From Solirubrobacteraceae bacterium (GTDB lineage: Bacteria > Actinomycetota > Thermoleophilia > Solirubrobacterales > Solirubrobacteraceae): DNA of 64,000 bases. A program made the position numbers and the translations under genes. Location: the NCBI GenBank assembly GCA_029263125.1, contig JAJCYD010000008.1:1-64000 (forward strand), in the 5' to 3' direction. The number at the start of each line of letters is the position of its first letter. The first letter of the stretch is position 1. Under the pieces are notes generated by a model. The model searched no databases. It was not told the DNA's origin and was given only the letters and a program-made list of their open reading frames with translations. Below are positions 1 through 64,000 of this stretch, one piece after another.

Positions 1-150
1 TCGACGGATGACTGCGGGTTCTCCCCGTTCTCGATCGACGAGAAGCCCAACCACGGCTCCCCGGACTACGCCCGCGAGGTCGCGTTCCAGAAGATCAAGT
101 CGCGCGTCGAGGGCACCAAGATGGCCGCCGACAAGCTCGGCGTCGGCTGA
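1..150 (+). CDS. MetE-like methyltransferase, C-terminal end (partial)
   Basis: Only the last 49 residues are in the window; the gene is cut by the left edge. The frame reads a STDDCGFSPF motif followed by KIKSRVEGTKMAADKLG before TGA. The Cys in this region matches the C-terminal zinc-ligand segment of cobalamin-independent methionine synthase and its stand-alone C-terminal-domain relatives (methionine synthase II family). Those enzymes transfer a methyl or alkyl group to a thiol, using Zn-bound Cys and His. Whether this is full MetE or a short relative cannot be told from the tail. A strong terminator follows within 30 bases, so it is the last gene of its transcript. Confidence 0.7.
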   Translation, partial: STDDCGFSPFSIDEKPNHGSPDYAREVAFQKIKSRVEGTKMAADKLGVG

Positions 151-178
151 TCTGTCCCTAGCAGCACGCGGTACTGAG

Positions 179-207
179 CGGCCCGCCATCTGGCGGGCCG
201 TTTTGTT
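179..207 (+). terminator. Intrinsic terminator after the MetE-like gene
   Basis: A perfect 9-bp stem (CGGCCCGCC / GGCGGGCCG) with the four-base loop ATCT is followed at once by TTTTGTT. This is a textbook Rho-independent terminator and the clearest one in the window. Confidence 0.9.
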
Positions 208-253
208 GCATTGTGGTGCTGTTCTGTAACGCCCACTCGGCGACGATCGAGGG

Positions 254-1186
254 GTGTGCCGTTCTGAGACACCCAGGCGTTCACAGGACAGCACACCCCC
301 CGATGTCAGGGTCGCCCGGCGCGCGGTCGAACAGCACGGCGTGGTGTCCACGCGCCAACTGCGCGACTACGGGCTCAACGGCACGGCCGTCACGCGACGC
401 GTCAAGAAGGGGCGCCTGCACCCGCTGCATCGCGGCGTCTACGCGGTCGGCCATCCCGCCGTGACGCGCGAAGGCCGCTTCATGGCGGCGGTGCTGGCCT
501 GCGGAGCCCGAGCGTGCCTCAGCCACTTCGCGGCGGCCGTCTTGTGGGGCTTCATGCGCTGGGAGGATCGACTTCCGGACGTGACCGTCGTCGGTTGTGA
601 GCGCCATGTCGAGGGATTGCGAGTGCATCGCTCGCGCGCTCTGCTGCCGCCCGACGTCCTGCGACACAAGGCGATACGCGTCACCTCGCCCGCGAGAACC
701 CTGCTGGATCTCGCGGCCGTGCTGCCCGAACGGACGCTGCGCCGCGCGGTCAGGCAGGCGCAGGTCGATCGACGGGTGTCCGTACGCCAGATCCTCGAAC
801 TGGTGAGCCGCTCCAACGGCCACCGCGGCGCGGCGAAGCTGCTGGCCGTGGTCGCCGACGGACCGACGCCGACGCGCAGCGACCTGGAGGACATCATGCT
901 CGACCTCTTCGACGGCGCCGGCATGCAGCGCCCCGAGATCAACGTTGGTCTGCGCCTCGACGGGCGCACCATCATCCCGGACTTCCTCTGGCGCGACCGG
1001 CGCCTGGCGATCGAGGCAGACGGCGCCATCTGGCATGACCACAAGCTCACGCGCGAGAACGATGCCGACAAGCAGGCGATACTCGAGGCGCACGGCTACC
1101 GCGTGGTGCGCGTCGCCTATCAGCAGGCCGTCACACGACCAGGCCAGACCCTCGCGCGCATCCGAGCGGCGCTCGGCGAGCGCTAA
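254..1186 (+). CDS. AbiEi-type winged-helix plus DUF559 nuclease-like fusion
   Basis: 310 residues from a GTG start with GAGG just upstream. Residues about 20-75 resemble the winged-helix domain of AbiEi antitoxins (RQLRDYGLNGTAV, then GRLHPLHRGVYAVG). The C-terminal third (about 225-305) matches the DUF559 / very-short-patch-repair-like PD-(D/E)xK fold: PDFLW, then IEADG, a WHDH stretch and an EAHGYRVVRV ending. This architecture is common and often lone in actinobacteria; its function is not established. No AbiEii-type nucleotidyltransferase toxin lies beside it, so it is not a normal type IV toxin-antitoxin pair. Nuclease activity is an inference from the fold. It converges on the dehydratase gene downstream and overlaps its 3' end by four bases. 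Confidence 0.75.
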   Translation: MCRSETPRRSQDSTPPDVRVARRAVEQHGVVSTRQLRDYGLNGTAVTRRVKKGRLHPLHRGVYAVGHPAVTREGRFMAAVLACGARACLSHFAAAVLWGFMRWEDRLPDVTVVGCERHVEGLRVHRSRALLPPDVLRHKAIRVTSPARTLLDLAAVLPERTLRRAVRQAQVDRRVSVRQILELVSRSNGHRGAAKLLAVVADGPTPTRSDLEDIMLDLFDGAGMQRPEINVGLRLDGRTIIPDFLWRDRRLAIEADGAIWHDHKLTRENDADKQAILEAHGYRVVRVAYQQAVTRPGQTLARIRAALGER

Positions 1187-1575
1187 TCGACCTGCACCTC
1201 GGCCTCGGCGTTGCGAATGATCGCCTTGCCCTGCTGGGTGCAGACGGCTTGAACGATGGCGACGCCATCGTTCACCGCCGTCACGCTCCCGGTCACGGTC
1301 AACTCGTGCTCGGGCAGGCCCATCCCCCGGAACTGCACGTTCAAGCGACGCAGCGACTGCGGCCCGCCACCCGCCTCGCTGACCGCGCGCGCGACCTGCG
1401 CCATCGAGTACAGGCCATGCAGGATGGTTCCCGGAAGCCCCACCTCCTCGGCGAAGTGCTCGTCGATGTGGATCGGGTTGAAGTCTCCTGAGGCGCCCGC
1501 GTAGCGGACCGTCAGGTAGCGGTCCGGAGTGACGCTCAGCGGCTCGATCTCCGCGCCGGGCTCGAGCGCCGCCAT
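1183..1575 (-). CDS. MaoC/HadB-like (R)-hydratase subunit
   Basis: 130 residues. The hot-dog fold hydratase signature is clear: YAGASGDFNPIHIDEHFA contains the catalytic Asp and His (D-x5-H), followed by GLPGTILHGLYSM. MaoC-like enzymes hydrate or dehydrate 2-enoyl/3-hydroxyacyl thioesters. The start chosen is the ATG giving MAALEPG; a longer frame exists but would run into the upstream gene. It lies one base downstream of a HadA-like gene on the same strand, the arrangement of the mycobacterial HadAB dehydratase of fatty-acid (mycolate) elongation, in which HadB carries the catalytic residues. Mycolic acids are not expected here, so a general fatty-acid or steroid/CoA role is likelier. Confidence 0.82.
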   Translation of the reverse strand: MAALEPGAEIEPLSVTPDRYLTVRYAGASGDFNPIHIDEHFAEEVGLPGTILHGLYSMAQVARAVSEAGGGPQSLRRLNVQFRGMGLPEHELTVTGSVTAVNDGVAIVQAVCTQQGKAIIRNAEAEVQVD

Positions 1576-1576
1576 C

Positions 1577-2017
1577 TCAGGAGCCCCGCACGATGTTCGA
1601 CCACACACCCGTGCAGACGGTCTCACCGCGCTGGTTCGCCGAGACCGATTCGAAGGCGAAAAACCCGCTGCCGCGGCGCTCGCTGACGTCCTTGACGCTC
1701 ACCGTCGTGGAGATCTCGTCACCCGCGACCACGAGCGGCCCCCACGTGAACTGCTGCCCGGCGTGCACGAGGCGCGCGAAATCGATCCCCACCTCCGGGT
1801 CGAACATCCCCGCCGCGACCGCCGGCATCGCGTAGACGACCGCGAACATCGGCGGCGCGACGACGTCGTCGTGGCCGGCCTCGCGCGCGGCGTCGACATC
1901 GAGGTACAGCGGGTTGGTCTCGCCGACGGCGCGGGCGTACTCGCGCACCTTCTCGCGGCCGACCGCATAGAGGACCGGCGGATAGGTCTTGCCCAGGACT
2001 TCGAGGTTCACGGCCAT
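1577..2017 (-). CDS. HadA-like FAS1-type dehydratase subunit
   Basis: 146 residues matching the MaoC_dehydrat_N (HadA/HadC) family: KTYPPVLYAVGREKVREYARAVG at the N-terminus, then NPLYLD, APPMFAVVY, and GQQFTWGPLVVAGDE. The catalytic hydratase His motif is absent, as expected for the structural, substrate-binding subunit that partners the adjacent HadB-like protein. The two genes are one base apart and presumably form one transcript and a heterodimer. A TATGAC box sits nine bases before the ATG, fitting a leaderless start. Confidence 0.82.
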   Translation of the reverse strand: MAVNLEVLGKTYPPVLYAVGREKVREYARAVGETNPLYLDVDAAREAGHDDVVAPPMFAVVYAMPAVAAGMFDPEVGIDFARLVHAGQQFTWGPLVVAGDEISTTVSVKDVSERRGSGFFAFESVSANQRGETVCTGVWSNIVRGS

Positions 2018-2101
2018 GCCGTGTGAGTCATATCAGCCACGGTCACCCCGCTCGCGGCAACGGCGCGGTTCGCCCTGGCGCAGATCCGCGCGCAGCCCGG
2101 A

Positions 2102-2884
2102 TCAGATGAAGCTCGGCACCGTGCCGCCGTCAGCTGACCAGGCGGAACCCGCGACCGTGCTCGCGCGCTGGGAGCACAGGAAGACGATCACGGCGGCGAT
2201 CTCCTCGGCCTGCGCGAAGCGTCCGAGCGGCACCTTCGCCTGCTGGGCGGCGAGGGCCTCGTCTCGCGTGATGCCCCGCGCCGCGGCAACCTGGTCGGCC
2301 AGCCCACCCTCCTCCAGCCACAGCGGCGACGTCACCGGCCCGGGCGCGACGGCGTTGACGAGCACGCCGTCGGCGACATAGCTGTCGGCATAGTGGCGCG
2401 ACAGCGAGAGCTGGGCGGACTTCGTCACCGAGTACGCGACGTTCGTCAGCGACGGCCGCTTGCCCGACGAGGAGCAGACGTTGACGATCCGCCCCCAGCC
2501 GGCCTTCGCCATCAGCGGCGCCGTCGCGCGCATCAGGCGCATCGGCCCCATGACGTTGAGCTCCCACTGCGCCTGCCAGTCCTCGTCGGAGAGCTCCTCC
2601 AGCGGGCGGACGAAGCTCGTGCCCGCGTTGTTGACGAGCACGTCGACGGCGCCGAAGCGGTGCAGGCAGGCTGCGACGATGCGCTCGGCGTCCTGCGGTC
2701 GCGTGACGTCGGCAGCGATCGCCTCGCCGCCGATCTCGGCCGCGACGCGCTCGACCTCATCGGCGTCGCGCGACACCAGCAGCACCTGGGCGCCCTCGGC
2801 GCGCAACAGCGTCGCCGTCGCCAGGCCGATCCCGCGCGTCGCGCCCGTGACGATGCAGGCCTTGCCGTCGAGTCCGAGTTCCAC
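2102..2884 (-). CDS. SDR-family oxidoreductase
   Basis: 260 residues of a classical short-chain dehydrogenase/reductase. TGATRGIG binds the nucleotide, NNAG stabilises the sheet, the catalytic Ser is in the VCSSSGKR stretch and the Tyr/Lys pair in YSVTK. The substrate cannot be predicted; such enzymes act on 3-oxoacyl thioesters, alcohols or sugars with NAD(P)H. GTG at 2884 was chosen because a TACCGT box on the minus strand ends eight bases upstream, the spacing seen at many other starts here; a longer ATG frame from 2923 would include that promoter. It follows the HadAB-like pair on the same strand and may share lipid metabolism with it. Confidence 0.85.
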   Translation of the reverse strand: MELGLDGKACIVTGATRGIGLATATLLRAEGAQVLLVSRDADEVERVAAEIGGEAIAADVTRPQDAERIVAACLHRFGAVDVLVNNAGTSFVRPLEELSDEDWQAQWELNVMGPMRLMRATAPLMAKAGWGRIVNVCSSSGKRPSLTNVAYSVTKSAQLSLSRHYADSYVADGVLVNAVAPGPVTSPLWLEEGGLADQVAAARGITRDEALAAQQAKVPLGRFAQAEEIAAVIVFLCSQRASTVAGSAWSADGGTVPSFI

Positions 2885-2935
2885 ACCGCAAGACGGTAGC
2901 GATCGGACCCGGCTGGAAGGCATACGCTGGCCTTC
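2885..2935. promoter_or_regulatory. Divergent leaderless promoters (SDR / MFS)
   Basis: Two -10-like hexamers face outwards. TACCGT on the minus strand (2898-2893) ends eight bases before the SDR GTG. TACGCT on the plus strand (2923-2928) ends seven bases before the MFS GTG. No Shine-Dalgarno sequence fits in either gap. Confidence 0.6.
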
Positions 2936-4177
2936 GTGACGAGCCTGCCGATCCGGCGCAACACCGCACTGCTGTCGGGCTCGATGGCGATGAACTCGGC
3001 GACCTTGCAGCTCGCCGCCGCGGTCGCCTCGCTGACGCTCGTGCGCGTGCTGGACATCAACGGGCTGCTTGGCCTCGGGCCGGCGATCGTGCTCGCCTCC
3101 GGCGCGCTGGCGGCATTGCCGGCCGGGCTGCTGATGGATCGCTTCGGCCGCGTCCCGGTGCTGGCCGCAGGCTTCGCGTGCGGGATCGCCGGCTGTGCGC
3201 TGGCGTCGGTGGGCAGCACGAACGCGTGGGCGAGCGCCGTGCTCGGCGGGCTGATCCTCATCGGTGCGGCGAACGCCACGGCGCTGCTGGCGCGCACCGC
3301 CGCCGGCGACATGTACCCGCCCGATCGCCGCGCGCGCGGGATCGCGCTCGTGCTGTTCGGCTCGGTCTTCGGCGCGATCCTCGGGCCGGGCGTGTTCAGC
3401 CCCCTGCTCGCGGGCCGCGAGCTCGACGGCGACGCGCTGGGGACGCTGTGGCTAGCGGCCGGCGGCTTCATGGCCGCCGGCCTGGTGCTCGTCTGCCTCG
3501 TGCGGCCCGACCCGCGACGCATCGGCGAGCTGCTGCGCGAGCAGGCCGGCGAGGACGGGGGCGGCGAGCAGCTCGCGCCCCAAGCCGCGGCGCCGCTGCG
3601 CGATCTGCTGGCCCGCCCCGGCGTGCTGCCGGCGCTCATCGCCGCGCAGGCGAGCTTCGCGGTGATGGTCGCCATGATGACCCTGACGGGCGCAATCGTC
3701 GTCGACCACCTCCATCACGGCGCCGGCAACGTCTTCCCGATCATCGGCGCTCACGTCATCGGGATGTTCGGGCTGATCATCGTCGTCGGGGACCTCGTCG
3801 ACCGTGTCGGGCGCCCACCCGCGCTGGCGGGCGGGCTGCTCCTGATGGCGGCGTCGGTGATCCCGCTGCTGTGGGTCACTGGAGTCGTCGCCGTCGGGGT
3901 CGCGCTGTTCGGCCTCGGCCTGGGCTGGAACTTCTCCTTCGTGGCCGCGACCGCCGTGCTGGCCGACAGCACGGCGCCCGCCGAGCGCGGAAAGCTGCTT
4001 GGCTTCAACGACCTGCTCGCAGGGCTCACGGGCGCCGGTCTCGCGCTGCTTGGCGGACTTGCGCTGACCGCCCTCGGCGTTGCGTCGCTGGCGCTCGGCG
4101 CCGCCGCGCTCGTCATCGCTCCCGCGCTGTGGATCCTGCGCGCGAGCCTGCCCCGCCCGGCCGCGGCGAGCGCCTGA
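2936..4177 (+). CDS. MFS transporter
   Basis: 413 residues with about twelve hydrophobic segments. The loop between helices 2 and 3 carries LMDRFGRVPVL, the MFS signature (G-x3-D-R-x-G-R-R type), partly echoed in the second half by GDLVDRVGRPPAL. This is a major-facilitator secondary carrier, most like drug:H+ antiporters; the substrate is unknown. The central cytoplasmic loop (about 180-220) is acidic and glutamine-rich. It converges on lepA. The GTG start sits seven bases after a TACGCT box, which supports it. Confidence 0.85.
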   Translation: MTSLPIRRNTALLSGSMAMNSATLQLAAAVASLTLVRVLDINGLLGLGPAIVLASGALAALPAGLLMDRFGRVPVLAAGFACGIAGCALASVGSTNAWASAVLGGLILIGAANATALLARTAAGDMYPPDRRARGIALVLFGSVFGAILGPGVFSPLLAGRELDGDALGTLWLAAGGFMAAGLVLVCLVRPDPRRIGELLREQAGEDGGGEQLAPQAAAPLRDLLARPGVLPALIAAQASFAVMVAMMTLTGAIVVDHLHHGAGNVFPIIGAHVIGMFGLIIVVGDLVDRVGRPPALAGGLLLMAASVIPLLWVTGVVAVGVALFGLGLGWNFSFVAATAVLADSTAPAERGKLLGFNDLLAGLTGAGLALLGGLALTALGVASLALGAAALVIAPALWILRASLPRPAAASA

Positions 4178-4236
4178 GGCAGCCCTGGGCCACGCTCACC
4201 TGCGCACCGCGCGCCGCGCCCGGCCAACGTTCAGAT

Positions 4237-6039
<1,803 letters not shown>

Positions 6040-6065
6040 GGAGTCGCTACAGGGTAGGACGCGCG

Positions 6066-7673
6066 TCACGAGCGGCGGCCGCGCAGCCGCGCGCCGACCG
6101 CCTCGCGAATCTGCTGCGCCTCGGGCACGCGCAGCGCGAGCACCACGACCGCGTAGACGCCGAGACCGGCCGCCAGCGCGCCGACGACGGAGACGACCTG
6201 CCCGGGCAGCGATCGCCCGGCGACCTCGTCGAGCAGCGCGAACAGCGCGTAGGTGACGCCCGCCAGCGCGGCGGACGCCGCCAAGATCCGCGTCACCGCA
6301 TCGACCGTCGCGCGCCCCTCCAGGATCCCGCCGAGTTCGCGGCGCAGGTACCAGGCCTGTCCGGCGGTCATCGCGGCGCTGGCGACGGCGGTCCCGAAGA
6401 CGATCCCGGCGACACCGAAGGGCTTGTACAGCGCGAGGGCCACGGCCGCGTTGAGCACGAGCGTCACGCCGCCCAGCGCCGTCGGAAGCCACGGGCGCTG
6501 CAACGAGAAGAACGTGCGCGTCAGCAGGAGGTTCGCGCCCGCGAACGGCAGGCTGAAGGAGAACCAGAACAGCGCCGTGGAGACGAGGTCGGTGGACGCG
6601 GCATCAAACGCGCCGCGCTCGTAGACCAGGCGCGTGATCGGCTCGGCGAGCACGAGCGTGCATGCGGCGGCCGGGATCAGCAGCAGGAAGATCTGGCGTG
6701 TGCCGGTGCCGGTCAGCGCTCGCAGGCCGTCGGTGTCGCGGCGCGCGGCCAGCCGCGAGAGCGCGGGGAACAGCACGGTCGCGACCGCGACGCTGAACAT
6801 CCCCTGCGGCAGCATGTAGATCCGAAACGCCGCGTCGATCGCGCGCGGCGCCGCTTCGGAGACCGCCGCGCCCAGCAGCGAGTTGATGATCATGTTGAAG
6901 TTGATCAGGCCGAGACTGAGCGTGACCGGGAGCATCAGCGCGAGCACCTGGCGCACCCGGGGGTCGCGGAAGTTCACCTTGCGCTCGAATTGGAAGTCCA
7001 TCCGCCGCAGCACCGGCACCGCCATCGCGAGTTGCACGAACGTCGCGACAAGCACGGCGATCGCGTACGCGTAGAGCTGCTCGTCGGCGGCAAAGCGCGG
7101 CTTGAGCACGACGAGCAGCGCGATGATCACGACGTTCCACACCAGCGGGGCGAGCGCCGGGATCGTGAAGTGGTCGTAGGCGTTGAGGATCCCGACGAGC
7201 AGCCCGTTGAGGCCCAGCAGCAGCACGATCGGAAAGAGCACCTGCGCCAGGCCGACGGTGAGCTGGTCCAGGGCCGGCGTGAACTTGTCGCCGGGTGTCA
7301 GCGCGGGCATGAGGTACGGCGCGACGAGCACGAAGAACACGCAGACCGTCGTCAGTGCCGCGACGATCAGCACGACGAACGTCGAGGCGAGCTGGAAGGC
7401 CTCGCGCCTTCGGCCCTTCTCCAGCAGCTCGGTGAAGACCGGGACGAACGCGGCGCTGAGCGCGGCGTCGGCGAACAGGTTGCGCACGAGGTTGGGAACC
7501 TGGAAGGCCACGGTGAACGCCGAGAACGGACCGCTCGTGCCGAAGTAGCTGGAAGCGACGATCTCGCGGAACAGGCCCGCGACGCGCGACAGCCCCGTCA
7601 GGATCGAGAAGATCGCGGTGTTGCGGGCGATCCGCCCGGATCCTCCCGCGCGGCCGGGTGTCTCGGTCGCCAT
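6066..7673 (-). CDS. murJ: Lipid II flippase MurJ (MviN family)
   Basis: 535 residues and about 14 membrane helices. The family landmarks are present: [17 protein letters not shown] at the N-terminus, [25 protein letters not shown], and a central [17 protein letters not shown]. MurJ moves undecaprenyl-linked peptidoglycan precursor to the outer face of the membrane. Actinobacterial MurJ can carry kinase-like extensions; none is present. A TAGAGT box on the minus strand lies eight bases before the ATG. lepA follows directly, so the pair looks like an operon, divergent from rpsT. Confidence 0.93.
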
Positions 7674-7729
7674 CTGTGCGCTACTCTACGACGCAGCCGC
7701 GGCGTTCAGTCCGCGGCGCTTTCACGCTC
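7674..7729. promoter_or_regulatory. murJ/rpsT divergent region with S20 leader hairpin
   Basis: TACTCT (7682-7687, plus) is a likely -10 for rpsT, and its complement TAGAGT serves murJ. The rpsT leader would contain a 7-bp hairpin, GCCGCGG (7696-7702) paired with CCGCGGC (7711-7717), 12 bases before the ATG. S20 is autoregulated in several bacteria, so a leader structure is plausible, but this role is inferred. Confidence 0.45.
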
Positions 7730-7996
7730 ATGGCCAACATTCATTCCCAGAAGAAGCGGATCCTGCGCGCCGAGCGCGAGCGCTTGGAGAACCGCCACTA
7801 CACGTCGGCCATCCGCACGTACTTCCATCGCCTCGAGACCGCCGTCGCCGCCGGCGACGACACGCTTGCCGACGCCGAGCTCAAGACGCTGCTGAGCACG
7901 ATCGACAAGGCCGTCAAGCGCGGCGCGCTGCACCGCAACAACGGCGCTCACAAGAAGTCCCGCGCGACGCGCGTTCGCCGCGCCGCCGCGGCGTAG
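7730..7996 (+). CDS. rpsT: 30S ribosomal protein S20
   Basis: 88 residues, the normal S20 size, starting MANIHSQKKRILRAERERLEN and rich in Lys/Arg. S20 is a primary binder of the 16S rRNA 5' domain. The RNA-binding helical layout is intact (AIRTYFHRLETAV, LLSTIDKAVKRGALHRN). The ATG at 7730 was chosen because S20 proteins begin MANI/MANHK; an upstream in-frame extension is not coding-like. It converges on the ABC-F gene with a seven-base gap, leaving no room for a normal terminator. Confidence 0.97.
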   Translation: MANIHSQKKRILRAERERLENRHYTSAIRTYFHRLETAVAAGDDTLADAELKTLLSTIDKAVKRGALHRNNGAHKKSRATRVRRAAAA

Positions 7997-8003
7997 CACC
8001 AGC

Positions 8004-9800
<1,797 letters not shown>

Positions 9801-9887
9801 CTTCGCGCACCGCCGCATTGCGGATGCAGACGCGGCAGCGCTCAGTAAGACTGGGCGCACGCCCGCCTCGTCCAAAGGAGCCCCGCC

Positions 9888-10484
9888 ATGCTCGACCATC
9901 GACGCTCGCCCTCCGCTCGGCCGAGCCGCCGCATCGTGATTCGCGGCGCACTCCTCGCCGGGCCCGCGACGCTCGGAGCCGCGCTGGTCGGCTGCAGCGC
10001 CGAGGTCAACGTCGGCAGCCGCGATCAGGCATCGGGAGCGAAGATCGCGAAGGTCATCACCGAGCAGTACGAGAGCAGGACGAAGGTCAAGCTGCCGCGG
10101 CTCACCTGCCAGGAGGCCGACGCGAAGGTCGGGGCGCCGATCGCATGCACCGGGCGCAATGCCCGCGACATCGAGCTGGAGCTGGCCGGCGAGGTGACGA
10201 AGGTCGACGACGACGGGCTCGATTACCGCTGGCGTGTCTCCAGGGCCCTCGCTCCCGGCACGTTCTACGCCAACGGCGCGCGCCGCGTGCTCGAGCGCGA
10301 CGGCGCCCCGGTGGCGGACCTGCGCTGCCCCGCCAAGGTCGAGGTGCGCGTCGACAACGAGGTGCGATGCGAGCTGCGCACGACCGACGGGCAGCGACGC
10401 GCCGTCATGCTGCTGCTCACCGACACCGACGGCGCGTTTCGGATCAAGGTCGCGGGCGCCGCCAACAGCGGCGAGAAGTCCTAG
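9888..10484 (+). CDS. Lipoprotein with two DUF4333-like repeats
   Basis: 198 residues. A basic N-terminus, hydrophobic stretch and lipobox LVGC (Cys about 37) predict a lipoprotein anchored outside the membrane. The mature part holds two similar units, each with a Cys pair: LTCQEADAKVGAPIACTG and LRCPAKVEVRVDNEVRCEL. This fits the DUF4333 pattern (CP...G..F.C) found in actinobacterial surface proteins; its role is unknown. Unlike many genes here it has a canonical Shine-Dalgarno AAAGGAG (9874-9880) eight bases before the ATG, and a TAAGAC box further upstream. Confidence 0.78.
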   Translation: MLDHRRSPSARPSRRIVIRGALLAGPATLGAALVGCSAEVNVGSRDQASGAKIAKVITEQYESRTKVKLPRLTCQEADAKVGAPIACTGRNARDIELELAGEVTKVDDDGLDYRWRVSRALAPGTFYANGARRVLERDGAPVADLRCPAKVEVRVDNEVRCELRTTDGQRRAVMLLLTDTDGAFRIKVAGAANSGEKS

Positions 10485-10517
10485 GGACGGCTTGCGGCGC
10501 CCGTCGCGCGCTCGCGG

Positions 10518-11123
10518 TCAGACGGGTAACGCCACGCCATGGCGGGCGAGCAACAGCTCGCCGAGCTCGCGAGCGGCGAGTGCCGCGCCGCGGTCTCCCT
10601 CGTGAGCCGCGACGATCGAGCCCTTCATGAGGATGTGCCACTGCGCGGCGAAGCGCTGGGGATCCGACACGCCCGCGGCGACGGCCAGCTCGCAGACGAA
10701 TGCGCGGATGTTCGCCAGGTGATCGACGCAGGCTTGACGCACCGGGTCCTCTCGATCCTCGAACTCCAGCAGCGAGGTCACGAACGCGCATCCCTCGAAG
10801 TCATCGCGCGCGAACCACTCCGAGAAGATCTCGAAGATGGACAGCAGTTGGCCGGCGGGAGTCGCGGACCGGCGGCGCACCTCGCCCTGGACCCAGCCCA
10901 CCGTCCAGCGCTCTTCGCGCAGCTTTAGGAAGGCGAGCGCGAGATCGCTCTTGGAGGCGAAGTTGCGATACAGCGTCATCTTCGCCACGTCGGCCTCGGC
11001 GGTGATCGTGTCGACGCCGATCGCGCGTACTCCGCCGCGGCTGAAGAGGTCGTAGGCGGCATCGAGGATGCGCTCGCGCCCGCTGCGGGGCTTGTCGAGC
11101 ATCTGCGTATCACGTTCGGCCAT
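10518..11123 (-). CDS. TetR/AcrR-family repressor
   Basis: 201 residues. The N-terminal helix-turn-helix is typical (RERILDAAYDLFSRGG, then TITAEADVAKMTLYRNFASK). The C-terminal two-thirds form the ligand-binding and dimer domain and give no hint of the ligand. A TATAGT box ends six bases upstream of the ATG, so the mRNA is probably leaderless. It stands divergent from the bifunctional-nuclease gene, which may be its target or simply a neighbour. Confidence 0.88.
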   Translation of the reverse strand: MAERDTQMLDKPRSGRERILDAAYDLFSRGGVRAIGVDTITAEADVAKMTLYRNFASKSDLALAFLKLREERWTVGWVQGEVRRRSATPAGQLLSIFEIFSEWFARDDFEGCAFVTSLLEFEDREDPVRQACVDHLANIRAFVCELAVAAGVSDPQRFAAQWHILMKGSIVAAHEGDRGAALAARELGELLLARHGVALPV

Positions 11124-11265
11124 CTGTTGACTATAGGGCCGGTTGCGGCGCGCGCGAGGCGATCGTGGCGACGATTGGCGCCCATCGTGCGATCTTCGCT
11201 GCCGGCGCCGGAGCGCGCCCCGGCGGTCGGGCTGGGAGCCGAGGGTCCGTAGCTATGCTCCACGA
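11124..11265. promoter_or_regulatory. Divergent promoter region, tetR / bifunctional nuclease
   Basis: TATAGT on the minus strand (11135-11130) ends six bases before the TetR ATG; TATGCT on the plus strand (11254-11259) ends six bases before the nuclease-family ATG. I saw no clear long palindrome that would mark the TetR operator. Confidence 0.5.
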
Positions 11266-11757
11266 ATGCAGGAGATGGTCATCTACGGGGTCAGCTTCGA
11301 CATGGTCGGCAAGCAGCCGATCGTGCTGCTGAAGACCGTCGACAGCAACCGGTTCCTTCCGATCTGGATCGGCCATCCAGAGGCGGCCGCGATCCTGATG
11401 AAGCTGCAGGGCGCGACGACGCCCCGCCCGATGACCCACGATCTGCTCGTCGACATGCTCGGCGAACTGGATGCCCGCTGCACGCAGGTCGCCGTCACCG
11501 AGCTGCGCGACAACACGTTCTTCGCCTCGATCACGCTCGCCATCGACGGCAAGGAGATGGAGATCGACTCGCGCCCGTCCGACGCGCTGGCGCTCGCCGT
11601 GCGCTCCGGCGCGCCGATCTTCGCCGCCGAGGAGGTCATCGCCGAGTCGGCGATCGAGTTCGAGCACGAGGTCGAGGACACCGAGGAGGTCGTCGAGAAG
11701 TTCAAGGACTTCCTCGACCAGGTCACGCCGGAGGACTTCGCCGGCGACGACGGCTAG
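11266..11757 (+). CDS. Bifunctional nuclease family protein (BFN/DUF151)
   Basis: 163 residues. The core matches the bifunctional nuclease domain: QPIVLLKTVDSNRFLPIWIG, then PRPMTHDLLVDML, and DSRPSDALALAVR. Plant members show RNase and DNase activity; bacterial members are common in Actinobacteria, Thermotogae and spirochaetes and their role is unsettled. The C-terminus is very acidic (FEHEVEDTEEVVEKFKDFLD). The start gives MQEMVIYG, six bases after a TATGCT box. A perfect palindrome overlaps the stop codon. Confidence 0.88.
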   Translation: MQEMVIYGVSFDMVGKQPIVLLKTVDSNRFLPIWIGHPEAAAILMKLQGATTPRPMTHDLLVDMLGELDARCTQVAVTELRDNTFFASITLAIDGKEMEIDSRPSDALALAVRSGAPIFAAEEVIAESAIEFEHEVEDTEEVVEKFKDFLDQVTPEDFAGDDG

Positions 11758-11768
11758 TGGACCACTAG
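11754..11768. repeat. Perfect palindrome over the BFN stop codon
   Basis: CTAGTGG-A-CCACTAG is a perfect 7+1+7 palindrome that includes the TAG stop. It is followed by GTAGGTAGGTAAC and a small CGACC-GAA-GGTCG hairpin. There is no T-tract, so it could be a protein-binding site or a 3'-end hairpin between two convergent genes. Confidence 0.5.
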
Positions 11769-11841
11769 GTAGGTAGGTAACGTCGACCGAAGGTCGGAGC
11801 TTGCGACGACCGCAGGGCGAAACCAGAAGGGCGGAGCCCGG

Positions 11842-12780
11842 CTACAGCGCCAGCTCGACGACCCGCCCGATCAGCTCGTCGAAGCCGATGCCCGCCGCGT
11901 CGGCGGCCTGCGGGAACAGCGACGTGTCCGTCAGGCCGGGGATGGCGTTGGCCTCCAGGACATAGAGCTCGTCGTCGAATCGATCGAGCATGAGGTCGAT
12001 CCGTCCGAAGCCCGCGCAGCCGAGCAGCTCCCAGACCTGCAGCGCGAGATCCTGTGCGCGCTGTGTCAGCTCGTCGGTCAACGCCGCCGGGCAGACGAAC
12101 TCCGTGCGCCCGATCTCGTAGCGCGCCTCGTAGCGGTCGTCCTCGTGGGGGGTCGCCTCGACGACCGGTAGCACGAGCGGTCGCCCGCCCTCGGCCCGGT
12201 CGAGGATCGACACGGCGAGGTCGCGCCCGTCGACATGGCGCTCGAGCAGGACCTTGTCGCCGTAGGAGAACGCGGCCACGAGCGCGCCCGGAACCTCCTC
12301 GGGTCCGCGCGCCATCTTCATCCCCAGCGCCGACCCCTGGTTGGACGGCTTGACGACCACTGGAAAGCCGAGGCGCTCCTGGATCGCGGGCAGCGCGTCG
12401 GCCGCGCCGAGCTCCTTGAAGGCGGTCTCGTTGAACGCGAAGAAGTCTGGCGTGGGAATGCCCGCGTCGCGCATGTGGTGCTTGGCGAGCACCTTGTCCG
12501 CGCAGCGGATGCACGCCGACACACCCGAGCCGGTGTACGGGATGCCGGCGGCCTCCAGCAGCTCCTGCACGGTGCCGTCCTCGCCGTCGCGGCCGTGCAG
12601 CGCGACGAAGGCGACCTCCGGCGCGGCCTCCCGCAGGCGCCCGACGAGGTCGTGGCCGACGTCGATGCCCACGACGTCGTGGCCGAGGCGCTCCAGCGCG
12701 TCCTGCACGCGCGCGCCGGACTTCAGCGAGATCTGGCGCTCCAGCGAGCGGCCGCCCTTCAGGACGGCTACGCGGCTCAT
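11842..12780 (-). CDS. ddl: D-alanine--D-alanine ligase
   Basis: 312 residues with an ATP-grasp fold. N-terminal VAVLKGGRSLERQISLKSG, then LHGRDGEDGTVQELLEAAGIPYTG, the ATP-binding VVKPSNQGSALGM, and the metal-binding LEANAIPGLTDTSLFP. The enzyme joins two D-Ala for the peptidoglycan stem peptide in the cytoplasm. It is at the short end of the family. Its ATG overlaps the stop of the upstream aminotransferase gene by four bases, implying translational coupling. Confidence 0.95.
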   Translation of the reverse strand: MSRVAVLKGGRSLERQISLKSGARVQDALERLGHDVVGIDVGHDLVGRLREAAPEVAFVALHGRDGEDGTVQELLEAAGIPYTGSGVSACIRCADKVLAKHHMRDAGIPTPDFFAFNETAFKELGAADALPAIQERLGFPVVVKPSNQGSALGMKMARGPEEVPGALVAAFSYGDKVLLERHVDGRDLAVSILDRAEGGRPLVLPVVEATPHEDDRYEARYEIGRTEFVCPAALTDELTQRAQDLALQVWELLGCAGFGRIDLMLDRFDDELYVLEANAIPGLTDTSLFPQAADAAGIGFDELIGRVVELAL

Positions 12781-14210
12781 CCTTCGCGCGCGTCGGGACG
12801 CCGCCGGCGGACCGGCGCCAGCGGTGGCAGGTGCAGCACGTCGGCGAGCTGCGCGTCGGGCTCAGCCGGCGTGGGCTCACAGGACGGCACGGGATCGGCG
12901 GCGCGACTGCCGGTCAGGCGCTCGTAGAGCTCGATCTGCTCGCGCACGACCTCGCCGATGCGGCGGATGCCCTCGCGGATGTCGGTCTCGCCGACGCCGG
13001 AGAAGTTCAGCCGCATGCAGCTCGCGCCGCGGCCGTCGAGGAACGCCGCGCGCCCGGGCACGAAGGCGACGCGCTGATCCAGCGCGCGCGCCAGCAGGTC
13101 GGTCGTATCGATGTAGTCCGGCAGCGTCGCCCAGATGAACAGCCCGCCCTGCGGATGCGTCCAGTGGCACTCGGGTCCGAAGCTCTCGGCGAGCGCGTCG
13201 AGCATCACGTCGCGGCGGCGGCGGTAGATCTCCTTCAGCGACTGCACGTAGTCCTGCCAGCGCCCGCTGGCGAAGTACGCGGCGACGAAGAGCTGCGTCA
13301 GCGACGACGAGCACAGGTCGGCGGCCTGCTTGCCGACGTTCATCTTGTCGAGCACCGGCGGCGGCCCGACGCTCCAGCCCAGGCGCACGCCCGGCGAGAG
13401 GATCTTCGAGAACGTGCCGAGGTAGATCACGAACTCGCCGCCGTCCAGCGAGTACAGCGTCGGCAGCGCGTCGCCCTCGTAGCGCAGCAGGCCGTAGGGG
13501 TTGTCCTCAAGCACCAGCAGCTCGCGTTCGCGGATGACCTGGACGAGGCGCTGGCGGCGCGCCAGCGACATCGTCGTCCCGGACGGGTTCTGGAAGGTGG
13601 GGACGGTGTAGATGAACTTCGGCGAGCGGCCTTCCTCGCGCAGCCGGTCCAGCGCGCGCTCGAGCTCGTCGATGCGCATGCCGTCCTCGTCGCCCTCGAT
13701 CTGCACGACGTCGGCCTCGTAGGAGCAGAACGTCGGCACCGCGCCCGGGTAGGTCGGCGCCTCGGCGACGATGACGTCACCGGGGTCGATCAGCGTCTTG
13801 CAGACGAGGTCGATGACCTGCTGGCCGCCGGTCGTGACGAGCACGTCCTCGGCGTCGATGTGCGTGCCCTCCTCGGCCATGACCTCGGCGATGCAGGACT
13901 TCAGGACCGTCAGGCCCTCCGTCGGGCCGTACTGCAGGGAGCGCGCGCACGAGTCGACGGCGACGTCGCCCATGATCGCGGCGAAGGACTCAGCGGGAAA
14001 CGACGACGTGTCGGGAAGGCCGCCGGCGAGCGAGATGATGTCCTCGCGCTCGGTCAGCGCCATGAGGTCTCGCATCGCCGAGGAGCGCATGACCTGGGTG
14101 CGCGCGGCGAAGAGCCCCGCATAGCGCTCGAGGTCTCGCGCCCGTGAGCGGGACGGTGTCACCATGCGGTGTTCGCCAGGGGCTCGCGGGTCCCTGTCGT
14201 CTATCGTCAT
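12777..14210 (-). CDS. PLP-dependent aminotransferase (class I/II, 2-aminoadipate type)
   Basis: 477 residues. The PLP lysine is in LGTFSKILSPGVRLGW. DNPYG and TTGGQQ are the usual cofactor-binding stretches of the MocR/LysN-type subgroup, here without a GntR domain. Substrates are probably aromatic, branched or dicarboxylic amino acids. Coupling to ddl hints at D-Ala or wall amino-acid supply but does not prove it. The C-terminal 45 residues are Pro/Arg-rich and outside the fold. The ATG at 14210 is favoured because TACCGT on the minus strand ends eight bases upstream; an internal ATG at 14165 is the alternative. Confidence 0.86.
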   Translation of the reverse strand: MTIDDRDPRAPGEHRMVTPSRSRARDLERYAGLFAARTQVMRSSAMRDLMALTEREDIISLAGGLPDTSSFPAESFAAIMGDVAVDSCARSLQYGPTEGLTVLKSCIAEVMAEEGTHIDAEDVLVTTGGQQVIDLVCKTLIDPGDVIVAEAPTYPGAVPTFCSYEADVVQIEGDEDGMRIDELERALDRLREEGRSPKFIYTVPTFQNPSGTTMSLARRQRLVQVIRERELLVLEDNPYGLLRYEGDALPTLYSLDGGEFVIYLGTFSKILSPGVRLGWSVGPPPVLDKMNVGKQAADLCSSSLTQLFVAAYFASGRWQDYVQSLKEIYRRRRDVMLDALAESFGPECHWTHPQGGLFIWATLPDYIDTTDLLARALDQRVAFVPGRAAFLDGRGASCMRLNFSGVGETDIREGIRRIGEVVREQIELYERLTGSRAADPVPSCEPTPAEPDAQLADVLHLPPLAPVRRRRPDAREG

Positions 14211-14233
14211 GGCGCTCCACGGTACCGGACGGC

Positions 14234-14812
14234 TTGCGACTGCTGATCGACATTCTCCAGGGCGCCGGCCTCGCCGGCGCGACGGGCATTCGCCCGTTCC
14301 TGCCCGCGCTCGTGGCGGGGGCGCTGGCCTCCGGCAACATCGGCATCGACTACGAGAACACCCCGTTTGCGTTCCTCGAGCAGCCCGGCTGGCTGCTGGC
14401 CATCGTGCTCGCGCTGATCGCCGCGATGGCCATGCAGCGCCGCGGGGTTCCGGAGAAGGTGCTCGACAGCTCGCTGGCGGGCATCGGGATCGGGCTCGGC
14501 GCGCTGCTATGCGCGGGGACGCTCGCCGATCACGACGTCGTCTGGTGGCCGGGCCTGATCGGCGGGGCGCTGTCCGCCGCGCTCGCCGGTGCCGCGACCC
14601 AGTCGCTCGTGGTGCGCACGCGTGCGCGCCTGGACGCCGAGGCGCGCGCGGCGCTGCCGATCTACCTCGAGGGCGCCGGCGTGGCGCTGGCCGCGCTGGC
14701 CGTCGTGGCCGCGCCGGTCACGATCCTCGCCCTGGGCTTCTTCGCCTTCCTGCTGCGCGGCGGTCGCCGCCGCGAGGGCGAGAAGTACGCGGGCCTGCGC
14801 ATCCTGCGGTGA
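14234..14812 (+). CDS. DUF4126 membrane protein
   Basis: About 192 residues with several membrane segments. The N-terminal LLIDILQGAGLAGATGIRPF is typical of DUF4126, followed by LPALVAGALASGNIGIDYENT. Function unknown. The start is uncertain: no ATG or GTG sits where family members begin, so TTG at 14234 (giving MRLLIDILQ) was chosen; a GTG at 14144 would give 30 extra residues lying antisense to the aminotransferase. It is followed after one base by the phosphodiesterase gene, so the two are probably one transcript. Confidence 0.7.
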   Translation: MRLLIDILQGAGLAGATGIRPFLPALVAGALASGNIGIDYENTPFAFLEQPGWLLAIVLALIAAMAMQRRGVPEKVLDSSLAGIGIGLGALLCAGTLADHDVVWWPGLIGGALSAALAGAATQSLVVRTRARLDAEARAALPIYLEGAGVALAALAVVAAPVTILALGFFAFLLRGGRRREGEKYAGLRILR

Positions 14813-14813
14813 C

Positions 14814-16271
14814 GTGAGCACGCCTCCCAAGCTTGTCCTGACCGTCATCGACGGCATGAAGCCGACGATGCTCGAACGCGCGATCAGCGCCGGCTCGGCG
14901 CCCGCGCTGAGGGCGATCCGCGACCGCGGCACATACGTCAGCGACTGCGTCGCGGCCTTCCCGTCGGTGACCCCCGTCTGCGCCGGGACGATCGCCACGG
15001 GCCACCTGCAGGACGAGCACCGGATCCCGTCGATGAACTGGTACTCCCGGGAGGACAAGCGCTACGTCGAGTACGGCTCGTCGTTTCAGGCCGCGCGCAA
15101 GTTCGGCCTCAACCGCCAGCTCGTCGACACGATCTTCAACATGAACGAGCACCACCTGTCGCCCGACACGCCGACGATCTTCGAGACGCTCGACGATGCC
15201 GGCGTGCGCTCCGCCTGCACCACCTACCTGATCTTCCGCGGGCGCCATCCGCACGAGGTCTCCCAGGACTGGGCGCTGACCCGCGTGGCCTCGTCGCTGT
15301 TCAAGCGCTCGGTGATGGGGCCGAGCGAGCTGTTCTACGCCGACATCTTCGCCAGCCGCAAGACCGGCTGCTGGTCGCGGATGGGCATCCCGGGCATGCG
15401 CGACCAGCACGCCGGCTGCGTCGGCAGCTACCTCGTCGAGCACGACCTGTTCGACTTCCTGCTGCTGTCGCTGCCCGACAACGACGCGCACTCACACAAG
15501 CACGGCCCGCACGCGCAGATCGCGTCGATCGCCGCGGCCGACGCCGAGCTGTGGCGGGTGATGGAGGCCGGCGGCGGCGCCGAGGCGTTCCTCGACGAGC
15601 ACGCGATGATCGTCATGGCCGACCACTCGCACACGCACATCGAGCAGGTCATCGACTTCACGGGGCCCTTCGAGGACTGGAAGGTGCTCGCGCCGTCGGG
15701 CGCCAACGCCAATCAGGCCGAGCTCGCGCTGTGCCCCGCGCAGCGCTCGGCGATGGTCTACCTGCTGCTTCAGTCGCGCGGCGTGCTGCCGCGCATCGTC
15801 GACACGGCGCGTGGGATCGAGGGCGTCGACCTCGTCATGTGGCGCGACGACGACGGGCGCGCGCACGTCGGCGGCGAGCGCGGCGAGCTGACGTTCGCGC
15901 CCGGCGAGGGTGTGGCGGACGAGCGCGGGCTGCGCTGGGACGTCGACGGCGATCTCCCGACGCTGCTGGCGAGCGTCGAGGATGGCGTGCTGTGCTGTGA
16001 GCATTACCCCGACGCGCTGCGCCGGGTGTGGGCCGCGCTGACGTGCCCGACGTCGGGCGACGTGCTGCTGTCGGCCGAGCCCTCCTACGAGTTCCCCGAC
16101 TGGGGCAAGCGCGCGCACGTGCGCGGCGGCAGCCACGGCTCGCTGCACCGCGTGGACTCGCTCGGCGCGCTGCTGTTCTGCGGCATCGACTGCCCATCCG
16201 AGCGCGCCGGAGGGCCGTGGTCGATCGGCGACGTCGCGCCACTGGTCCTGGCGCACTTCGGCTGCGGCTAG
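14814..16271 (+). CDS. Alkaline-phosphatase-superfamily phosphodiesterase
   Basis: 485 residues of the type I phosphodiesterase/nucleotide pyrophosphatase group. Metal ligands and nucleophile are visible: VIDGMKPTM, the nucleophile Thr in FPSVTPVCAG, DNDAHSHKHG, and MADHSHTHIE. Such enzymes cleave phosphodiester bonds in nucleotides or phospholipid head groups. No signal peptide is evident, so it is either cytoplasmic or exported by another route. It starts one base after the DUF4126 stop and leads into the glycosyltransferase genes, suggesting work on lipid-linked or wall polymers. Confidence 0.88.
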   Translation: MSTPPKLVLTVIDGMKPTMLERAISAGSAPALRAIRDRGTYVSDCVAAFPSVTPVCAGTIATGHLQDEHRIPSMNWYSREDKRYVEYGSSFQAARKFGLNRQLVDTIFNMNEHHLSPDTPTIFETLDDAGVRSACTTYLIFRGRHPHEVSQDWALTRVASSLFKRSVMGPSELFYADIFASRKTGCWSRMGIPGMRDQHAGCVGSYLVEHDLFDFLLLSLPDNDAHSHKHGPHAQIASIAAADAELWRVMEAGGGAEAFLDEHAMIVMADHSHTHIEQVIDFTGPFEDWKVLAPSGANANQAELALCPAQRSAMVYLLLQSRGVLPRIVDTARGIEGVDLVMWRDDDGRAHVGGERGELTFAPGEGVADERGLRWDVDGDLPTLLASVEDGVLCCEHYPDALRRVWAALTCPTSGDVLLSAEPSYEFPDWGKRAHVRGGSHGSLHRVDSLGALLFCGIDCPSERAGGPWSIGDVAPLVLAHFGCG

Positions 16272-16282
16272 CCTGTGGCGCG

Positions 16283-16750
16283 ATGACCGACGACGCCCTC
16301 GTCGTGCCTGCCACCGAGGCGCAGCCCGGCCCGCGCCGGCGCGCGCGGATGAGGCTGGCGCTCCGCACGCCGGCCAACTGGAGCCAGCTCGTGCGCTTCG
16401 GGGCGGTCGGCGCCAGCGGCTACGCGGTCAACCTCCTCGTCTTCAAGCTGCTCGTCCACGAGGCGTCGGTCAGCTATCCGCTCGCAGCGGTCGCGGCCTT
16501 CTCGGTCGCGCTGGTCAACAACTTCCTGTGGAACCGCATCTGGACGTTCCGCGCGGGCGACGGGCACGCCGGCTTTCAGGCCGCGCGCTTCGTCGTCGTG
16601 TCGCTGACGGCGTTCGGCGTGCAGTTCGCGCTGCTGCTCGGGCTCGTCGAGGCAGCCGGCATGGACAAGGTGGCCGCGCAGGCGATCGCGATCGCCTGCG
16701 CGACGCCGCTGAACTTCCTCGGCAACAAGCTCTGGAGCTTCAGGACGTGA
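16283..16750 (+). CDS. GtrA-family flippase-like protein
   Basis: 155 residues with four membrane helices. LVRFGAVGASGYAVNLLVF starts the GtrA domain; NNFLWNRIWTFR and the closing PLNFLGNKLWSF are the family's repeated aromatic motifs. GtrA-like proteins are thought to flip polyprenyl-phosphate sugars used by membrane glycosyltransferases. A TAGCCT box ends eight bases before the ATG. The downstream GTG overlaps its stop, so it is coupled to the GT87-like gene. Confidence 0.9.
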   Translation: MTDDALVVPATEAQPGPRRRARMRLALRTPANWSQLVRFGAVGASGYAVNLLVFKLLVHEASVSYPLAAVAAFSVALVNNFLWNRIWTFRAGDGHAGFQAARFVVVSLTAFGVQFALLLGLVEAAGMDKVAAQAIAIACATPLNFLGNKLWSFRT

Positions 16751-18417
16751 CGCGCGCGGCGTGCTGCGCCGCGCTGCTGACGTTCCTCCTCGCAGCGCTC
16801 CCGGCATCCGCGCAGACCCGCAAGCCGGGCAGCCAGCCGACGTCCTCCCCGCTGCTGGGCGACGCACGGGACGCGATCGCGCCCGGCCGACGGCTCACCC
16901 CCGAGCAGGCGGGGGCGATCGCCGACCGCGTGACGATCGTGCGCCGCGAGCGGCGCCGCGACCCGACCGCCACGCGCGAGGTGACCGCGAAGGACGACGG
17001 CCGCTGGCAGGTCTCCTACTTCGTCGACATCGCGCCCGGCAGGCCGCGCAACGAGATCGCGCAGGTCTACGTCGGCGATCGCAGCGGCAAGGTGCTGGAG
17101 GCCTACACCGGCTACAAGGTCGCGTGGACGATGGCGCGCGGCTATCCGGGCGCCTTCGGGCGGGTCGTGAACTCGCCGATCGTGTGGGTGCCGCTCGCGA
17201 TCCTGTTCGTCGTGCCGTTCGTGCAGCCGCGCCGCCCGCGCCGGATGCTGCACCTCGACCTGCTCGTGCTGAGCGCGTTCTCGCTGTCGCTGGCGTTCTT
17301 CAACGCCGCGCAGATCGGCATGTCGGTGCCGCTCGTCTATCCGCTGCTGCTCTACCTGCTGGGGCGCATGCTGTGGATCGGCCTGCGCGGTCGGGCGGCG
17401 GCCGGACAGGCGCGCCGCCCGCTTGCGCTGCTGGTTCCCGTGAGCTGGCTGGCGATCGCGGTGGTCTTCCTGCTGGGGTTCCGCGTGGCGCTGAACGTCA
17501 CCCGCTCAAACGTCATCGACGTCGGCTACGCCGGGGTGATCGGCGCCGACCGCTTCGCCGATGGGCGCGAGCTGTACGGGGCGTTCCCCGACAACAACCA
17601 GAACGGCGACACGTACGGTCCGGTCGTCTACGCGGCCTACGTCCCGTTCGAGCAGGCGCTGCCGTGGAGCGGCAAGTGGGACGACGTGCCCGCCGCACAC
17701 GCCGCGGCGATCGGCTTCGACCTACTGGCCTGCCTGCTGTGCTTCCTCGTCGGACGGCGCGTGCGCGGACCCGGCCTGGGGATCGTCCTGGCCTACTGCT
17801 GGGTGACCTTCCCGTTCACCCTGTATGCCTCGATGTCCAACGCCAACGACGCGCTCGTCGGGGCACTCGTGCTCGCGGCGCTGTGGGTCGCGGGACGCCC
17901 GCTCGCGCGCGGCGGGATGCTCGCGCTGGCGGGACTGACGAAGTTCGCCCCGCTCGTGCTCGCGCCGCTGTTCGCGACCCACGACGCGTCCCGGCGGCGA
18001 CGCGGCGTCACGCTGTTCGCGATCGGGTTCGCGGTCACGGCCGCGCTGGCGTTCGTGCCCGTGGTGGCCCACAACTCGCTGCGCAGCTTCTGGGACGCCT
18101 CGATCGCCTTTCAGGCGCAGCGCGGCTCGCCGTTCTCGGTGTGGGGGCTGTATGAGGGTGCGTGGATCGACAAGGTCCAGCTCGGCGTGCAGATCTGGGC
18201 GGTCGTGGGCGCGGTCGTGCTGGCCTTCGTGCCCCGGCGGCGCGATCTCGTAGGGCTGGCGGCGTGCAGCGCGGCGATCCTGATCGCGCTGCAGCTCGGC
18301 GTGACGCACTGGTTCTATCTCTACATCCCGTGGTTCTTCCCCCTGGTGATGCTCGCGCTGCTCGGTCGCTGGGACGCGCCCGTCAGGGTCCCGCTGCGAT
18401 TGCCCGCGCGGGCGTGA
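16747..18417 (+). CDS. GT87-like membrane mannosyltransferase with PepSY-like N-terminal region
   Basis: 556 residues. A signal-like N-terminus (ACCAALLTFLLAALPASA) is followed by about 120 exported residues resembling a PepSY domain (RWQVSYFVDIAPG, AQVYVGDRSGKVLEAYTGYKV), then about ten membrane helices of the DUF2029/GT87 polyprenol-phosphate-dependent mannosyltransferase type. The acidic loop after the next helix (VIGADRFADGRELYG) and the NNQNGDTYGPVVYAAYVPFE segment are typical of that group. It probably adds mannose or a related sugar to an outer glycolipid. The N-terminal addition is unusual. It overlaps both neighbours by four bases in one operon. Confidence 0.8.
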   Translation: MTRAACCAALLTFLLAALPASAQTRKPGSQPTSSPLLGDARDAIAPGRRLTPEQAGAIADRVTIVRRERRRDPTATREVTAKDDGRWQVSYFVDIAPGRPRNEIAQVYVGDRSGKVLEAYTGYKVAWTMARGYPGAFGRVVNSPIVWVPLAILFVVPFVQPRRPRRMLHLDLLVLSAFSLSLAFFNAAQIGMSVPLVYPLLLYLLGRMLWIGLRGRAAAGQARRPLALLVPVSWLAIAVVFLLGFRVALNVTRSNVIDVGYAGVIGADRFADGRELYGAFPDNNQNGDTYGPVVYAAYVPFEQALPWSGKWDDVPAAHAAAIGFDLLACLLCFLVGRRVRGPGLGIVLAYCWVTFPFTLYASMSNANDALVGALVLAALWVAGRPLARGGMLALAGLTKFAPLVLAPLFATHDASRRRRGVTLFAIGFAVTAALAFVPVVAHNSLRSFWDASIAFQAQRGSPFSVWGLYEGAWIDKVQLGVQIWAVVGAVVLAFVPRRRDLVGLAACSAAILIALQLGVTHWFYLYIPWFFPLVMLALLGRWDAPVRVPLRLPARA

Positions 18418-19646
18418 GCGCTCGCGCCCACCTGGCGCTCGCCGGTCTCGCGCTCGCGGTCCTGTGGGCCGTCGCGACGACGATCGGGCCGTTCTCGGAC
18501 ATCACCGTCAACGACCTCTTCGTCTACCGGTCCTACGCCGACCTGCTGGTCGACGGGCGCCTGCCCTACCTCGACTTCGCCTTCGAGTACCCGCCGCTGG
18601 CGGCTCTGCCGCTCGGGTTGGCCGGGCTGCCGGGCACGAGCGAGGGCACATACGAGGTGAGCTTCGCCGTGCTGATGCTCGGCTGCGCGCTGGTGGGTCA
18701 GCGCCTCGCGGCGCGCCTGGCGGGGTCCGAGCGCGAGGCCATCGTCGTCGCGTGGCTGCTGGCGCTGTCGCCGGTGGTCATCGGCGCCTCGGTGCGCACG
18801 CACTTCGATCTCATGCCGGTTGCGATCACTGCCGGCGCGCTGCTGGCGCTCTCGCGAGGCCGGACGAACCTCGGGTTCCTGCTGCTCGGCCTCGGCACGA
18901 TGACCAAGCTGTTCCCGGGCCTGCTGGCCCTCGCCGCGGTCGTGTGGCTCCTCGGACGCGGCGAGCGGGCGCGCGCGCTGCGCGGGGCGGCGATCTTCAC
19001 CGCGGTCGTGCTCGCGATCTCGCTGCCCTTCGCAGGGTCCGGCTACGTCGAGTCCTTCACCTTCCACCTCGACCGCCCCGTGCAGATCGAGTCCTCGGCC
19101 GCGACGGTGCTGTTCGCCCTCGGGGGGTCGGAGGTCACGGGCACGAACCTGCGCCCGGACCGCTTCAAGTCCAATGGCCTGGACGGCGGGGCGGCCGGCA
19201 CCGTCGAGCTGGTCTTCGCGATCGTGCTCGTCCTCGCACTGGCGGCGCTCATCGCCCTCGCGGCGCGCCGGCCTGACCCGCGTCAGCTCGTGCTGTGCGG
19301 CTTCGCGACCTTGCTGGCGTTCGTCACATTGGGCAAGGTCTTCTCGCCGCAGTACGTCATCTGGCTGGCCCCGTTCGCCGCGCTGGCCTGGGTGTGGGGC
19401 CAGCGAACCGCCGCGCTACTCGTCGGCGCCGCGATCGTCCTCACCCACGTCGAGTTCCCCAGCCGCTACTTCGACCTCATCAACGAGCAGCGCGACGTCA
19501 TCCTGATCGTCGCCGCGCGCAACGCCCTACTGCTCGTGGCGCTCGGCGTGCTGGTGGTGGGACTCCTGCGGCCGCCGGCCGATCAGCTCATCGGGTCGCG
19601 CGCCTCGATGCCGTCGAAGCGCCTGAAGTCGCGGTCGCGGGTGTAG
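18414..19646 (+). CDS. GT87-like membrane glycosyltransferase
   Basis: 410 residues with about ten membrane helices. The first outer loop ITVNDLFVYRSYADLLVDG and FEYPPLAALPLG are GT87 hallmarks (acidic residues followed by YPP). MTKLFPGLL and FSPQYVIWLAPF lie in later helices. It likely uses polyprenyl-phosphate mannose on the outer face. The last 20 or so residues (after LLRPPADQL) are basic and lie entirely antisense to the vapC 3' end, so the natural C-terminus may have been replaced when vapBC arrived. Confidence 0.82.
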   Translation: MSARAHLALAGLALAVLWAVATTIGPFSDITVNDLFVYRSYADLLVDGRLPYLDFAFEYPPLAALPLGLAGLPGTSEGTYEVSFAVLMLGCALVGQRLAARLAGSEREAIVVAWLLALSPVVIGASVRTHFDLMPVAITAGALLALSRGRTNLGFLLLGLGTMTKLFPGLLALAAVVWLLGRGERARALRGAAIFTAVVLAISLPFAGSGYVESFTFHLDRPVQIESSAATVLFALGGSEVTGTNLRPDRFKSNGLDGGAAGTVELVFAIVLVLALAALIALAARRPDPRQLVLCGFATLLAFVTLGKVFSPQYVIWLAPFAALAWVWGQRTAALLVGAAIVLTHVEFPSRYFDLINEQRDVILIVAARNALLLVALGVLVVGLLRPPADQLIGSRASMPSKRLKSRSRV

Positions 19647-20014
19647 ATCACACGAACCTCGTGTTGTCGCATGAGCGCGGCGATGTGGGCGTCCGGCACG
19701 TCGTTGCCGCGGGTGTGTCCTGCGGCAGCATCCAGGTAATGGGTCCAGAACCCGGCCATCTCTCCGGGCACGCGGACATGAGGCAAGCCGATCAACTGCT
19801 CGACGTTGTGCATCGCCGTGGAGGGGGCCAACGGTCGCGGAAGGATCGCTGGGTGGGTGACGATCCGCAGGTAGCCCAGCAAGGTGGGCCAGAAGAGGTA
19901 AAAGACCGCCGGACCAGCGGCGAGGCTGTGGACCAGCTCGCTGGCGGGACCGTGGGCGCTATCGGCCACGTTGTCCGCGTAGACGAGGATGTTCGTATCG
20001 ACCGTGACGCTCAC
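19583..20014 (-). CDS. vapC: VapC-type PIN-domain toxin
   Basis: 143 residues. The PIN fold begins VTVDTNILVYADN with the first metal-binding Asp; a conserved acidic position lies mid-protein, and the C-terminal NDVPDAHIAALMRQH plus YTRDRDFRRFDG supplies the remaining Asp residues. VapC toxins are Mg-dependent RNases that cut tRNA or rRNA. The GTG start overlaps the vapB stop (GTGA), the usual TA coupling. Its 3' 64 bases overlap the convergent glycosyltransferase gene. Confidence 0.9.
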   Translation of the reverse strand: MSVTVDTNILVYADNVADSAHGPASELVHSLAAGPAVFYLFWPTLLGYLRIVTHPAILPRPLAPSTAMHNVEQLIGLPHVRVPGEMAGFWTHYLDAAAGHTRGNDVPDAHIAALMRQHEVRVIYTRDRDFRRFDGIEARDPMS

Positions 20015-20244
20015 GGCGGTCCGTCGAGCGCCGCACGTAGCGCCTCCTTGTCCTCGAGGTCCACGCGCGGCACCCCGAGATCGTGGGAGACCCAGTCGAA
20101 CGCCGGCGCCGGCCGATCATTCTCGTCGAGCACGCTGGCCAGCAGCTCCGACGCCACGCGGCCCATGCTCTTCCCGTCCCGAGCGCCGCGCCTGCGCAGC
20201 TCGCGAAGCACCGAGGGGTCGAGATCGAGCGTCGTACGCGCCAT
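20011..20244 (-). CDS. vapB: VapB-type ribbon-helix-helix antitoxin
   Basis: 77 residues. The N-terminus ARTTLDLDPSVLRELRRRG is a ribbon-helix-helix DNA-binding module; the tail (FDWVSHDLGVPRVDLEDKEA) is the toxin-wrapping part. It neutralises VapC and represses the operon. A TAGCAT box ends eight bases before the ATG, so the operon is probably leaderless. A degraded second copy of its last codons lies upstream at 20477-20512. Confidence 0.88.
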   Translation of the reverse strand: MARTTLDLDPSVLRELRRRGARDGKSMGRVASELLASVLDENDRPAPAFDWVSHDLGVPRVDLEDKEALRAALDGPP

Positions 20245-20295
20245 GATGCGTGATGCTAGCAACCAGGGCGTCAGATGCCGGCGGGCGCAGGTCGT

Positions 20296-20396
20296 CGCCG
20301 GCAGCAGCACCTGCTCGATCGACGCCGCCCGCAGCGGCGCGGCGGCACAGCCGCACGAGCACGCCCATCGGCCACGGATCCTCGCCGAGGCTGTTC
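20296..20396. repeat. Direct repeat copy 1: duplicated 3' end of the ymdB-like gene
   Basis: Bases 20296-20346 are identical for 51 nt to 20534-20584 at the end of the ymdB-like gene. The match continues to about 20396 with one indel and a few changes. On the minus strand it encodes GEDPWPMGVLV, the counterpart of DEDPWLMGVLV in the intact gene, then shifts frame. It is a non-coding remnant just upstream of vapB. Confidence 0.85.
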
Positions 20397-20476
20397 GAGG
20401 GCTCTTCCATCTCGCGGGCGGTGTCGGAGTGCCGCTGCGACGAGCGCAGCAACAGAAGCTCGCACCACAGGTCCGC

Positions 20477-20512
20477 TCATGGCGGACCCCCAAGCGCCGT
20501 GCGGAGCGCCTG
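20477..20512 (-). pseudogene. Remnant of a second vapB 3' end
   Basis: On the minus strand this reads QALRTALGGPP followed by TGA, against EALRAALDGPP-TGA at the end of the intact vapB. About 28 of 37 nucleotides match, and an ATG overlapping the stop copies the toxin-start coupling. No toxin body follows: the sequence runs into the repeat copy described at 20296-20396. It is the tail of a lost or partly duplicated antitoxin gene. Confidence 0.6.
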
Positions 20513-20527
20513 CGTGTGCGCACAGCC

Positions 20528-21322
20528 TCACACCGCCGGCAGCAGCACCTGCTCGATCGACGCCGCCCGCAGCGGCGCGGCGGCGCAGCGCACGAGCACG
20601 CCCATCAGCCACGGGTCCTCGTCGGCGGTCTCGTAGCGCTCGTGCATGTGCGTGACGAACCCGCGGATCGACTGCTCCTTGACGACGCCGATGACGCCGC
20701 CGCGCGGGCCGGTCATGCCGACGTCGGTGATGTAGGCCGTGCCGCCAGGCAGGACGCGGGCGTCGGCGGTCGGTACGTGGGTGTGGGTGCCGACGACGGC
20801 GGTCACGCGGCCGTCGAGAAACCAGCCCAGCGCGACCTTCTCGCTCGTCGCCTCGGCGTGGAAGTCCACGAGCACGTGATCGACACGATCGGCCAGCTCG
20901 CCAAGCGCCTGGTCGGCCGAGCCGAACGCGGGATGGCCCGCGCGCATGAAGAGGTTGCCCGACAGGTTGACGACGCCCAGGCGCACGCCGTCGCGCTCGA
21001 CGACGCACACGCCATGCCCGGGCTGGTTTCGCAGGTAGTTGTACGGGCGCAGGATCTCGGGCCGGGAATCCAGCAGCCCGAAGATCTCGCGCCGGTGGTA
21101 GGCGTGATTGCCGAGCGTGATGACGTCCACTCCCGCGGCGAACAGCTCGCCGGCGATCTTCGGCGTGATGCCGAGGCCGCCCGCGGCGTTCTCGCCGTTG
21201 ACGACGACGAAGGTCGGCGCATGGCGCTCACGCAGGACGGGCAGCAGGCCCAGCAGCGTGTGCTTGCCAAGCGATCCGACGACGTCGCCGACGAACAGGA
21301 TGGTCGCGGATGCGTCGGCCAC
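20528..21322 (-). CDS. YmdB-like metallophosphoesterase (TIGR00282 family)
   Basis: 264 residues. ILFVGDVVGSLGK, NGENAAGGLGIT, LGNHAYHRREI, VDFHAEATSEK and VGTHTHVPTADARVLPGGTAYITDVGMTG are all hallmark motifs of the YmdB family, with the metal-binding Asp, Asn and His residues intact. YmdB of Bacillus hydrolyses 2',3'-cyclic nucleotides and affects RNA turnover and development. In most genomes the gene follows rny; here it stands alone, divergent from an AI-2E transporter. GTG at 21322 begins ADASATILFVG; an upstream start would enter the neighbouring gene. Confidence 0.93.
   Translation of the reverse strand: MADASATILFVGDVVGSLGKHTLLGLLPVLRERHAPTFVVVNGENAAGGLGITPKIAGELFAAGVDVITLGNHAYHRREIFGLLDSRPEILRPYNYLRNQPGHGVCVVERDGVRLGVVNLSGNLFMRAGHPAFGSADQALGELADRVDHVLVDFHAEATSEKVALGWFLDGRVTAVVGTHTHVPTADARVLPGGTAYITDVGMTGPRGGVIGVVKEQSIRGFVTHMHERYETADEDPWLMGVLVRCAAAPLRAASIEQVLLPAV
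20534..20632. repeat. Direct repeat copy 2, inside the intact ymdB-like gene
   Basis: This is the functional copy of the repeat, forming the last 33 codons of the metallophosphoesterase gene. Start-to-start distance to copy 1 is 238 bases. Confidence 0.85.
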
Positions 21323-21342
21323 GGCACATACTCTGACGTGGG

Positions 21343-22590
21343 ATGGCTGACGAGGCCGATACCCCTGCCCAACGGCCACCTCCGGAGGTCGCTCCGGTGG
21401 TCGTGGCGCGCTGGGTTCAGCTCGTCCTGCTGCCGCTCGGCGTGCTCGCGCTCTACGCGCTCGCCCACGCCGCGGGCGTCGTGCTGCTGCTGTTCATCGT
21501 CGCCGCCGTCGTCGCGCTGATCCTCAACCCGCTCGTCTCGTTCGCGGAGCGCGCGCGCCTGCCGCGAACGCTCGCGGTGATCCTCGTCTACGCCACCTTC
21601 TTCACGGCCCTGCCCGTCGCCGGCTTCCTGCTGTCGGGCCCGGTCGCCGACCAGGCGACGTCGTTCGCCGACGACGTCCCGGGTCTCGTCAATCAGGCCA
21701 GCGGCTCGCTGGACGACCTCCAGGGCTTCCTCGACGACAAGGGCGTCGACGTGCAGATCAAGGGTCAGACCGACAGCGCGCTGGCCTCCCTTCAGGAGAA
21801 CGTGCTCGCCGGATCGGGAGAGATCGTCGCGCTCACCGGCGAGCTGCTACGCAAGTTCGTCGAGCTGTCCTTCTACGTGATCCTCGTCGTCGTCCTGTCG
21901 ATCTACATGCTGATCTACGCGCCGCGCATCGGCGAGCTCGTGCGTGGCGTCATGCCGCCCGGGGACGGCACCCCCGAGGACGACTTCCCCACTCGCGTGC
22001 AGCGCGCGGTCTTCGGGTACGTGCGCGGCCAGCTGCTGTTCAGCGCGATCATGGGCGTCAGTGCCGGCGCAAGCCTGTGGCTCTTCGGGGTGATCGGCAT
22101 CTTCCCCGACGGTCGCACCTACGCCTTTGCGTTCGGGCTCTTCTTCGGGCTCATGGAGCTCGTGCCGTACGTCGGGCCGGTGCTCGGCGCGCTGCCGCCG
22201 GTCCTCCTCGCGCTCGTGCAGGATCCGCTGACGGCGGTCTGGGTGGCGCTGCTGTTCCTCGCGTTGCAGCAGCTCGAGGGCCATGTCGTCGCGCCGAACA
22301 TCTTCGGCCGGGCGCTGCGCCTGAACCCGCTGCTCGTGATCCTCGCGCTGCTGCTCGGCGGCCAGCTCTACGGCTTCGTCGGCGCGCTGGTGGCGCTGCC
22401 GATCGCGGCCGTGGTGCGCGAGACGCTCGTGTACCTGCGACGCCACCTCGTCTTCGAACCGTGGGGAACCGGACAGCCGATCCTCATCGGTCGCCACGGA
22501 GACGCCGTCGAGACGACGGCCGCCGCCGCAGAGGTGCAGCGCGCGTCAGATGACGAGCACGTGCAAGCCGAGGCCCCGCGCGGCTCATGA
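21343..22590 (+). CDS. AI-2E family transporter
   Basis: 415 residues with seven or eight membrane helices and the central extracytoplasmic region. The family landmarks are present: VAALILNPLVSFAERA near the N-terminus, LMELVPYVGPVLGALPPVLLAL, and QQLEGHVVAPNIFGRALRLNPL. Members include the E. coli TqsA exporter and Na+(Li+)/H+ antiporters; the substrate here is unknown. A TACTCT box ends eight bases before the ATG. Confidence 0.9.
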   Translation: MADEADTPAQRPPPEVAPVVVARWVQLVLLPLGVLALYALAHAAGVVLLLFIVAAVVALILNPLVSFAERARLPRTLAVILVYATFFTALPVAGFLLSGPVADQATSFADDVPGLVNQASGSLDDLQGFLDDKGVDVQIKGQTDSALASLQENVLAGSGEIVALTGELLRKFVELSFYVILVVVLSIYMLIYAPRIGELVRGVMPPGDGTPEDDFPTRVQRAVFGYVRGQLLFSAIMGVSAGASLWLFGVIGIFPDGRTYAFAFGLFFGLMELVPYVGPVLGALPPVLLALVQDPLTAVWVALLFLALQQLEGHVVAPNIFGRALRLNPLLVILALLLGGQLYGFVGALVALPIAAVVRETLVYLRRHLVFEPWGTGQPILIGRHGDAVETTAAAAEVQRASDDEHVQAEAPRGS

Positions 22591-22669
22591 TGCTGGCCGT
22601 CCACCCATGGACAGCCCAGGCCCGACGTGGCACGCTCAGCAGCGTCCAGCGCACGAGGAGCCAGTCGAC

Positions 22670-23650
22670 GTGAGTCAGAACCCGAACGACCTTGGCGGGC
22701 CCGAGCTCGTCGATCGCTGCCTGCACAACATGGAGTCCAACATCGGCTACGTGCCGGGGTTTCGTCGCGCCCATGGCCGGGGCATCGCCCTGCGGGGCAC
22801 GTTCACCGCGAGCCCCGAGGCGGCCGCGCTGACGACCGCGCCGCACATGCAGGGCGACGACATACCCGTCGTCGTGCGGCTCTCAAACGGCGCCGGCAAC
22901 CCCTACGCCGTCGACAAGACGTCGGACACCAAGGGCTGCGTGATGGGTCTGGGCATCCGCTTCTCGCTGCCCGGTGGCGACACGTCGGAGTGGGCGGCGC
23001 TGAACATCGCGGACTTCCCGGCGCGCGTTCCGAGCGACTTCGCCGGGCTCGCGGGCGCGCAGGCGCGCGGCAAGCACACCAACAAGCCCAACCCGTTGCG
23101 CCTCGCGGCGTTCGTCGCGATGCACCCGCAGGTCTTTCGGGGCCTGAAGGCGATCCTCGGCGTGCGAACCGCCAAGAGCTTCGCCACGCAGCGCTTCAAC
23201 GGCCTGCACGCGTACGTCCTCGTGGATGCCGACGGCACCCGCCGGGCGTTTCGCTACCGCTGGATCCCGCGTGCCGGCATCGCCGGGATCACGCCCGCCG
23301 AGGACAGGCTGCTGCCGCCGCAGTTCCTGCTCTCAGAGATCCGCCAGCGCGTCGCGGGCCAGCCACCGGCGTGGGATCTCGTCTTCCAGATGGCCCAGCC
23401 GGGCGATCCGCTGGACGACATGACCAAGCACTGGCCCGACGCGCGCCGCGAGGTCCTCGCCGGACGGCTCGTGCTCGAGCGGATGCACGAGGACCAGGAC
23501 GCCGTCGACCGTTCGATGTTCGACCCGACGAAGGTGCCCGCCGGCATCGAGACCTCCGACGACCCCGTGCTGCACTTCCGCTCGGAGATCTACATCGAGA
23601 GCCAGCGCCGCCGCCACGGCGAGGAGAAGCCCGCGATCACCGCGGAGTAG
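22670..23650 (+). CDS. Small catalase-related peroxidase
   Basis: 326 residues, much shorter than a full catalase (about 480 or more). FRRAHGRGIALRGTF corresponds to the distal heme His motif (R-x-H-A-x-G). VVRLSNGAGNP, TKGCVMGLGIRF and LNIADFPARVP follow the catalase core order, including the distal Asn region. The Tyr proximal-ligand motif near the end is not obvious. Small catalase relatives use peroxides to oxidise organic substrates. GTG at 22670 has GAGGAG upstream; an ATG at 22607 is an alternative giving 21 more residues. Confidence 0.85.
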   Translation: MSQNPNDLGGPELVDRCLHNMESNIGYVPGFRRAHGRGIALRGTFTASPEAAALTTAPHMQGDDIPVVVRLSNGAGNPYAVDKTSDTKGCVMGLGIRFSLPGGDTSEWAALNIADFPARVPSDFAGLAGAQARGKHTNKPNPLRLAAFVAMHPQVFRGLKAILGVRTAKSFATQRFNGLHAYVLVDADGTRRAFRYRWIPRAGIAGITPAEDRLLPPQFLLSEIRQRVAGQPPAWDLVFQMAQPGDPLDDMTKHWPDARREVLAGRLVLERMHEDQDAVDRSMFDPTKVPAGIETSDDPVLHFRSEIYIESQRRRHGEEKPAITAE

Positions 23651-23678
23651 CGAGCCCGAGCCGAGCTACCCTGTCGGC

Positions 23679-24653
23679 ATGGCCTTTCCCGCGACCCGCC
23701 TGCGGCGGCTGCGGTCAACCCCGGTGCTGCGCGACCTCGTGCGCGAGACGCGCCTGGCTGCCACTGACCTCGTGCTGCCGCTGTTCGTGCACGCACGCAA
23801 CGGTCGCGAGCCTATCGCCGCATTGCCGGGGGTCGACCGCCTGAGCATCTCCGCGGCGGTGCAGGAGGCCGGCGAGGCGCGGGCGCTCGGTCTGCCGGCG
23901 GTGCTGCTGTTCGGGATCCCCGACGCCAAGGACGCCGAGGGCAGCGGCGCCTACGACGACGAGGGCATCGTCCAGCTCGCCACGCGCGCGATCAAGGACG
24001 CGCACCCCGAGCTGCTCGTCGTGACCGACGTCTGCCTGTGCGAGTACACCGATCACGGCCACTGCGGGCTGATCGACGAGGCGGGCGCCGTCGACAACGA
24101 CTCCAGCGTCGAGCTCATCGCGCGCACCGCGGTGTCCCAGGCGCGCGCGGGCGCGGATGTCGTCGCGCCGAGCGACATGATGGACGGGCGCATCGGGGCA
24201 GTCCGCGCCGCGCTGGACGACGAGGGCTTCGCCGACGTGCCGATCGTGGCCTACAGCGCCAAGTTCGCATCGGCCTTCTACGGCCCGTTTCGCGAAGCCG
24301 CCGGCTCGACGCCCGCGTTCGGCGACCGCCGCGCCTACCAGCTGGATCCCGCCAACGGCGACGAGGCCGTGCGCGAGGCGCTGCTGGACGTGCAGGAGGG
24401 CGCCGACGTCGTGATGGTCAAGCCCGCGCTGGCCTATCTCGACGTCATCCGCCGCATCAAGGACGCCACCCGCCTGCCGGTCGCCGCCTACAACGTCAGC
24501 GGCGAGTATGCGATGGTGAAGGCGGGCGCCGCCGCGGGGGCGCTCGACGAGCGCGCCGTGGTGCTGGAGACGCTGACCTCCATCCGCCGGGCGGGCGCCG
24601 ACATCGTCATCACCTACCACGCGAAGGACGCCGCCCTGTGGCTACAGACGTGA
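23679..24653 (+). CDS. hemB: Delta-aminolevulinic acid dehydratase (porphobilinogen synthase)
   Basis: 324 residues. The two active-site lysines are in VAYSAKFASAFYGPFR and VMVKPALAYLDV. The zinc site is of the Cys type (DVCLCEYTDHGHCG). It condenses two 5-aminolevulinate molecules into porphobilinogen. A TACCCT box ends six bases before the ATG, so it begins the heme operon as a leaderless mRNA. The next gene starts on a GTG overlapping its stop. Confidence 0.97.
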   Translation: MAFPATRLRRLRSTPVLRDLVRETRLAATDLVLPLFVHARNGREPIAALPGVDRLSISAAVQEAGEARALGLPAVLLFGIPDAKDAEGSGAYDDEGIVQLATRAIKDAHPELLVVTDVCLCEYTDHGHCGLIDEAGAVDNDSSVELIARTAVSQARAGADVVAPSDMMDGRIGAVRAALDDEGFADVPIVAYSAKFASAFYGPFREAAGSTPAFGDRRAYQLDPANGDEAVREALLDVQEGADVVMVKPALAYLDVIRRIKDATRLPVAAYNVSGEYAMVKAGAAAGALDERAVVLETLTSIRRAGADIVITYHAKDAALWLQT

Positions 24654-25741
24654 CCGTTTCATCATCGAAGGTGGCCGTTCCGAAGATCCGCTCGCGCAAG
24701 GATGGCGCCGCCGTCGCGATGGACGACGTCGACCGCCGCCTGCTGAACCTCATGCAGGGCAGTTTCCCGCTTGCGCCCAAGCCCTACGCCGCGGTCGCCG
24801 AGCTGGCCGAGATCAGCGAGGAGGAGGTCCTGCGCCGCGTCCAGCACCTGCTCGACGAGCGCATCATCCGCCAGGTGACGCCGATCTTCGACACGCGCGC
24901 GCTGGGCTACGGCTCGATGCTCGTCGCCGCCAAGGTCGATCCCGAGCATCCCTGGCGCGCCGCGAAGATCATCAACTCCCACCCCGGCGTCAGCCACAAC
25001 TACCTGCGAAACCACGAGTTCAACATGTGGTTCACGCTCGCCGTCGAGGGCGACTCCAAGCTCGGCCTGCAGGGGACGCTCGATCTCATGCAGCAGCTCA
25101 CCGGCGCGACCTCGATCCGCCAGCTGCCGACGCTCAAGCTCTTCAAGATCCGCATGGAGCTCGAGATGGACGGCGACACGAAGTCGCTGTCGACCGAGGG
25201 CGTCGCGCAGGAGCCCGTCGAGCTCGAGGGCGTGCCCTACGACGAGCGCGACCGCGAGGTCATCCGCGCCACGCAGGGCGACCTACCGGTCGTCTCCGAG
25301 CCCTACCGGGAATCGGCCGCGAGCCTCGGCATGACCGTCGAAGGGCTGCTCGAGCACCTCGAAGGCATGAAGGAGCGCGGCATCCTGCGCCGCGTCGCGG
25401 CGATCCTCTATCACCGCCGCGCGGGCTTCTCGGCCAACGGGATGGGCGTGTGGAAGGTCCCCGAGGACAAGATCGCCGAGTACGGGCCGCGCATGGCCTC
25501 CTTCCGCGGCATCTCGCACTGCTATGAGCGCCCGACCTACGAGGACTGGCCCTACTCGGTCTTCACGATGGCCCACGGCCGCTCCAAGGAGGAGTGCGAC
25601 GCGATCCTCGACGCGATCGCCGGGGAGTTCGACATCTCCGAGCGCGCGACGCTGTACTCCTCGACGGAGTTCAAGAAGATCCGCCTGCTGTACTTCACCG
25701 AGGACTTCCGCGACTGGGAACGGGAGCACGGCGCGGTCTAG
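24650..25741 (+). CDS. Fused AhbB-AhbA-like siroheme decarboxylase (NirDL type)
   Basis: 363 residues made of two AsnC/Lrp-like halves. The N-terminal half (about 25-175) has the AhbB signature: RQVTPIFDTRALGYGSMLVA and SHNYLRNHEFNMWFTL. The C-terminal half (about 200-350) has the AhbA signature: RRVAAILYHRRAGFSANGM and SHCYERPTYEDWPYSVFTM. In alternative heme or heme d1 synthesis these subunits remove two carboxyl groups from siroheme; NirDL is a natural fusion. Each half keeps an N-terminal helix-turn-helix, so a heme-sensing regulatory role is also possible. It overlaps hemB by four bases and precedes hemL by 19. Confidence 0.85.
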   Translation: MTVSSSKVAVPKIRSRKDGAAVAMDDVDRRLLNLMQGSFPLAPKPYAAVAELAEISEEEVLRRVQHLLDERIIRQVTPIFDTRALGYGSMLVAAKVDPEHPWRAAKIINSHPGVSHNYLRNHEFNMWFTLAVEGDSKLGLQGTLDLMQQLTGATSIRQLPTLKLFKIRMELEMDGDTKSLSTEGVAQEPVELEGVPYDERDREVIRATQGDLPVVSEPYRESAASLGMTVEGLLEHLEGMKERGILRRVAAILYHRRAGFSANGMGVWKVPEDKIAEYGPRMASFRGISHCYERPTYEDWPYSVFTMAHGRSKEECDAILDAIAGEFDISERATLYSSTEFKKIRLLYFTEDFRDWEREHGAV

Positions 25742-25760
25742 CGGGCCACCCGCTGCGCCG

Positions 25761-27059
25761 ATGACCGCCTCACTCAGAGACACGCGCAGCGCCGAGCACT
25801 ACGAGCGCGCGCTGGCCTTCCTCCCCGGGGGCGTGAACTCGCCGGTCCGCGCGATGCGCTCGATCGGGCGCGATCCGATCTTCATCGACCACGCCGAGGG
25901 CGCCGAGCTCATCGACATCGACCACAACCGCTACGTCGACTGGGTCTGCTCGTGGGGACCGCTGATCCACGGCCACGCACATCCGCAGATCGTCGACGCG
26001 ATCTGCGACGCGGCCCGGCGCGGGACGACGTTCGGCGCCCCGACGGTCGCCGAGGTCGACCTCGCCGAGGAGGTCGGGCGGCGGATGCCCGGCGTGCAGA
26101 TGCTGCGCATGACCTCCTCGGGCACCGAGGCGTCGATGAGCGCGATCCGCCTCGCGCGCGCCGCGACCGGCCGCACGAAGCTGCTGAAGTTCGCCGGCGC
26201 CTACCACGGCCACGTCGACGGGCTGCTCGCCGACGCCGGCAGCGGCCTGGCGACGCAGGGCATCCCGGCGTCCCCCGGCGTGCCCGCGGAGGTCGCGGCC
26301 AGCACGATCGTCATTGCCTGGAACGACCCGGCCGCGCTCGCCGAAGCGGCCGACGCGCACGAGTTCGCCGCGATCCTCGCCGAGCCCTACCCGGCGAACA
26401 TGGGGCTGGTCGCGCCCGCGGTCGGCTTCCTGGAGAAGCTGCGCGAGGCCGCGGACGCCAACGGCGCGCTGCTGATCTTCGACGAGGTCATCTCGGGCTT
26501 TCGCGTCGGTCCCGGCGGCGCGCAGGGCCTGACCGGCGTCGTCCCCGACCTGACGGTCATGGGCAAGGTCATCGGCGGCGGCCTGCCCGCCGCTGCATTC
26601 GGCGGCCCGCGCGAGCTGATGCGCCACATCGCCCCGGCCGGCGACGTCTACCAGGCCGGGACGCTGTCGGGCAACCCGCTCGCGGTCGCCGCGGGCCTGG
26701 CATCGCTGAAGCTCCTCGACGGCGAGCCGCCGTACACCCGGCTGGCGGCGACGACCGCGGCCCTCGCCACCGGCCTGGCCGGTGCGGCTGAGGCGGCGGG
26801 CCGCGAGGACGTCCAGGTCTCCACGGCCACCGGCCTGCTGACGGTCTTCTTCAGCCCCTCGCCCGTGATCGACTACGCCGGAGCGCAGGCCTGCGACCTC
26901 GACACCTATGCCGCATGGTGCCGCGGCCTGCTGGCGCGCGGCGTCTACGCGCCCGCCTCGCAGTTCGAAGCCTGGTTTCCGTCGCTGGCCCACACGCGCG
27001 AGCACATCGACCACACCGTGGCCGCAGCGACGGCGGCGTTCGCGGAGATCGGCGCGTGA
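25761..27059 (+). CDS. hemL: Glutamate-1-semialdehyde 2,1-aminomutase
   Basis: 432 residues, standard length. N-terminal FLPGGVNSPVRAM, the PLP-binding Lys in VMGKVIGGGLPAAAFGG, and GTLSGNPLA are family landmarks. The enzyme makes 5-aminolevulinate from glutamate-1-semialdehyde in the C5 pathway, upstream of HemB. It is the third gene of the heme operon, and the next small gene starts on a GTG that overlaps its stop. Confidence 0.96.
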   Translation: MTASLRDTRSAEHYERALAFLPGGVNSPVRAMRSIGRDPIFIDHAEGAELIDIDHNRYVDWVCSWGPLIHGHAHPQIVDAICDAARRGTTFGAPTVAEVDLAEEVGRRMPGVQMLRMTSSGTEASMSAIRLARAATGRTKLLKFAGAYHGHVDGLLADAGSGLATQGIPASPGVPAEVAASTIVIAWNDPAALAEAADAHEFAAILAEPYPANMGLVAPAVGFLEKLREAADANGALLIFDEVISGFRVGPGGAQGLTGVVPDLTVMGKVIGGGLPAAAFGGPRELMRHIAPAGDVYQAGTLSGNPLAVAAGLASLKLLDGEPPYTRLAATTAALATGLAGAAEAAGREDVQVSTATGLLTVFFSPSPVIDYAGAQACDLDTYAAWCRGLLARGVYAPASQFEAWFPSLAHTREHIDHTVAAATAAFAEIGA

Positions 27060-27583
27060 GCAGCCCGCTGGCGCGCCTGCACGACGCCGTGCGCGCGTCG
27101 GGCACCCCGCTGGTCGCGACCCTGCGCACCTCCGCGGGCGAGCATCCCGAGCACGACCGGGCGCTCGCCGCCGGAGCCGGCGAGCGGGCGATGGCCCATC
27201 GCGACGACGTCGAGGTGGCCGTCGCGGCGGTCGACGAGGGCTATCAGCTGCACTACGGCAGCCCGCGCGTGCTGGACGTCGACGACGACGACCTCGCGCT
27301 GCTGGCCGGCGACCGGATGTACGCGCTCGGCCTGGCGCAGCTGGCCGCGATCGGCGACATGACCGCGATCGCCGAGCTCGCCGACGTCATCTCGATCGGA
27401 GCGCAGGCGCATGCCTCCGGCGACCCAGGGCTTGCCGACGCGGCGTGGGAGGCCGCAATCGCGGCGATCGCCGACGGCCCGAGCCCGCGGACGCTGGCCG
27501 CCAAGCAGCTCGCGCGAGCGAGCCGACCGGGCGCGGCGCAGGCCCTCCGCGCTGCGGCTCGGCGCCCTTCGGGCCACACCTGA
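27056..27583 (+). CDS. Hypothetical protein, weakly isoprenyl-synthase-like
   Basis: 175 residues, mostly helical and Ala-rich, translationally coupled to hemL (GTGA overlap). I do not recognise a family firmly. The stretch LALLAGDRMYALGLAQLAAIG and the following 25 residues resemble the GD-containing helix region of trans-isoprenyl diphosphate synthases, but neither DDxxD motif is present and the protein is half their length. It could be a non-catalytic partner of the polyprenyl synthase encoded 3 kb downstream, or simply an unrelated helical protein. A terminator follows the stop. Confidence 0.6.
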   Translation: MSSPLARLHDAVRASGTPLVATLRTSAGEHPEHDRALAAGAGERAMAHRDDVEVAVAAVDEGYQLHYGSPRVLDVDDDDLALLAGDRMYALGLAQLAAIGDMTAIAELADVISIGAQAHASGDPGLADAAWEAAIAAIADGPSPRTLAAKQLARASRPGAAQALRAAARRPSGHT

Positions 27584-27586
27584 CAC

Positions 27587-27607
27587 CCCCGCGCTCGCAG
27601 CGCGGGG
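27587..27607 (+). terminator. Terminator-like hairpin between heme and qcr operons
   Basis: CCCCGCGCT-CGC-AGCGCGGGG is a perfect 9-bp stem with a three-base loop, followed by TCGTT. The T-tract is weak, but the position right after a stop and before a new promoter supports termination. Confidence 0.65.
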
Positions 27608-27643
27608 TCGTTCGGGTCGCGCGGTCGGTAGATTGCCGTGCCC

Positions 27644-28315
27644 GTGCCCGACGATCGCAAACAGCAGCCCAAGACCACCGCCGACGCGAAGATCCCGGGC
27701 GCCTACGAGGGCGAGACGGTGACGCGGCGGCGCTTCATGACCGCCAGCGCCCACACCGCCGGGGGCATCGCCACCGCGGCGTTCACGCTGCCGGCGCTCG
27801 GCATGGCCTTCGGCCCGGTGTTCGAGAAGGAGCAGGTGCGCTGGGAAGCCGTCGGCCCGACCGAGGACTTTCCCGACGACACCTACATCCCGCGGACGAT
27901 CACCCTGTCTCCCGGGATCGGCGAGGTCGGCAAGAGCACCGTCTACGTGCGCAGGTACAACGACACGATCGACAGCGAGGTCAAGGACGAGTACAACGAC
28001 TACGTCGCGATCACGTCGCGCTGCATGCATCTCGGCTGCCCGGTGCGCTACGTCGAGGCCTCCGAGCGCTTCATCTGCCCGTGTCACGGCGGGGTGTATG
28101 ACCGCGAGGGCAAGGTCTCCGGCGGTCCGCCGGTGCGGCCGCTGGATCGCTTCTACACCCGCGTGCGCGACGGCATCGTCGAGGTCGGGCCGCGTTACAG
28201 CCTGAACTCCGAGCTGCGCCGCTTCTCGCCGCGCGACCCGGGCCAGGCGATCGATGGCGTCGGGCAGTACCTCTACCCCTCACGTCCCTCGATTCGCAAA
28301 CTCCCGGGAACATAG
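27644..28315 (+). CDS. qcrA: Menaquinol:cytochrome c reductase, Rieske iron-sulfur subunit
   Basis: 223 residues. A twin-arginine signal anchor (TRRRFMTASAHTAGG) precedes the soluble Rieske domain, whose [2Fe-2S] ligands are in SRCMHLGCPV and ICPCHGGVYD. The protein receives electrons from menaquinol and passes them to cytochrome c. Export by Tat fits the tatA/tatC genes 4 kb downstream. A TAGATT box ends nine bases before GTG 27644; a GTG two codons earlier (27638) is also possible but lies only three bases from the box. Confidence 0.94.
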   Translation: MPDDRKQQPKTTADAKIPGAYEGETVTRRRFMTASAHTAGGIATAAFTLPALGMAFGPVFEKEQVRWEAVGPTEDFPDDTYIPRTITLSPGIGEVGKSTVYVRRYNDTIDSEVKDEYNDYVAITSRCMHLGCPVRYVEASERFICPCHGGVYDREGKVSGGPPVRPLDRFYTRVRDGIVEVGPRYSLNSELRRFSPRDPGQAIDGVGQYLYPSRPSIRKLPGT

Positions 28316-29113
28316 ATGGCCAAGCTTCCGACGACATCCGGCACACGTCCGCGCGGCACGCGCGCCGAGACGACCGAGGCCCCCGCCACGGCGCCGCAGC
28401 GCAACAAGCTCCAGGAGACCGGCGTCTCGACGATCGACTGGCTCGACGAGCGCACCTCGCTGTCGGCCGGCGCGCGCTGGATGATGTTCCGCAAGATCCC
28501 CAAGGGGACCAACTGGTTCTACACGCTGGGCTCCGCGACGATGTTCGCGTTTCTCTCCCAGGCCGTGACCGGCGTCTTCCTGGCGATGTACTACGACCCG
28601 TCGGCCACGCGCGCCTACGAGTCGGTGCGCTTCCTCACCAACGAGGTCTTCCTCGGCGAGTTCGTGCGCGGCATGCACAAGTGGGGATCGACCGTGATGG
28701 TCATCCTGATCTTCCTGCACATGGCGCGGACGTTCTTCTTCGGCGCCTACAAGTATCCGCGCGAGCTGAACTGGGTGATCGGGGTCGTGCTGCTGATCCT
28801 GACGCTGGCGATGTCCTTCACCGGATACCTGCTGCCCTTCGACCAGCGCTCCTACTGGGCGACGACGGTCGGCGTGGCGATCAACGGCACGGGTCCGCTC
28901 GTCGGCCCCTACCTGTCGGACTTCCTGCGAGCCGGCCCGGAGTTCGGGGCGACGACGCTGGCGCGCTTCTATGCGATCCACATGCTCCTGCTGCCGGGGA
29001 TCATCGCCGCGATGATCGGCGCGCACCTCTACCTCGTCGCGCGCCTGGGCACCACGGCGCCGCCGTGGATCCGCGCGGAGTCCAGCCCTGAGCTGCGCGA
29101 GGACAGCAAGTGA
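28316..29113 (+). CDS. qcrB: Cytochrome b N-terminal subunit
   Basis: 265 residues with four membrane helices, the cytochrome b6-like N-terminal half. Two pairs of heme-ligating His are visible: HKWGSTVMVILIFLH and IHMLLLPGIIAAMIGAH. TGYLLPFDQRSYWAT lies near the quinol site. It begins on the base after the qcrA stop and overlaps the next gene by four bases, so qcrABC are tightly coupled. Confidence 0.95.
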   Translation: MAKLPTTSGTRPRGTRAETTEAPATAPQRNKLQETGVSTIDWLDERTSLSAGARWMMFRKIPKGTNWFYTLGSATMFAFLSQAVTGVFLAMYYDPSATRAYESVRFLTNEVFLGEFVRGMHKWGSTVMVILIFLHMARTFFFGAYKYPRELNWVIGVVLLILTLAMSFTGYLLPFDQRSYWATTVGVAINGTGPLVGPYLSDFLRAGPEFGATTLARFYAIHMLLLPGIIAAMIGAHLYLVARLGTTAPPWIRAESSPELREDSK

Positions 29114-29844
29114 ACCAGCTCGAGAAGGAGGCCTACCTCCGCGAGTACTCGCTGCTGAAGTCCAAGGGCAAGCCGTTCTTCCCCTATGCGGTCGCCAAGG
29201 ACGGCTGGATGGCCGTCATCGTCATGGTGACGATCATCCTCATGTCGCTGACGCTCGGCGCCGAGCTCGGTCCGAAGGTCGACCCGACGACGACGACCTA
29301 CGTCCCACGGCCCGAGTGGTACTTCTTCTTCCTCTTCGAGGTGCTGCGGATCATCAAGCCGCCGTCGCTGGTGCCCCTGGCGGCGATCGGCGTGCCGTCG
29401 CTGTGCATGATCCTGCTGTTCCTGCTGCCCTTCTATGACCGCAGCCCCGAGCGCCGACCCGAGCGCCGACCGATCGCGATGGCGGCCGCGTTCTTGACGA
29501 TCGCCGCGATGGCCTTCCTGACCTACGAGGGCGCCAACGCCGGCTCGCCCAACCAGATCGACATGGAGCCGCCGCCGAGCGTCATGGCCGGCGGCGAGGA
29601 GGCGATCCGCGCCTTCGAGGCCGGAAAGCAGGTCGTCGCGCAGTCCGGCTGCCTGGCGTGCCACAAGATCGGCGAGAACGGCAACACCGGGCCGGGACCG
29701 GACCTGTCGGAGATCGGTGGGCGCCTGCCCCGCCAGGCGATCGCGCGCACGCTCGTCAATCCCACGGCGCCGATGCCACCCTACGTGGACCTGCCCGACG
29801 AGAAGCGCGACAACCTCGTCGAGTTCCTCGCGCAGCTGAAGTGA
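29110..29844 (+). CDS. Cytochrome b C-terminal (subunit IV) / cytochrome c fusion
   Basis: 244 residues. The first 150 hold three membrane helices of the cytochrome b C-terminal domain, including RPEWYFFFLFEVLR, the equivalent of the PEWYF quinol-site motif. The last 80 form a monoheme cytochrome c with SGCLACHKIG and a Met-containing PTAPMPPY ligand loop. It thus supplies the second half of cytochrome b and the electron exit in one chain, as in the Bacillus QcrC layout. Confidence 0.93.
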   Translation: MNQLEKEAYLREYSLLKSKGKPFFPYAVAKDGWMAVIVMVTIILMSLTLGAELGPKVDPTTTTYVPRPEWYFFFLFEVLRIIKPPSLVPLAAIGVPSLCMILLFLLPFYDRSPERRPERRPIAMAAAFLTIAAMAFLTYEGANAGSPNQIDMEPPPSVMAGGEEAIRAFEAGKQVVAQSGCLACHKIGENGNTGPGPDLSEIGGRLPRQAIARTLVNPTAPMPPYVDLPDEKRDNLVEFLAQLK

Positions 29845-29878
29845 CCCCGCGGGCGCCGCGGTCCACGGTCGGCACGCC

Positions 29879-30604
29879 ATGACCCAGGACGACAGGGGGA
29901 CCCTGCAGGAGCCGCAGGTGCAGGCGATGTTCGATCGCATCGCCGGCTTCTACGACGTCATGAACTCGGTGATGACCGCCGGCCTGCACCACGGCTGGCG
30001 TCGCAGAGCGGCCGACCTCGCGCAGATCGCGCCGGGCGATCGGGTGCTGGACGTGGCGACGGGCACCGGGGACCTGGCGCTGGAGCTCGCGGGACGCGTC
30101 GGCCCGTCAGGCGCCGTCATCGGCTCGGACTTCTCGGAGGAGATGCTCACGCGAGCGCGTTCGAAGACCGCGCCGGCCGGCTGTGCGCCGATCGCCTTTG
30201 AGTGGGCCAACGCCATGGCCCTGCCGTACGCCGACGGCGAGTTCGCCGCGGCGACCGTCGGCTTCGGTGCCCGCAACTTCTCCGATCTCGACCAGGGCCT
30301 GCGCGAGATGACGCGCGTCGTGCGCCCCGGCGGGCACGTGATCGTGCTCGAGATCACGACGCCGACGCGCCCGCCCCTGTCGACGTTCTACCGCCTGTGG
30401 TTCGATCGCGTCATCCCCATGATCGGCCGGCTGGCCGGTGACCCGGAGGCCTACAGCTACCTGCCCAACTCCGTCAAGCGCTTCCCCGGCCCGCGCGATC
30501 TCGCCGCCCGCATGCACGCCTGCGGGCTGGACGTGCGCTACGTCCTGACGGCGGGCGGCATCATCGCCCTGCACGACGGCACCCGCCGCCCCGATCCGGC
30601 ATGA
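29879..30604 (+). CDS. menG: Demethylmenaquinone methyltransferase (UbiE/MenG)
   Basis: 241 residues. N-terminal MFDRIAGFYDVMNSVMTAG is the UbiE/COQ5 signature; VLDVATGTGDLA binds S-adenosylmethionine; RVVRPGGHVIVLEITTP is the second family motif. It adds the ring methyl in the last step of menaquinone synthesis, supplying the substrate of the Qcr complex just upstream. It overlaps the next gene by four bases. Confidence 0.94.
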   Translation: MTQDDRGTLQEPQVQAMFDRIAGFYDVMNSVMTAGLHHGWRRRAADLAQIAPGDRVLDVATGTGDLALELAGRVGPSGAVIGSDFSEEMLTRARSKTAPAGCAPIAFEWANAMALPYADGEFAAATVGFGARNFSDLDQGLREMTRVVRPGGHVIVLEITTPTRPPLSTFYRLWFDRVIPMIGRLAGDPEAYSYLPNSVKRFPGPRDLAARMHACGLDVRYVLTAGGIIALHDGTRRPDPA

Positions 30605-31590
30605 CCAGCGCGGCGGCGAGCGTCGCGGCAATCGTCCAGGCCGCCGGGCCGCACGTGCCGGTCCTGCTGGCGCGCGTCGAGGAGCGCCTGGCCGCGATCG
30701 CCGCCAGCCATGGTCCCGTGCTGGCCGAGCATGCCGGCGCCACGATCGCCGCGGGCGGCAAGCGCCTGCGCCCGCTGCTGGTCCTGCTCGCCGCCGGTAC
30801 GCAGCCGCCCGATCCCCGTGGGCTGCTGGCCGGCGCGGCCGCGGTCGAGCTCGTGCACTCGGCGACCCTCGTCCACGACGACGTGCTCGACGCCGCGGCA
30901 CTGCGCCGCGGCCTGCCGACGGTGTGGGCGCAGGGAGGACGCGCGCTCGCCGTCGCCACCGGCGACCTGCTGTTCTCCCGCGCGTTCGCCGAGCTGTCCG
31001 CCGACGGAACGCTGGCGTCCGTGCGCGCCCTCTCGCGCGCGTCATCGGCGCTCGCCGAAGGCGAGCTGCTGCAGCGACAGGACGCGTGGGACGTGACGGT
31101 CGCCGTGGAGCGCTACCTGTACCGCTGCGAGCTGAAGACCGCGCGCCTGTTCGAGGCCTCGTGCGAGCTCGGCGCGCTGGCCGGTGGCGCCGAGCGCGAG
31201 CACGTCGCGGCACTCGGCGCGTTCGGACGGCGGATCGGGCTGGCCTTCCAGCTGCTCGACGACGTGCTCGACGTGTCAAGCAGCGCGCAGGACACGGGCA
31301 AGGACCGCGGGACCGACCTGCTCGACGGCACGGTGACGCTGCCGCTGATCCTCGCCCGCGAGCGCGACCCGTCGCTGGCGACGCTCGACCTGCGCGAGGT
31401 CAGCACCCCCGGTCAGGCGACCGCGCTGTGCGAGCGCATCGAGGCGACGGGGGCGCTGGCCGACGCAAAGGCGCGAGCGCTGGCGATCGTGACCGAGGCC
31501 AAGGAGGGGCTGCTCGCGCTGCGTCTGCGGGACGGGCAGCGGATCGCCCTGGATCTCGTGGCCGACTCCGTCGTCGACCGTCACGCGTAG
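30601..31590 (+). CDS. trans-Polyprenyl diphosphate synthase
   Basis: 329 residues. The first aspartate-rich motif is HDDVLDAAALRRG and the second is LLDDVLDV, with GGKRLRP at the N-terminal substrate-binding site. It extends allylic diphosphates with isopentenyl diphosphate. Placement directly after menG points to the menaquinone side chain (heptaprenyl to nonaprenyl), but chain length cannot be read reliably. The small hypothetical protein after hemL might be a partner. Confidence 0.92.
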   Translation: MTSAAASVAAIVQAAGPHVPVLLARVEERLAAIAASHGPVLAEHAGATIAAGGKRLRPLLVLLAAGTQPPDPRGLLAGAAAVELVHSATLVHDDVLDAAALRRGLPTVWAQGGRALAVATGDLLFSRAFAELSADGTLASVRALSRASSALAEGELLQRQDAWDVTVAVERYLYRCELKTARLFEASCELGALAGGAEREHVAALGAFGRRIGLAFQLLDDVLDVSSSAQDTGKDRGTDLLDGTVTLPLILARERDPSLATLDLREVSTPGQATALCERIEATGALADAKARALAIVTEAKEGLLALRLRDGQRIALDLVADSVVDRHA

Positions 31591-31593
31591 GAG

Positions 31594-32001
31594 CTAGAAG
31601 TCCTCGGGCAGGACGTGCCCGGCCTCGATCGCCATGATGAAGCGATCGACGTCCTCTTCCATGTTGGCGCGTGAGAGCTGGCGCAGGTCCTCGACCAGCA
31701 ACTCGGTGGCGCGGTCCAAGGTCTCGTCGAAGGCCTGGATGAGCTGGTCCTCGAAGATGTCGGTGACCGCCCACTCGCAGCTGGGACACCGCAGGCGGAC
31801 CTCCCAGTGCGTGGCGTCGGTCTGCTCCCACGCGACGGGATAGACGAGGTCGCCGCCGCACTCGGGGCAACGATGCAGCTCGCGTGCCGGCGGCGAGCAT
31901 TGATCAAAGGAGATGACCTCGATCGTCTTGCCCGACGGAAGCTGCACCGTGCGGACGTAGCGCTTGTGATCCGTAGAGGGGGTATGTTCGAACTCCTGCA
32001 T
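31594..32001 (-). CDS. Zinc-ribbon protein of unknown function
   Basis: 135 residues. Two CxxC knuckles (HRCPECGGD and LRCPSCEWA) about 25 residues apart form a zinc ribbon; a helical acidic C-terminal half follows. No enzyme domain is visible. Such small proteins often bind nucleic acid or protein partners; the role is unknown. The ATG at 32001 has GAGGTGG directly upstream. It sits three bases from the convergent polyprenyl synthase stop. Confidence 0.75.
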   Translation of the reverse strand: MQEFEHTPSTDHKRYVRTVQLPSGKTIEVISFDQCSPPARELHRCPECGGDLVYPVAWEQTDATHWEVRLRCPSCEWAVTDIFEDQLIQAFDETLDRATELLVEDLRQLSRANMEEDVDRFIMAIEAGHVLPEDF

Positions 32002-32112
32002 GACCACCTCATCGGCAGGCGAGCGTGGAACTTGACCCTCGCGGCCAGTGACTCGGCACGAGGGCCTACGGCGGCCTCGCTGTACCCTTGAGTCCCCAAC
32101 CCCGGAGCACCA

Positions 32113-32355
32113 ATGCCGAACATCGGCCCACTCGAACTCATCGTCGTGCTCGTGATCGCCCTGGTGATCCTCGGGCCCAAGAAGCTGCCGGGACTCGGCC
32201 GCTCGCTCGGCACCGGCATGCGCGAGTTCAAGGACTCCATCACCGGCAACTCCAAGGACGACGGCAAGAGCGAGCTCGGCACGTCCGAGGACGACGAACC
32301 CGCCCCGGCAGCATCGCGCGACGACGCCGACACGGTCAGCCGCCCGCGCGGCTGA
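32113..32355 (+). CDS. tatA: Sec-independent translocase subunit TatA
   Basis: 80 residues. One N-terminal helix (IGPLELIVVLVIALVIL), the GPKKLPGLGRSLG hinge, an amphipathic helix and a loose acidic tail are exactly TatA/E. It oligomerises to let folded twin-arginine proteins through the membrane. TACCCT (32083-32088) is a likely -10 and CCGGAG precedes the ATG. tatC follows 27 bases on; no separate tatB is seen in the window. Confidence 0.95.
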   Translation: MPNIGPLELIVVLVIALVILGPKKLPGLGRSLGTGMREFKDSITGNSKDDGKSELGTSEDDEPAPAASRDDADTVSRPRG

Positions 32356-32382
32356 CCTTCGCGGCGCAAGCACCCGCCGGAC

Positions 32383-33699
32383 ATGGCACGAAAACGCCTG
32401 CGGCCGATCGGTCACGAGGACCGGCTGGCGCTCGTCGACCACCTCGACGAGCTGCGCAGGCGCCTGGTCATCTCGATCCTCACGCTGGTTGCCAGCTTCT
32501 CGTTCTGCTTCTGGCAGAACGAGAACGTCCTGAAGATCGTCACCAAGCCCGTCGCCGACACGAAGAGCTTCGAGAACCCCAGCAAGAACAGCAAGGATCC
32601 GCTCGAGCAAGCGGCCATCTCGCAGAAGGAGACCAGCCAAGCGCTGGAGGCCATCGCCCCAGCGCTGGCGCTGACCGGGAAGACGCTGCGATCGCTGGGT
32701 GCTGACAACGACCTCTCGGCCGCCAGGCAGCGCCAGCTCGACCAGGCGACGAAAGCGCTCGCTACGGCCGCGACGCAAGTGACCCAGGCGGCTCGCGCGC
32801 TGCCAAGCGACAGCAAGACACGGCTCGTGACCCTGGGCGTCGCCGAGCCGTTCACGACGACGATCACGATCACGTTCTACGCGTCGCTGTTGCTCGCGAT
32901 GCCGTTCCTGCTGTTTCAGCTCTATGCGTTCGTGCTGCCCGCGTTCAGCCCCAAGGAGCGCAACGTCGCGCTGCCGCTGATGATGATGGTGCCGGTGCTG
33001 TTCGTCGCAGGCGTGCTGTTCGGCTACTTCGTCGTGCTCGAACGCGCCTTGCAGTTCCTCCAGAACTTCAACGACGACGACTTCGACATCCTGTTGCAGG
33101 CCAAGGACTACTTCAAGTTCTCGGTCTTCTTCTTAGCCGGGATCGGATTGCTGTTTCAGATCCCGGTCGGCGTGCTCGCCGTCACGAGACTCGGGATCTT
33201 CACGCCCAAGCAGCTGGCAAAGAATCGCGGCTACGTGATCCTCGGCATCTCGATCCTCGCCGCCGTCGCGACCCCGACGCCGGACCCGATCACGATGTCG
33301 CTGGCGATGGGGCCGTTGATCATCCTGTTCGAGCTGAGCGTCCTGCTCGCGCGCTGGCTGGAACGCGTCAAGCCCTCTGACGAGAAGGACGACAAGTGGG
33401 CGTGGGACGAGGACGACGACGACGAGATGACGCAGGCCGATCAGGACGACGGCGATCTGGCCGAGGACGATCGGGACGCCGAGTCCGAGGAGCCCGCCGC
33501 CCGCGACCCCTTCGCCGCCTACGAGGACGACGACGAGGACGAGGACGAGGACGCGGACGCGGACGACGTCGAGAATGGCACCCGCGGCGACACCCTCACG
33601 CCCTACGGCAGCCATGACGACGACGATCCCCCTAAGCTGGAGGATCAGCCGGCCGTGGAGGATCCGCCGGACCCGGACGACCCCGAACACAAGGACTGA
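32383..33699 (+). CDS. tatC: TatC with enlarged first periplasmic loop and acidic tail
   Basis: 438 residues against about 250 in most bacteria. The family core is clear: VDHLDELRRRLVIS before helix 1, EPF (about 155) before helix 2, LLFQLYAFVLPAFSPKERN, and KNRGYVILGISILAA. Two additions stand out. Residues about 58-148 form a polar, helical, Ala/Gln-rich insertion between helix 1 and the EPF motif, in the first periplasmic loop. Residues about 333-438 form a cytoplasmic tail very rich in Asp/Glu (DEDDDDE, DDDEDEDEDAD). TatC binds twin-arginine signals; the QcrA Rieske protein is a likely client. Confidence 0.93.
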   Translation: MARKRLRPIGHEDRLALVDHLDELRRRLVISILTLVASFSFCFWQNENVLKIVTKPVADTKSFENPSKNSKDPLEQAAISQKETSQALEAIAPALALTGKTLRSLGADNDLSAARQRQLDQATKALATAATQVTQAARALPSDSKTRLVTLGVAEPFTTTITITFYASLLLAMPFLLFQLYAFVLPAFSPKERNVALPLMMMVPVLFVAGVLFGYFVVLERALQFLQNFNDDDFDILLQAKDYFKFSVFFLAGIGLLFQIPVGVLAVTRLGIFTPKQLAKNRGYVILGISILAAVATPTPDPITMSLAMGPLIILFELSVLLARWLERVKPSDEKDDKWAWDEDDDDEMTQADQDDGDLAEDDRDAESEEPAARDPFAAYEDDDEDEDEDADADDVENGTRGDTLTPYGSHDDDDPPKLEDQPAVEDPPDPDDPEHKD

Positions 33700-33705
33700 T
33701 CGCCG

Positions 33706-34407
33706 ATGCTGTTCGATCTGCGCGGACGCGGCCGACGCCGCACTGTGCAAGTGATTTACCTCGGCCTTGCCCTGCTGCTGGGCGGCGGCCTCGTGCTGTT
33801 CGGCATCGGCAGCAGCAGCAACGTCGGCGGCGGCATCGTCGATGCCGTGATCGGCGACGGGAACAACGGCGGCACCGCCACCGAGACGATCGACAAGCAG
33901 ATCGAAGCGGCGTTCGCCAAGACCCGAGCGACTCCCCGCAAGCCGGAGGTCTGGGCCGAGCTCGCACGGCTGCGCTTCCAGCGCGCCGGCATCGACGGCA
34001 TCTCATCCGACGGCTCCACGTACACCGCCGAGGGCAAGGCCCGGCTCAGCGAAGCCGCCGACGCGTGGGAGCGCTACCTCAAGCTCGATCCCAAGAAGCC
34101 CGATCCGAAGCTCGCCAGGCTCATGTCCCAGGCCTACGCACAGCCGGGCCTCAACGAGCCCATCAAGGCCGTGCGGGCGTTCGAGATCGTGACGGCGGCC
34201 GAGGACCCGCCGAGCTCGAACCTCTTCGCGCAGCTCGCCCGACTGGCCTACGATGCCGGCGAGACGCGCACGGGCGACCTCGCCGCCGACCGCGCCGTCG
34301 ACCTGGCTCCCAAGGACAACAAGTCGCTCCTGCGCACGACGCTCGAGCAGATCAAGACCCAGGCCGCTTCGCAGCCGCCCCAGACGACCACGCCCCCAGC
34401 CGGCTAG
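33706..34407 (+). CDS. Membrane-anchored TPR-like protein
   Basis: 233 residues. A basic N-terminus and one helix (VIYLGLALLLGGGLVLFGIG) anchor the protein. The rest contains TPR-like helical repeats (WAELARLRFQRAG, AADAWERYLKLDPKKPD, FAQLARLAYDAGETRTGDLAADRAVDLAP). It starts six bases after tatC and may assist export or envelope assembly; that is inferred from position only. Confidence 0.75.
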   Translation: MLFDLRGRGRRRTVQVIYLGLALLLGGGLVLFGIGSSSNVGGGIVDAVIGDGNNGGTATETIDKQIEAAFAKTRATPRKPEVWAELARLRFQRAGIDGISSDGSTYTAEGKARLSEAADAWERYLKLDPKKPDPKLARLMSQAYAQPGLNEPIKAVRAFEIVTAAEDPPSSNLFAQLARLAYDAGETRTGDLAADRAVDLAPKDNKSLLRTTLEQIKTQAASQPPQTTTPPAG

Positions 34408-34429
34408 ATTCATGCTCTGGCCCTCACGG

Positions 34430-34435
34430 TAGGAT
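34430..34435 (+). promoter_or_regulatory. -10 box for tRNA-Lys
   Basis: TAGGAT lies 19 bases before the mature tRNA 5' end, so a short leader would be removed by RNase P. No convincing -35 is visible at 16-18 bases upstream. Confidence 0.5.
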
Positions 34436-34454
34436 CCGCGGCCGGGCTCGACCC

Positions 34455-34527
34455 GCCCCTGTAGCTCAACTGGCAGAGCAGCGGACTCTTAATCCGAAGG
34501 TTCCAGGTTCGATTCCTGGCGGGGGCA
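34455..34527 (+). tRNA. tRNA-Lys (anticodon CTT)
   Basis: 73 bases fold as a cloverleaf: acceptor GCCCCTG pairs with CGGGGGC plus discriminator A, D arm GCTC...GAGC, anticodon loop CTCTTAA with CTT reading AAG, and T arm CCAGG-TTCGATT-CCTGG. CCA is not encoded. The histidine kinase gene on the other strand ends 11 bases further on. A degraded copy of this tRNA's 3' part lies at 53521-53575. Confidence 0.97.
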
Positions 34528-34538
34528 CTGCAGGAGGA

Positions 34539-35906
34539 TCAGGTCGCGTGAGGCAGGGTGAGCCAGACATCGGCGCCGTGCGGCTGAAGGTTGCGCGCCT
34601 CGGCGGTGCCGCCGTGCAGTTCGGCGATCGTCTGCACGATCGACAGGCCCAGGCCGGCGCCATCGGCGGTGCGCCCGAAATCGGCTCTGGAGAACCGCGT
34701 CCAGGCAGTGGGCAGGAACGCCGGCGGGAACCCGGGGCCGTCGTCGAGCACATGCAGCTCGACCCAGCCCGCGCGGGTGCTCGCCGACAGCGTCATCTGC
34801 GCCGTCGCGTAGCGGATGGAGTTTGCGAGCAGGTTGTCGAGAGCCTGCGCGATGCGGGCACGGTCTGCCACGACGAACGTGCTGGTGTCGGCTTCGACGG
34901 TGATCTGGATGTCGCTGGCTCGCGGCTGTCGGCGGGCGCGCGCGGCGGCGGCGTCGAGCAGTTCACAGACCGGCACGCGGGCGGTCTGGATCGCGAGCCG
35001 CTGCTCGTCGGCGCGCGTCAGCAGCAGCAGGTCGTCGGCGAGCTGGCTGAGCCGCCCGGTCTCGTCGATCGCCGACCGCACCGCGCGCTGAAGTTCGGGG
35101 CCGGTCGGCGCGTCGCGCGCGATCAGCTCAAGCTCGGTGCGCAGCATGGCCAGTGGGCTGCGCAGCTCGTGGCTTGCGTCGGCGACGAACGTGCGCTCGT
35201 GAGCGACGGCGGACTGCACGCGGGCGAGCATGTCGTTGAGGGTCTGTCCGAGCCGGCCGAGCTCGTCGTTGCGTCCGGTCGTCGCGAGGCGCTCGTCGAG
35301 CTTGGCGGCGGAGATCGCTTCGGCCTGGCGGCGCAGGTCCTCGACGGGATGCAGCGCCGCGCCCGTCAGCCTGTAGCCCGCGAGCAACGCGGCGAGCAGC
35401 GCGAGCGGGCCGCCGAGCAGCAGCACGCCGCTGAGATCCTGCAGCGCGCGATCGCGCGCCTGCAGTGATTGACCCACGACGACGACGAGCTGCTGGTCCT
35501 GCGCGTCGATCGCCACGGCGGACAGCCGCACGGAGTCATCGCCGAAGCGCACGTCAGTGAGCACCCGGCGGCCCTGCCCCGCCGCGCGCAGGTCGGCGGG
35601 GTTCAGGAGCGGGCGGGCGGCGAGTCCGGGGGTGCGGTCCAGGACGCGTCCGGAGGTGTCGATGAGTTGCGCGAACTGCACGCCGCGGACGGCTGGTCGC
35701 TGCTCGCTGTCCTCGCGCAGGGCGCTGTCGGATTGCTGGGCGAGCGCACTGACGTCCGCGGTGCGAGCGCGCAGCGTGGCGTCGATCGCACCATCAAGGT
35801 CAGAGCGCAAGCGCTGGTGGACGAACCCTCCGGTGGCCGTGAGAAGGATCGCCATGACGACCGCGTAGGTGAGCGTCAGGCGCCATCGCAGCGCGAGTCG
35901 TCGCAT
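34539..35906 (-). CDS. Sensor histidine kinase (two-component system 1)
   Basis: 455 residues. Two membrane helices flank an exported sensor of about 120 residues; a HAMP region follows, then the H-box FVADASHELRSPLAML, the N-box DNLLANSIRYA and the G-boxes DDGPGF and GAGLGLSIV. It autophosphorylates and passes phosphate to the regulator encoded three bases upstream. The sensor domain gives no clue to the signal. A PepSY protein encoded just upstream may be part of the signal input. Confidence 0.92.
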   Translation of the reverse strand: MRRLALRWRLTLTYAVVMAILLTATGGFVHQRLRSDLDGAIDATLRARTADVSALAQQSDSALREDSEQRPAVRGVQFAQLIDTSGRVLDRTPGLAARPLLNPADLRAAGQGRRVLTDVRFGDDSVRLSAVAIDAQDQQLVVVVGQSLQARDRALQDLSGVLLLGGPLALLAALLAGYRLTGAALHPVEDLRRQAEAISAAKLDERLATTGRNDELGRLGQTLNDMLARVQSAVAHERTFVADASHELRSPLAMLRTELELIARDAPTGPELQRAVRSAIDETGRLSQLADDLLLLTRADEQRLAIQTARVPVCELLDAAAARARRQPRASDIQITVEADTSTFVVADRARIAQALDNLLANSIRYATAQMTLSASTRAGWVELHVLDDGPGFPPAFLPTAWTRFSRADFGRTADGAGLGLSIVQTIAELHGGTAEARNLQPHGADVWLTLPHAT

Positions 35907-35909
35907 GGG

Positions 35910-36590
35910 TCACCGTCCGCCGTCGGCGCGCAGCCGGTAGCCGCGGCCGCGGATGGTCTCGACGCTGTGGCGGCGAAACGGCCGGTCGATGCGATCACGC
36001 AGCGCGCGGATGTGCTGATCGACGACGTTGGAGCGGTTCTCATATCCGCTGTCCCACGCGCCCTCCAGCAGGTCATAGCGCGACAGGACGGCGCCCGGCT
36101 GGCGCATGAGGATCTCCAGCAGCGCGAAGGATTTCGCGGGGAGGTCGATGACATGGGCTCCGCGGCACACCTGACGTGTGGCGGGGTCCAGGCGCAGGTC
36201 GCCGACCTCGAGGATCACCGGTCGGTGCGCTGGGTGGCGGCGGATCAGGGCTCGCAGGCGCGCCATCAGCTCATCGAGCTCGAAGGGCTTGGTGAGGTAA
36301 TCGTCGGCGCCGCAGTCCAGGCCCGCGACGCGGTCGGCGAGGGCGCCGCGGGCGGTCAGCATCAGCACGGGCGTCCAGATGTCGTCTGCGCGCAGGCGCC
36401 GGCACGTCTGGATGCCGTCGATGCCGGGCAGCATCACGTCCAGCACGACGGCGTCATAGCGGTTGGCGGCGGCCATCCACAGCGCGTCCTCGCCACGTGA
36501 TGCGCTGTCGGTCGCGAGCCCTTCGCCGCGCAGTGCGCGCTGCAGCAGCTCCGCCATCTTCGGCTTGTCCTCGACGATCAGGACGCGCAT
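35910..36590 (-). CDS. OmpR-family response regulator (system 1)
   Basis: 226 residues. Receiver: VEDKPKM acidic pair, phospho-acceptor Asp in VVLDVMLPGIDG, Lys in LTKPFELDEL. The C-terminal winged helix ends ETIRGRGYRLR. ATG 36590 gives MRVLIVEDKP. It is co-directional with the kinase (three-base gap) and with the PepSY gene upstream, from which it is separated by a 13-bp hairpin. Confidence 0.95.
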   Translation of the reverse strand: MRVLIVEDKPKMAELLQRALRGEGLATDSASRGEDALWMAAANRYDAVVLDVMLPGIDGIQTCRRLRADDIWTPVLMLTARGALADRVAGLDCGADDYLTKPFELDELMARLRALIRRHPAHRPVILEVGDLRLDPATRQVCRGAHVIDLPAKSFALLEILMRQPGAVLSRYDLLEGAWDSGYENRSNVVDQHIRALRDRIDRPFRRHSVETIRGRGYRLRADGGR

Positions 36591-36617
36591 GATCGGCGCC
36601 GATCTCGCGGGCTCGGT

Positions 36618-36654
36618 GCGTGGGTGCCCCGGTCGGGTTGTGGGGCACCCACGC
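36618..36654 (-). terminator. 13-bp perfect hairpin between PepSY gene and system 1
   Basis: GCGTGGGTGCCCC (36618-36630) and GGGGCACCCACGC (36642-36654) form a perfect 13-bp stem with an 11-base loop. It lies after the PepSY stop and before the regulator start, all on the minus strand. There is no T-tract, so it may be a partial terminator, an RNA stabiliser, or a processing site that sets different levels for PepSY and the two-component genes. Confidence 0.6.
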
Positions 36655-36681
36655 GGTGAGGTTGCGGCGTGTGCGGTGGGG

Positions 36682-37242
36682 CTATTGCGCGCCGGACGCC
36701 TGGTTGTCGGCGGTGGGGTTCGCCGGCTCGTCGGCGTGGCCACTCGGACCGTCGTCGCCCGCGACCTCCGACGAGCGCTCGCCGCTGGCCCCGCCGTCCT
36801 GAGCGGAGGCGTTCTCGGTGCCCAGCACCGCGAACTGGCTGTCGAGCGCGACATCGACGATGCTGCCGTCGGCCTTGGTCACCTCGACGTCGTAGGCGAT
36901 CTTGCTCTCGTAGGCCGGGTCGCCAGGCTCGCCGGCCCGCGTGGGCTCGGCGGCATCCTTGGACTCGTTGGGATCGGGCTTCTCGGCAGAGACGTCGGTC
37001 ACCTTGCCGCCGCCGACCTTCGCCAGCGCGGCCTGCTTGGCCCGTGTGATCGCGGGACCCGTCGGCTGCTGCTCGGCGCCCTCCTGCTCGGCACCTTCTG
37101 GCGCGCTCTGGGCTGCCGGCGACGTCGACGGCGGGGTCGGGCTGCTTGACTTCTGGGCGATCGCGACGCCGCCGACGCCCAGTGCGGTGACGGCCGCGGC
37201 GGCCAGCGGTGCGATCGTCCTGCGGAGCTTCAGGTTCTCCAT
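36682..37242 (-). CDS. Secreted or anchored PepSY-domain protein
   Basis: 186 residues. An N-terminal helix (APLAAAAVTALGVGGVAIAQ) is followed by a Pro/Ser/Gln-rich linker and a PepSY unit (ITRAKQAALAKVGGGKVTDV ... YDVEVTKADGSIVDVALD), then an acidic low-complexity tail. PepSY domains inhibit peptidases or bind envelope ligands; PepSY genes are often next to two-component genes. GAGGAGG lies upstream of the ATG, so it is leadered, and its 5' region can form a GTGGGG/CCCCAC hairpin. Confidence 0.82.
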   Translation of the reverse strand: MENLKLRRTIAPLAAAAVTALGVGGVAIAQKSSSPTPPSTSPAAQSAPEGAEQEGAEQQPTGPAITRAKQAALAKVGGGKVTDVSAEKPDPNESKDAAEPTRAGEPGDPAYESKIAYDVEVTKADGSIVDVALDSQFAVLGTENASAQDGGASGERSSEVAGDDGPSGHADEPANPTADNQASGAQ

Positions 37243-37420
37243 CACGGTGGGAACTTCCTCCTCGGGTGGGGGTACGGACCCCACGAGCCTCACAGCGCCA
37301 GATGTACTGACCATGTAGCCCGGCGTGCGAGCCCAGCCAGAGCCATGGCCGACCGTCACTGAAGGCTTCGCGAGATCTGACAGGTCGTGCGCCCCCGTCC
37401 CCTCGCGTACGCTCACGGGT

Positions 37421-37861
37421 GTGTTTCGCAACGTGCTGGTGCCCATCGACGGCTCTGGGCCGGCACGACGAGCGCTGGCGGAGGCGGTCGATCTCGTGCG
37501 CGTCTGCAGCGCACGATTGACGGTCATGACGTGCATGCCGGCGCCGGCGCGATCGAGGTTCACCGGCGCCACGGCATTCGGTGTCGATCTCGATGACCTG
37601 CGCGAGGCCGAGCGTGAGTATCAGGCGCTCCTCGACGCCGCCGTCGAAGAGCTGCCCGCCGACCTGCCGGTCACGAGAATCGTCAGTCGAGGACGGCCGG
37701 CCGACGCGATCGTCGCGCAGGCCGATATCGGCCTGCACGACCTGATCGTGATGGGCTCGCGGGGACACGGCGACATGCGCTCGCTGTTGCTTGGCAGCGT
37801 CAGTCATCAGGTGCTGCACACGAGCCCGACGGCGGTGCTGATCGTGCATGACTCGCCGTAG
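37421..37861 (+). CDS. Universal stress protein (UspA family)
   Basis: 146 residues, one Usp domain. N-terminal NVLVPIDGSGPARRAL and the C-terminal ATP-binding loop MGSRGHGDMRSLLLGSVS (G-x2-G-x9-G-S) are intact, so it is an ATP-binding Usp. Its role in stress survival is inferred from the family. TACGCT ends seven bases before the GTG. It is divergent from the PepSY gene and convergent with the ABC permease. Confidence 0.9.
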   Translation: MFRNVLVPIDGSGPARRALAEAVDLVRVCSARLTVMTCMPAPARSRFTGATAFGVDLDDLREAEREYQALLDAAVEELPADLPVTRIVSRGRPADAIVAQADIGLHDLIVMGSRGHGDMRSLLLGSVSHQVLHTSPTAVLIVHDSP

Positions 37862-37951
37862 CCGCCGCGGCGACCGCCGGCCGACCGCGGGCGACGGGCA
37901 CCCCTCGCCGGTCCCTCCGCCAATTCGATGGCGCACGAGCGAGCATCGGCG

Positions 37952-40618
37952 TCACAGGTCGCGGAGTTCTTCGATCGCGGGGCGTCGCAGCGTGCGCAAC
38001 GTCAGCGTCCCGGCGACGGCGACGGCGCCGACGGTGAGCGCGAGGACCGCGCCGAGGTAGCTCCAGGGGATCGACAGGACGTCCGGTGGCGGATCGAAGA
38101 CGCCGGTCAGGACCTTGATCAGCATGTTCGTGATCGCAGCCGCGATCACGGTTCCGAGCGCGAGGCCACCGATCGTGACGAACGCCGATTCACCCCAGAC
38201 GAACGCGCCGAGCTGGCGCTGCCCGGCGCCGAGCGCGCTGGCGATCGCAAATGACCTGCGGCGTTCGCTGAAGCCCAGGCCGAGAGCGAGCCCGGACGCG
38301 GCGATCGCGAGGATCAGCGCGAAGCCGAGCTCGACCCGCGTCAGGCCGCTGAGCTCGACGGCGGTGAGGTTCGAGCCGACGACCTTGCGCTGCGTGACGA
38401 TGTCGGTGACCGCGGCGCTCGTGCCGACCTGCTTGCGGACGCGTGCGGCGACGGTGGCGGGATTGGTGCCGTCGGTCTGCAGCAGGAACGTGCCGACGGC
38501 GTTGCTGCCGGTCGTCTTGGCGATGTAGGACTGGTTGGCGACGAGGAATGAGTCCTTCGGCGCGGTCGGGAACTCCTTGGCGACGCCGACGTAGTGAAAC
38601 GAGACGGTCTTCAGCTGCTTGGTGACGCCGTCCTGCAGGCGCAGGCGGACGGTGGCGCCGGGTTGCAGCTGGAAGTCCTTGACGGTCTCCGCGGAGACGA
38701 GCAGGTTGTCTGGGCGCTTGGCGAGCGTGTCCATCAGCGCCTTGGCGCTGCCGCCCGCAAACCAGCCGTTCTGCAGCTTGCCGGCGGCCAGGATCGTCTG
38801 CGGGCGCACGCCGTAGAGGTCCTGCAGGTCGGCGCCGACGTAGACGTAGCGGTGCTGCAGCGGCTCGATGCTCTTGACGCCTGCGATCTTCGCCAGCGCG
38901 GTTGCACCCTGTGGCCCGACGACGGCGCCGGGGGACTGCACGACGCTGACGTCTGCGCCGTTGCTCAGTCGGGCGTCGGCTTCGGCCTGCTGCTGATAGG
39001 TCGAGTTGAAGACGGCCGTCGAACCGGCGAACGCGGCGGTCAACGCGACGAGCGTCACGGCGCCGGCGAGCATCCGGCGCTGGCGACCCATCGTCGCGGC
39101 GACGGTCGGGGCCAGCTGCCCGCCGATCGGTCGCAGCAGCGCCGCGAGCGGCGTGCGGCCGCGTACCAGGACGAGGTCGGCGAGGCGGTAGGCCAGCAGT
39201 CCGGCGCCGATCCACCCCAGGACGGGGGCGGCGAGCGCGTACCAGTTGACGGAGATCTGCGGCACGCCTTCGGGTGCGAGCACGAGGCTGTAGCCGTTCT
39301 TGGACGCCTGCCAGTACACGAGGCCCGAGCCGGCGAGCGCGATGAGGTCGACGCCGTAGCGCGCCCACCACAGCGCCCGCTCGCGGCGCCCGACGGTCGC
39401 GCGCTGGCCGGCGACCGTCAGCGACCGCGCGTCGCGCCAGGCGGGCAGCGCGATCGACGCGGCGGCGATCACGAGCCCGGCGACGGCTGCGCCGCCCGCC
39501 CACAGCAGCGTCGCGACGGTCGAGGCGCCGAAGCTCGTCGTCTGAAACGTCGTCGAGCCGATCAGCAGCGCGGCTCCCAATCCGACCATGACGCCGGCAC
39601 CTCCGGCAAGCGCCGTCTCGCCGAGCGCGACGGTCACCAGGCGCCGCGTCGAGGCGCCGCGGGTGCGCAGCAGCGCCGCGTCGCGGCGGCGCCGGCCGGC
39701 TCCGGCGGACGCGATCGACGCCGTGACGAGGCCGGCGAGGATCGCGCCGGGAACGCCGAGGAAGAGGAACAGCAGCTGCGCGTAGAGCGCGTCCTTGCGG
39801 GCCTGATCCAGCGCGGTGCCGAGGTTGTCGCCGACGACGCCGGTGCCGGCGAGCGTGGTCTCGAGGTTCTTCGCGTGGCCGGAGACCTGCGTGAACGCGG
39901 CGGCGGGAGATCCGGGCAGGGCCCGCGACAGGCCGGCGTGGATCTGCGTGACGACGAGATCGGGGCGCAGCTTGGCGACGGGCGCCTCGATCCGCGCGAA
40001 CGTCGATTGCGGCAGCAGGATGACGTTGTCCGGCGGCGCCTGGGGCTGTGCGCCGACCGGCGCGCCGACCTGCTGAAAGAACGAGTCGGCCTGCGGCAGG
40101 TCGACGACACCGGCGACGGTCACCTTCGCCGCGGACAGCCCGGTGCGGCCAATGCTGATCCGGTCGCCGGGTTTGGCGTGCAGGTTCGCGGCGGTCTGCT
40201 GGGCCAGCAGCACGCCCGTGCCCGAGCCCGAGAGCGTGCGCAGCGCGCCCGGGAACGTCCGCGCGTAGCCGTCGGGGAGCGCGATGACCTTGCCTGGGCC
40301 GGTCTGCTGGGTGCTGCCGGCGCTGGTTGCCCGCAGCCCGGTCGTGTCGGCGATCGACACCGGCAGCGCGGCGGTCACGCCACCGAAGCCCGTGACCTGC
40401 TTGAGCAGGCTGGCGGGGTCGGCGGCCTTGGCGGCCTGCACCTGCCAGTCGACCGCGACGCCCGCGCTGGCGCGCGCGGTCATCTTCGACGTCGATGCCG
40501 ACAGGAAGGTGCCGATCGAGGCCAGCAGCGCGACGCCGACGGCGACGCCGAGGGCGGTGGCGAGGATGCGGCCGCGGCGGTGGGCGAGCAGGCCGCGCAG
40601 CCAGGTCAGCGTGACCAT
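37952..40618 (-). CDS. FtsX/MacB-type ABC transporter permease
   Basis: 888 residues. An N-terminal helix (RILATALGVAVGVALLASIG) leads to a large exported domain, a group of helices with FtsX character, then a second helix plus exported domain (starting AGAVTLVALTAAFAGSTAVF) and a last group of helices, so the protein is an internal duplication of the FtsX unit. Such permeases move lipoproteins, peptides or drugs out, or sense envelope stress. It is the last gene of an operon with a lipoprotein and two ATPases, and overlaps the nearer ATPase gene by 13 bases. Confidence 0.9.
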   Translation of the reverse strand: MVTLTWLRGLLAHRRGRILATALGVAVGVALLASIGTFLSASTSKMTARASAGVAVDWQVQAAKAADPASLLKQVTGFGGVTAALPVSIADTTGLRATSAGSTQQTGPGKVIALPDGYARTFPGALRTLSGSGTGVLLAQQTAANLHAKPGDRISIGRTGLSAAKVTVAGVVDLPQADSFFQQVGAPVGAQPQAPPDNVILLPQSTFARIEAPVAKLRPDLVVTQIHAGLSRALPGSPAAAFTQVSGHAKNLETTLAGTGVVGDNLGTALDQARKDALYAQLLFLFLGVPGAILAGLVTASIASAGAGRRRRDAALLRTRGASTRRLVTVALGETALAGGAGVMVGLGAALLIGSTTFQTTSFGASTVATLLWAGGAAVAGLVIAAASIALPAWRDARSLTVAGQRATVGRRERALWWARYGVDLIALAGSGLVYWQASKNGYSLVLAPEGVPQISVNWYALAAPVLGWIGAGLLAYRLADLVLVRGRTPLAALLRPIGGQLAPTVAATMGRQRRMLAGAVTLVALTAAFAGSTAVFNSTYQQQAEADARLSNGADVSVVQSPGAVVGPQGATALAKIAGVKSIEPLQHRYVYVGADLQDLYGVRPQTILAAGKLQNGWFAGGSAKALMDTLAKRPDNLLVSAETVKDFQLQPGATVRLRLQDGVTKQLKTVSFHYVGVAKEFPTAPKDSFLVANQSYIAKTTGSNAVGTFLLQTDGTNPATVAARVRKQVGTSAAVTDIVTQRKVVGSNLTAVELSGLTRVELGFALILAIAASGLALGLGFSERRRSFAIASALGAGQRQLGAFVWGESAFVTIGGLALGTVIAAAITNMLIKVLTGVFDPPPDVLSIPWSYLGAVLALTVGAVAVAGTLTLRTLRRPAIEELRDL

Positions 40619-41316
40619 GAGGACTCCTTGACGGATCGGTGGGCGGCGTCGCCGACGCCGGTGAGCTGACCGGAGTGCATCCGCCAGCACGTCGGGAAGC
40701 GGTCGGACACCGTCGCGTCGTGCGTGCTGACGAGGAGCGCCGCGCCGCTGTGCTCGGCGGCCAGCAGCAGCACGTCGATGACGACGGCGCCGTTGGCGCG
40801 GTCCAGCTGGCCGGTTGGCTCGTCGGCGAGGATCAGAACCGGGTTGCCGGCCAGCGCGCGTGCGACGGCGACGCGTTGTGCCTGGCCTCCGGAGATCTCC
40901 TCGGGCAGCTTGTCGGCCAACTCACCGAGCGCGAGCACGTCGAGCGCGTTGGCCGCGCGAGCCCGCGCGTGACGATCGCGCATCCCGTCGAGGACGAGCG
41001 GGAGGGCGACGTTCTCGCGCACCGTCAGCGGGGCGAGCAGGCTGGGCCCTTGAAAGATGGCGGCGACGCGCCCGGGTTGGAGCTCGTCGCGCGGGCCGAT
41101 CGCAGGCCAGCTGATCTGTCCATGCGTCGGGGAGTCCAGGCCCGCGATGAGGTGCAGCAGTGTCGACTTGCCCGAACCTGACGGGCCGATGAGCGCGATC
41201 AGGTCGCCGGGGTGCACGTGGCAGTCCGCTGGGGCGAGCGCGACGGTCGCGCCCGCTCCGTGACCGTAGGTGCGGCCGGCCGCGGCGCACAGCACAAGCG
41301 GCGTGACCGCCGTCAT
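40606..41316 (-). CDS. ABC transporter ATPase (LolD/MacB type), first
   Basis: 236 residues with all motifs intact: [10 protein letters not shown]-loop IFQGPSL, signature ISGGQAQRV, Walker [13 protein letters not shown] and H-loop STHD. It belongs to the ATPase group that partners FtsX-type permeases. It overlaps the permease by 13 bases and the other ATPase by four, so all are made together. Confidence 0.92.
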
Positions 41317-41999
41317 GACGATGCCTGCTGGCCGGTCGGGTCGACGCGGCCGTCGAGTAGGCGGATCTCGCGATCGGCGCCGACCGCGACCTCGGGGTTG
41401 TGCGTGACGATGAGCACCGCCGCGCCCGCGTCGGCGCGTTCGCGCAGCAGCGCGAGCACACGCTGCGCGGTGACCTCGTCAAGCTCACCTGTCGGCTCGT
41501 CGGCGAGCAGTACCGGCGGGTCGTTGGCCAGCGCGACGGCCAGACCGGCGCGAGCGAGCTCGCCGCCGGACAGCTGCGAGGGACGGGCGGCTGATCGCGC
41601 GGCGATGCCGCAATGCTCGAGCAGCGTCGCCCGCCAGCTCTCGCCGGTCTCCCCGTCGCCGAGGCGCTGTGCGAGCGCGACGTTGGCTGCCACTGACAGA
41701 TGACCGACGAGGTTTGAGTGCTGGTAGAGCATCCCGAGCTTGCCGGCGCGCAGCGCGGCGCGCTGGGCCTCGGGACGCCGTGACAGCCGTTCGCCGTCGA
41801 GCGTGACCATGCCCCCGTCGGGCTCATCGAGGCCGGCGAGGCAGGCCAGCAGCGTCGACTTGCCCGAGCCCGACGGGCCGGTGACGGCGACGACCTCCCC
41901 GGCCGCGACGGCGAGCGAGACGCCCTGCAGCGCGAGCGTCTCGTCGTCGCCGGCGTGATAGAAGCGATACAGGCTGTCGGCCTGCAGCAGCTCGCTCAT
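41313..41999 (-). CDS. ABC transporter ATPase (LolD/MacB type), second
   Basis: 228 residues, again complete: [10 protein letters not shown]-loop LYQHSNL, signature LSGGELARAG, Walker B LLADEPTGELD and H-loop VTHN. It is clearly distinct from the neighbouring ATPase and not a recent duplicate. One duplicated permease served by two different ATPases suggests a heterodimeric motor. The ATG overlaps the lipoprotein stop by four bases. Confidence 0.92.
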   Translation of the reverse strand: MSELLQADSLYRFYHAGDDETLALQGVSLAVAAGEVVAVTGPSGSGKSTLLACLAGLDEPDGGMVTLDGERLSRRPEAQRAALRAGKLGMLYQHSNLVGHLSVAANVALAQRLGDGETGESWRATLLEHCGIAARSAARPSQLSGGELARAGLAVALANDPPVLLADEPTGELDEVTAQRVLALLRERADAGAAVLIVTHNPEVAVGADREIRLLDGRVDPTGQQASS

Positions 42000-42613
42000 C
42001 GCGTGTAGCGCAGCGAGTCGGTGACGATCTTCCAGGGGTCGACGTTGTCGGCGCCCTTCGGACCCGAGAGCGTCAGGACGACGTCCTTGCCGTTGTGAAA
42101 GAAGACGTAGCGCTCGACGGCGTCGGTGTGTGACCGGCCGGTGACGGGATCGACCGGAGAGCTGGCCTGGTAGGTGATGCGTACCGCGGCGCCGGCGCTG
42201 CGGGTCACCGTCGACACGCTGGGGGCCTTGAACCCGTCCACGCGCTTGGCGAGCTTCGGGATCTCCGTGCTGCGCGCGTCGCGGGCGGTCAGCGCGACCT
42301 TCGCCGGCACCGATTGCATCTGCACGCGGTTGAGCTTGTCGGTGAACGACGTCACGCCGCCCGACGTCGTGCGCGCCCAGCCCTCGGGCACCTTCACCGC
42401 GTAGTCGGCGCGCGGCGGGCTGTAGGCGACGAAGGCCTGGTTGTCGGGGATGTCGCCGGCGGGGTTGACCTCCGGCGCGTTGGGATCGACCGTCGTGGTC
42501 TGACCGGCGCCGCCGGACGCGGCGGGCGCGCTCGGAGACGAGGAGGAGCCGCAGCCGGCGACCCCCAGGGCAACGACGGCGGCGCTCGCCGCAACAACAG
42601 ATCGGGTGCGCAT
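41996..42613 (-). CDS. Lipoprotein associated with ABC transporter
   Basis: 205 residues. Lipobox GVAGC near position 21 predicts lipid anchoring outside the membrane. After a Ser/Pro/Thr linker, the domain (YAVKVPEGWARTTSGGVTSFTDKLN ... near the middle) resembles PsbP-like or LpqN-like actinobacterial lipoproteins. It is the first gene of the ABC operon, with Shine-Dalgarno TGGAGG before ATG 42613. It may deliver substrate or sense the signal for the divergent two-component system. Confidence 0.8.
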   Translation of the reverse strand: MRTRSVVAASAAVVALGVAGCGSSSSPSAPAASGGAGQTTTVDPNAPEVNPAGDIPDNQAFVAYSPPRADYAVKVPEGWARTTSGGVTSFTDKLNRVQMQSVPAKVALTARDARSTEIPKLAKRVDGFKAPSVSTVTRSAGAAVRITYQASSPVDPVTGRSHTDAVERYVFFHNGKDVVLTLSGPKGADNVDPWKIVTDSLRYTR

Positions 42614-42667
42614 GAGACCTCCAGTGCAGTAGTGGTGAACCATCTCGGCGCACCGTCACAGGCGCGG

Positions 42668-42711
42668 GTCACCGCCAGGTCCCGGCAAGGTCATCGCCAG
42701 GTCAAACTTCG
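42668..42711 (+). promoter_or_regulatory. Four 11-bp direct repeats, probable response-regulator sites
   Basis: GTC begins at 42668, 42679, 42690 and 42701, exactly 11 bases apart; units 1 and 3 are nearly identical (GTCACCGCCAG, GTCATCGCCAG). OmpR/PhoB-type regulators bind tandem repeats of this period. The array ends where a -35 element would lie for the TACGGT -10 (42734-42739), and it is in the gap between the ABC operon and system 2. Confidence 0.6.
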
Positions 42712-42745
42712 CTGGGGCGTGCCGGCCGCCCGCTACGGTCACGCC

Positions 42746-43420
42746 ATGGGGCCGACGATCCTGGTGATCGAAGACGACGACGCGATCGCCGCCGGCCTCG
42801 TCCGCGTCCTGCACAGCCAGGGCTATGAGGCCCGCCGCGTCGCAGCGGGCCTCCCCGCCCTCGCGGCGATCACCGACGCCGTCCAGCTCGTCCTGCTGGA
42901 CCTCGGCCTGCCCGACATCGACGGCATCGACGTCTGCCGGCGCCTGCGCGGCGCCCGGCCCGACCTCGCGATCGTGATCCTCACCGCTCGCGACGCCGAG
43001 CTCGACATCGTCGCCGGCCTCGATGCCGGCGCCGACGACTACCTCGTCAAGCCGTTTCGGCTGCCCGAGCTGCTCGCCCGCGTCCGAGCGCACCTGCGCC
43101 GCGCCGTACCGGCCTCGGGCGACGCGTCGCCGGCGGCGGTGCTCCAGGTCGCCGGCGTGCGCATCGACGCGGCCGCGCGGCGCGTGCACCGCGACGAGCA
43201 GGAACTGACGCTGCGCCCCAAGGAGTTCGACCTGCTGGCGCTGCTCGCGGCCGAGGCCGGACGCGTCGTCACCCGCGAGCGCATCATGCGCGACGTGTGG
43301 GACACCGACTGGATGGGGTCCACCAAGACGCTCGACAACCACATCCTCACACTGCGATCCAAGCTCGGCGACGGCGCGATCAGCACGCTGCGCGGCATCG
43401 GCTACCGCCTGGAGACCTGA
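42746..43420 (+). CDS. OmpR-family response regulator (system 2)
   Basis: 224 residues. VIEDDDAI acidic cluster, Asp in LVLLDLGLPDIDG, Lys in LVKPFRLPELL; C-terminal winged helix ending STLRGIGYRLE. TACGGT ends six bases before the ATG, implying a leaderless mRNA. The kinase gene starts one base after the stop. Divergent from the lipoprotein/ABC operon, which it probably controls along with itself. Confidence 0.95.
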   Translation: MGPTILVIEDDDAIAAGLVRVLHSQGYEARRVAAGLPALAAITDAVQLVLLDLGLPDIDGIDVCRRLRGARPDLAIVILTARDAELDIVAGLDAGADDYLVKPFRLPELLARVRAHLRRAVPASGDASPAAVLQVAGVRIDAAARRVHRDEQELTLRPKEFDLLALLAAEAGRVVTRERIMRDVWDTDWMGSTKTLDNHILTLRSKLGDGAISTLRGIGYRLET

Positions 43421-43421
43421 C

Positions 43422-44729
43422 GTGCGCCGCCGGCTGACCATCGCGATCGTCGCCGTCGCAGCCGCCACGCTGGCGCTGTTCGCGCTCCCGCTGGCCGTCG
43501 TCCTGCGCGACGGCTACCGCGACCAGGAGCTGCTGCGCCTGCAACGCGACACCGTCGCCGCCGCCCGCCTGATCGACCTCGGCACAACCGCCGCCGACCC
43601 CGTCGAGCTGCCCGGCGGACCCGACCGGATCGCCGTCTACGACGCCGCCGGCCGGCGGGTCGCCGGCCGATCCGACGCCGGACCGCCACGCGCCGACCGC
43701 CTCGTCGTCGACGCGACGCGCCGGCAACGACCCACGACGCGCATCCGTCCCGGAGCGCTCGTGGCGGCCGTCCCGCTGCTCACGGGCGAGCGCGTCACCG
43801 GCGCGATCCGCGCGCAACGCAGCGACGCGATCGTCGCGCAGCGAAGCCATCGGGCGTGGCTCGCGCTTGCCGCCGCCGCGGGCGGCGTCCTGCTGCTGGC
43901 GGCACTGGCGGCGGTGCTCCTCGGCCGCCGCCTCGCACGGCCGCTGGAGCGCGTCGCCGTCGCCGCCCGGAGCCTGGGAGACGGCGACTTCTCCGTGCGC
44001 GCGCCGCGCGGCGCGATCCGCGAGGTCGACGCCGTGGCCGACGCGCTCGACCTGGCGTCGACGCGGCTGGAGGAGCTGATCGCGCGTGAGCGCGCGTTCA
44101 GCGCCGACGCATCCCACCAGCTGCGCACGCCGCTCGCGGCGCTGCGCCTCGAGCTCGAAGCGCTCCAGCTCACCGCCACGCACCCGGCCGAGCTCGAGCG
44201 AGCGCTCATCGAGGTCGACCGGCTGCAACAGACCATCGAGACGCTCCTGGCTGTGGCACGCGACCGCCCGCACCCCACCGCGACATGCGAGCTCGTCGCG
44301 CTGCTCACCGAGGCCGAACGGCGCTGGCGCGGCCCACTCGCCGACGACGCGCGTCACCTGACGCTCAGCGTGCCAGGCACGCACGTCGCCGTGCAGGCCG
44401 CCGACCGCGTCATCCGTGAGATCCTCGACGTCCTGCTCGACAACGCCGCCCGCCACGGCCAGGGCCTCGTCAGCATCATCCTGCGCACGATCGACGACCA
44501 CTGGGCCGAGATCGCCGTCACAGACCAGGGCCCCGGATTCACAATCGACCAGGACACCGCTTTCACACGCCGATCGACCAGCACCGACGGGCACGGCATC
44601 GGCCTCGCGCTGGCTCGCTCCCTCGCCCACGCCGAAGGCGGCCGCCTCACCATCACCAACACCGGCCCCGCACCCCGGATCGCGCTGACGCTGAGCCGCA
44701 GCTCGCCGAACCCGCCCGCGCCTGCGTAA
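43422..44729 (+). CDS. Sensor histidine kinase (system 2)
   Basis: 435 residues. Two membrane helices with a sensor of about 110 residues, a HAMP-like segment, H-box FSADASHQLRTPLAAL, N-box LLDNAARHG, G-boxes DQGPGF and GHGIGLALA. GTG start one base after the regulator stop. The sensor domain is compact and fits envelope-stress kinases of the kind linked to FtsX-type ABC exporters. Confidence 0.93.
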   Translation: MRRRLTIAIVAVAAATLALFALPLAVVLRDGYRDQELLRLQRDTVAAARLIDLGTTAADPVELPGGPDRIAVYDAAGRRVAGRSDAGPPRADRLVVDATRRQRPTTRIRPGALVAAVPLLTGERVTGAIRAQRSDAIVAQRSHRAWLALAAAAGGVLLLAALAAVLLGRRLARPLERVAVAARSLGDGDFSVRAPRGAIREVDAVADALDLASTRLEELIARERAFSADASHQLRTPLAALRLELEALQLTATHPAELERALIEVDRLQQTIETLLAVARDRPHPTATCELVALLTEAERRWRGPLADDARHLTLSVPGTHVAVQAADRVIREILDVLLDNAARHGQGLVSIILRTIDDHWAEIAVTDQGPGFTIDQDTAFTRRSTSTDGHGIGLALARSLAHAEGGRLTITNTGPAPRIALTLSRSSPNPPAPA

Positions 44730-44937
44730 ATGCGTCAGGGTCCGAGCAGGAATGCGTGCGTCGTGCTCGGCGACGGCTGAGTCGGCAGCCCGCTGCTGAT
44801 CACCGCTGGGTGGCCGGCGCGGGGTCGGGCCCGCTGCGACACCACGCGTACGCGGTGGCGCCGGATTCCTGACCGCAACCTGAGCGACGGCCGCGGACGC
44901 CGCCTGCCGGCGAGGGCGTTCACCTACGATCGACGCT
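44730..44937 (+). promoter_or_regulatory. Intergenic promoter region of system 3
   Basis: No gene seen. CCTGA occurs at 44868 and 44879, 11 bases apart, a possible response-regulator site. TACGAT (44925-44930) ends seven bases before the GTG of the next regulator. A GCGTACGC palindrome flanked by CCAC/GGTGG lies at about 44842-44858. Confidence 0.45.
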
Positions 44938-45615
44938 GTGAGCGTGACGGCGAGCGTCGGGATCTGCGAGGACGACGACGAGCTGCGCGGGGTGCTGCGC
45001 AGCGCACTGGAGCGCGACGGCTTCGCCGTGCGAGCGACCGCGTCGGGCTCGGAGGCGCTGCGCTGCTTCTCGGAGGACCCTCCTGACGTGCTCGTGCTCG
45101 ACATCGGCCTGCCCGACGCCGACGGACGCGACGTCTGCCAGGCGCTGCGCGCGCGCGGGTTGGCGACGCCGGTGCTGTTTCTGACGGCCCGTCACGCGCT
45201 GCCCGATCGGCTGAGCGGCTTTCATGCCGGAGGCGACGACTATCTCGCCAAGCCGTTCGCGCTGGCGGAGCTGCTGGTGCGGGTGCAGGCGCTCGGGCGC
45301 CGCGGCCACGAGTCGTCTGGGGCGGTGCTTCGCATGCCCGGCATGGTGCTCGATCCCGCGGCTCACGCGATCGTGCACGACGGGCGCACCGTCCGCCTGA
45401 CGCCGACGGAGTTTCGCCTGCTCGCGGCGCTGGCATCACGGCCAGGAGAAGTCGTGCGCCGGGCGGCGCTCCTGTCGGCGGCCTGGCCTGCCGGTGCGAT
45501 CGTGCACGACAACACCCTCGATGCGTATCTGGCGCGCATCCGGCGCAAGCTGCGCGATGCCTCCTCACCGGCGCGGATCGAGACCGCGCGTGGCGTCGGG
45601 TACGTCCTGCGGTGA
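44938..45615 (+). CDS. OmpR-family response regulator (system 3)
   Basis: 225 residues. CEDDDEL acidic cluster, Asp in VLVLDIGLPDADG, Lys in LAKPFALAELL; winged helix ending ETARGVGYVLR. The kinase gene starts on a GTG that overlaps the stop. It is the second of two tandem regulator-kinase pairs and is clearly diverged from system 2, so not a recent duplication. Confidence 0.95.
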   Translation: MSVTASVGICEDDDELRGVLRSALERDGFAVRATASGSEALRCFSEDPPDVLVLDIGLPDADGRDVCQALRARGLATPVLFLTARHALPDRLSGFHAGGDDYLAKPFALAELLVRVQALGRRGHESSGAVLRMPGMVLDPAAHAIVHDGRTVRLTPTEFRLLAALASRPGEVVRRAALLSAAWPAGAIVHDNTLDAYLARIRRKLRDASSPARIETARGVGYVLR

Positions 45616-46949
45616 CGCTGCGCCTGCGTCTGCTGGCCGCCTCGCTGTGCACGCTCGCCGTCGGCCTGGGCGCGCCGCTGGTCATCGCCAACGTGCTGCT
45701 CGCCCAGCGCGCACGCTCCGAGACATCGGCGGTGCTGCGCGCCAACGCCGACGCCCAGGTCGCCGCGCTGACCGTGGCGGCCGGAACGGTCGAGGTTCGC
45801 ACGCCACCCAACGACACGACGCTCGACCGACGCTCGTGGGTGCTCGACGGCGACAGGGTCGTTGAGCGGCCGGCGGGCGCGTCACCCGGGCTGGACCGTG
45901 CCGCCGTCGCGCTGGGCCGCCGGCGCCGCGTGGTCGAGGTCGACGGCCCGGGCGAGACGCGGCTGCGTGCCGAGCCGATCCTCGCCCCCGGATCGCGCAC
46001 CGCGGTCGGCGCGGTCGTGGTTGCGATCTCGGTGCGCTCGCTGGAACGCTTGCAGCAAGAGGTGCTGCTCGGATCGGTCGTGATCGCCGCGCTCGTGCTG
46101 CTCGCCGGCGGTCTCGCGATCCGCGGCGCGGTCAACGGCGCGCTGCGCCCGGTCGGACAGATGACGGCCAGCGCCGAGGACTGGGGCGCGCATGACCTCG
46201 ATCGGCGCTTCGCGCTCGGCGACCCGCGCGACGAGCTGACCGCGCTCGCCGCGACGCTCGATCGGCTGCTGGCGCGCATCGCCGCGTCCCGACGCCACGA
46301 GCAGCACTTCGCCAGCGAGGTCGCGCACGAGCTGCGCACGCCGCTCGCCGGGCTGCGGGGCCGCGTCGAGCTCGCGCTGCGCGCGCGCGGACCCGACGCG
46401 CAAGACGAGCAGCGAGACGCGCTGCACGCCGTCATCGCGGACGTCTCCCGGCTGGACGCGGCGATCGACGCCCTGCTCGCCGTCGCGCGCCAGGAGATCG
46501 ACCCCACGCGCGGAACGGTCGACCTCGCCGCGCTCGCCCGCGAGCTCGACGACGTGCAGGTCAGCGGCCCCGGACGGCTCCCGGCCGCCGAGGGTGACCC
46601 CGACGTCGTCCGGCGAGCACTCGCGCCGCTGCTTGACAACGCCCGCCGTCATGCGCGAAGCGCGGTGCAGATCGAGCTCTCCTGCGTGGACGGCTGGGTA
46701 CGGCTCGCCGTCCGCGACGACGGTCCCGGCCTCGATCCAGCGCTCGGCGAGCGCGCGTTCGATCCCGGCGCGCGCGGCACCGGCGAGCGCGCCGGCGAGG
46801 GCGCCGGGCTCGGGCTGCCGCTCGCCCGCCGCCTCGCCCGCTCCTGCGGCGGCGACATCGTCACCGGCCCAGGGCCGGGCGGCAGCTTCGTCCTCGAGCT
46901 GCCGGCACTCAGCCCGGCCGGCGACTCCGGCGCGGCAGGTCCGCAGTAA
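45612..46949 (+). CDS. Sensor histidine kinase (system 3)
   Basis: 445 residues. Two membrane helices and a sensor of about 120 residues, HAMP, H-box FASEVAHELRTPLAGL, N-box LLDNARRHA, G-boxes DDGPGL and GAGLGLPLA. It is coupled to the regulator by a four-base overlap. No target gene is adjacent on the downstream side, where a 340-base gap follows. Confidence 0.92.
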   Translation: MTLRLRLLAASLCTLAVGLGAPLVIANVLLAQRARSETSAVLRANADAQVAALTVAAGTVEVRTPPNDTTLDRRSWVLDGDRVVERPAGASPGLDRAAVALGRRRRVVEVDGPGETRLRAEPILAPGSRTAVGAVVVAISVRSLERLQQEVLLGSVVIAALVLLAGGLAIRGAVNGALRPVGQMTASAEDWGAHDLDRRFALGDPRDELTALAATLDRLLARIAASRRHEQHFASEVAHELRTPLAGLRGRVELALRARGPDAQDEQRDALHAVIADVSRLDAAIDALLAVARQEIDPTRGTVDLAALARELDDVQVSGPGRLPAAEGDPDVVRRALAPLLDNARRHARSAVQIELSCVDGWVRLAVRDDGPGLDPALGERAFDPGARGTGERAGEGAGLGLPLARRLARSCGGDIVTGPGPGGSFVLELPALSPAGDSGAAGPQ

Positions 46950-47290
46950 CCCCGGATCCACCGATGATCGTGGATGAATCCCTGCTGCCGGCGCGGTCCA
47001 GGGTCGATCGGCGGCGCACCCGCGGGGTGGACCCTTCGAACGCCGCCGACCGGCGCTGGGCCGTGATCGGCGGCTGGGATTCGCCGCGAGGATCGGGGGA
47101 TCCGGGGTAACTCCAATCCGCCCGGCGCCCGCGCCGGTCTGGGCGTCGCAACGCCGTGTCGCGACCCCATCACCGGCCCGTGCTGGGCTGAAACGACAGG
47201 CCCGGTGGCCGGCCGGTCGGTTGGGGTCACCGCCCCGAAGGTGGGAACTGTCGCGGTCACAAGTCCTGACTTGGTGTCTCATAGCTTTCA
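46950..47290. other. 341-base gap without a convincing gene
   Basis: I see no coding frame with family character. It holds a short hairpin (ATCCAC ... GTGGAT, about 46957-46976) and a pair of inverted copies of GGATCCGGGGT about 150 bases apart (near 46948 and 47098). Neither is followed by a T-tract. The first base after it starts a small secreted protein gene. Confidence 0.5.
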
Positions 47291-47686
47291 ATGACTCGCT
47301 CAGTAGCCACGGAGGAACGTCGGCGCCTCACTCCTACGCTCGTGATCCTCGTGGTGGCCTGCTCGTTCAGCTTCGCCGCGATCGTGACCTTCGCGTTCGC
47401 CGACGACTACCACACAAACTGTGTCGGTCACGGCTACCTGCACGGCGCAAGCCAGACCGATGGCTCGTTCTTCTCGCGTGTGGAGGGTGGTTGCGGGTCA
47501 GGCTCACGACGCTGCGACATCTACGTGTACGGCTCATACGTCGGCGGTCTCTCGGTTGGCGACGCGACCTGCAATGCGTGGTCACGCGAGTGGGGCAACT
47601 ACACCGAGTGCGCATCAACAGCGCACACGAAGTTCCTGCCGTACTTCAACGAGCACGTACACAAAGCCTCCAACTGGTGCGGATGA
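47291..47686 (+). CDS. Small secreted Cys-rich protein
   Basis: 131 residues, no family recognised. A helix near the N-terminus (PTLVILVVACSFSFAAIVTF) acts as signal or anchor. The exported part has six Cys (44, 68, 75, 94, 107, 130) and many Gly/Tyr, suggesting three disulfides. AT content and codon use look slightly less extreme than in the neighbours. The next gene starts one base after its stop, and an ECF sigma locus follows, so it may belong to that envelope-response group. Confidence 0.6.
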   Translation: MTRSVATEERRRLTPTLVILVVACSFSFAAIVTFAFADDYHTNCVGHGYLHGASQTDGSFFSRVEGGCGSGSRRCDIYVYGSYVGGLSVGDATCNAWSREWGNYTECASTAHTKFLPYFNEHVHKASNWCG

Positions 47687-47687
47687 G

Positions 47688-48260
47688 ATGGTCCGCAGAG
47701 CCGTCATCGCGGTGGCAATGCTCGTCGCTGCGGCTGGTGGCATCGTGAGTGCCAGCGCGATCGCGCTCGACCCGAAGCCCGATCACCCTGCAGCCGACTA
47801 CGAGCAGGCGACGGGCGTCGAGCAGCGCGGCACCCCGGTCGATGATCCGCGCGGCGGACCCCCCTGGGCGGTGCGAAGCAACGACACGACAAGCGGGCAG
47901 CGCTGTGTGACTGTCGGGCGCACTGACGGCGTTGCGTTCGGGCCGGTTGATTCGTCGGGACGAGTTCTCGATGCCGGTCGCGCGCTATCCGGGATGTGCG
48001 GGAATGTGGGTGATAACCCGCTCCAGGTTGGCCTGGCCGAGTTCGCCGACACGGCGGGCACAGGGCCGCGGTCGGTGCTGTTCGGGATCGCCGACGCAAG
48101 CGTGGAGCGCATCGCGGTCTCGGCCCGCGGGGTCGAGAAGATTGTCGACCTGGACGAGCAGCGAACATTCGCCGAAGTGCGTGAGGGACTCTCGGCCGAC
48201 GACGATTGGACGATCATCGCAACGTTGCGCGATGGCACCGAGGTGAAACGCACGCTCTGA
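47688..48260 (+). CDS. Exported protein with GPPW domain, paralogue of the ECF partner
   Basis: 190 residues. A signal-like N-terminus (AVIAVAMLVAAAGGIVSASA) precedes an exported domain holding DDPRGGPPWAVRS, GQRCVTVGRTDGVAFGPV and SGMCGN. The same order of motifs (DPGGGPPWVVR, LECVQVGRLRDGVFGQV, PGTCAT) occurs in the protein at 48889-49557, so the two are paralogues with one conserved Cys pair. This copy lacks the cytoplasmic N-terminal region of the other. Function unknown; it could be a ligand-binding decoy or co-sensor. Confidence 0.65.
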   Translation: MVRRAVIAVAMLVAAAGGIVSASAIALDPKPDHPAADYEQATGVEQRGTPVDDPRGGPPWAVRSNDTTSGQRCVTVGRTDGVAFGPVDSSGRVLDAGRALSGMCGNVGDNPLQVGLAEFADTAGTGPRSVLFGIADASVERIAVSARGVEKIVDLDEQRTFAEVREGLSADDDWTIIATLRDGTEVKRTL

Positions 48261-48289
48261 AGCCGCCGCTCGCGAGCTGCGGGTGTGCC

Positions 48290-48892
48290 ATGCTTCGCGT
48301 CGTGGGATGGCCCACACGACGAAGCGCCAACGACGAACCCCTCCTGATCAAGAGCTTCGAGGATCCGGCAGCCTTCCACCATTTTTACCGCGCCTACGTC
48401 GAACGCGTCGTCGTGTTCTTCGCGCGACGGGCGTTGGATGCCGAGACGGCGCTGGATCTTGTCGGCGAGACGTTTGCGCTGGCGCTGGAGCGACGCAGGC
48501 AGTTTCGCGGCAGCACGGCGCATGAGGAGCAGGGCTGGCTATTCGCCATCGCCCGCAACGAGTTGGCGCACTATTGGAAGCGTGGCGCGGTCGAGCGCGC
48601 AGCGTTGCAGCGCCTCGGATGCGATCCCCCGGAGAGCACCAGCGAGGATCTTGAATGGGTCGAGCGGGTCGCAGATCTCCCGCTGCTTCGCACCACGGTC
48701 TGCGCCGCGCTTGATGACCTGCCCGGGGATCAGGCCTACGCGGTCGCGGCGCGCATCGTCGATGAGCGCGCGTACGGCGAGCTCGCAAGTGAACTCGATG
48801 TCAGTGAGCAGGTCGTGCGCGCACGCGTGTCGCGAGGCCTGCGCGCACTGGGGCAGTCCCTCAGCGACCCGCAGCTTAAAGATCTGACATGA
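48290..48892 (+). CDS. ECF-family RNA polymerase sigma factor
   Basis: 200 residues. Region 2: FYRAYVERVVVFFARRALDAETALDLVGETFALALERR, given here as landmarks YRAYVERV and DLVGETFALAL. A GWLFAIARNELAHYWKR stretch ends region 2, and region 4 has YGELASELDVSEQVVRARVSRGL. It redirects RNA polymerase to a small regulon. ATG 48290 was chosen; the downstream gene overlaps by four bases and probably encodes its membrane regulator. Confidence 0.88.
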   Translation: MLRVVGWPTRRSANDEPLLIKSFEDPAAFHHFYRAYVERVVVFFARRALDAETALDLVGETFALALERRRQFRGSTAHEEQGWLFAIARNELAHYWKRGAVERAALQRLGCDPPESTSEDLEWVERVADLPLLRTTVCAALDDLPGDQAYAVAARIVDERAYGELASELDVSEQVVRARVSRGLRALGQSLSDPQLKDLT

Positions 48893-49557
48893 GCAACCTG
48901 CCTCCTGGACTGAAGGACTTCGGGGCGCGGCTGACGAAGGCCGCCGAGGGCGAAATCCGCGAACGCCAGCGCCCACCAACACGCCGTCGCTTGCGCAGTC
49001 TCGGGCTCCCGGTCACGGCGGCCTTGCTCGCCGCCGCGGTAAGCGCAGGTGCGGTGAAACTCGTCGACCCCGCCGGGGAGCCGATCAAGCCCGAGTCAAG
49101 CGGCGGCGAGGGATTGCAGTCCGCAAGCGATCCGGCGGTCGTTGTCGGGAGCGCAGCAGAGGACCCCGGCGGAGGGCCGCCGTGGGTAGTCCGGGCCTAC
49201 ACGAACGCGAGCGGACTCGAGTGCGTTCAGGTCGGCCGCCTGCGCGACGGCGTGTTTGGCCAGGTGCAGGGGGGTCAGTTCCGTGCAATGCCGAATTCGG
49301 CGCCAGGCACCTGCGCCACCGCGACCGCGCGGGGGCCACTCATCGCGGTGCGCCGCGTGACGTCGCGCCGAACGCTCGTGTTCGGACTCGCCGCCAGTCG
49401 CGAACCCGTGATCGTGCGCGCCGGAGACCGTCGGCAGCGCGTCGTGCCCACCGGCCTCGGCGCATTCGTCGCGGTCTTCGCGAATCTCAGTCCCAATCAG
49501 AAGATCGAGGTGCGCTCCACGGTCGCTGGACGCACCGATATCCAGCGGTTCAGCTGA
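48889..49557 (+). CDS. Membrane protein paired with ECF sigma (putative anti-sigma)
   Basis: 222 residues. A cytoplasmic N-terminus of about 40 basic residues, one helix (LPVTAALLAAAVSAGAVKLV) and an exported GPPW domain with a Cys pair, shared with the protein at 47688-48260. Position (ATGA overlap with the sigma gene) and topology fit an anti-sigma factor, but the N-terminus lacks the HxxxCxxC zinc motif of ZAS anti-sigmas, so this is inferred from context. Confidence 0.65.
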   Translation: MSNLPPGLKDFGARLTKAAEGEIRERQRPPTRRRLRSLGLPVTAALLAAAVSAGAVKLVDPAGEPIKPESSGGEGLQSASDPAVVVGSAAEDPGGGPPWVVRAYTNASGLECVQVGRLRDGVFGQVQGGQFRAMPNSAPGTCATATARGPLIAVRRVTSRRTLVFGLAASREPVIVRAGDRRQRVVPTGLGAFVAVFANLSPNQKIEVRSTVAGRTDIQRFS

Positions 49558-50147
49558 GTCAGCGACGACCCGCCGATGGGCCGTCGGAGGGCCGGGGAGC
49601 CGGGGGGCGCCGAAGCGTGTCGTCGTCGGACGAGACACTCGGAGCACGTCGCCCACTAACGGACTTGATCCATCCGCCGCACGCGATAGGTCGGTCGGCG
49701 CCCCCTGTCTGCCCGATCTCAGGGGCGTTTGAGGTGTCAACCGGCGGCGTGGGCGCGACTGGATGTCACAAAGGTTCCCTCCGAGCCTCATAAGGATCGA
49801 CGACCAGACAGGAACGTCCGCGGCTGCCTTCCCCTCCCCGTGGAGGGCGGCCGTGGTGTTCCCGCGCTGCCATAGTGACTGAATGCCGAGTCCAGGGCAT
49901 TCAAGCTCTCGGGTGTCGGCGCCGGGCGACGGATGAACGTCAGGTGGGTGGTCGTGCGGCGGCTCCTGTGGCAGCGTTCGGGTTGGGCGCGGGCGATTGA
50001 CGGAAGCGAAGCGCAGACGTCAGGGGCTTGTGGTCTGCCGCGCGGCTTTGCCCTTCGAGGGCCTGAGAGATGCGCGCCCCGGTGTCACGCTCGCGCCCGT
50101 CGTGGTTGGCCCGCTGGCGTTCCCGGGAGCTGGCATTCGCGCCCGAG
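49558..50147. other. 590-base gap between two ECF loci
   Basis: No convincing gene on either strand; the open frames here lack family features or biased third positions. A 6-bp hairpin CCCTCC-CCGT-GGAGGG lies near 49835, possibly the end of the upstream transcript. The two ECF loci point towards each other across this gap. Confidence 0.5.
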
Positions 50148-51344
50148 TCAGGGTGTGTCGCCGACATCGCCGACTCGTTGGCTGACGATGGCGTAGGTAC
50201 GCGTCCACCGCACGTCACCGCCGTCGGCCGTGTTGCCGATTGCGCGCAGTTCACCGCTCGTCGGATCGAACGCGATGACGTCGGAGCCGTCGCCGTCGTG
50301 CATGCCGGCGCCGAGGGTGACGGCGGCGACCTGCCGTCCGCGCAGATCGCGGATGAGGCCCAGCGATCGTGTGCCGGAGCGCTCGGTGAGCACGCTGACC
50401 AGCGACGCGCGGAGCGCTGGCGGCGTCGCGGGATAGGCCAGCAGCGTTTCGATGTCGCTGATGATGGTGTCATCGATGAGGCGCCGTATCGCGAAGGAGC
50501 AGCCGTCGCCGTTGCCGTCGCAGCCGGCTTGGGACTTCCCACGTCGCTGCCAGGATCGCTCTTGAAGCCAGGCGGCGAGCGCGCTGGGCTGGCGCGGGAT
50601 GCCAGCGAGCGGGTCGCCGTCGTGGGGGAGCACGTCGTACAGGCCGTTGGCGCCAAGCAGTCGCTCGTCGCCGCCGCCGGCGGCGAAGTCTGTCGACAGC
50701 GGGCGTTCAGCGCTCGCACTGGGGATGAGCTGCTCGAGATCCGGTCGACCGGCGGCCTGCCACGCCGCGCGATCGCGCGATGTGGGCACAGTGATCTCTG
50801 CTGATGGGCTGTGCGACATTCGCCCGCTTGCATCCGGGGCGATCCACCACTGCTCGGTGGCGATGCGAGCGACGGCGAACGGCTGCTTGGCTGCGGCGAG
50901 CCGGATCTCGTTGTTCGGCGCCGGAACGCCCGCGATCGACGCATCATCGGCGGGCGTCGCGGTGACGATGAACTGCGTCACGGCCCAACTTCCACGTTGG
51001 TAGAGGACGTCTCCGCTGCCGGGCACGTCCCATGCTCCGGCGACGTCGCGCAACGCGACGCCGCATGCGCGCGCCGGCCCGGGCGACGCACAGGCGGCAT
51101 TCGCGGATGGCGGACCTGAGACGCCGCCGGAGCCTGCCAGCAGCGCCAGCACGACGATGCCCGCTGCCGCCGTGCCCGTGACGATGACCGCAAGCGCGCC
51201 GCGCCGTGGCCGCGTTGGTCGACGTGATTCCGGGGGCGCGCCGGCGATCAGCGTGTCGAGGCGGGCGCGTGTGGACGCGGGAGCCGGGCCCGGTTGGATG
51301 CGCGCATGCGCCTCTCGCAGCCGGTCGTCGATGTCGGTGTTCAT
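50148..51344 (-). CDS. CU044_5270-like membrane protein (putative anti-sigma)
   Basis: 398 residues. A cytoplasmic segment (DIDDRLREAHARIQPGPAP), one helix (LAVIVTGTAAAGIVVLALLAG) and a large exported domain with GSGDVLYQRGSWAV, EQWWIAPDASGRM and a closing VRWTRTYAIVSQRVGDV. This matches the CU044_5270 group of actinobacterial membrane proteins that follow ECF sigma genes. The ATG overlaps the sigma stop by four bases; GAGAGG lies upstream. It probably restrains the sigma factor, but no zinc motif is present. Confidence 0.72.
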   Translation of the reverse strand: MNTDIDDRLREAHARIQPGPAPASTRARLDTLIAGAPPESRRPTRPRRGALAVIVTGTAAAGIVVLALLAGSGGVSGPPSANAACASPGPARACGVALRDVAGAWDVPGSGDVLYQRGSWAVTQFIVTATPADDASIAGVPAPNNEIRLAAAKQPFAVARIATEQWWIAPDASGRMSHSPSAEITVPTSRDRAAWQAAGRPDLEQLIPSASAERPLSTDFAAGGGDERLLGANGLYDVLPHDGDPLAGIPRQPSALAAWLQERSWQRRGKSQAGCDGNGDGCSFAIRRLIDDTIISDIETLLAYPATPPALRASLVSVLTERSGTRSLGLIRDLRGRQVAAVTLGAGMHDGDGSDVIAFDPTSGELRAIGNTADGGDVRWTRTYAIVSQRVGDVGDTP

Positions 51345-51919
51345 GTCGAAGTCCTCTCTGTGTGCGATCGGCGCGTTGACGGCGGTGTGGTGGGATCTTT
51401 GAGCGCGGCGCTCATGTGGGCGCGGGCGCGGTGCAGGCGAGAGCGAACGGTGCCGATGCGCGTGGCGGTCGCGGTGGCGATCTCGGCATAGCTCAGCTCG
51501 CCCCACACGTGCAACAGGAGCGTGTCCAGCTCCTCGCGGCGCAGGGACCGCAATGCGACGCGCAGCTCCGGATCACCGTCTTCGGGCAACTCGAGCATCG
51601 TCGGCTGTGCCCGACGCAACCGCGTGAGCAGCAGACGCCCGCTGGCTCGTCGTCGCGCCTCGTCGCGCAACAGGTTCGTCGCGATCGTAAACAGCCAGGG
51701 TCGCACTCCACCGCCGCCATCGCGAAAGCGAGCTCGAGCCGCGAACGCGCGCGCGAAGGTCTCCGCCGCCAGGTCTTCGGCGAGATCGACGTTGCCCAGA
51801 CGGTGACGCAGATAGCCGCGGATCGCGCCGTGATGGGCATCGAAGACCGCGCCGAATCGCTCCGGCTCACGTACGGACGCCAACAGCGCAGCGGTCGTGG
51901 CCTCATCTTCGGATGGCAT
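51341..51919 (-). CDS. ECF-family RNA polymerase sigma factor
   Basis: 192 residues. Region 2 FGAVFDAHHGAIRGYL, then DLAEDLAAETFARAFA and RPWLFTIATNLLRDEARR; region 4 ELDTLLLHVWGELSYAEIATAT and GTVRSRLHRARAHM. Similar to the SigE-like group common in actinobacteria. It is first in a two-gene operon with the CU044_5270-like protein, pointing towards the other ECF locus. Confidence 0.9.
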   Translation of the reverse strand: MPSEDEATTAALLASVREPERFGAVFDAHHGAIRGYLRHRLGNVDLAEDLAAETFARAFAARARFRDGGGGVRPWLFTIATNLLRDEARRRASGRLLLTRLRRAQPTMLELPEDGDPELRVALRSLRREELDTLLLHVWGELSYAEIATATATRIGTVRSRLHRARAHMSAALKDPTTPPSTRRSHTERTST

Positions 51920-52031
51920 CGAGCGCTACAACGCCAAGGCGGCCAAAGAGTTCCCGGCCGCGGAGACGATCGCGTCGGGACCGGCGGCCGGCACAGCGAC
52001 GGTGCCGGCCGCGCCCGCTGCGGGCTCCTGA
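51920..52031 (+). pseudogene. Possible C-terminal remnant of a lost gene
   Basis: One plus-strand frame reads ERYNAKAAKEFPAAETIASG and then an Ala/Pro-rich tail to TGA at 52029-52031. Composition and third-position GC look coding, but the frame runs back only into the antisense of the sigma gene and has no domain. It could be the tail of a truncated gene or chance; I cannot name a family. Confidence 0.25.
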
Positions 52032-52116
52032 GCGACTGCACGGCCGTCTAGGGAGCTTCGCCAATCCCTGCGTGCGAGCAGGGCACGCCCCTGGTTCGCC
52101 ACGTCATACCCGAATC

Positions 52117-52146
52117 TTCTGACTTCAGAATCCCATGTACTACGAT
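52117..52146 (+). promoter_or_regulatory. Promoter and probable operator of the ArsR-type operon
   Basis: TTCTGA-CT-TCAGAA (52117-52130) is a perfect 6+2+6 palindrome. It covers a -35-like TCTGAC that stands 17 bases before the -10 TACGAT (52141-52146), which ends eight bases before the GTG of the regulator. A repressor bound here would block RNA polymerase, the usual ArsR autoregulation. Confidence 0.65.
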
Positions 52147-52154
52147 GGCGGGTC

Positions 52155-52538
52155 GTGGATGCCGTGCTCGTCAATGCGCCCTTCCGTCTGCCGCCCGAGC
52201 CGATCGAGGCCGACCTACTGGCCAAGTACTTCCGCGTACTTGGCGATCGCACTCGGCTGCGGGCACTGGAACTCGTCGCTGAGGGCGAGCGCTCCGTCGG
52301 CGAGCTCGTCGCGCTGCTTGACGAGCCACAGACCAAGGTCTCCAACCACCTCGCGTGCCTGCGCTGGTGCGGGTTCGTGACGACGCGACGCGAGCATCGC
52401 ACGATCCACTACCGCCTCGCCGACGATCGCGTGACCAGGATGATCGAGCTCGCCCGCGCGCTGCTGCGCGACAACGACGAGCACGTCGCGGCCTGCCGAC
52501 ACGTCGACACAGCTCCTGATCTGCGGACGATCGCATGA
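52155..52538 (+). CDS. ArsR/SmtB-family metal-responsive repressor (CmtR-like)
   Basis: 127 residues. Winged helix with RVLGDRTRLRALELVAEGE and the recognition helix QTKVSNHLACLRWCG. The Cys pair in LACLRWCGF plus a C-terminal Cys (VAACRHVD) matches the arrangement of the Cd/Pb-binding thiolates of mycobacterial CmtR. Metal binding would release it from the palindrome upstream. Its ATGA stop overlap couples it to a small thiol protein. Confidence 0.85.
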   Translation: MDAVLVNAPFRLPPEPIEADLLAKYFRVLGDRTRLRALELVAEGERSVGELVALLDEPQTKVSNHLACLRWCGFVTTRREHRTIHYRLADDRVTRMIELARALLRDNDEHVAACRHVDTAPDLRTIA

Positions 52539-52843
52539 CCATCGAGCTGCTGTACTTCGACGGCTGCCCCAACCACGACGCGGTCGTGGCGCGCCTGCGC
52601 GAGCTGCTCACCCAGGCCGGCATCGACGTGACGATCGCCATGCACCGCGTGGAGACCGTCGAGGACGCGGAGCGCGAGCGCTTCCTCGGCTCACCGACGA
52701 TCCGCGTCGGCGGACACGACGTCGAGCCCGGGGCCGAGAGCCGCGATGACTACGGCATGAAATGCCGCCTCTACGCCACCGACGAGGGGCTGCGCGGCAC
52801 CCCGCCCGACGCCTGGATCCTCGGCGCGTTGACCGGCTCGTGA
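52535..52843 (+). CDS. Small thioredoxin-like / alkylmercury-lyase-like protein
   Basis: 102 residues. YFDGCPNHDAVVARLREL at the start and FLGSPTIRVGGHDV in the middle are typical of small thioredoxin-fold proteins often labelled alkylmercury lyase; a second Cys sits in YGMKCRLY. Genuine MerB is about twice as long with a different Cys set, so organomercury cleavage is unlikely. A metal or thiol handling role with the ArsR-type sensor fits. Confidence 0.72.
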   Translation: MTIELLYFDGCPNHDAVVARLRELLTQAGIDVTIAMHRVETVEDAERERFLGSPTIRVGGHDVEPGAESRDDYGMKCRLYATDEGLRGTPPDAWILGALTGS

Positions 52844-53202
52844 TCATCCGGCGCTGCCGGTCCGCCGAACGGGCCACGCCCAGCTGAGCAGTCGAATGCG
52901 CGGCGACCTCCCGATCATCGCGGTCCTGCTCGCCCACGACGCCGACCCACACCACCTCGACCGCTCCCACGACGCGAAGCCCCAGGCTGGGCCGAGCCCC
53001 ACAACCGGCCCGAAGCCCACGGGCAACCGTCACCGCACGAACAATGAAGCCCGCGATCGCGCCGACGCCGCGCACAGGCGTTCGATCGACGGGCGGGCCA
53101 TGGGGACGAGGCCCGATGGGTGAGCGCTCGTCCAGGACTCGGTGCTCGCGCGGCAACAGCCTCAAGCGCCCGCAGCGTTCTTACGCCGCAGTTGAGCTCT
53201 GA

Positions 53203-53222
53203 AGCGGCCGCGAAAGGCCGCT
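53203..53222 (+). terminator. Terminator-like hairpin
   Basis: AGCGGCC-GCGAAA-GGCCGCT gives a perfect 7-bp stem and six-base loop, followed by GGGTCGTTT. It lies 360 bases after the thiol-protein stop, in a region with no gene. Confidence 0.45.
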
Positions 53223-53520
53223 GGGTCGTTTCGATCCATGACGTCCGCGGGCCGGGGCAGCTGCGTCGTGGTCGAGCCGCCGGCGCTGAGCGACGACGCG
53301 GCGTCCGAGCGGCTCGATCACGCATGGATCCCGTCGCGCCCCGGGCCAGTCAGGAAGTCGCAAGGTCGGTCTGCGCCTGCATCCTGGCGCCATGACCACG
53401 CTAGGCCCGTTGGCCGCGAGGAGCTTGCTCTCACTCCCGGCCCAGCGGCTGGGCGGGTTCGGCATGACAGACGTGCAGAAGGCGCCCAACCCGCTGATCA
53501 CAGGCGACCGCGATCGCCAC

Positions 53521-53575
53521 CCAAACTGGCAAACTCTCGATCCGAGGGTTCCAGGTTCGCTTCCTCGCGGGGCAC
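53521..53575 (+). pseudogene. Degraded tRNA-Lys fragment (possible attachment-site remnant)
   Basis: The last 42 bases align to the anticodon-to-3'-end part of tRNA-Lys(CTT) at 34455-34527 with five mismatches and one indel. The segment GGTTCCAGGTTCG is identical, and AACTGGC of the D loop is also kept, with the bases between deleted. The T stem is broken (CTGG became CTCG), so it cannot be a working tRNA. It lies in the same orientation 19 kb from the intact gene. Confidence 0.7.
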
Positions 53576-53664
53576 GTTGCGATGGACAACGCGAACGCGC
53601 ATCGGCGGCGTCGGCGCAGCTGACCGTCGCGCCGGTCGAACGGCGGCGGCCTCGCGCCTCCCCA

Positions 53665-53781
53665 CCGTGCATAACTGACGTCTCGACGCCGCTTCATTCT
53701 CGATTCGGCAGTTGTGCATCACATGGATGTACAACTGCCGGATCCGGCGCCGGCACCGGCCGAGGCGTCAGTTGTGCACGG
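53665..53781. repeat. 117-nt nested palindrome
   Basis: Two inverted repeats share one centre (53723). Inner arms 53702-53720 and 53726-53744 pair over 19 bp, 17 by Watson-Crick and two by G-T, with the loop ACATG. Outer arms 53665-53687 and 53759-53781 pair over 23 bp with three changes. All four arms carry the core CAGTTGTGCA or a close variant. It would form a long hairpin in RNA or a cruciform in DNA; it is not near a stop codon. Confidence 0.8.
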
Positions 53782-54003
53782 CGCTCTGGCTCACCCAGCG
53801 GTCGCATCCGCGGCGTGCGACCCGACCACCGTGTCAGGCGCTCGAGAGGCCGCGCGCGGCGGTCTGTATCTGCCAGCCAATCGCAACGGCAGCCTGCACG
53901 CCACGGTCACGCTGGCGACCGGCGGATCTGCAGTCACAATGCCACATCCCAAACGATCGCCCAGCGGCCTGCCTGCGGACAGGGAACGCTAGGCTCGGCC
54001 CAG

Positions 54004-54933
54004 GTGTCCGGCGACCCGGCAATCGAGATCGACGGGCTGCGCAAGTCCTATGGGGCCTTCGAGGCCGTGCGGGGTCTGTCGCTGATCGTCGAGCGCGGCG
54101 AGATCTTCGCGTTCCTCGGCCCCAACGGCGCCGGCAAGACGACGACCGTCGAGATCCTCGAGGGGTTTCGCAAGCGCGACGGCGGCGACGTGCGCGTGCT
54201 CGGCGTCGATCCCGAGCACGGTGGTCGCGCGTGGCGGGGGCGCATCGGCATCGTCCTGCAGGAGGGTCGGGCGCAGTCCGAGCTGACGGTGCGCGAGACG
54301 CTGACCCTGTGGGCCGCCTACTACCCGAAGCCGCGCCCGATCGCCGAGACGATCGTGCTGGCGGGCCTGGAGGAGAAGGCCGAGGACCGTGTCGGGCGGC
54401 TGTCGGGCGGCCAGCGGAGACGCCTGGACGTCGGCCTTGCGCTCGTCGGCGACCCCGACCTCGTCTTCCTTGACGAGCCGACGACCGGCTTCGATCCGGT
54501 CGCCCGCCGCGCGGCGTGGAAGGTCATCGCCGGCCTGCGTGATCTCGGCAAGACCGTCTTCCTGACGACGCACTATCTCGACGAGGCGCAGGAGCTCGCC
54601 GACCGCGTGGCGATCATCCGCGCCGGCTGCATCGTCGTCGAGGGGGCGCCCGACGCGCTGACCGCCGGCAGCCCGGACACGGAGATCCTGTTCGTCGCCC
54701 CGCCCGGCGTCGGCCTCGACGAGCTCCCCGTCCCCGAGATCCCACAGATCGTCGATGGGCGAGCGCGACTGCAGACCGGAACGCCGACCAGCACTCTGGC
54801 GACGCTGTGCGGCTGGGCCGCCGAGCGCGGGATCGAGCTCGAGCGCCTTGAGGTCCGCCGCCCGTCGCTCGAGGACGTCTATCTCGAGCTCGTCGACGGC
54901 GACGAGCCGGCCGCCACGGAAGCCGCGTCGTGA
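54004..54933 (+). CDS. ABC transporter ATPase (drug-exporter, CcmA/DrrA type)
   Basis: 309 residues. Walker A GPNGAGKTT, signature LSGGQRRRLDVG, Walker B LVFLDEPTTGFDP, H-loop TTHYLDEA, and a C-terminal regulatory extension of about 90 residues ending RRPSLEDVYLEL, typical of DrrA-like ATPases. It powers the permease encoded next. GTG 54004 lies eight bases after TAGGCT. Confidence 0.93.
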   Translation: MSGDPAIEIDGLRKSYGAFEAVRGLSLIVERGEIFAFLGPNGAGKTTTVEILEGFRKRDGGDVRVLGVDPEHGGRAWRGRIGIVLQEGRAQSELTVRETLTLWAAYYPKPRPIAETIVLAGLEEKAEDRVGRLSGGQRRRLDVGLALVGDPDLVFLDEPTTGFDPVARRAAWKVIAGLRDLGKTVFLTTHYLDEAQELADRVAIIRAGCIVVEGAPDALTAGSPDTEILFVAPPGVGLDELPVPEIPQIVDGRARLQTGTPTSTLATLCGWAAERGIELERLEVRRPSLEDVYLELVDGDEPAATEAAS

Positions 54934-55709
54934 GCGATGCGCGCCGCGTCCTCGCGCAGCTCACCGCCGACCTGAAGGTCTTCCGGCGCAACCCAGCGGC
55001 GCTGTTCTTCACCGCGATCCTGCCCGTGATCTTCCTGTGCCTGTTCGTCGGGATCTTCGGCAACGCGCGCCTGGAGGACTACGGCGGCATCCGCGCCTCG
55101 ACGCTGCAGGTGCCGGCCTTCATCGCGCTCGCCGTCATCTCCGCCTCGTTCGTCGCGCTGGCGATCGGCTTCACCAACGCGCGCGAGAGCGGGACGCTCA
55201 AGCGCCAGCGAGCCACGCCCGTCGCGCCCTGGATCGTCTTCGCCGGACGGATCGGCACGTCGATCGTGATGTCCGTCGTCGTCACGACCGTCCTGATGAC
55301 GATCGGCGCCGTGGCCTTCGGCGTGTCGCTGCCGACGAGCACCCTGCCGGGGCTGCTGAGCGCGCTGGCGGTCGGCACCGCCGCGTTCTGCGCACTGGGC
55401 ATCGCCTACACGCGGATGATCCCCAGCCAGGACGCGGCACCGGCGATGACCAACGCGGTCGTCCTGCCGCTGTACTTCATCTCCGGCGTCTTCGTGCCCT
55501 TCCGCCAGCTGCCCGACGGCCTGCAGAGCATCGCCGAGCTGCTGCCCGCCCAGCCGTTCGTCGATGCGCTGCAGATCGCGTTCGATCCGAACACGACCGG
55601 CGTCGGCGTCGCGGGCGACGACCTGCTCAAGCTCGCGGTGTGGGGCGTCATCGGCCTGATCATCGCGGCGCGCACCTTCGACTGGACCCCGCGCCACTCC
55701 GCCGCCTGA
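54930..55709 (+). CDS. ABC-2 type transporter permease
   Basis: 259 residues and six membrane helices. RRNPAALFFTAILPVIFLCLF opens the ABC-2 fold; NARESGTLKRQRATPV is the coupling loop; YFISGVFVPFRQLP and LLPAQPFVDAL are later landmarks of DrrB-like exporters. Substrate unknown. Its GTG overlaps the ATPase stop by four bases. Confidence 0.93.
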   Translation: MSDARRVLAQLTADLKVFRRNPAALFFTAILPVIFLCLFVGIFGNARLEDYGGIRASTLQVPAFIALAVISASFVALAIGFTNARESGTLKRQRATPVAPWIVFAGRIGTSIVMSVVVTTVLMTIGAVAFGVSLPTSTLPGLLSALAVGTAAFCALGIAYTRMIPSQDAAPAMTNAVVLPLYFISGVFVPFRQLPDGLQSIAELLPAQPFVDALQIAFDPNTTGVGVAGDDLLKLAVWGVIGLIIAARTFDWTPRHSAA

Positions 55710-55783
55710 GCCGGCCGACCGGCGCCTGGCCGGCCGAGCGCGGGTTTGACGCTAGCTGTGACGGTCGGTGGGACGGGCGCGCG

Positions 55784-55821
55784 GGAGGCTTGCCTCCTCA
55801 ACCACGATCAGGAGGTATCTC
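55784..55821 (+). promoter_or_regulatory. Leader hairpin and strong ribosome-binding site
   Basis: GGAGGC-TT-GCCTCC (55784-55797) is a perfect 6-bp hairpin whose arm carries an anti-Shine-Dalgarno-like CCTCC. The real site AGGAGGT (55810-55816) follows 12 bases later, five bases before the ATG. The CCTCC arm could alternatively mask that site, so a switch is conceivable. Confidence 0.45.
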
Positions 55822-56115
55822 ATGGAGCTGTACGCCATTCTTCGCCGCAACGGCTGGGCCACGCCCGAGGATCTGGGAGCGGCCGGTGAGCGGTCCAGCG
55901 CCGCAGGCGCCGAGCGAGCAGACGACGTTCGCTGGATCCGCTCGTACGCCATCGAGGAGCCCGAGGGCGGACTCGGCACGATCTGCATCTACGAGGCATC
56001 GAGCCCGCAGGCGATTCGCGAGCATGCGCTTGCAGCTGACCTGCCGGCGACGGAGATCTTCAAGGTCGCCAAGACCATCGTCCTCAACGAGGATCCAGTC
56101 CCTGCGCAGGCCTGA
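55822..56115 (+). CDS. DUF4242 protein, first of a tandem pair
   Basis: 97 residues. The DUF4242 pattern is present: a LYAILRR start strand, WIRSYAIEEPEGGLGTICIYEASSPQAIREHA in the middle (given here as landmarks VRWIRSY and CIYEASSP), and a C-terminal EIFKVAKTIV. Members include the dimeric nickel-binding SCO4226 of Streptomyces. Role unknown. It has the strongest ribosome-binding site of the window, so it may be abundant. Confidence 0.82.
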   Translation: MELYAILRRNGWATPEDLGAAGERSSAAGAERADDVRWIRSYAIEEPEGGLGTICIYEASSPQAIREHALAADLPATEIFKVAKTIVLNEDPVPAQA

Positions 56116-56134
56116 GCGGGGGTATGATCGCCCA

Positions 56135-56419
56135 ATGCCCAGATACGTCATCGAGCGCGATTTCGGTCTCGTCGACGAAGCCGAGATGATGGAGATCGTG
56201 ATGTTGGCGAAGGCCGTCGGCTTGGAGCACTTTCCGGACATCACGTGGGAACACAGCCACGTGTGCGCCGACGTCGCCGGCACCATCACGAGCTTCTGCG
56301 TCTACGAGGCGCCGAGCCCGTCGCGGCTGCGCGAGCATGCCGACCGGCTGGGGCGCCACTCCGTGAAGACGATCCACGAGGTCATCGGCGACATCACGCC
56401 AGACGACCTTCGGGTCTGA
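56135..56419 (+). CDS. DUF4242 protein, second of a tandem pair
   Basis: 94 residues, a paralogue of the preceding protein: PRYVIERDFGLV at the start, HSHVCADVAGTITSF and CVYEAPSPSRLREHADR, ending DITPDDLRV. TATGAT ends six bases before the ATG, so it has its own leaderless promoter although it is only 19 bases from the first copy. The His/Cys-containing ITWEHSHVCAD is a candidate metal site. Confidence 0.84.
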   Translation: MPRYVIERDFGLVDEAEMMEIVMLAKAVGLEHFPDITWEHSHVCADVAGTITSFCVYEAPSPSRLREHADRLGRHSVKTIHEVIGDITPDDLRV

Positions 56420-56430
56420 TCGCGAGACCG

Positions 56431-58671
56431 TCAAGCCCGAGCGTGGCCTCCGTGGCCTCGCCCGGGCAGAGCGCGGGCGTCGTGAAGCTGGTGGGTCGCG
56501 GCCATGAAGGAGAACGCCCGCCTGAAGGTCAGCCTGCGCCGCTGTTCGTGATCGGCCGGCAACAACGCCAGGGCGCGCGAGAAATGCTCGACCGCCTCGG
56601 CGTAGGCCAGCCGGTAGGTGGCCTGTTCGGCTGCGCGCGTCGCGTAGTCGATGGCCTTGGGAAGATCGCCGGCTGTGCCGGCAGCGCACAGGTGATGGGC
56701 GATCTCGGCGAGGGCGCCATCGGGGTCGCCGTCATGCAGCGTCAGCAGCGCGTCGGCGACGCGCGCGTGGATCCGGCGCCGGTGCGCGGCGGTCAGGCGC
56801 TCGGTGAGCGTCCGGCGGATCAGGGCATGGTGGAAGGCAAAGAGCTCTTGAGCTCCACCAAGCTCCACGAGGATGCCCGCGGCCACGGCCTCGTCGACGA
56901 CCGTCGCCAGCTGCTCGCCGTCCAACTCGCTGACGAGCTCCAGCGTCTCGAATGCGAACTGCGGCCCGATCACCGCCGCCACGCACAGTAGCCGCAGACA
57001 CGGATCGGTCAGCCGCGCCAGCCGTCGTGCGACGACATCTCGGATCGCGGGCGGGACCGCGATCTGCAGCACCGAGGCCGCCCGCGCACCCGAATCCTCG
57101 AGGTAGCGCACGATCTCGCGCACGAACAGCGGGTTGCCGCCGGTCTCGCGATGGACCGCGTCGGCGACCTCGTGGCGCGGGGCGTCGCCGGCGAGATAGC
57201 CGATCATGCGGGCGACCTCCGTCCACGCGAGTCCGTCGAGCTGCAGCTCTTCGGACAGACCGTGCTGTGCGAGTCGCTGCAAGGCGTCGGCGACGGGATC
57301 GTCGGCGGTCAGCTCCCCGCTGCGGCACGTGGCAAGCAGCAGCAGACGAGCCCCCGGCCGAGGCTCGAGCATGTGCCGCATCAGTGCAAGCGCCGAGGGG
57401 TGCGCCCACTGCAGGTCGTCGGCAACCAGCAGCACCGGCACGTCCGCCGACAGCTCCGTCAGCAACGCCGTCGCGGCCTCGAACATCGCGAACCGACCCT
57501 CGATCGCCGTCGGCGCCACGGTTCCCCGGTCGCCGACGACGCCCACGAGCTCGGGAACGAGCCTGACGAGCGGTCCCGCGGCCGCGCCGAGCCTTGACGC
57601 CAGCTCGGTGGGCGCATGACAGCGCACCAGGTGCCTGAGCATCTCGACGAACGGCTGGTGGGGCGTCAGCTGCCCGTACTCCGCCGACCCGTACAGCACG
57701 ACCGCGCCCGCTGCCTGCATGGCGAGGGCGAACTCGTGCGCCAGCCGCGTCTTGCCGATGCCCGCCTCCCCGGTCAGCAGCGCCAGCGGTGGACCGCTAC
57801 CCGAGAGCACGCCCTGCCAGCGCGCGCGCAGCCACGCGAGCTCCTCCTCGCGTCCGGCGAATGCCACTCCACCGGCGACAGCGAGCCGGGCGGGCAGTGG
57901 AAACGGCATGCCGAGCACCCACGAACCGGCCGCCGCTGCTCCGTCGCGGCGGCGAGCATGCGGCGGGCGCGTGCCCCTCACCGTCGGCTCCTCGCGTAGC
58001 TGCTCGACCAGCGCACGAGTGGCCGAGGAGGGCGAGATGCCCAGCTCGCGACGCAGCCTGTCGCGCAACCGCGCGTGAGTGGCGAGGGCCTCCGACCGCC
58101 GGCCAGCGGCCGCGAGGAGGCGCATCAGGCCTCGCTGCGCGTCCTCGGCCAGCGGGTCAAGAGCGGCACGCCGACGCGACCAGGCGATCGCGCCAAGCAG
58201 GTCGCCGCTCTGCTGTGCGCTGAGCGCGAGCTGCCCGAGCGCGGCTGACAGCTGCTCGCGGTGCGCATCGCGCTCCTCGTGAACCCACTCCTCTTCGACG
58301 CCCGCCAGAAGCTCCTCGCCGCCCAGGGCGATCGCCTCCTCGCAGCGCCCATCGGCGACGAGCCGGTGAAACTCGGCGGCGTCGACCCAGACGTCCGCAG
58401 CCAATCCGACGCGTTCACGACTGCACACGAGGTATGTGCCGTCTCCGCCCAGTCTGCGGCGCAACGCCCAGAGCGCGTTTCGCAGACTCGCCCGTGCGCT
58501 GCTGTCGAGGACGTCCGGCCAGAATCGAGACGCAAGCTCCGCGCGGGGATGGTCGCCCGGGTGCAGCGCCAGCCACGCCAGCAGCGATCGCGCACGCCAC
58601 GACCCCGACACCTCCAGTGGCTCACCGTCGACTTCGGCGATCGGCCCGCCGAGCAGGCGGAGACGGAGCAT
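56431..58671 (-). CDS. BTAD/AAA-ATPase transcriptional regulator (AfsR/DnrI-LuxR-like), short C-terminus
   Basis: 746 residues. N-terminal winged helix (about 1-90; LRLLGGPIAEVDG, RASLRNALWALRRRLGG), a bacterial transcriptional activation domain (about 95-245), then an AAA/NACHT-type ATPase with LLTGEAGIGKTRLAHE and VLLVADDLQWAHPSA, and about two TPR-like helices. Relatives usually run past 900 residues with a long TPR region; this one stops in an odd basic tail (RRAFSFMAATHQL), 12 bases from the convergent DUF4242 gene, so it may be truncated. TACGGT ends six bases before the ATG. Confidence 0.85.
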   Translation of the reverse strand: MLRLRLLGGPIAEVDGEPLEVSGSWRARSLLAWLALHPGDHPRAELASRFWPDVLDSSARASLRNALWALRRRLGGDGTYLVCSRERVGLAADVWVDAAEFHRLVADGRCEEAIALGGEELLAGVEEEWVHEERDAHREQLSAALGQLALSAQQSGDLLGAIAWSRRRAALDPLAEDAQRGLMRLLAAAGRRSEALATHARLRDRLRRELGISPSSATRALVEQLREEPTVRGTRPPHARRRDGAAAAGSWVLGMPFPLPARLAVAGGVAFAGREEELAWLRARWQGVLSGSGPPLALLTGEAGIGKTRLAHEFALAMQAAGAVVLYGSAEYGQLTPHQPFVEMLRHLVRCHAPTELASRLGAAAGPLVRLVPELVGVVGDRGTVAPTAIEGRFAMFEAATALLTELSADVPVLLVADDLQWAHPSALALMRHMLEPRPGARLLLLATCRSGELTADDPVADALQRLAQHGLSEELQLDGLAWTEVARMIGYLAGDAPRHEVADAVHRETGGNPLFVREIVRYLEDSGARAASVLQIAVPPAIRDVVARRLARLTDPCLRLLCVAAVIGPQFAFETLELVSELDGEQLATVVDEAVAAGILVELGGAQELFAFHHALIRRTLTERLTAAHRRRIHARVADALLTLHDGDPDGALAEIAHHLCAAGTAGDLPKAIDYATRAAEQATYRLAYAEAVEHFSRALALLPADHEQRRRLTFRRAFSFMAATHQLHDARALPGRGHGGHARA

Positions 58672-58773
58672 TGGTCTACCGTACTCTCCGCACACAGGGG
58701 AGATCGACGGGCAGCGGACGGCGGAGCGGGGCCCGAGCGACTCGCAGTCCCCCACGCCGGATACCCTCGCGGG

Positions 58774-59556
58774 ATGCTTGCCTGCCTCGACGGAGCGGTG
58801 ATGGACGCCGCCGATGCTCACATCTCCGTGCTCGACGACGGCCTGCTGCGAGGCGACGGCGTCTTCGAGGTCATCCGCGTCTACGCGGGGCGCGCGTTCG
58901 CGCTGGACGAGCACCTCGCCCGGATGACCCGCAGCGCCGCGAGCCTGCGGCTGGCATTCGACGCCGACGCCGTCCGCGCCGACGCCCTGGCACTGCTGCA
59001 GGCCGGCGGGGCCGTCGAAGCCGCGATGCGGCTCGTCGTCACCCGCGGGGGCCGCCGGATCGCGCTGCTGGAGGCGCCGAAGGTCTTCCCCGAGACGATC
59101 GCGCTGGCCACGATCACCTACTCGCCGACGCGCGTGCTCGACGGCGTCAAGTCGCTGTCCTACGCCGCGAACATGCTCTCCACGCGCTTGGCCAAGGAGG
59201 CCGGCGCGGACGAGGCGCTGCTCGTGACCCCACACGGGCGGGTGCTGGAGGGTTCGACGACGTCGTTCTTCTGCGTCATCGACGACGAGCTGTGCACGCC
59301 CCCGCTGACCGATCGCATCCTGGACTCGATCAGCCGGCGCATCCTGCTGGAGGTCACAGACGCGTGCGAGCGCGTCGTCACGCGCGACGAGCTGGCCACG
59401 ATCAGCGAGGGCTTTCTCGCCTCGTCCCTGCGCGAGGTCCAGCCGGTGCGATCGATCGACGGCCAGGCGATCGCCGCCGCACCCGGGCCCGTCTCGATCG
59501 CCGCCGCCGCCAGCGTGCGCGAGCACATCGAGGCGGCGCTGCCACCCTCCCCGTGA
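58774..59556 (+). CDS. Class IV PLP aminotransferase (IlvE/PabC-like)
   Basis: 260 residues. LDDGLLRGDGVFEVIRVYAG, the PLP Lys in GVKSLSYAANML, GADEALLVTPHGRVLEGSTTSFF are class IV landmarks (given as separate short motifs). The family covers branched-chain aminotransferase, D-amino-acid aminotransferase and 4-amino-4-deoxychorismate lyase; sequence alone does not decide. TACCCT ends six bases before the ATG. The next gene overlaps its stop. Confidence 0.88.
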   Translation: MLACLDGAVMDAADAHISVLDDGLLRGDGVFEVIRVYAGRAFALDEHLARMTRSAASLRLAFDADAVRADALALLQAGGAVEAAMRLVVTRGGRRIALLEAPKVFPETIALATITYSPTRVLDGVKSLSYAANMLSTRLAKEAGADEALLVTPHGRVLEGSTTSFFCVIDDELCTPPLTDRILDSISRRILLEVTDACERVVTRDELATISEGFLASSLREVQPVRSIDGQAIAAAPGPVSIAAAASVREHIEAALPPSP

Positions 59557-60620
59557 AGGTCGTCACGGTCATCGGCAACCGGCCGCAGTTCGTCAAGGCG
59601 GCCGCGGTGTCGGGACCGCTGCGAGCCGAGCACGACGAGGTGCTCGTCCACACCGGCCAGCACTACGACGACGAGCTCTCGACGATCTTCGTCACCGAGC
59701 TGGGCGTGCCGCGGCCAGAGGTGCAGCTCGGCCTCGGCGGCGGCACGAACAGCGATCAGACGGCGCGCATGCTTGCCGCGCTGGACGGCCTGCTCGCCGA
59801 GCAGCAGCCCGATGCCGTGCTCGTCTACGGGGACACGAACTCCACGCTGGCGGGCGGACTGGCCGCCGCGCAGCGGCGGATCCCGGTCGCCCACGTCGAG
59901 GCGGGCATGCGCTCGTTCGATCGTGCGATGCCCGAGGAGCTCAATCGCGTGCTGACCGACCATCTCGCCGATCTGCTGCTCGTCTCCTCCGAGGGCGCCG
60001 CGGCGAACCTCGCTCGCGAGGGCGTCGCCGGCGACGTCGAGGTCGTCGGCGACGTCATGGTCGACGTGGCGGTGCTGCTGGCCCCGCGCGCGCGCGCCGA
60101 CGACGAGCCGCTGCATGCGGCCGGGGTGACCGCCGGCGAGTACCTGCTTGTCACCGCCCACCGGGCGGGCAACGTCGACGATCCGGCCCGCCTGGAGGCG
60201 CTCGTCGGCCTGCTGCTCTCGTTGCGAGAGCCCGTCGTGCTGCCGCTGCACCCGCGGACACGGGCGCGCCTGGAGGCGGCCGGGCTGCTCGATCGACTCG
60301 CGGCCGGCGCCGTCCTGCTGCCCCCGCTCGGCTATCTGGCGTTCACCTCACTGCTGACGCGGGCGCGCGCGGTGCTGACGGACTCCGGTGGCGTGCAGAA
60401 GGAGGCCTACCTCGCCGGCGTGCCATGCGTGACGCTGCGCGACAGCACCGAATGGGTCGAGACGGTCGACGCGGGATGGAACGTCCTCGTCGACCTCGAT
60501 GCGAGCGCCGCCGCCGCCGCGCTGGGGCGGCCTGCGCCGGCCGAGCGCCCCGAGCTCTACGGCGACGGGCACGCGGCACAGCGGGTCGTCACCGCGATGA
60601 CTAGGCTCGCCGAGCTATGA
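59553..60620 (+). CDS. wecB: UDP-N-acetylglucosamine 2-epimerase (non-hydrolysing)
   Basis: 355 residues. GNRPQFVKAAAVS starts the first Rossmann-like domain; VYGDTNSTLAGGLAA, HVEAGMRSFD, PEELNRVLTDHLAD and TDSGGVQKEAYL are all family motifs. It converts UDP-GlcNAc to UDP-ManNAc (or a related sugar) for surface polymers. It overlaps neighbours at both ends by four bases, in one operon with the aminotransferase and an acyltransferase. Confidence 0.93.
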   Translation: MKVVTVIGNRPQFVKAAAVSGPLRAEHDEVLVHTGQHYDDELSTIFVTELGVPRPEVQLGLGGGTNSDQTARMLAALDGLLAEQQPDAVLVYGDTNSTLAGGLAAAQRRIPVAHVEAGMRSFDRAMPEELNRVLTDHLADLLLVSSEGAAANLAREGVAGDVEVVGDVMVDVAVLLAPRARADDEPLHAAGVTAGEYLLVTAHRAGNVDDPARLEALVGLLLSLREPVVLPLHPRTRARLEAAGLLDRLAAGAVLLPPLGYLAFTSLLTRARAVLTDSGGVQKEAYLAGVPCVTLRDSTEWVETVDAGWNVLVDLDASAAAAALGRPAPAERPELYGDGHAAQRVVTAMTRLAEL

Positions 60621-61324
60621 GCCAGACACCCAGCGCCGCCGGACTCGTCCTCAGCCCGACCGCCACCGTCGGCCGCGACGTGACCTTCGGCGCCCACGTC
60701 GTCGTCCACGACGACGTCGTCATCGGCGACGGCGTCACGGTCCAGGACGGCGCGGTGCTGGGCAAGGCGCCGAGCCTGTCGCGGCGCTCCTCGGCGCCGC
60801 GAGGCGATCTCGGTCCGCTCGTCATCGAGGACGACGCCGTTATCTGCGCGCAGGCGATCGTCTTCGCAGGATCGCGGATCGGCACGCGCAGCATCATCGG
60901 CGACCAGGCCTACGTGCGCGAGCGCACGACGATCGGACCCGACACGGTGATCGGCAGGGCCAGCGCGATCGACAACGACGTCGTGATCGGCGCGCGGGTG
61001 CGCGTGCAGACGCAGGTCTACGTGACCGCCAACAGCACGATCGAGGACGACGTCTTCGTCGGGCCGTGCGCGATGACGACCAACGACGACACGATGGCGC
61101 GCCTGGCGCCCGAGACGCCGCTGCGCGGAGCCACGCTGCGGCGGGCCTGCCGGGTCGGGGGCGGCGCCGTCCTGCTGCCGGGCGTGGAGATCGGCGAGGA
61201 GGGATTCGTCGCCGCCGGCGCGGTCGTGACGAGCGACGTGCCGCCGCGCAAGGTCGTCATGGGCGTGCCGGCACGGATGGTCAAGGACGTGCCCGACGAG
61301 GACCTGCTGGAGAACTGGAGCTGA
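60617..61324 (+). CDS. Left-handed beta-helix acyltransferase (hexapeptide repeat)
   Basis: 235 residues almost wholly of hexapeptide repeats (VTFGAHVVVHDDVVIGDGVT, VIGARVRVQTQVYV, GGGAVLLPGVEIGEEGFVAAG). The ending VVMGVPARMVKDV is typical of sugar N- or O-acetyltransferases such as WlbB. With the epimerase it probably makes an acetylated amino sugar nucleotide for a cell-surface glycan. Confidence 0.88.
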   Translation: MSQTPSAAGLVLSPTATVGRDVTFGAHVVVHDDVVIGDGVTVQDGAVLGKAPSLSRRSSAPRGDLGPLVIEDDAVICAQAIVFAGSRIGTRSIIGDQAYVRERTTIGPDTVIGRASAIDNDVVIGARVRVQTQVYVTANSTIEDDVFVGPCAMTTNDDTMARLAPETPLRGATLRRACRVGGGAVLLPGVEIGEEGFVAAGAVVTSDVPPRKVVMGVPARMVKDVPDEDLLENWS

Positions 61325-61339
61325 GCTTCCAGGCGCGGG

Positions 61340-62665
<1,326 letters not shown>

Positions 62666-62673
62666 TCAGCCGC

Positions 62674-63402
62674 TCAGGCCGAGCGCACGTCGGGCTCAAA
62701 GCGCCGCGCGTCGGGGCCGTAGAGCGGCAGCAGCTCGCACATCTCCTCCAGCCGCGACACCGTGCGCTCGTTGATCTGCTCGGCCAGCTCGTCGCGCTGC
62801 AGGTTCGTCGTGATCATCACCGAGCGCTGCTCCTCATAGCGCGCGTTGACGATCGCGTAGAGCTGCTCGAGCACCCACGGGCTCGTCTTCTCGGCGCCGA
62901 CGTCGTCGACGTGCAGCAGGTCGACGGCGGTCAGCCGGTCGAGCAGGCCGACGTAGGAGTTGCTGCGGTCGTCGTCGAAGGTCGTGCGGATCTGCGCCAG
63001 CAGGCGCGGCAGCGAGTAGATCGCGACGCTGCGCCCGGCCTCGATCGCATGCTTGGAGACGAGCATCGCAAGCGTCGTCTTGCCGGTGCCCACCGAGCCG
63101 AACAGCCACAGCCCGCGGCCGGCGTCCAGGCGCTCGTCGATGCGGTTGACGAACGTCTTGACGGCGGCGACCCGTGAACGGTCGATGAGCGTGACCGGCG
63201 GGCGATCGAAGGAGACCCCGCGGTACTTGCGCGGGATGACGCCGCTGAGCGCATTCGCGCGGGCGCGGCTGACGCGCTGCGGGCGGCACTGGCAGTCGCG
63301 CGCGTCGTTGGTGGCCTCGTCGACGAGAAAGCCGCTGCCGTCGCAGAGGCCGAACTGGCAGCGGTCGATCGCGGTGGGGGTCTTGGTGCGGGTAGGCGGC
63401 AT
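62674..63402 (-). CDS. DnaC-like AAA+ ATPase with N-terminal Cys cluster
   Basis: 242 residues. Walker A LFGSVGTGKTT and Walker B LLHVDDVGAE, with ITTNLQRDEL as sensor 1, match the DnaC/DnaI helicase-loader group. An N-terminal cluster CQFGLC plus DCQC probably binds zinc, as in DnaI. It likely loads replicative helicase or acts as a related ATPase; no replication gene is next to it. TAGGCT on the minus strand lies 21 bases before the ATG. Confidence 0.85.
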   Translation of the reverse strand: MPPTRTKTPTAIDRCQFGLCDGSGFLVDEATNDARDCQCRPQRVSRARANALSGVIPRKYRGVSFDRPPVTLIDRSRVAAVKTFVNRIDERLDAGRGLWLFGSVGTGKTTLAMLVSKHAIEAGRSVAIYSLPRLLAQIRTTFDDDRSNSYVGLLDRLTAVDLLHVDDVGAEKTSPWVLEQLYAIVNARYEEQRSVMITTNLQRDELAEQINERTVSRLEEMCELLPLYGPDARRFEPDVRSA

Positions 63403-63504
63403 GGTGGGAAGCTCGACCCGCTGAGCCTAGGACACGGAGCGGACTGCTAGGGCAAGCCGGCGCGGCGCATCTCGCTATCTGCGCGCGATGCCGAGGTCCG
63501 GCGC

Positions 63505-63810
63505 TCAGGGTCGTCGATTGAGCCGGTCAGCTGGGCGCCCGAGCACCGTGAACCCTTCGCGCTCCGCGGCCTCGACCAGCCGATCATCGAGCGAGACGAC
63601 GTCCAGTGACGCCGGATCGCCCTCCGCCGCGACCCGGACGGCGCCCCGGCGCTCCAGCCGAGCGAGCTTCCCATCGCCATCGCCTACCGCCACGGCGGAC
63701 TCCAGTCGCGCGACCGGGATCCCGCGATCAACAATCGTCACGGACTCACCACCGCGGACATGATCGATGAGAGCGCTGAGCCCGTCCTTCGCCTCGGTGA
63801 TTGTGGCCAC
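63505..63810 (-). CDS. Phd/YefM-type antitoxin fused to a PIN-toxin tail
   Basis: 101 residues. The first 60 are a Phd-type antitoxin (ATITEAKDGLSALIDHVRGG, TIVDRGIPVARL). The last 40 do not resemble an antitoxin tail but the C-terminal strand and helix of a PIN toxin (LDVVSLDDRLVEAAEREGF). This looks like an internal deletion joining a vapB/phd-type gene to the end of its toxin gene. GTG 63810 is chosen because TAGCCT on the minus strand ends seven bases upstream; ATG 63816 would be only one base away. Confidence 0.72.
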   Translation of the reverse strand: MATITEAKDGLSALIDHVRGGESVTIVDRGIPVARLESAVAVGDGDGKLARLERRGAVRVAAEGDPASLDVVSLDDRLVEAAEREGFTVLGRPADRLNRRP

Positions 63811-63816
63811 TCTCAT

Positions 63817-63985
63817 GAGGCTAGAGTCGCCATCTCATCAAGGCCCTTCAAGCACGTGGTCCGGTGAGGAGGGCGGGGTTCGTACACCCGATCAGCGCCG
63901 ACGGCACATGCGCGTAGCTGCGCAACTCCTAGCAACCTCGCGTGCTATCGGCCATCCTCAGCCGCACCTACGCGTAGCGATCCGG
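63817..63985. other. Right-edge intergenic sequence
   Basis: No gene seen. It contains the TAGCCT box of the antitoxin gene (minus strand, 63823-63818) and a CTACGCGTAG palindrome near 63968-63977. Confidence 0.4.
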
Positions 63986-64000
63986 CGAGGTGTAGTTCAG
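63986..64000 (+). tRNA. Possible 5' end of a tRNA cut by the window edge
   Basis: CGAGGTG-TA-GTTC-AG has the spacing of a tRNA 5' half: seven acceptor bases, positions 8-9 TA, and D-stem GTTC. Only 15 bases are visible, so the identity is open; a 5' C is commonest in tRNA-Pro, and a G just before would suit tRNA-His. Confidence 0.35.

What the first reader, a model, noticed from the sequence alone, without database searches (positions are those of the whole stretch)
53665..53781. 117-nt concentric double palindrome built from four CAGTTGTGCA-like cores
Inner 19-bp and outer 23-bp inverted repeats have the same centre (53723). Most mismatches are G-T compatible, as if RNA pairing were conserved. 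The same core occurs four times in alternating orientation. It stands in a 1.16-kb gene-less scar, not after a gene, so it is not a terminator. It may be a REP/MITE-like mobile unit, an IS200/IS605-type end, a structured small RNA, or a multi-site operator.
Basis: seen in the sequence. Interest (0 to 1): 0.68.

Follow-up and report, generated by a model that had tools for sequence, protein, structure and literature searches.

The report
Scattered copies of an antitoxin-nuclease operator
The double palindrome is one of about 22 scattered copies of a 117-letter, four-site DNA switch whose parent copy sits at the start of a gene for an antitoxin-like protein fused to a homing-type DNA cutter, and other bacterial genera carry the same layout with different letters, which points to an undescribed type of spreading repeat.

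Summary
53665-53781 is a 117-nt element with four half-sites of about 23 nt in alternating orientation, centred at 53723. The own genome (3.75 Mb Thermoleophilia MAG) holds 21 full copies, 20 of them exactly 117 nt, plus one split by an IS256-type insertion. Four other species of the genus carry diverged copies of the same length. In all five genomes with the element, one copy overlaps the start of an orthologous AbiEi-like/DUF559 gene. The two genus members without elements lack that ortholog. Homologous genes in other genera have the same 60-bp-period operator with other cores. A model built only from two such foreign operators found about 30 and 12 scattered 117-nt copies in those two genomes. 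Predicted structure: a complete AbiEi antitoxin fold fused to a homing-endonuclease (I-Bth0305I/VSR) domain. The layout matches the four-repeat operator of the M. tuberculosis antitoxin Rv2827c. Arms do not covary, so these are protein sites on duplex DNA, not a structured RNA. No REP transposase exists in seven genus genomes. Best reading: dispersed copies of the operator of an AbiEi-nuclease fusion. Binding is inferred by analogy. That the nuclease spreads the copies is a hypothesis.

The parts
53665..53781 (+). 117-nt four-site element (one of 21 full copies in the genome); 4 x 23-nt half-sites + 11 + 3 + 11 nt
53665..53687 (+). half-site 1 (core TGCATAACTG at 53668-53677)
53699..53721 (-). 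half-site 2 (core CAGTTGTGCA at 53709-53718)
53725..53747 (+). half-site 3 (core TGTACAACTG at 53728-53737)
53759..53781 (-). half-site 4 (core CAGTTGTGCA at 53769-53778); in the gene-linked copies a terminal half-site overlaps the GTG/ATG start codon
52844..54003 (.). gene-poor interval that holds the element; flanked by ORF 52535-52843 and ABC-transporter ORF 54004-54933
53446..53512 (+). inverted pair of a second, different dispersed repeat family (CTGGGCGGGTTCGGCATG...GTGCAGAAGGCGCCCAAC); a neighbour, not part of the element
230..1186 (+). a DUF559 paralog in the window (stop-to-stop frame) without this element next to it; not the parent gene, which lies outside the window at about G000:C43:4296-5215 (-)

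Best explanation
The element is a dispersed copy of the operator of a resident gene that encodes an AbiEi-antitoxin-like DNA-binding protein fused to a VSR/I-Bth0305I-type nuclease domain. Shown here: many copies per genome; constant 117-nt, four-half-site design; one copy at the start of the orthologous gene in all five genus genomes that have the element; the same design with other cores at homologous genes in other genera, with matching scattered copies there. Inferred: the winged-helix part binds each 23-bp half-site on duplex DNA, four per element, and represses its own promoter, as Rv2827c does on its four-repeat operator; the scattered copies are extra binding sites for the same protein. 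Hypothesis only: the nuclease domain drives the spread of the sites by cutting and copying repair (homing-like), so that sites and protein specificity change together in each lineage.
For: Copies: 21 full + 1 split. Site columns 87% identical against 60% for spacers. Gene-linked copy in G000, G001, G002, G003 and G006; G004 and G005 have neither elements nor the ortholog (best hits only paralog-level). Chance of a random copy within about 150 bp of that gene start in all five is about 1e-17 by a simple estimate. Other genera: best four-site arrangement upstream has period 60-61 in 26 of 80 loci vs 4 of 80 control stretches, and <=10 mismatches in 13 vs 0. Independent prediction met: model R3 from two foreign gene-linked elements finds 30 places in G153 and 12 in G136; 19 of 20 G153 copies read are 117 nt. 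Protein: AbiEi_4 + DUF559; AlphaFold model (pLDDT 88) matches AbiEi 6y8q (Z 8.6, 176 residues), Rv2827c 1zel (Z 6.7) and homing endonuclease I-Bth0305I 3r3p (Z 13.0). Precedent: the rv2827c promoter has four 23-bp repeats with 13-4-13 gaps, all bound (PMC7319586). Gain of a site: hypF locus, 24-35 bp in G001/G002/G004 vs about 243 bp with the element in the own genome.
Against: No binding, cleavage or expression data. Only one clear empty site, and the extra segment there is about 200 bp, more than the element, with no target duplication. The parent gene appears frameshifted or stopped in G000, G003 and G001 (MAG errors cannot be excluded), so the protein may be dead in this genome. 21 of the 26 genomes searched in genus g35 gave no R3 match, and many DUF559 homologs show no clear four-site array. 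DUF559 genes are multi-copy, so which paralog serves which copies is inferred from adjacency. Most genomes are draft MAGs. Residues 60-190 of the model give only moderate fold scores.
Confidence: 0.68

Rival explanations
1. REP/BIME-type palindromes moved by a RAYT (Y1 tyrosine transposase).
For: Dispersed intergenic palindromes in paired, alternating orientation, with one gene linked to a copy, as in REP-RAYT systems.
Against: No Y1_Tnp (PF01797) match in any of seven genus genomes, while the same search rang in E. coli and other controls. The unit is a fixed 117-nt four-site array, not 20-40-nt REPs. The linked gene is AbiEi-DUF559.
Confidence: 0.03
2. A true regulon: scattered copies are functional operators through which the AbiEi-like protein regulates about 20 host genes.
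For: Well-kept half-sites and spacing in copies that differ elsewhere. Element at the PspA-associated gene in three species.
Against: Neighbours are mixed housekeeping genes. In the own genome 8 copies lie between convergent genes and 2 between divergent ones (counted). Copies differ between species and at least one looks newly gained. Among the copies read, a start codon inside the element was seen only at the parent gene.
Confidence: 0.17
3. A non-autonomous transposon (MITE) of a DDE transposase that happens to carry the operator.
For: Terminal inverted repeats, uniform length, dispersed, lineage-specific copies.
Against: No target duplication seen around copies or at the empty site. The ends are half-sites of the operator itself. 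The parent copy sits at the same ortholog's start in five genomes.
Confidence: 0.07
4. A structured non-coding RNA or attenuator.
For: Very stable predicted fold.
Against: No meaningful covariation above shuffles. More than half of the copies break pairs at some tolerated positions. No Rfam match. The core changes on all four sites alike between species.
Confidence: 0.03
5. Chromosome-organising or titration sites bound by the protein, kept by selection, not selfish.
For: Fixed architecture and conserved sites; copies in many intergenic positions.
Against: Copy number varies from about 3 to 22 between species of one genus, and two genus members have none.
Confidence: 0.08

Closest known systems
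Operator of the M. tuberculosis AbiEi-family antitoxin Rv2827c (PMC7319586)
   Same: Four 23-bp inverted repeats in two pairs, from -1 to about -131 of the start codon; gaps 13-4-13 bp there, 11-3-11 here; regulator with an AbiEi fold.
   Different: Single operator of a toxin-antitoxin operon; no scattered copy family described in the passages read; no nuclease domain mentioned for Rv2827c; no AbiEii-type gene was evident next to the parent gene here.
AbiE type IV toxin-antitoxin (AbiEi, S. agalactiae, PDB 6y8q)
   Same: N-terminal winged helix plus C-terminal antitoxin-like domain recovered in the model (Z 8.6); inverted-repeat operator.
   Different: Fused here to a VSR-like nuclease; four sites, not two; apparently solitary gene.
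EDxHD/VSR-type homing endonuclease I-Bth0305I (PDB 3r3p)
   Same: Nuclease domain fold (Z 13.0, 96 residues).
   Different: That enzyme is a mobile-intron protein; here the domain is fused to an AbiEi antitoxin and linked to dispersed non-coding sites. No cleavage shown.
REP/REPIN-RAYT systems
   Same: One gene per genome linked to many short dispersed palindromic copies; lineage-specific sequence.
   Different: No Y1 transposase; element is a four-site operator that overlaps the gene's start codon.

Membership tests
AbiEi-family autoregulatory operator (Rv2827c type) | Four ~23-bp inverted repeats in two pairs immediately upstream of an AbiEi-fold gene | tested here: met
   Parent copies in five genomes; gene has AbiEi_4 and an AbiEi-like fold; comparison figures from PMC7319586
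AbiEi-family autoregulatory operator (Rv2827c type) | The protein binds the repeats and represses its promoter | not testable with these tools
   Needs gel shift and reporter assays
AbiE type IV toxin-antitoxin system | AbiEi next to an AbiEii (DUF1814) toxin gene | tested here: inconclusive
   Neighbours of the parent gene are dehydratase-like, MobA-like and aspartate-semialdehyde-dehydrogenase-like ORFs, read by eye; no domain search for AbiEii was run
REP/BIME with RAYT | Y1 tyrosine transposase (PF01797) in the genome, flanked by the palindromes | tested here: not met
   0 of 7 genus genomes; controls positive
IS200/IS605 ends | TnpA (Y1) and subterminal hairpins | tested here: not met
   No Y1_Tnp
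MITE | Target-site duplication | tested here: inconclusive
   None seen by eye in flanks of 21 copies or at the one empty site, whose borders do not align exactly
MITE | Terminal inverted repeats and uniform length | tested here: met
   20 of 21 copies 117 nt, one 118
Structured RNA | Covarying base pairs | tested here: not met
   84.4% paired vs 83.2% shuffled; 77.2% vs 78.9%
Homing endonuclease-driven element | VSR/EDxHD nuclease fold in the linked protein | tested here: met
   3r3p Z 13.0, 1cw0 (VSR) Z 10.4; D226, E237, D239, H244 invariant in 10 homologs
Homing endonuclease-driven element | Cleavage of unoccupied target and copying into it | not testable with these tools
   No assay; a single gained site is compatible but not proof

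The most novel reading that the evidence does not exclude
A new class of spreading repeat: the operator of an antitoxin-like regulator has become a mobile unit because the regulator carries a homing-type nuclease. The protein both represses itself through the four-site array and copies that array to new places, so array and DNA specificity diversify together in each lineage, with decay of the gene after spread.
Probability: 0.33. Interest if true: 0.9.

Novelty: new variant of a known kind. Interest (0 to 1): 0.74.

Why it matters
DUF559/AbiEi_4 genes are abundant in this order of bacteria (147 of 232 genomes searched had a match at 1e-25 or better) and Pfam still lists DUF559 as of unknown function. 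This gives such genes a DNA target that can be read from sequence, one per gene, with a fixed layout: a ready test of what they bind and whether they cut. If the nuclease does spread the sites, this would be a gene-plus-repeat partnership parallel to REP-RAYT but built from an antitoxin and a homing enzyme. It also supplies natural sets of protein-site pairs with different specificities.

Tried and rejected
One search (alignment A1) held rows I had typed by hand; it was discarded, and everything was redone from locus references (A2). A degenerate-pattern search found nothing; the profile search replaced it. A Rfam scan gave only a tRNA. RAYT/IS200 was rejected. RNA structure was rejected. A coding role for the element was considered because the parent copy is in an open frame continuous with the gene in four genomes; variable positions of the half-sites do not fall on third codon positions of the gene frame, and many dispersed copies carry TGA where a coding frame would need to stay open, so this was dropped. 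'Lost in the others' for the hypF site cannot be excluded, but three species would have to lose it. The window's own locus gave no alignable empty site: its ABC ortholog in G002 lacks an element, but the intergenic DNA does not align. Literature searches found no description of scattered AbiEi-type operators or of DUF559-linked repeats; the library holds open-licence papers only, so earlier description elsewhere is possible.

Full report
Observation. The palindrome is as described: inner and outer inverted repeats share the centre 53723, and four cores alternate in orientation. It is well beyond chance (fold z = -9.8).

Copies in the own genome. BLAST with the 117 nt found about 15 places. A profile from 21 copies (alignment A2; model R1) gave 21 full copies and two halves. 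The copies from BLAST and exact-core searches trained the profile, so their scores are not independent; the hits in other genomes are. Twenty are 117 nt and one 118 nt. The two halves (C2 and C23) are the two sides of an IS256-type insertion into a 22nd copy: one half ends, and the other begins, with GTTGTGCA, an 8-bp duplication (the IS family name rests on the look of the ORF and was not searched). All full copies lie between genes as called by a simple codon-usage caller, apart from a 14-nt overlap with one weak ORF. Conservation is confined to the four sites: mean column identity 87% against 60% in spacers. The half-site consensus from 84 half-sites is RTGCAnAAsTGmCGnnTCG.

Duplex sites, not RNA. 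If the arms were kept by base pairing, changes on one side would be matched on the other. They are not: pairing between outer and between inner arms is 84.4% against 83.2% after shuffling, and the alternative hairpins pair less than shuffles, 77.2% against 78.9%. Each half-site keeps the same letters and tolerates changes at the same positions independently, which is what a DNA-binding protein would impose.

The genus. Of the seven genomes of the genus, five have the element: about 22 copies in the own genome, 9 in G002, 4 in G003, 5 in G006 and 3 in G001. The four relatives were not used for R1. The length stays close to 117 nt, but the core differs by species: GTGCACAACTGCCGG in G002/G003, GTGAAGGAGCGACGG in G006, TGCAGTGACGACGG at the gene-linked copy in G001. 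Copies resemble others of the same genome more than those of other genomes (own 0.71 within, 0.52-0.57 between), except that G002 and G003 copies are about as close to each other (0.60) as within G002 (0.58).

The parent gene. In all five genomes one copy overlaps the start of an orthologous gene: G000 C43, G001 C11, G002 C112, G003 C499, G006 C37. The terminal half-site contains the likely GTG or ATG start codon. G004 and G005, without elements, have only distant paralogs. The product has AbiEi_4 at the N-terminus and DUF559 at the C-terminus (in the G006 protein AbiEi_4 is just under Pfam's cut-off). The AlphaFold model of the intact G002 protein (pLDDT 88.4) matches the whole AbiEi antitoxin (6y8q, Z 8.6 over 176 residues, model 2-192), Rv2827c (1zel, Z 6.7) and, for residues 191-295, the catalytic domain of homing endonuclease I-Bth0305I (3r3p, Z 13.0) and VSR (1cw0, Z 10.4). 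Sequence profiles also find 3hrl and 3r3p. In G000, G003 and G001 the frame of the parent gene is interrupted; draft-assembly error is possible.

Other genera. Homologs of the gene in other genera were scanned for four half-sites in alternating orientation just upstream, with the repeat period left free between 45 and 75. In 80 named loci (most of them Solirubrobacterales MAGs; Patulibacter medicamentivorans among them) the best arrangement had period 60 or 61 in 26 cases, against 4 in control stretches inside the genes, and 13 had ten or fewer mismatches against none. Cores differ from gene to gene: GTGCATGACGCGTC, AACGCACCACTCG, GGGAAAGTGAC, CCGTGGTTCCTTT. Some of the 80 are genus members or come from the same genome, so the count is not of independent events.

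A prediction and its outcome. If the scattered family is copied from the parent operator, then the genomes of L144 (G153) and L152 (G136) should hold scattered copies of their own, different operator. A model of those two sequences alone found 30 places in G153, 12 in G136, and further sets in G132, G138 and G139, at or near full length. Of 20 G153 copies read, 19 are exactly 117 nt, and the closest is very similar to the parent. In G139 the gene-linked array and the scattered copies also look alike, including the linker (by eye). Twenty-one other genomes of that genus gave no match.

Movement. At the hypF locus, G001, G002 and G004 have 24-35 bp between two genes that in the own genome are about 243 bp apart with the element in the middle. 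This is a gain in the own lineage or, less simply, loss in three. The extra DNA exceeds the element by about 60 bp on the left and about 45 bp on the right. No target duplication was seen there or around other copies. In G002 two element types lie side by side twice.

Comparison with what is known. The rv2827c promoter of M. tuberculosis has four 23-bp inverted repeats with gaps of 13, 4 and 13 bp within -1 to -131 of the start codon, and its AbiEi-family product binds all four (PMC7319586). Here 4 x 23 + 11 + 3 + 11 = 117. The parent copies therefore fit a known kind of operator. What I did not find described is the scattering of such operators, their link to an AbiEi-nuclease fusion, and the lineage-by-lineage change of core with constant layout. 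The gene-plus-repeat arrangement works like REP-RAYT, but it is not a member: no Y1 transposase is present.

Verdict. Shown: a dispersed repeat family that is copied from, or kept alike with, the operator region of a specific gene family, with constant architecture across genera. Inferred from precedent: binding and self-repression. Open: whether the nuclease spreads the sites, and whether the scattered sites do anything for the host.

Noticed in passing
window 53446-53512; G000 C5:17086-17251, C24:121367-122127, C10:76867-77042, C35:13796-13960, C7:93028-93192 and others: A second dispersed family of inverted sites (core GCATGnnAAnCGCCCAgC), usually as tandem pairs about 90 bp apart, that lies beside the 117-nt element in the window, at C5:17 kb and at C23. 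Its parent gene is unknown.
   Followed up: partly
G000 C2:1-212 and C23:1-1525 (L059, L109): An IS256-type element inserted in the centre of a 22nd copy, with 8-bp duplication GTTGTGCA; the assembly breaks there.
   Followed up: partly
half-sites of all own-genome copies (A2): Tolerated positions recur every third base (TGCAnAAsTGmCGn), an unusual pattern for a binding site; unexplained.
   Followed up: no
L158 (G139:C38), upstream of a DUF559 gene: Near-exact tandem 60-bp units, at least two and a half, which suggests growth of the array by unit duplication.
   Followed up: no
L091:4953-5184 and L093:5041-5303 (G002): Two element types with different cores directly side by side (gaps 0 and 29 nt) in one intergenic region.
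   Followed up: no
L056, L090, L096: Element next to a PspA-associated gene in three species; either an old shared site or a preferred landing place.
   Followed up: partly
L259 upstream of a DUF559 gene: Strong four-site array (3 mismatches over three comparisons) but with period 70 and core CCGTGGTTCCTTT.
   Followed up: no
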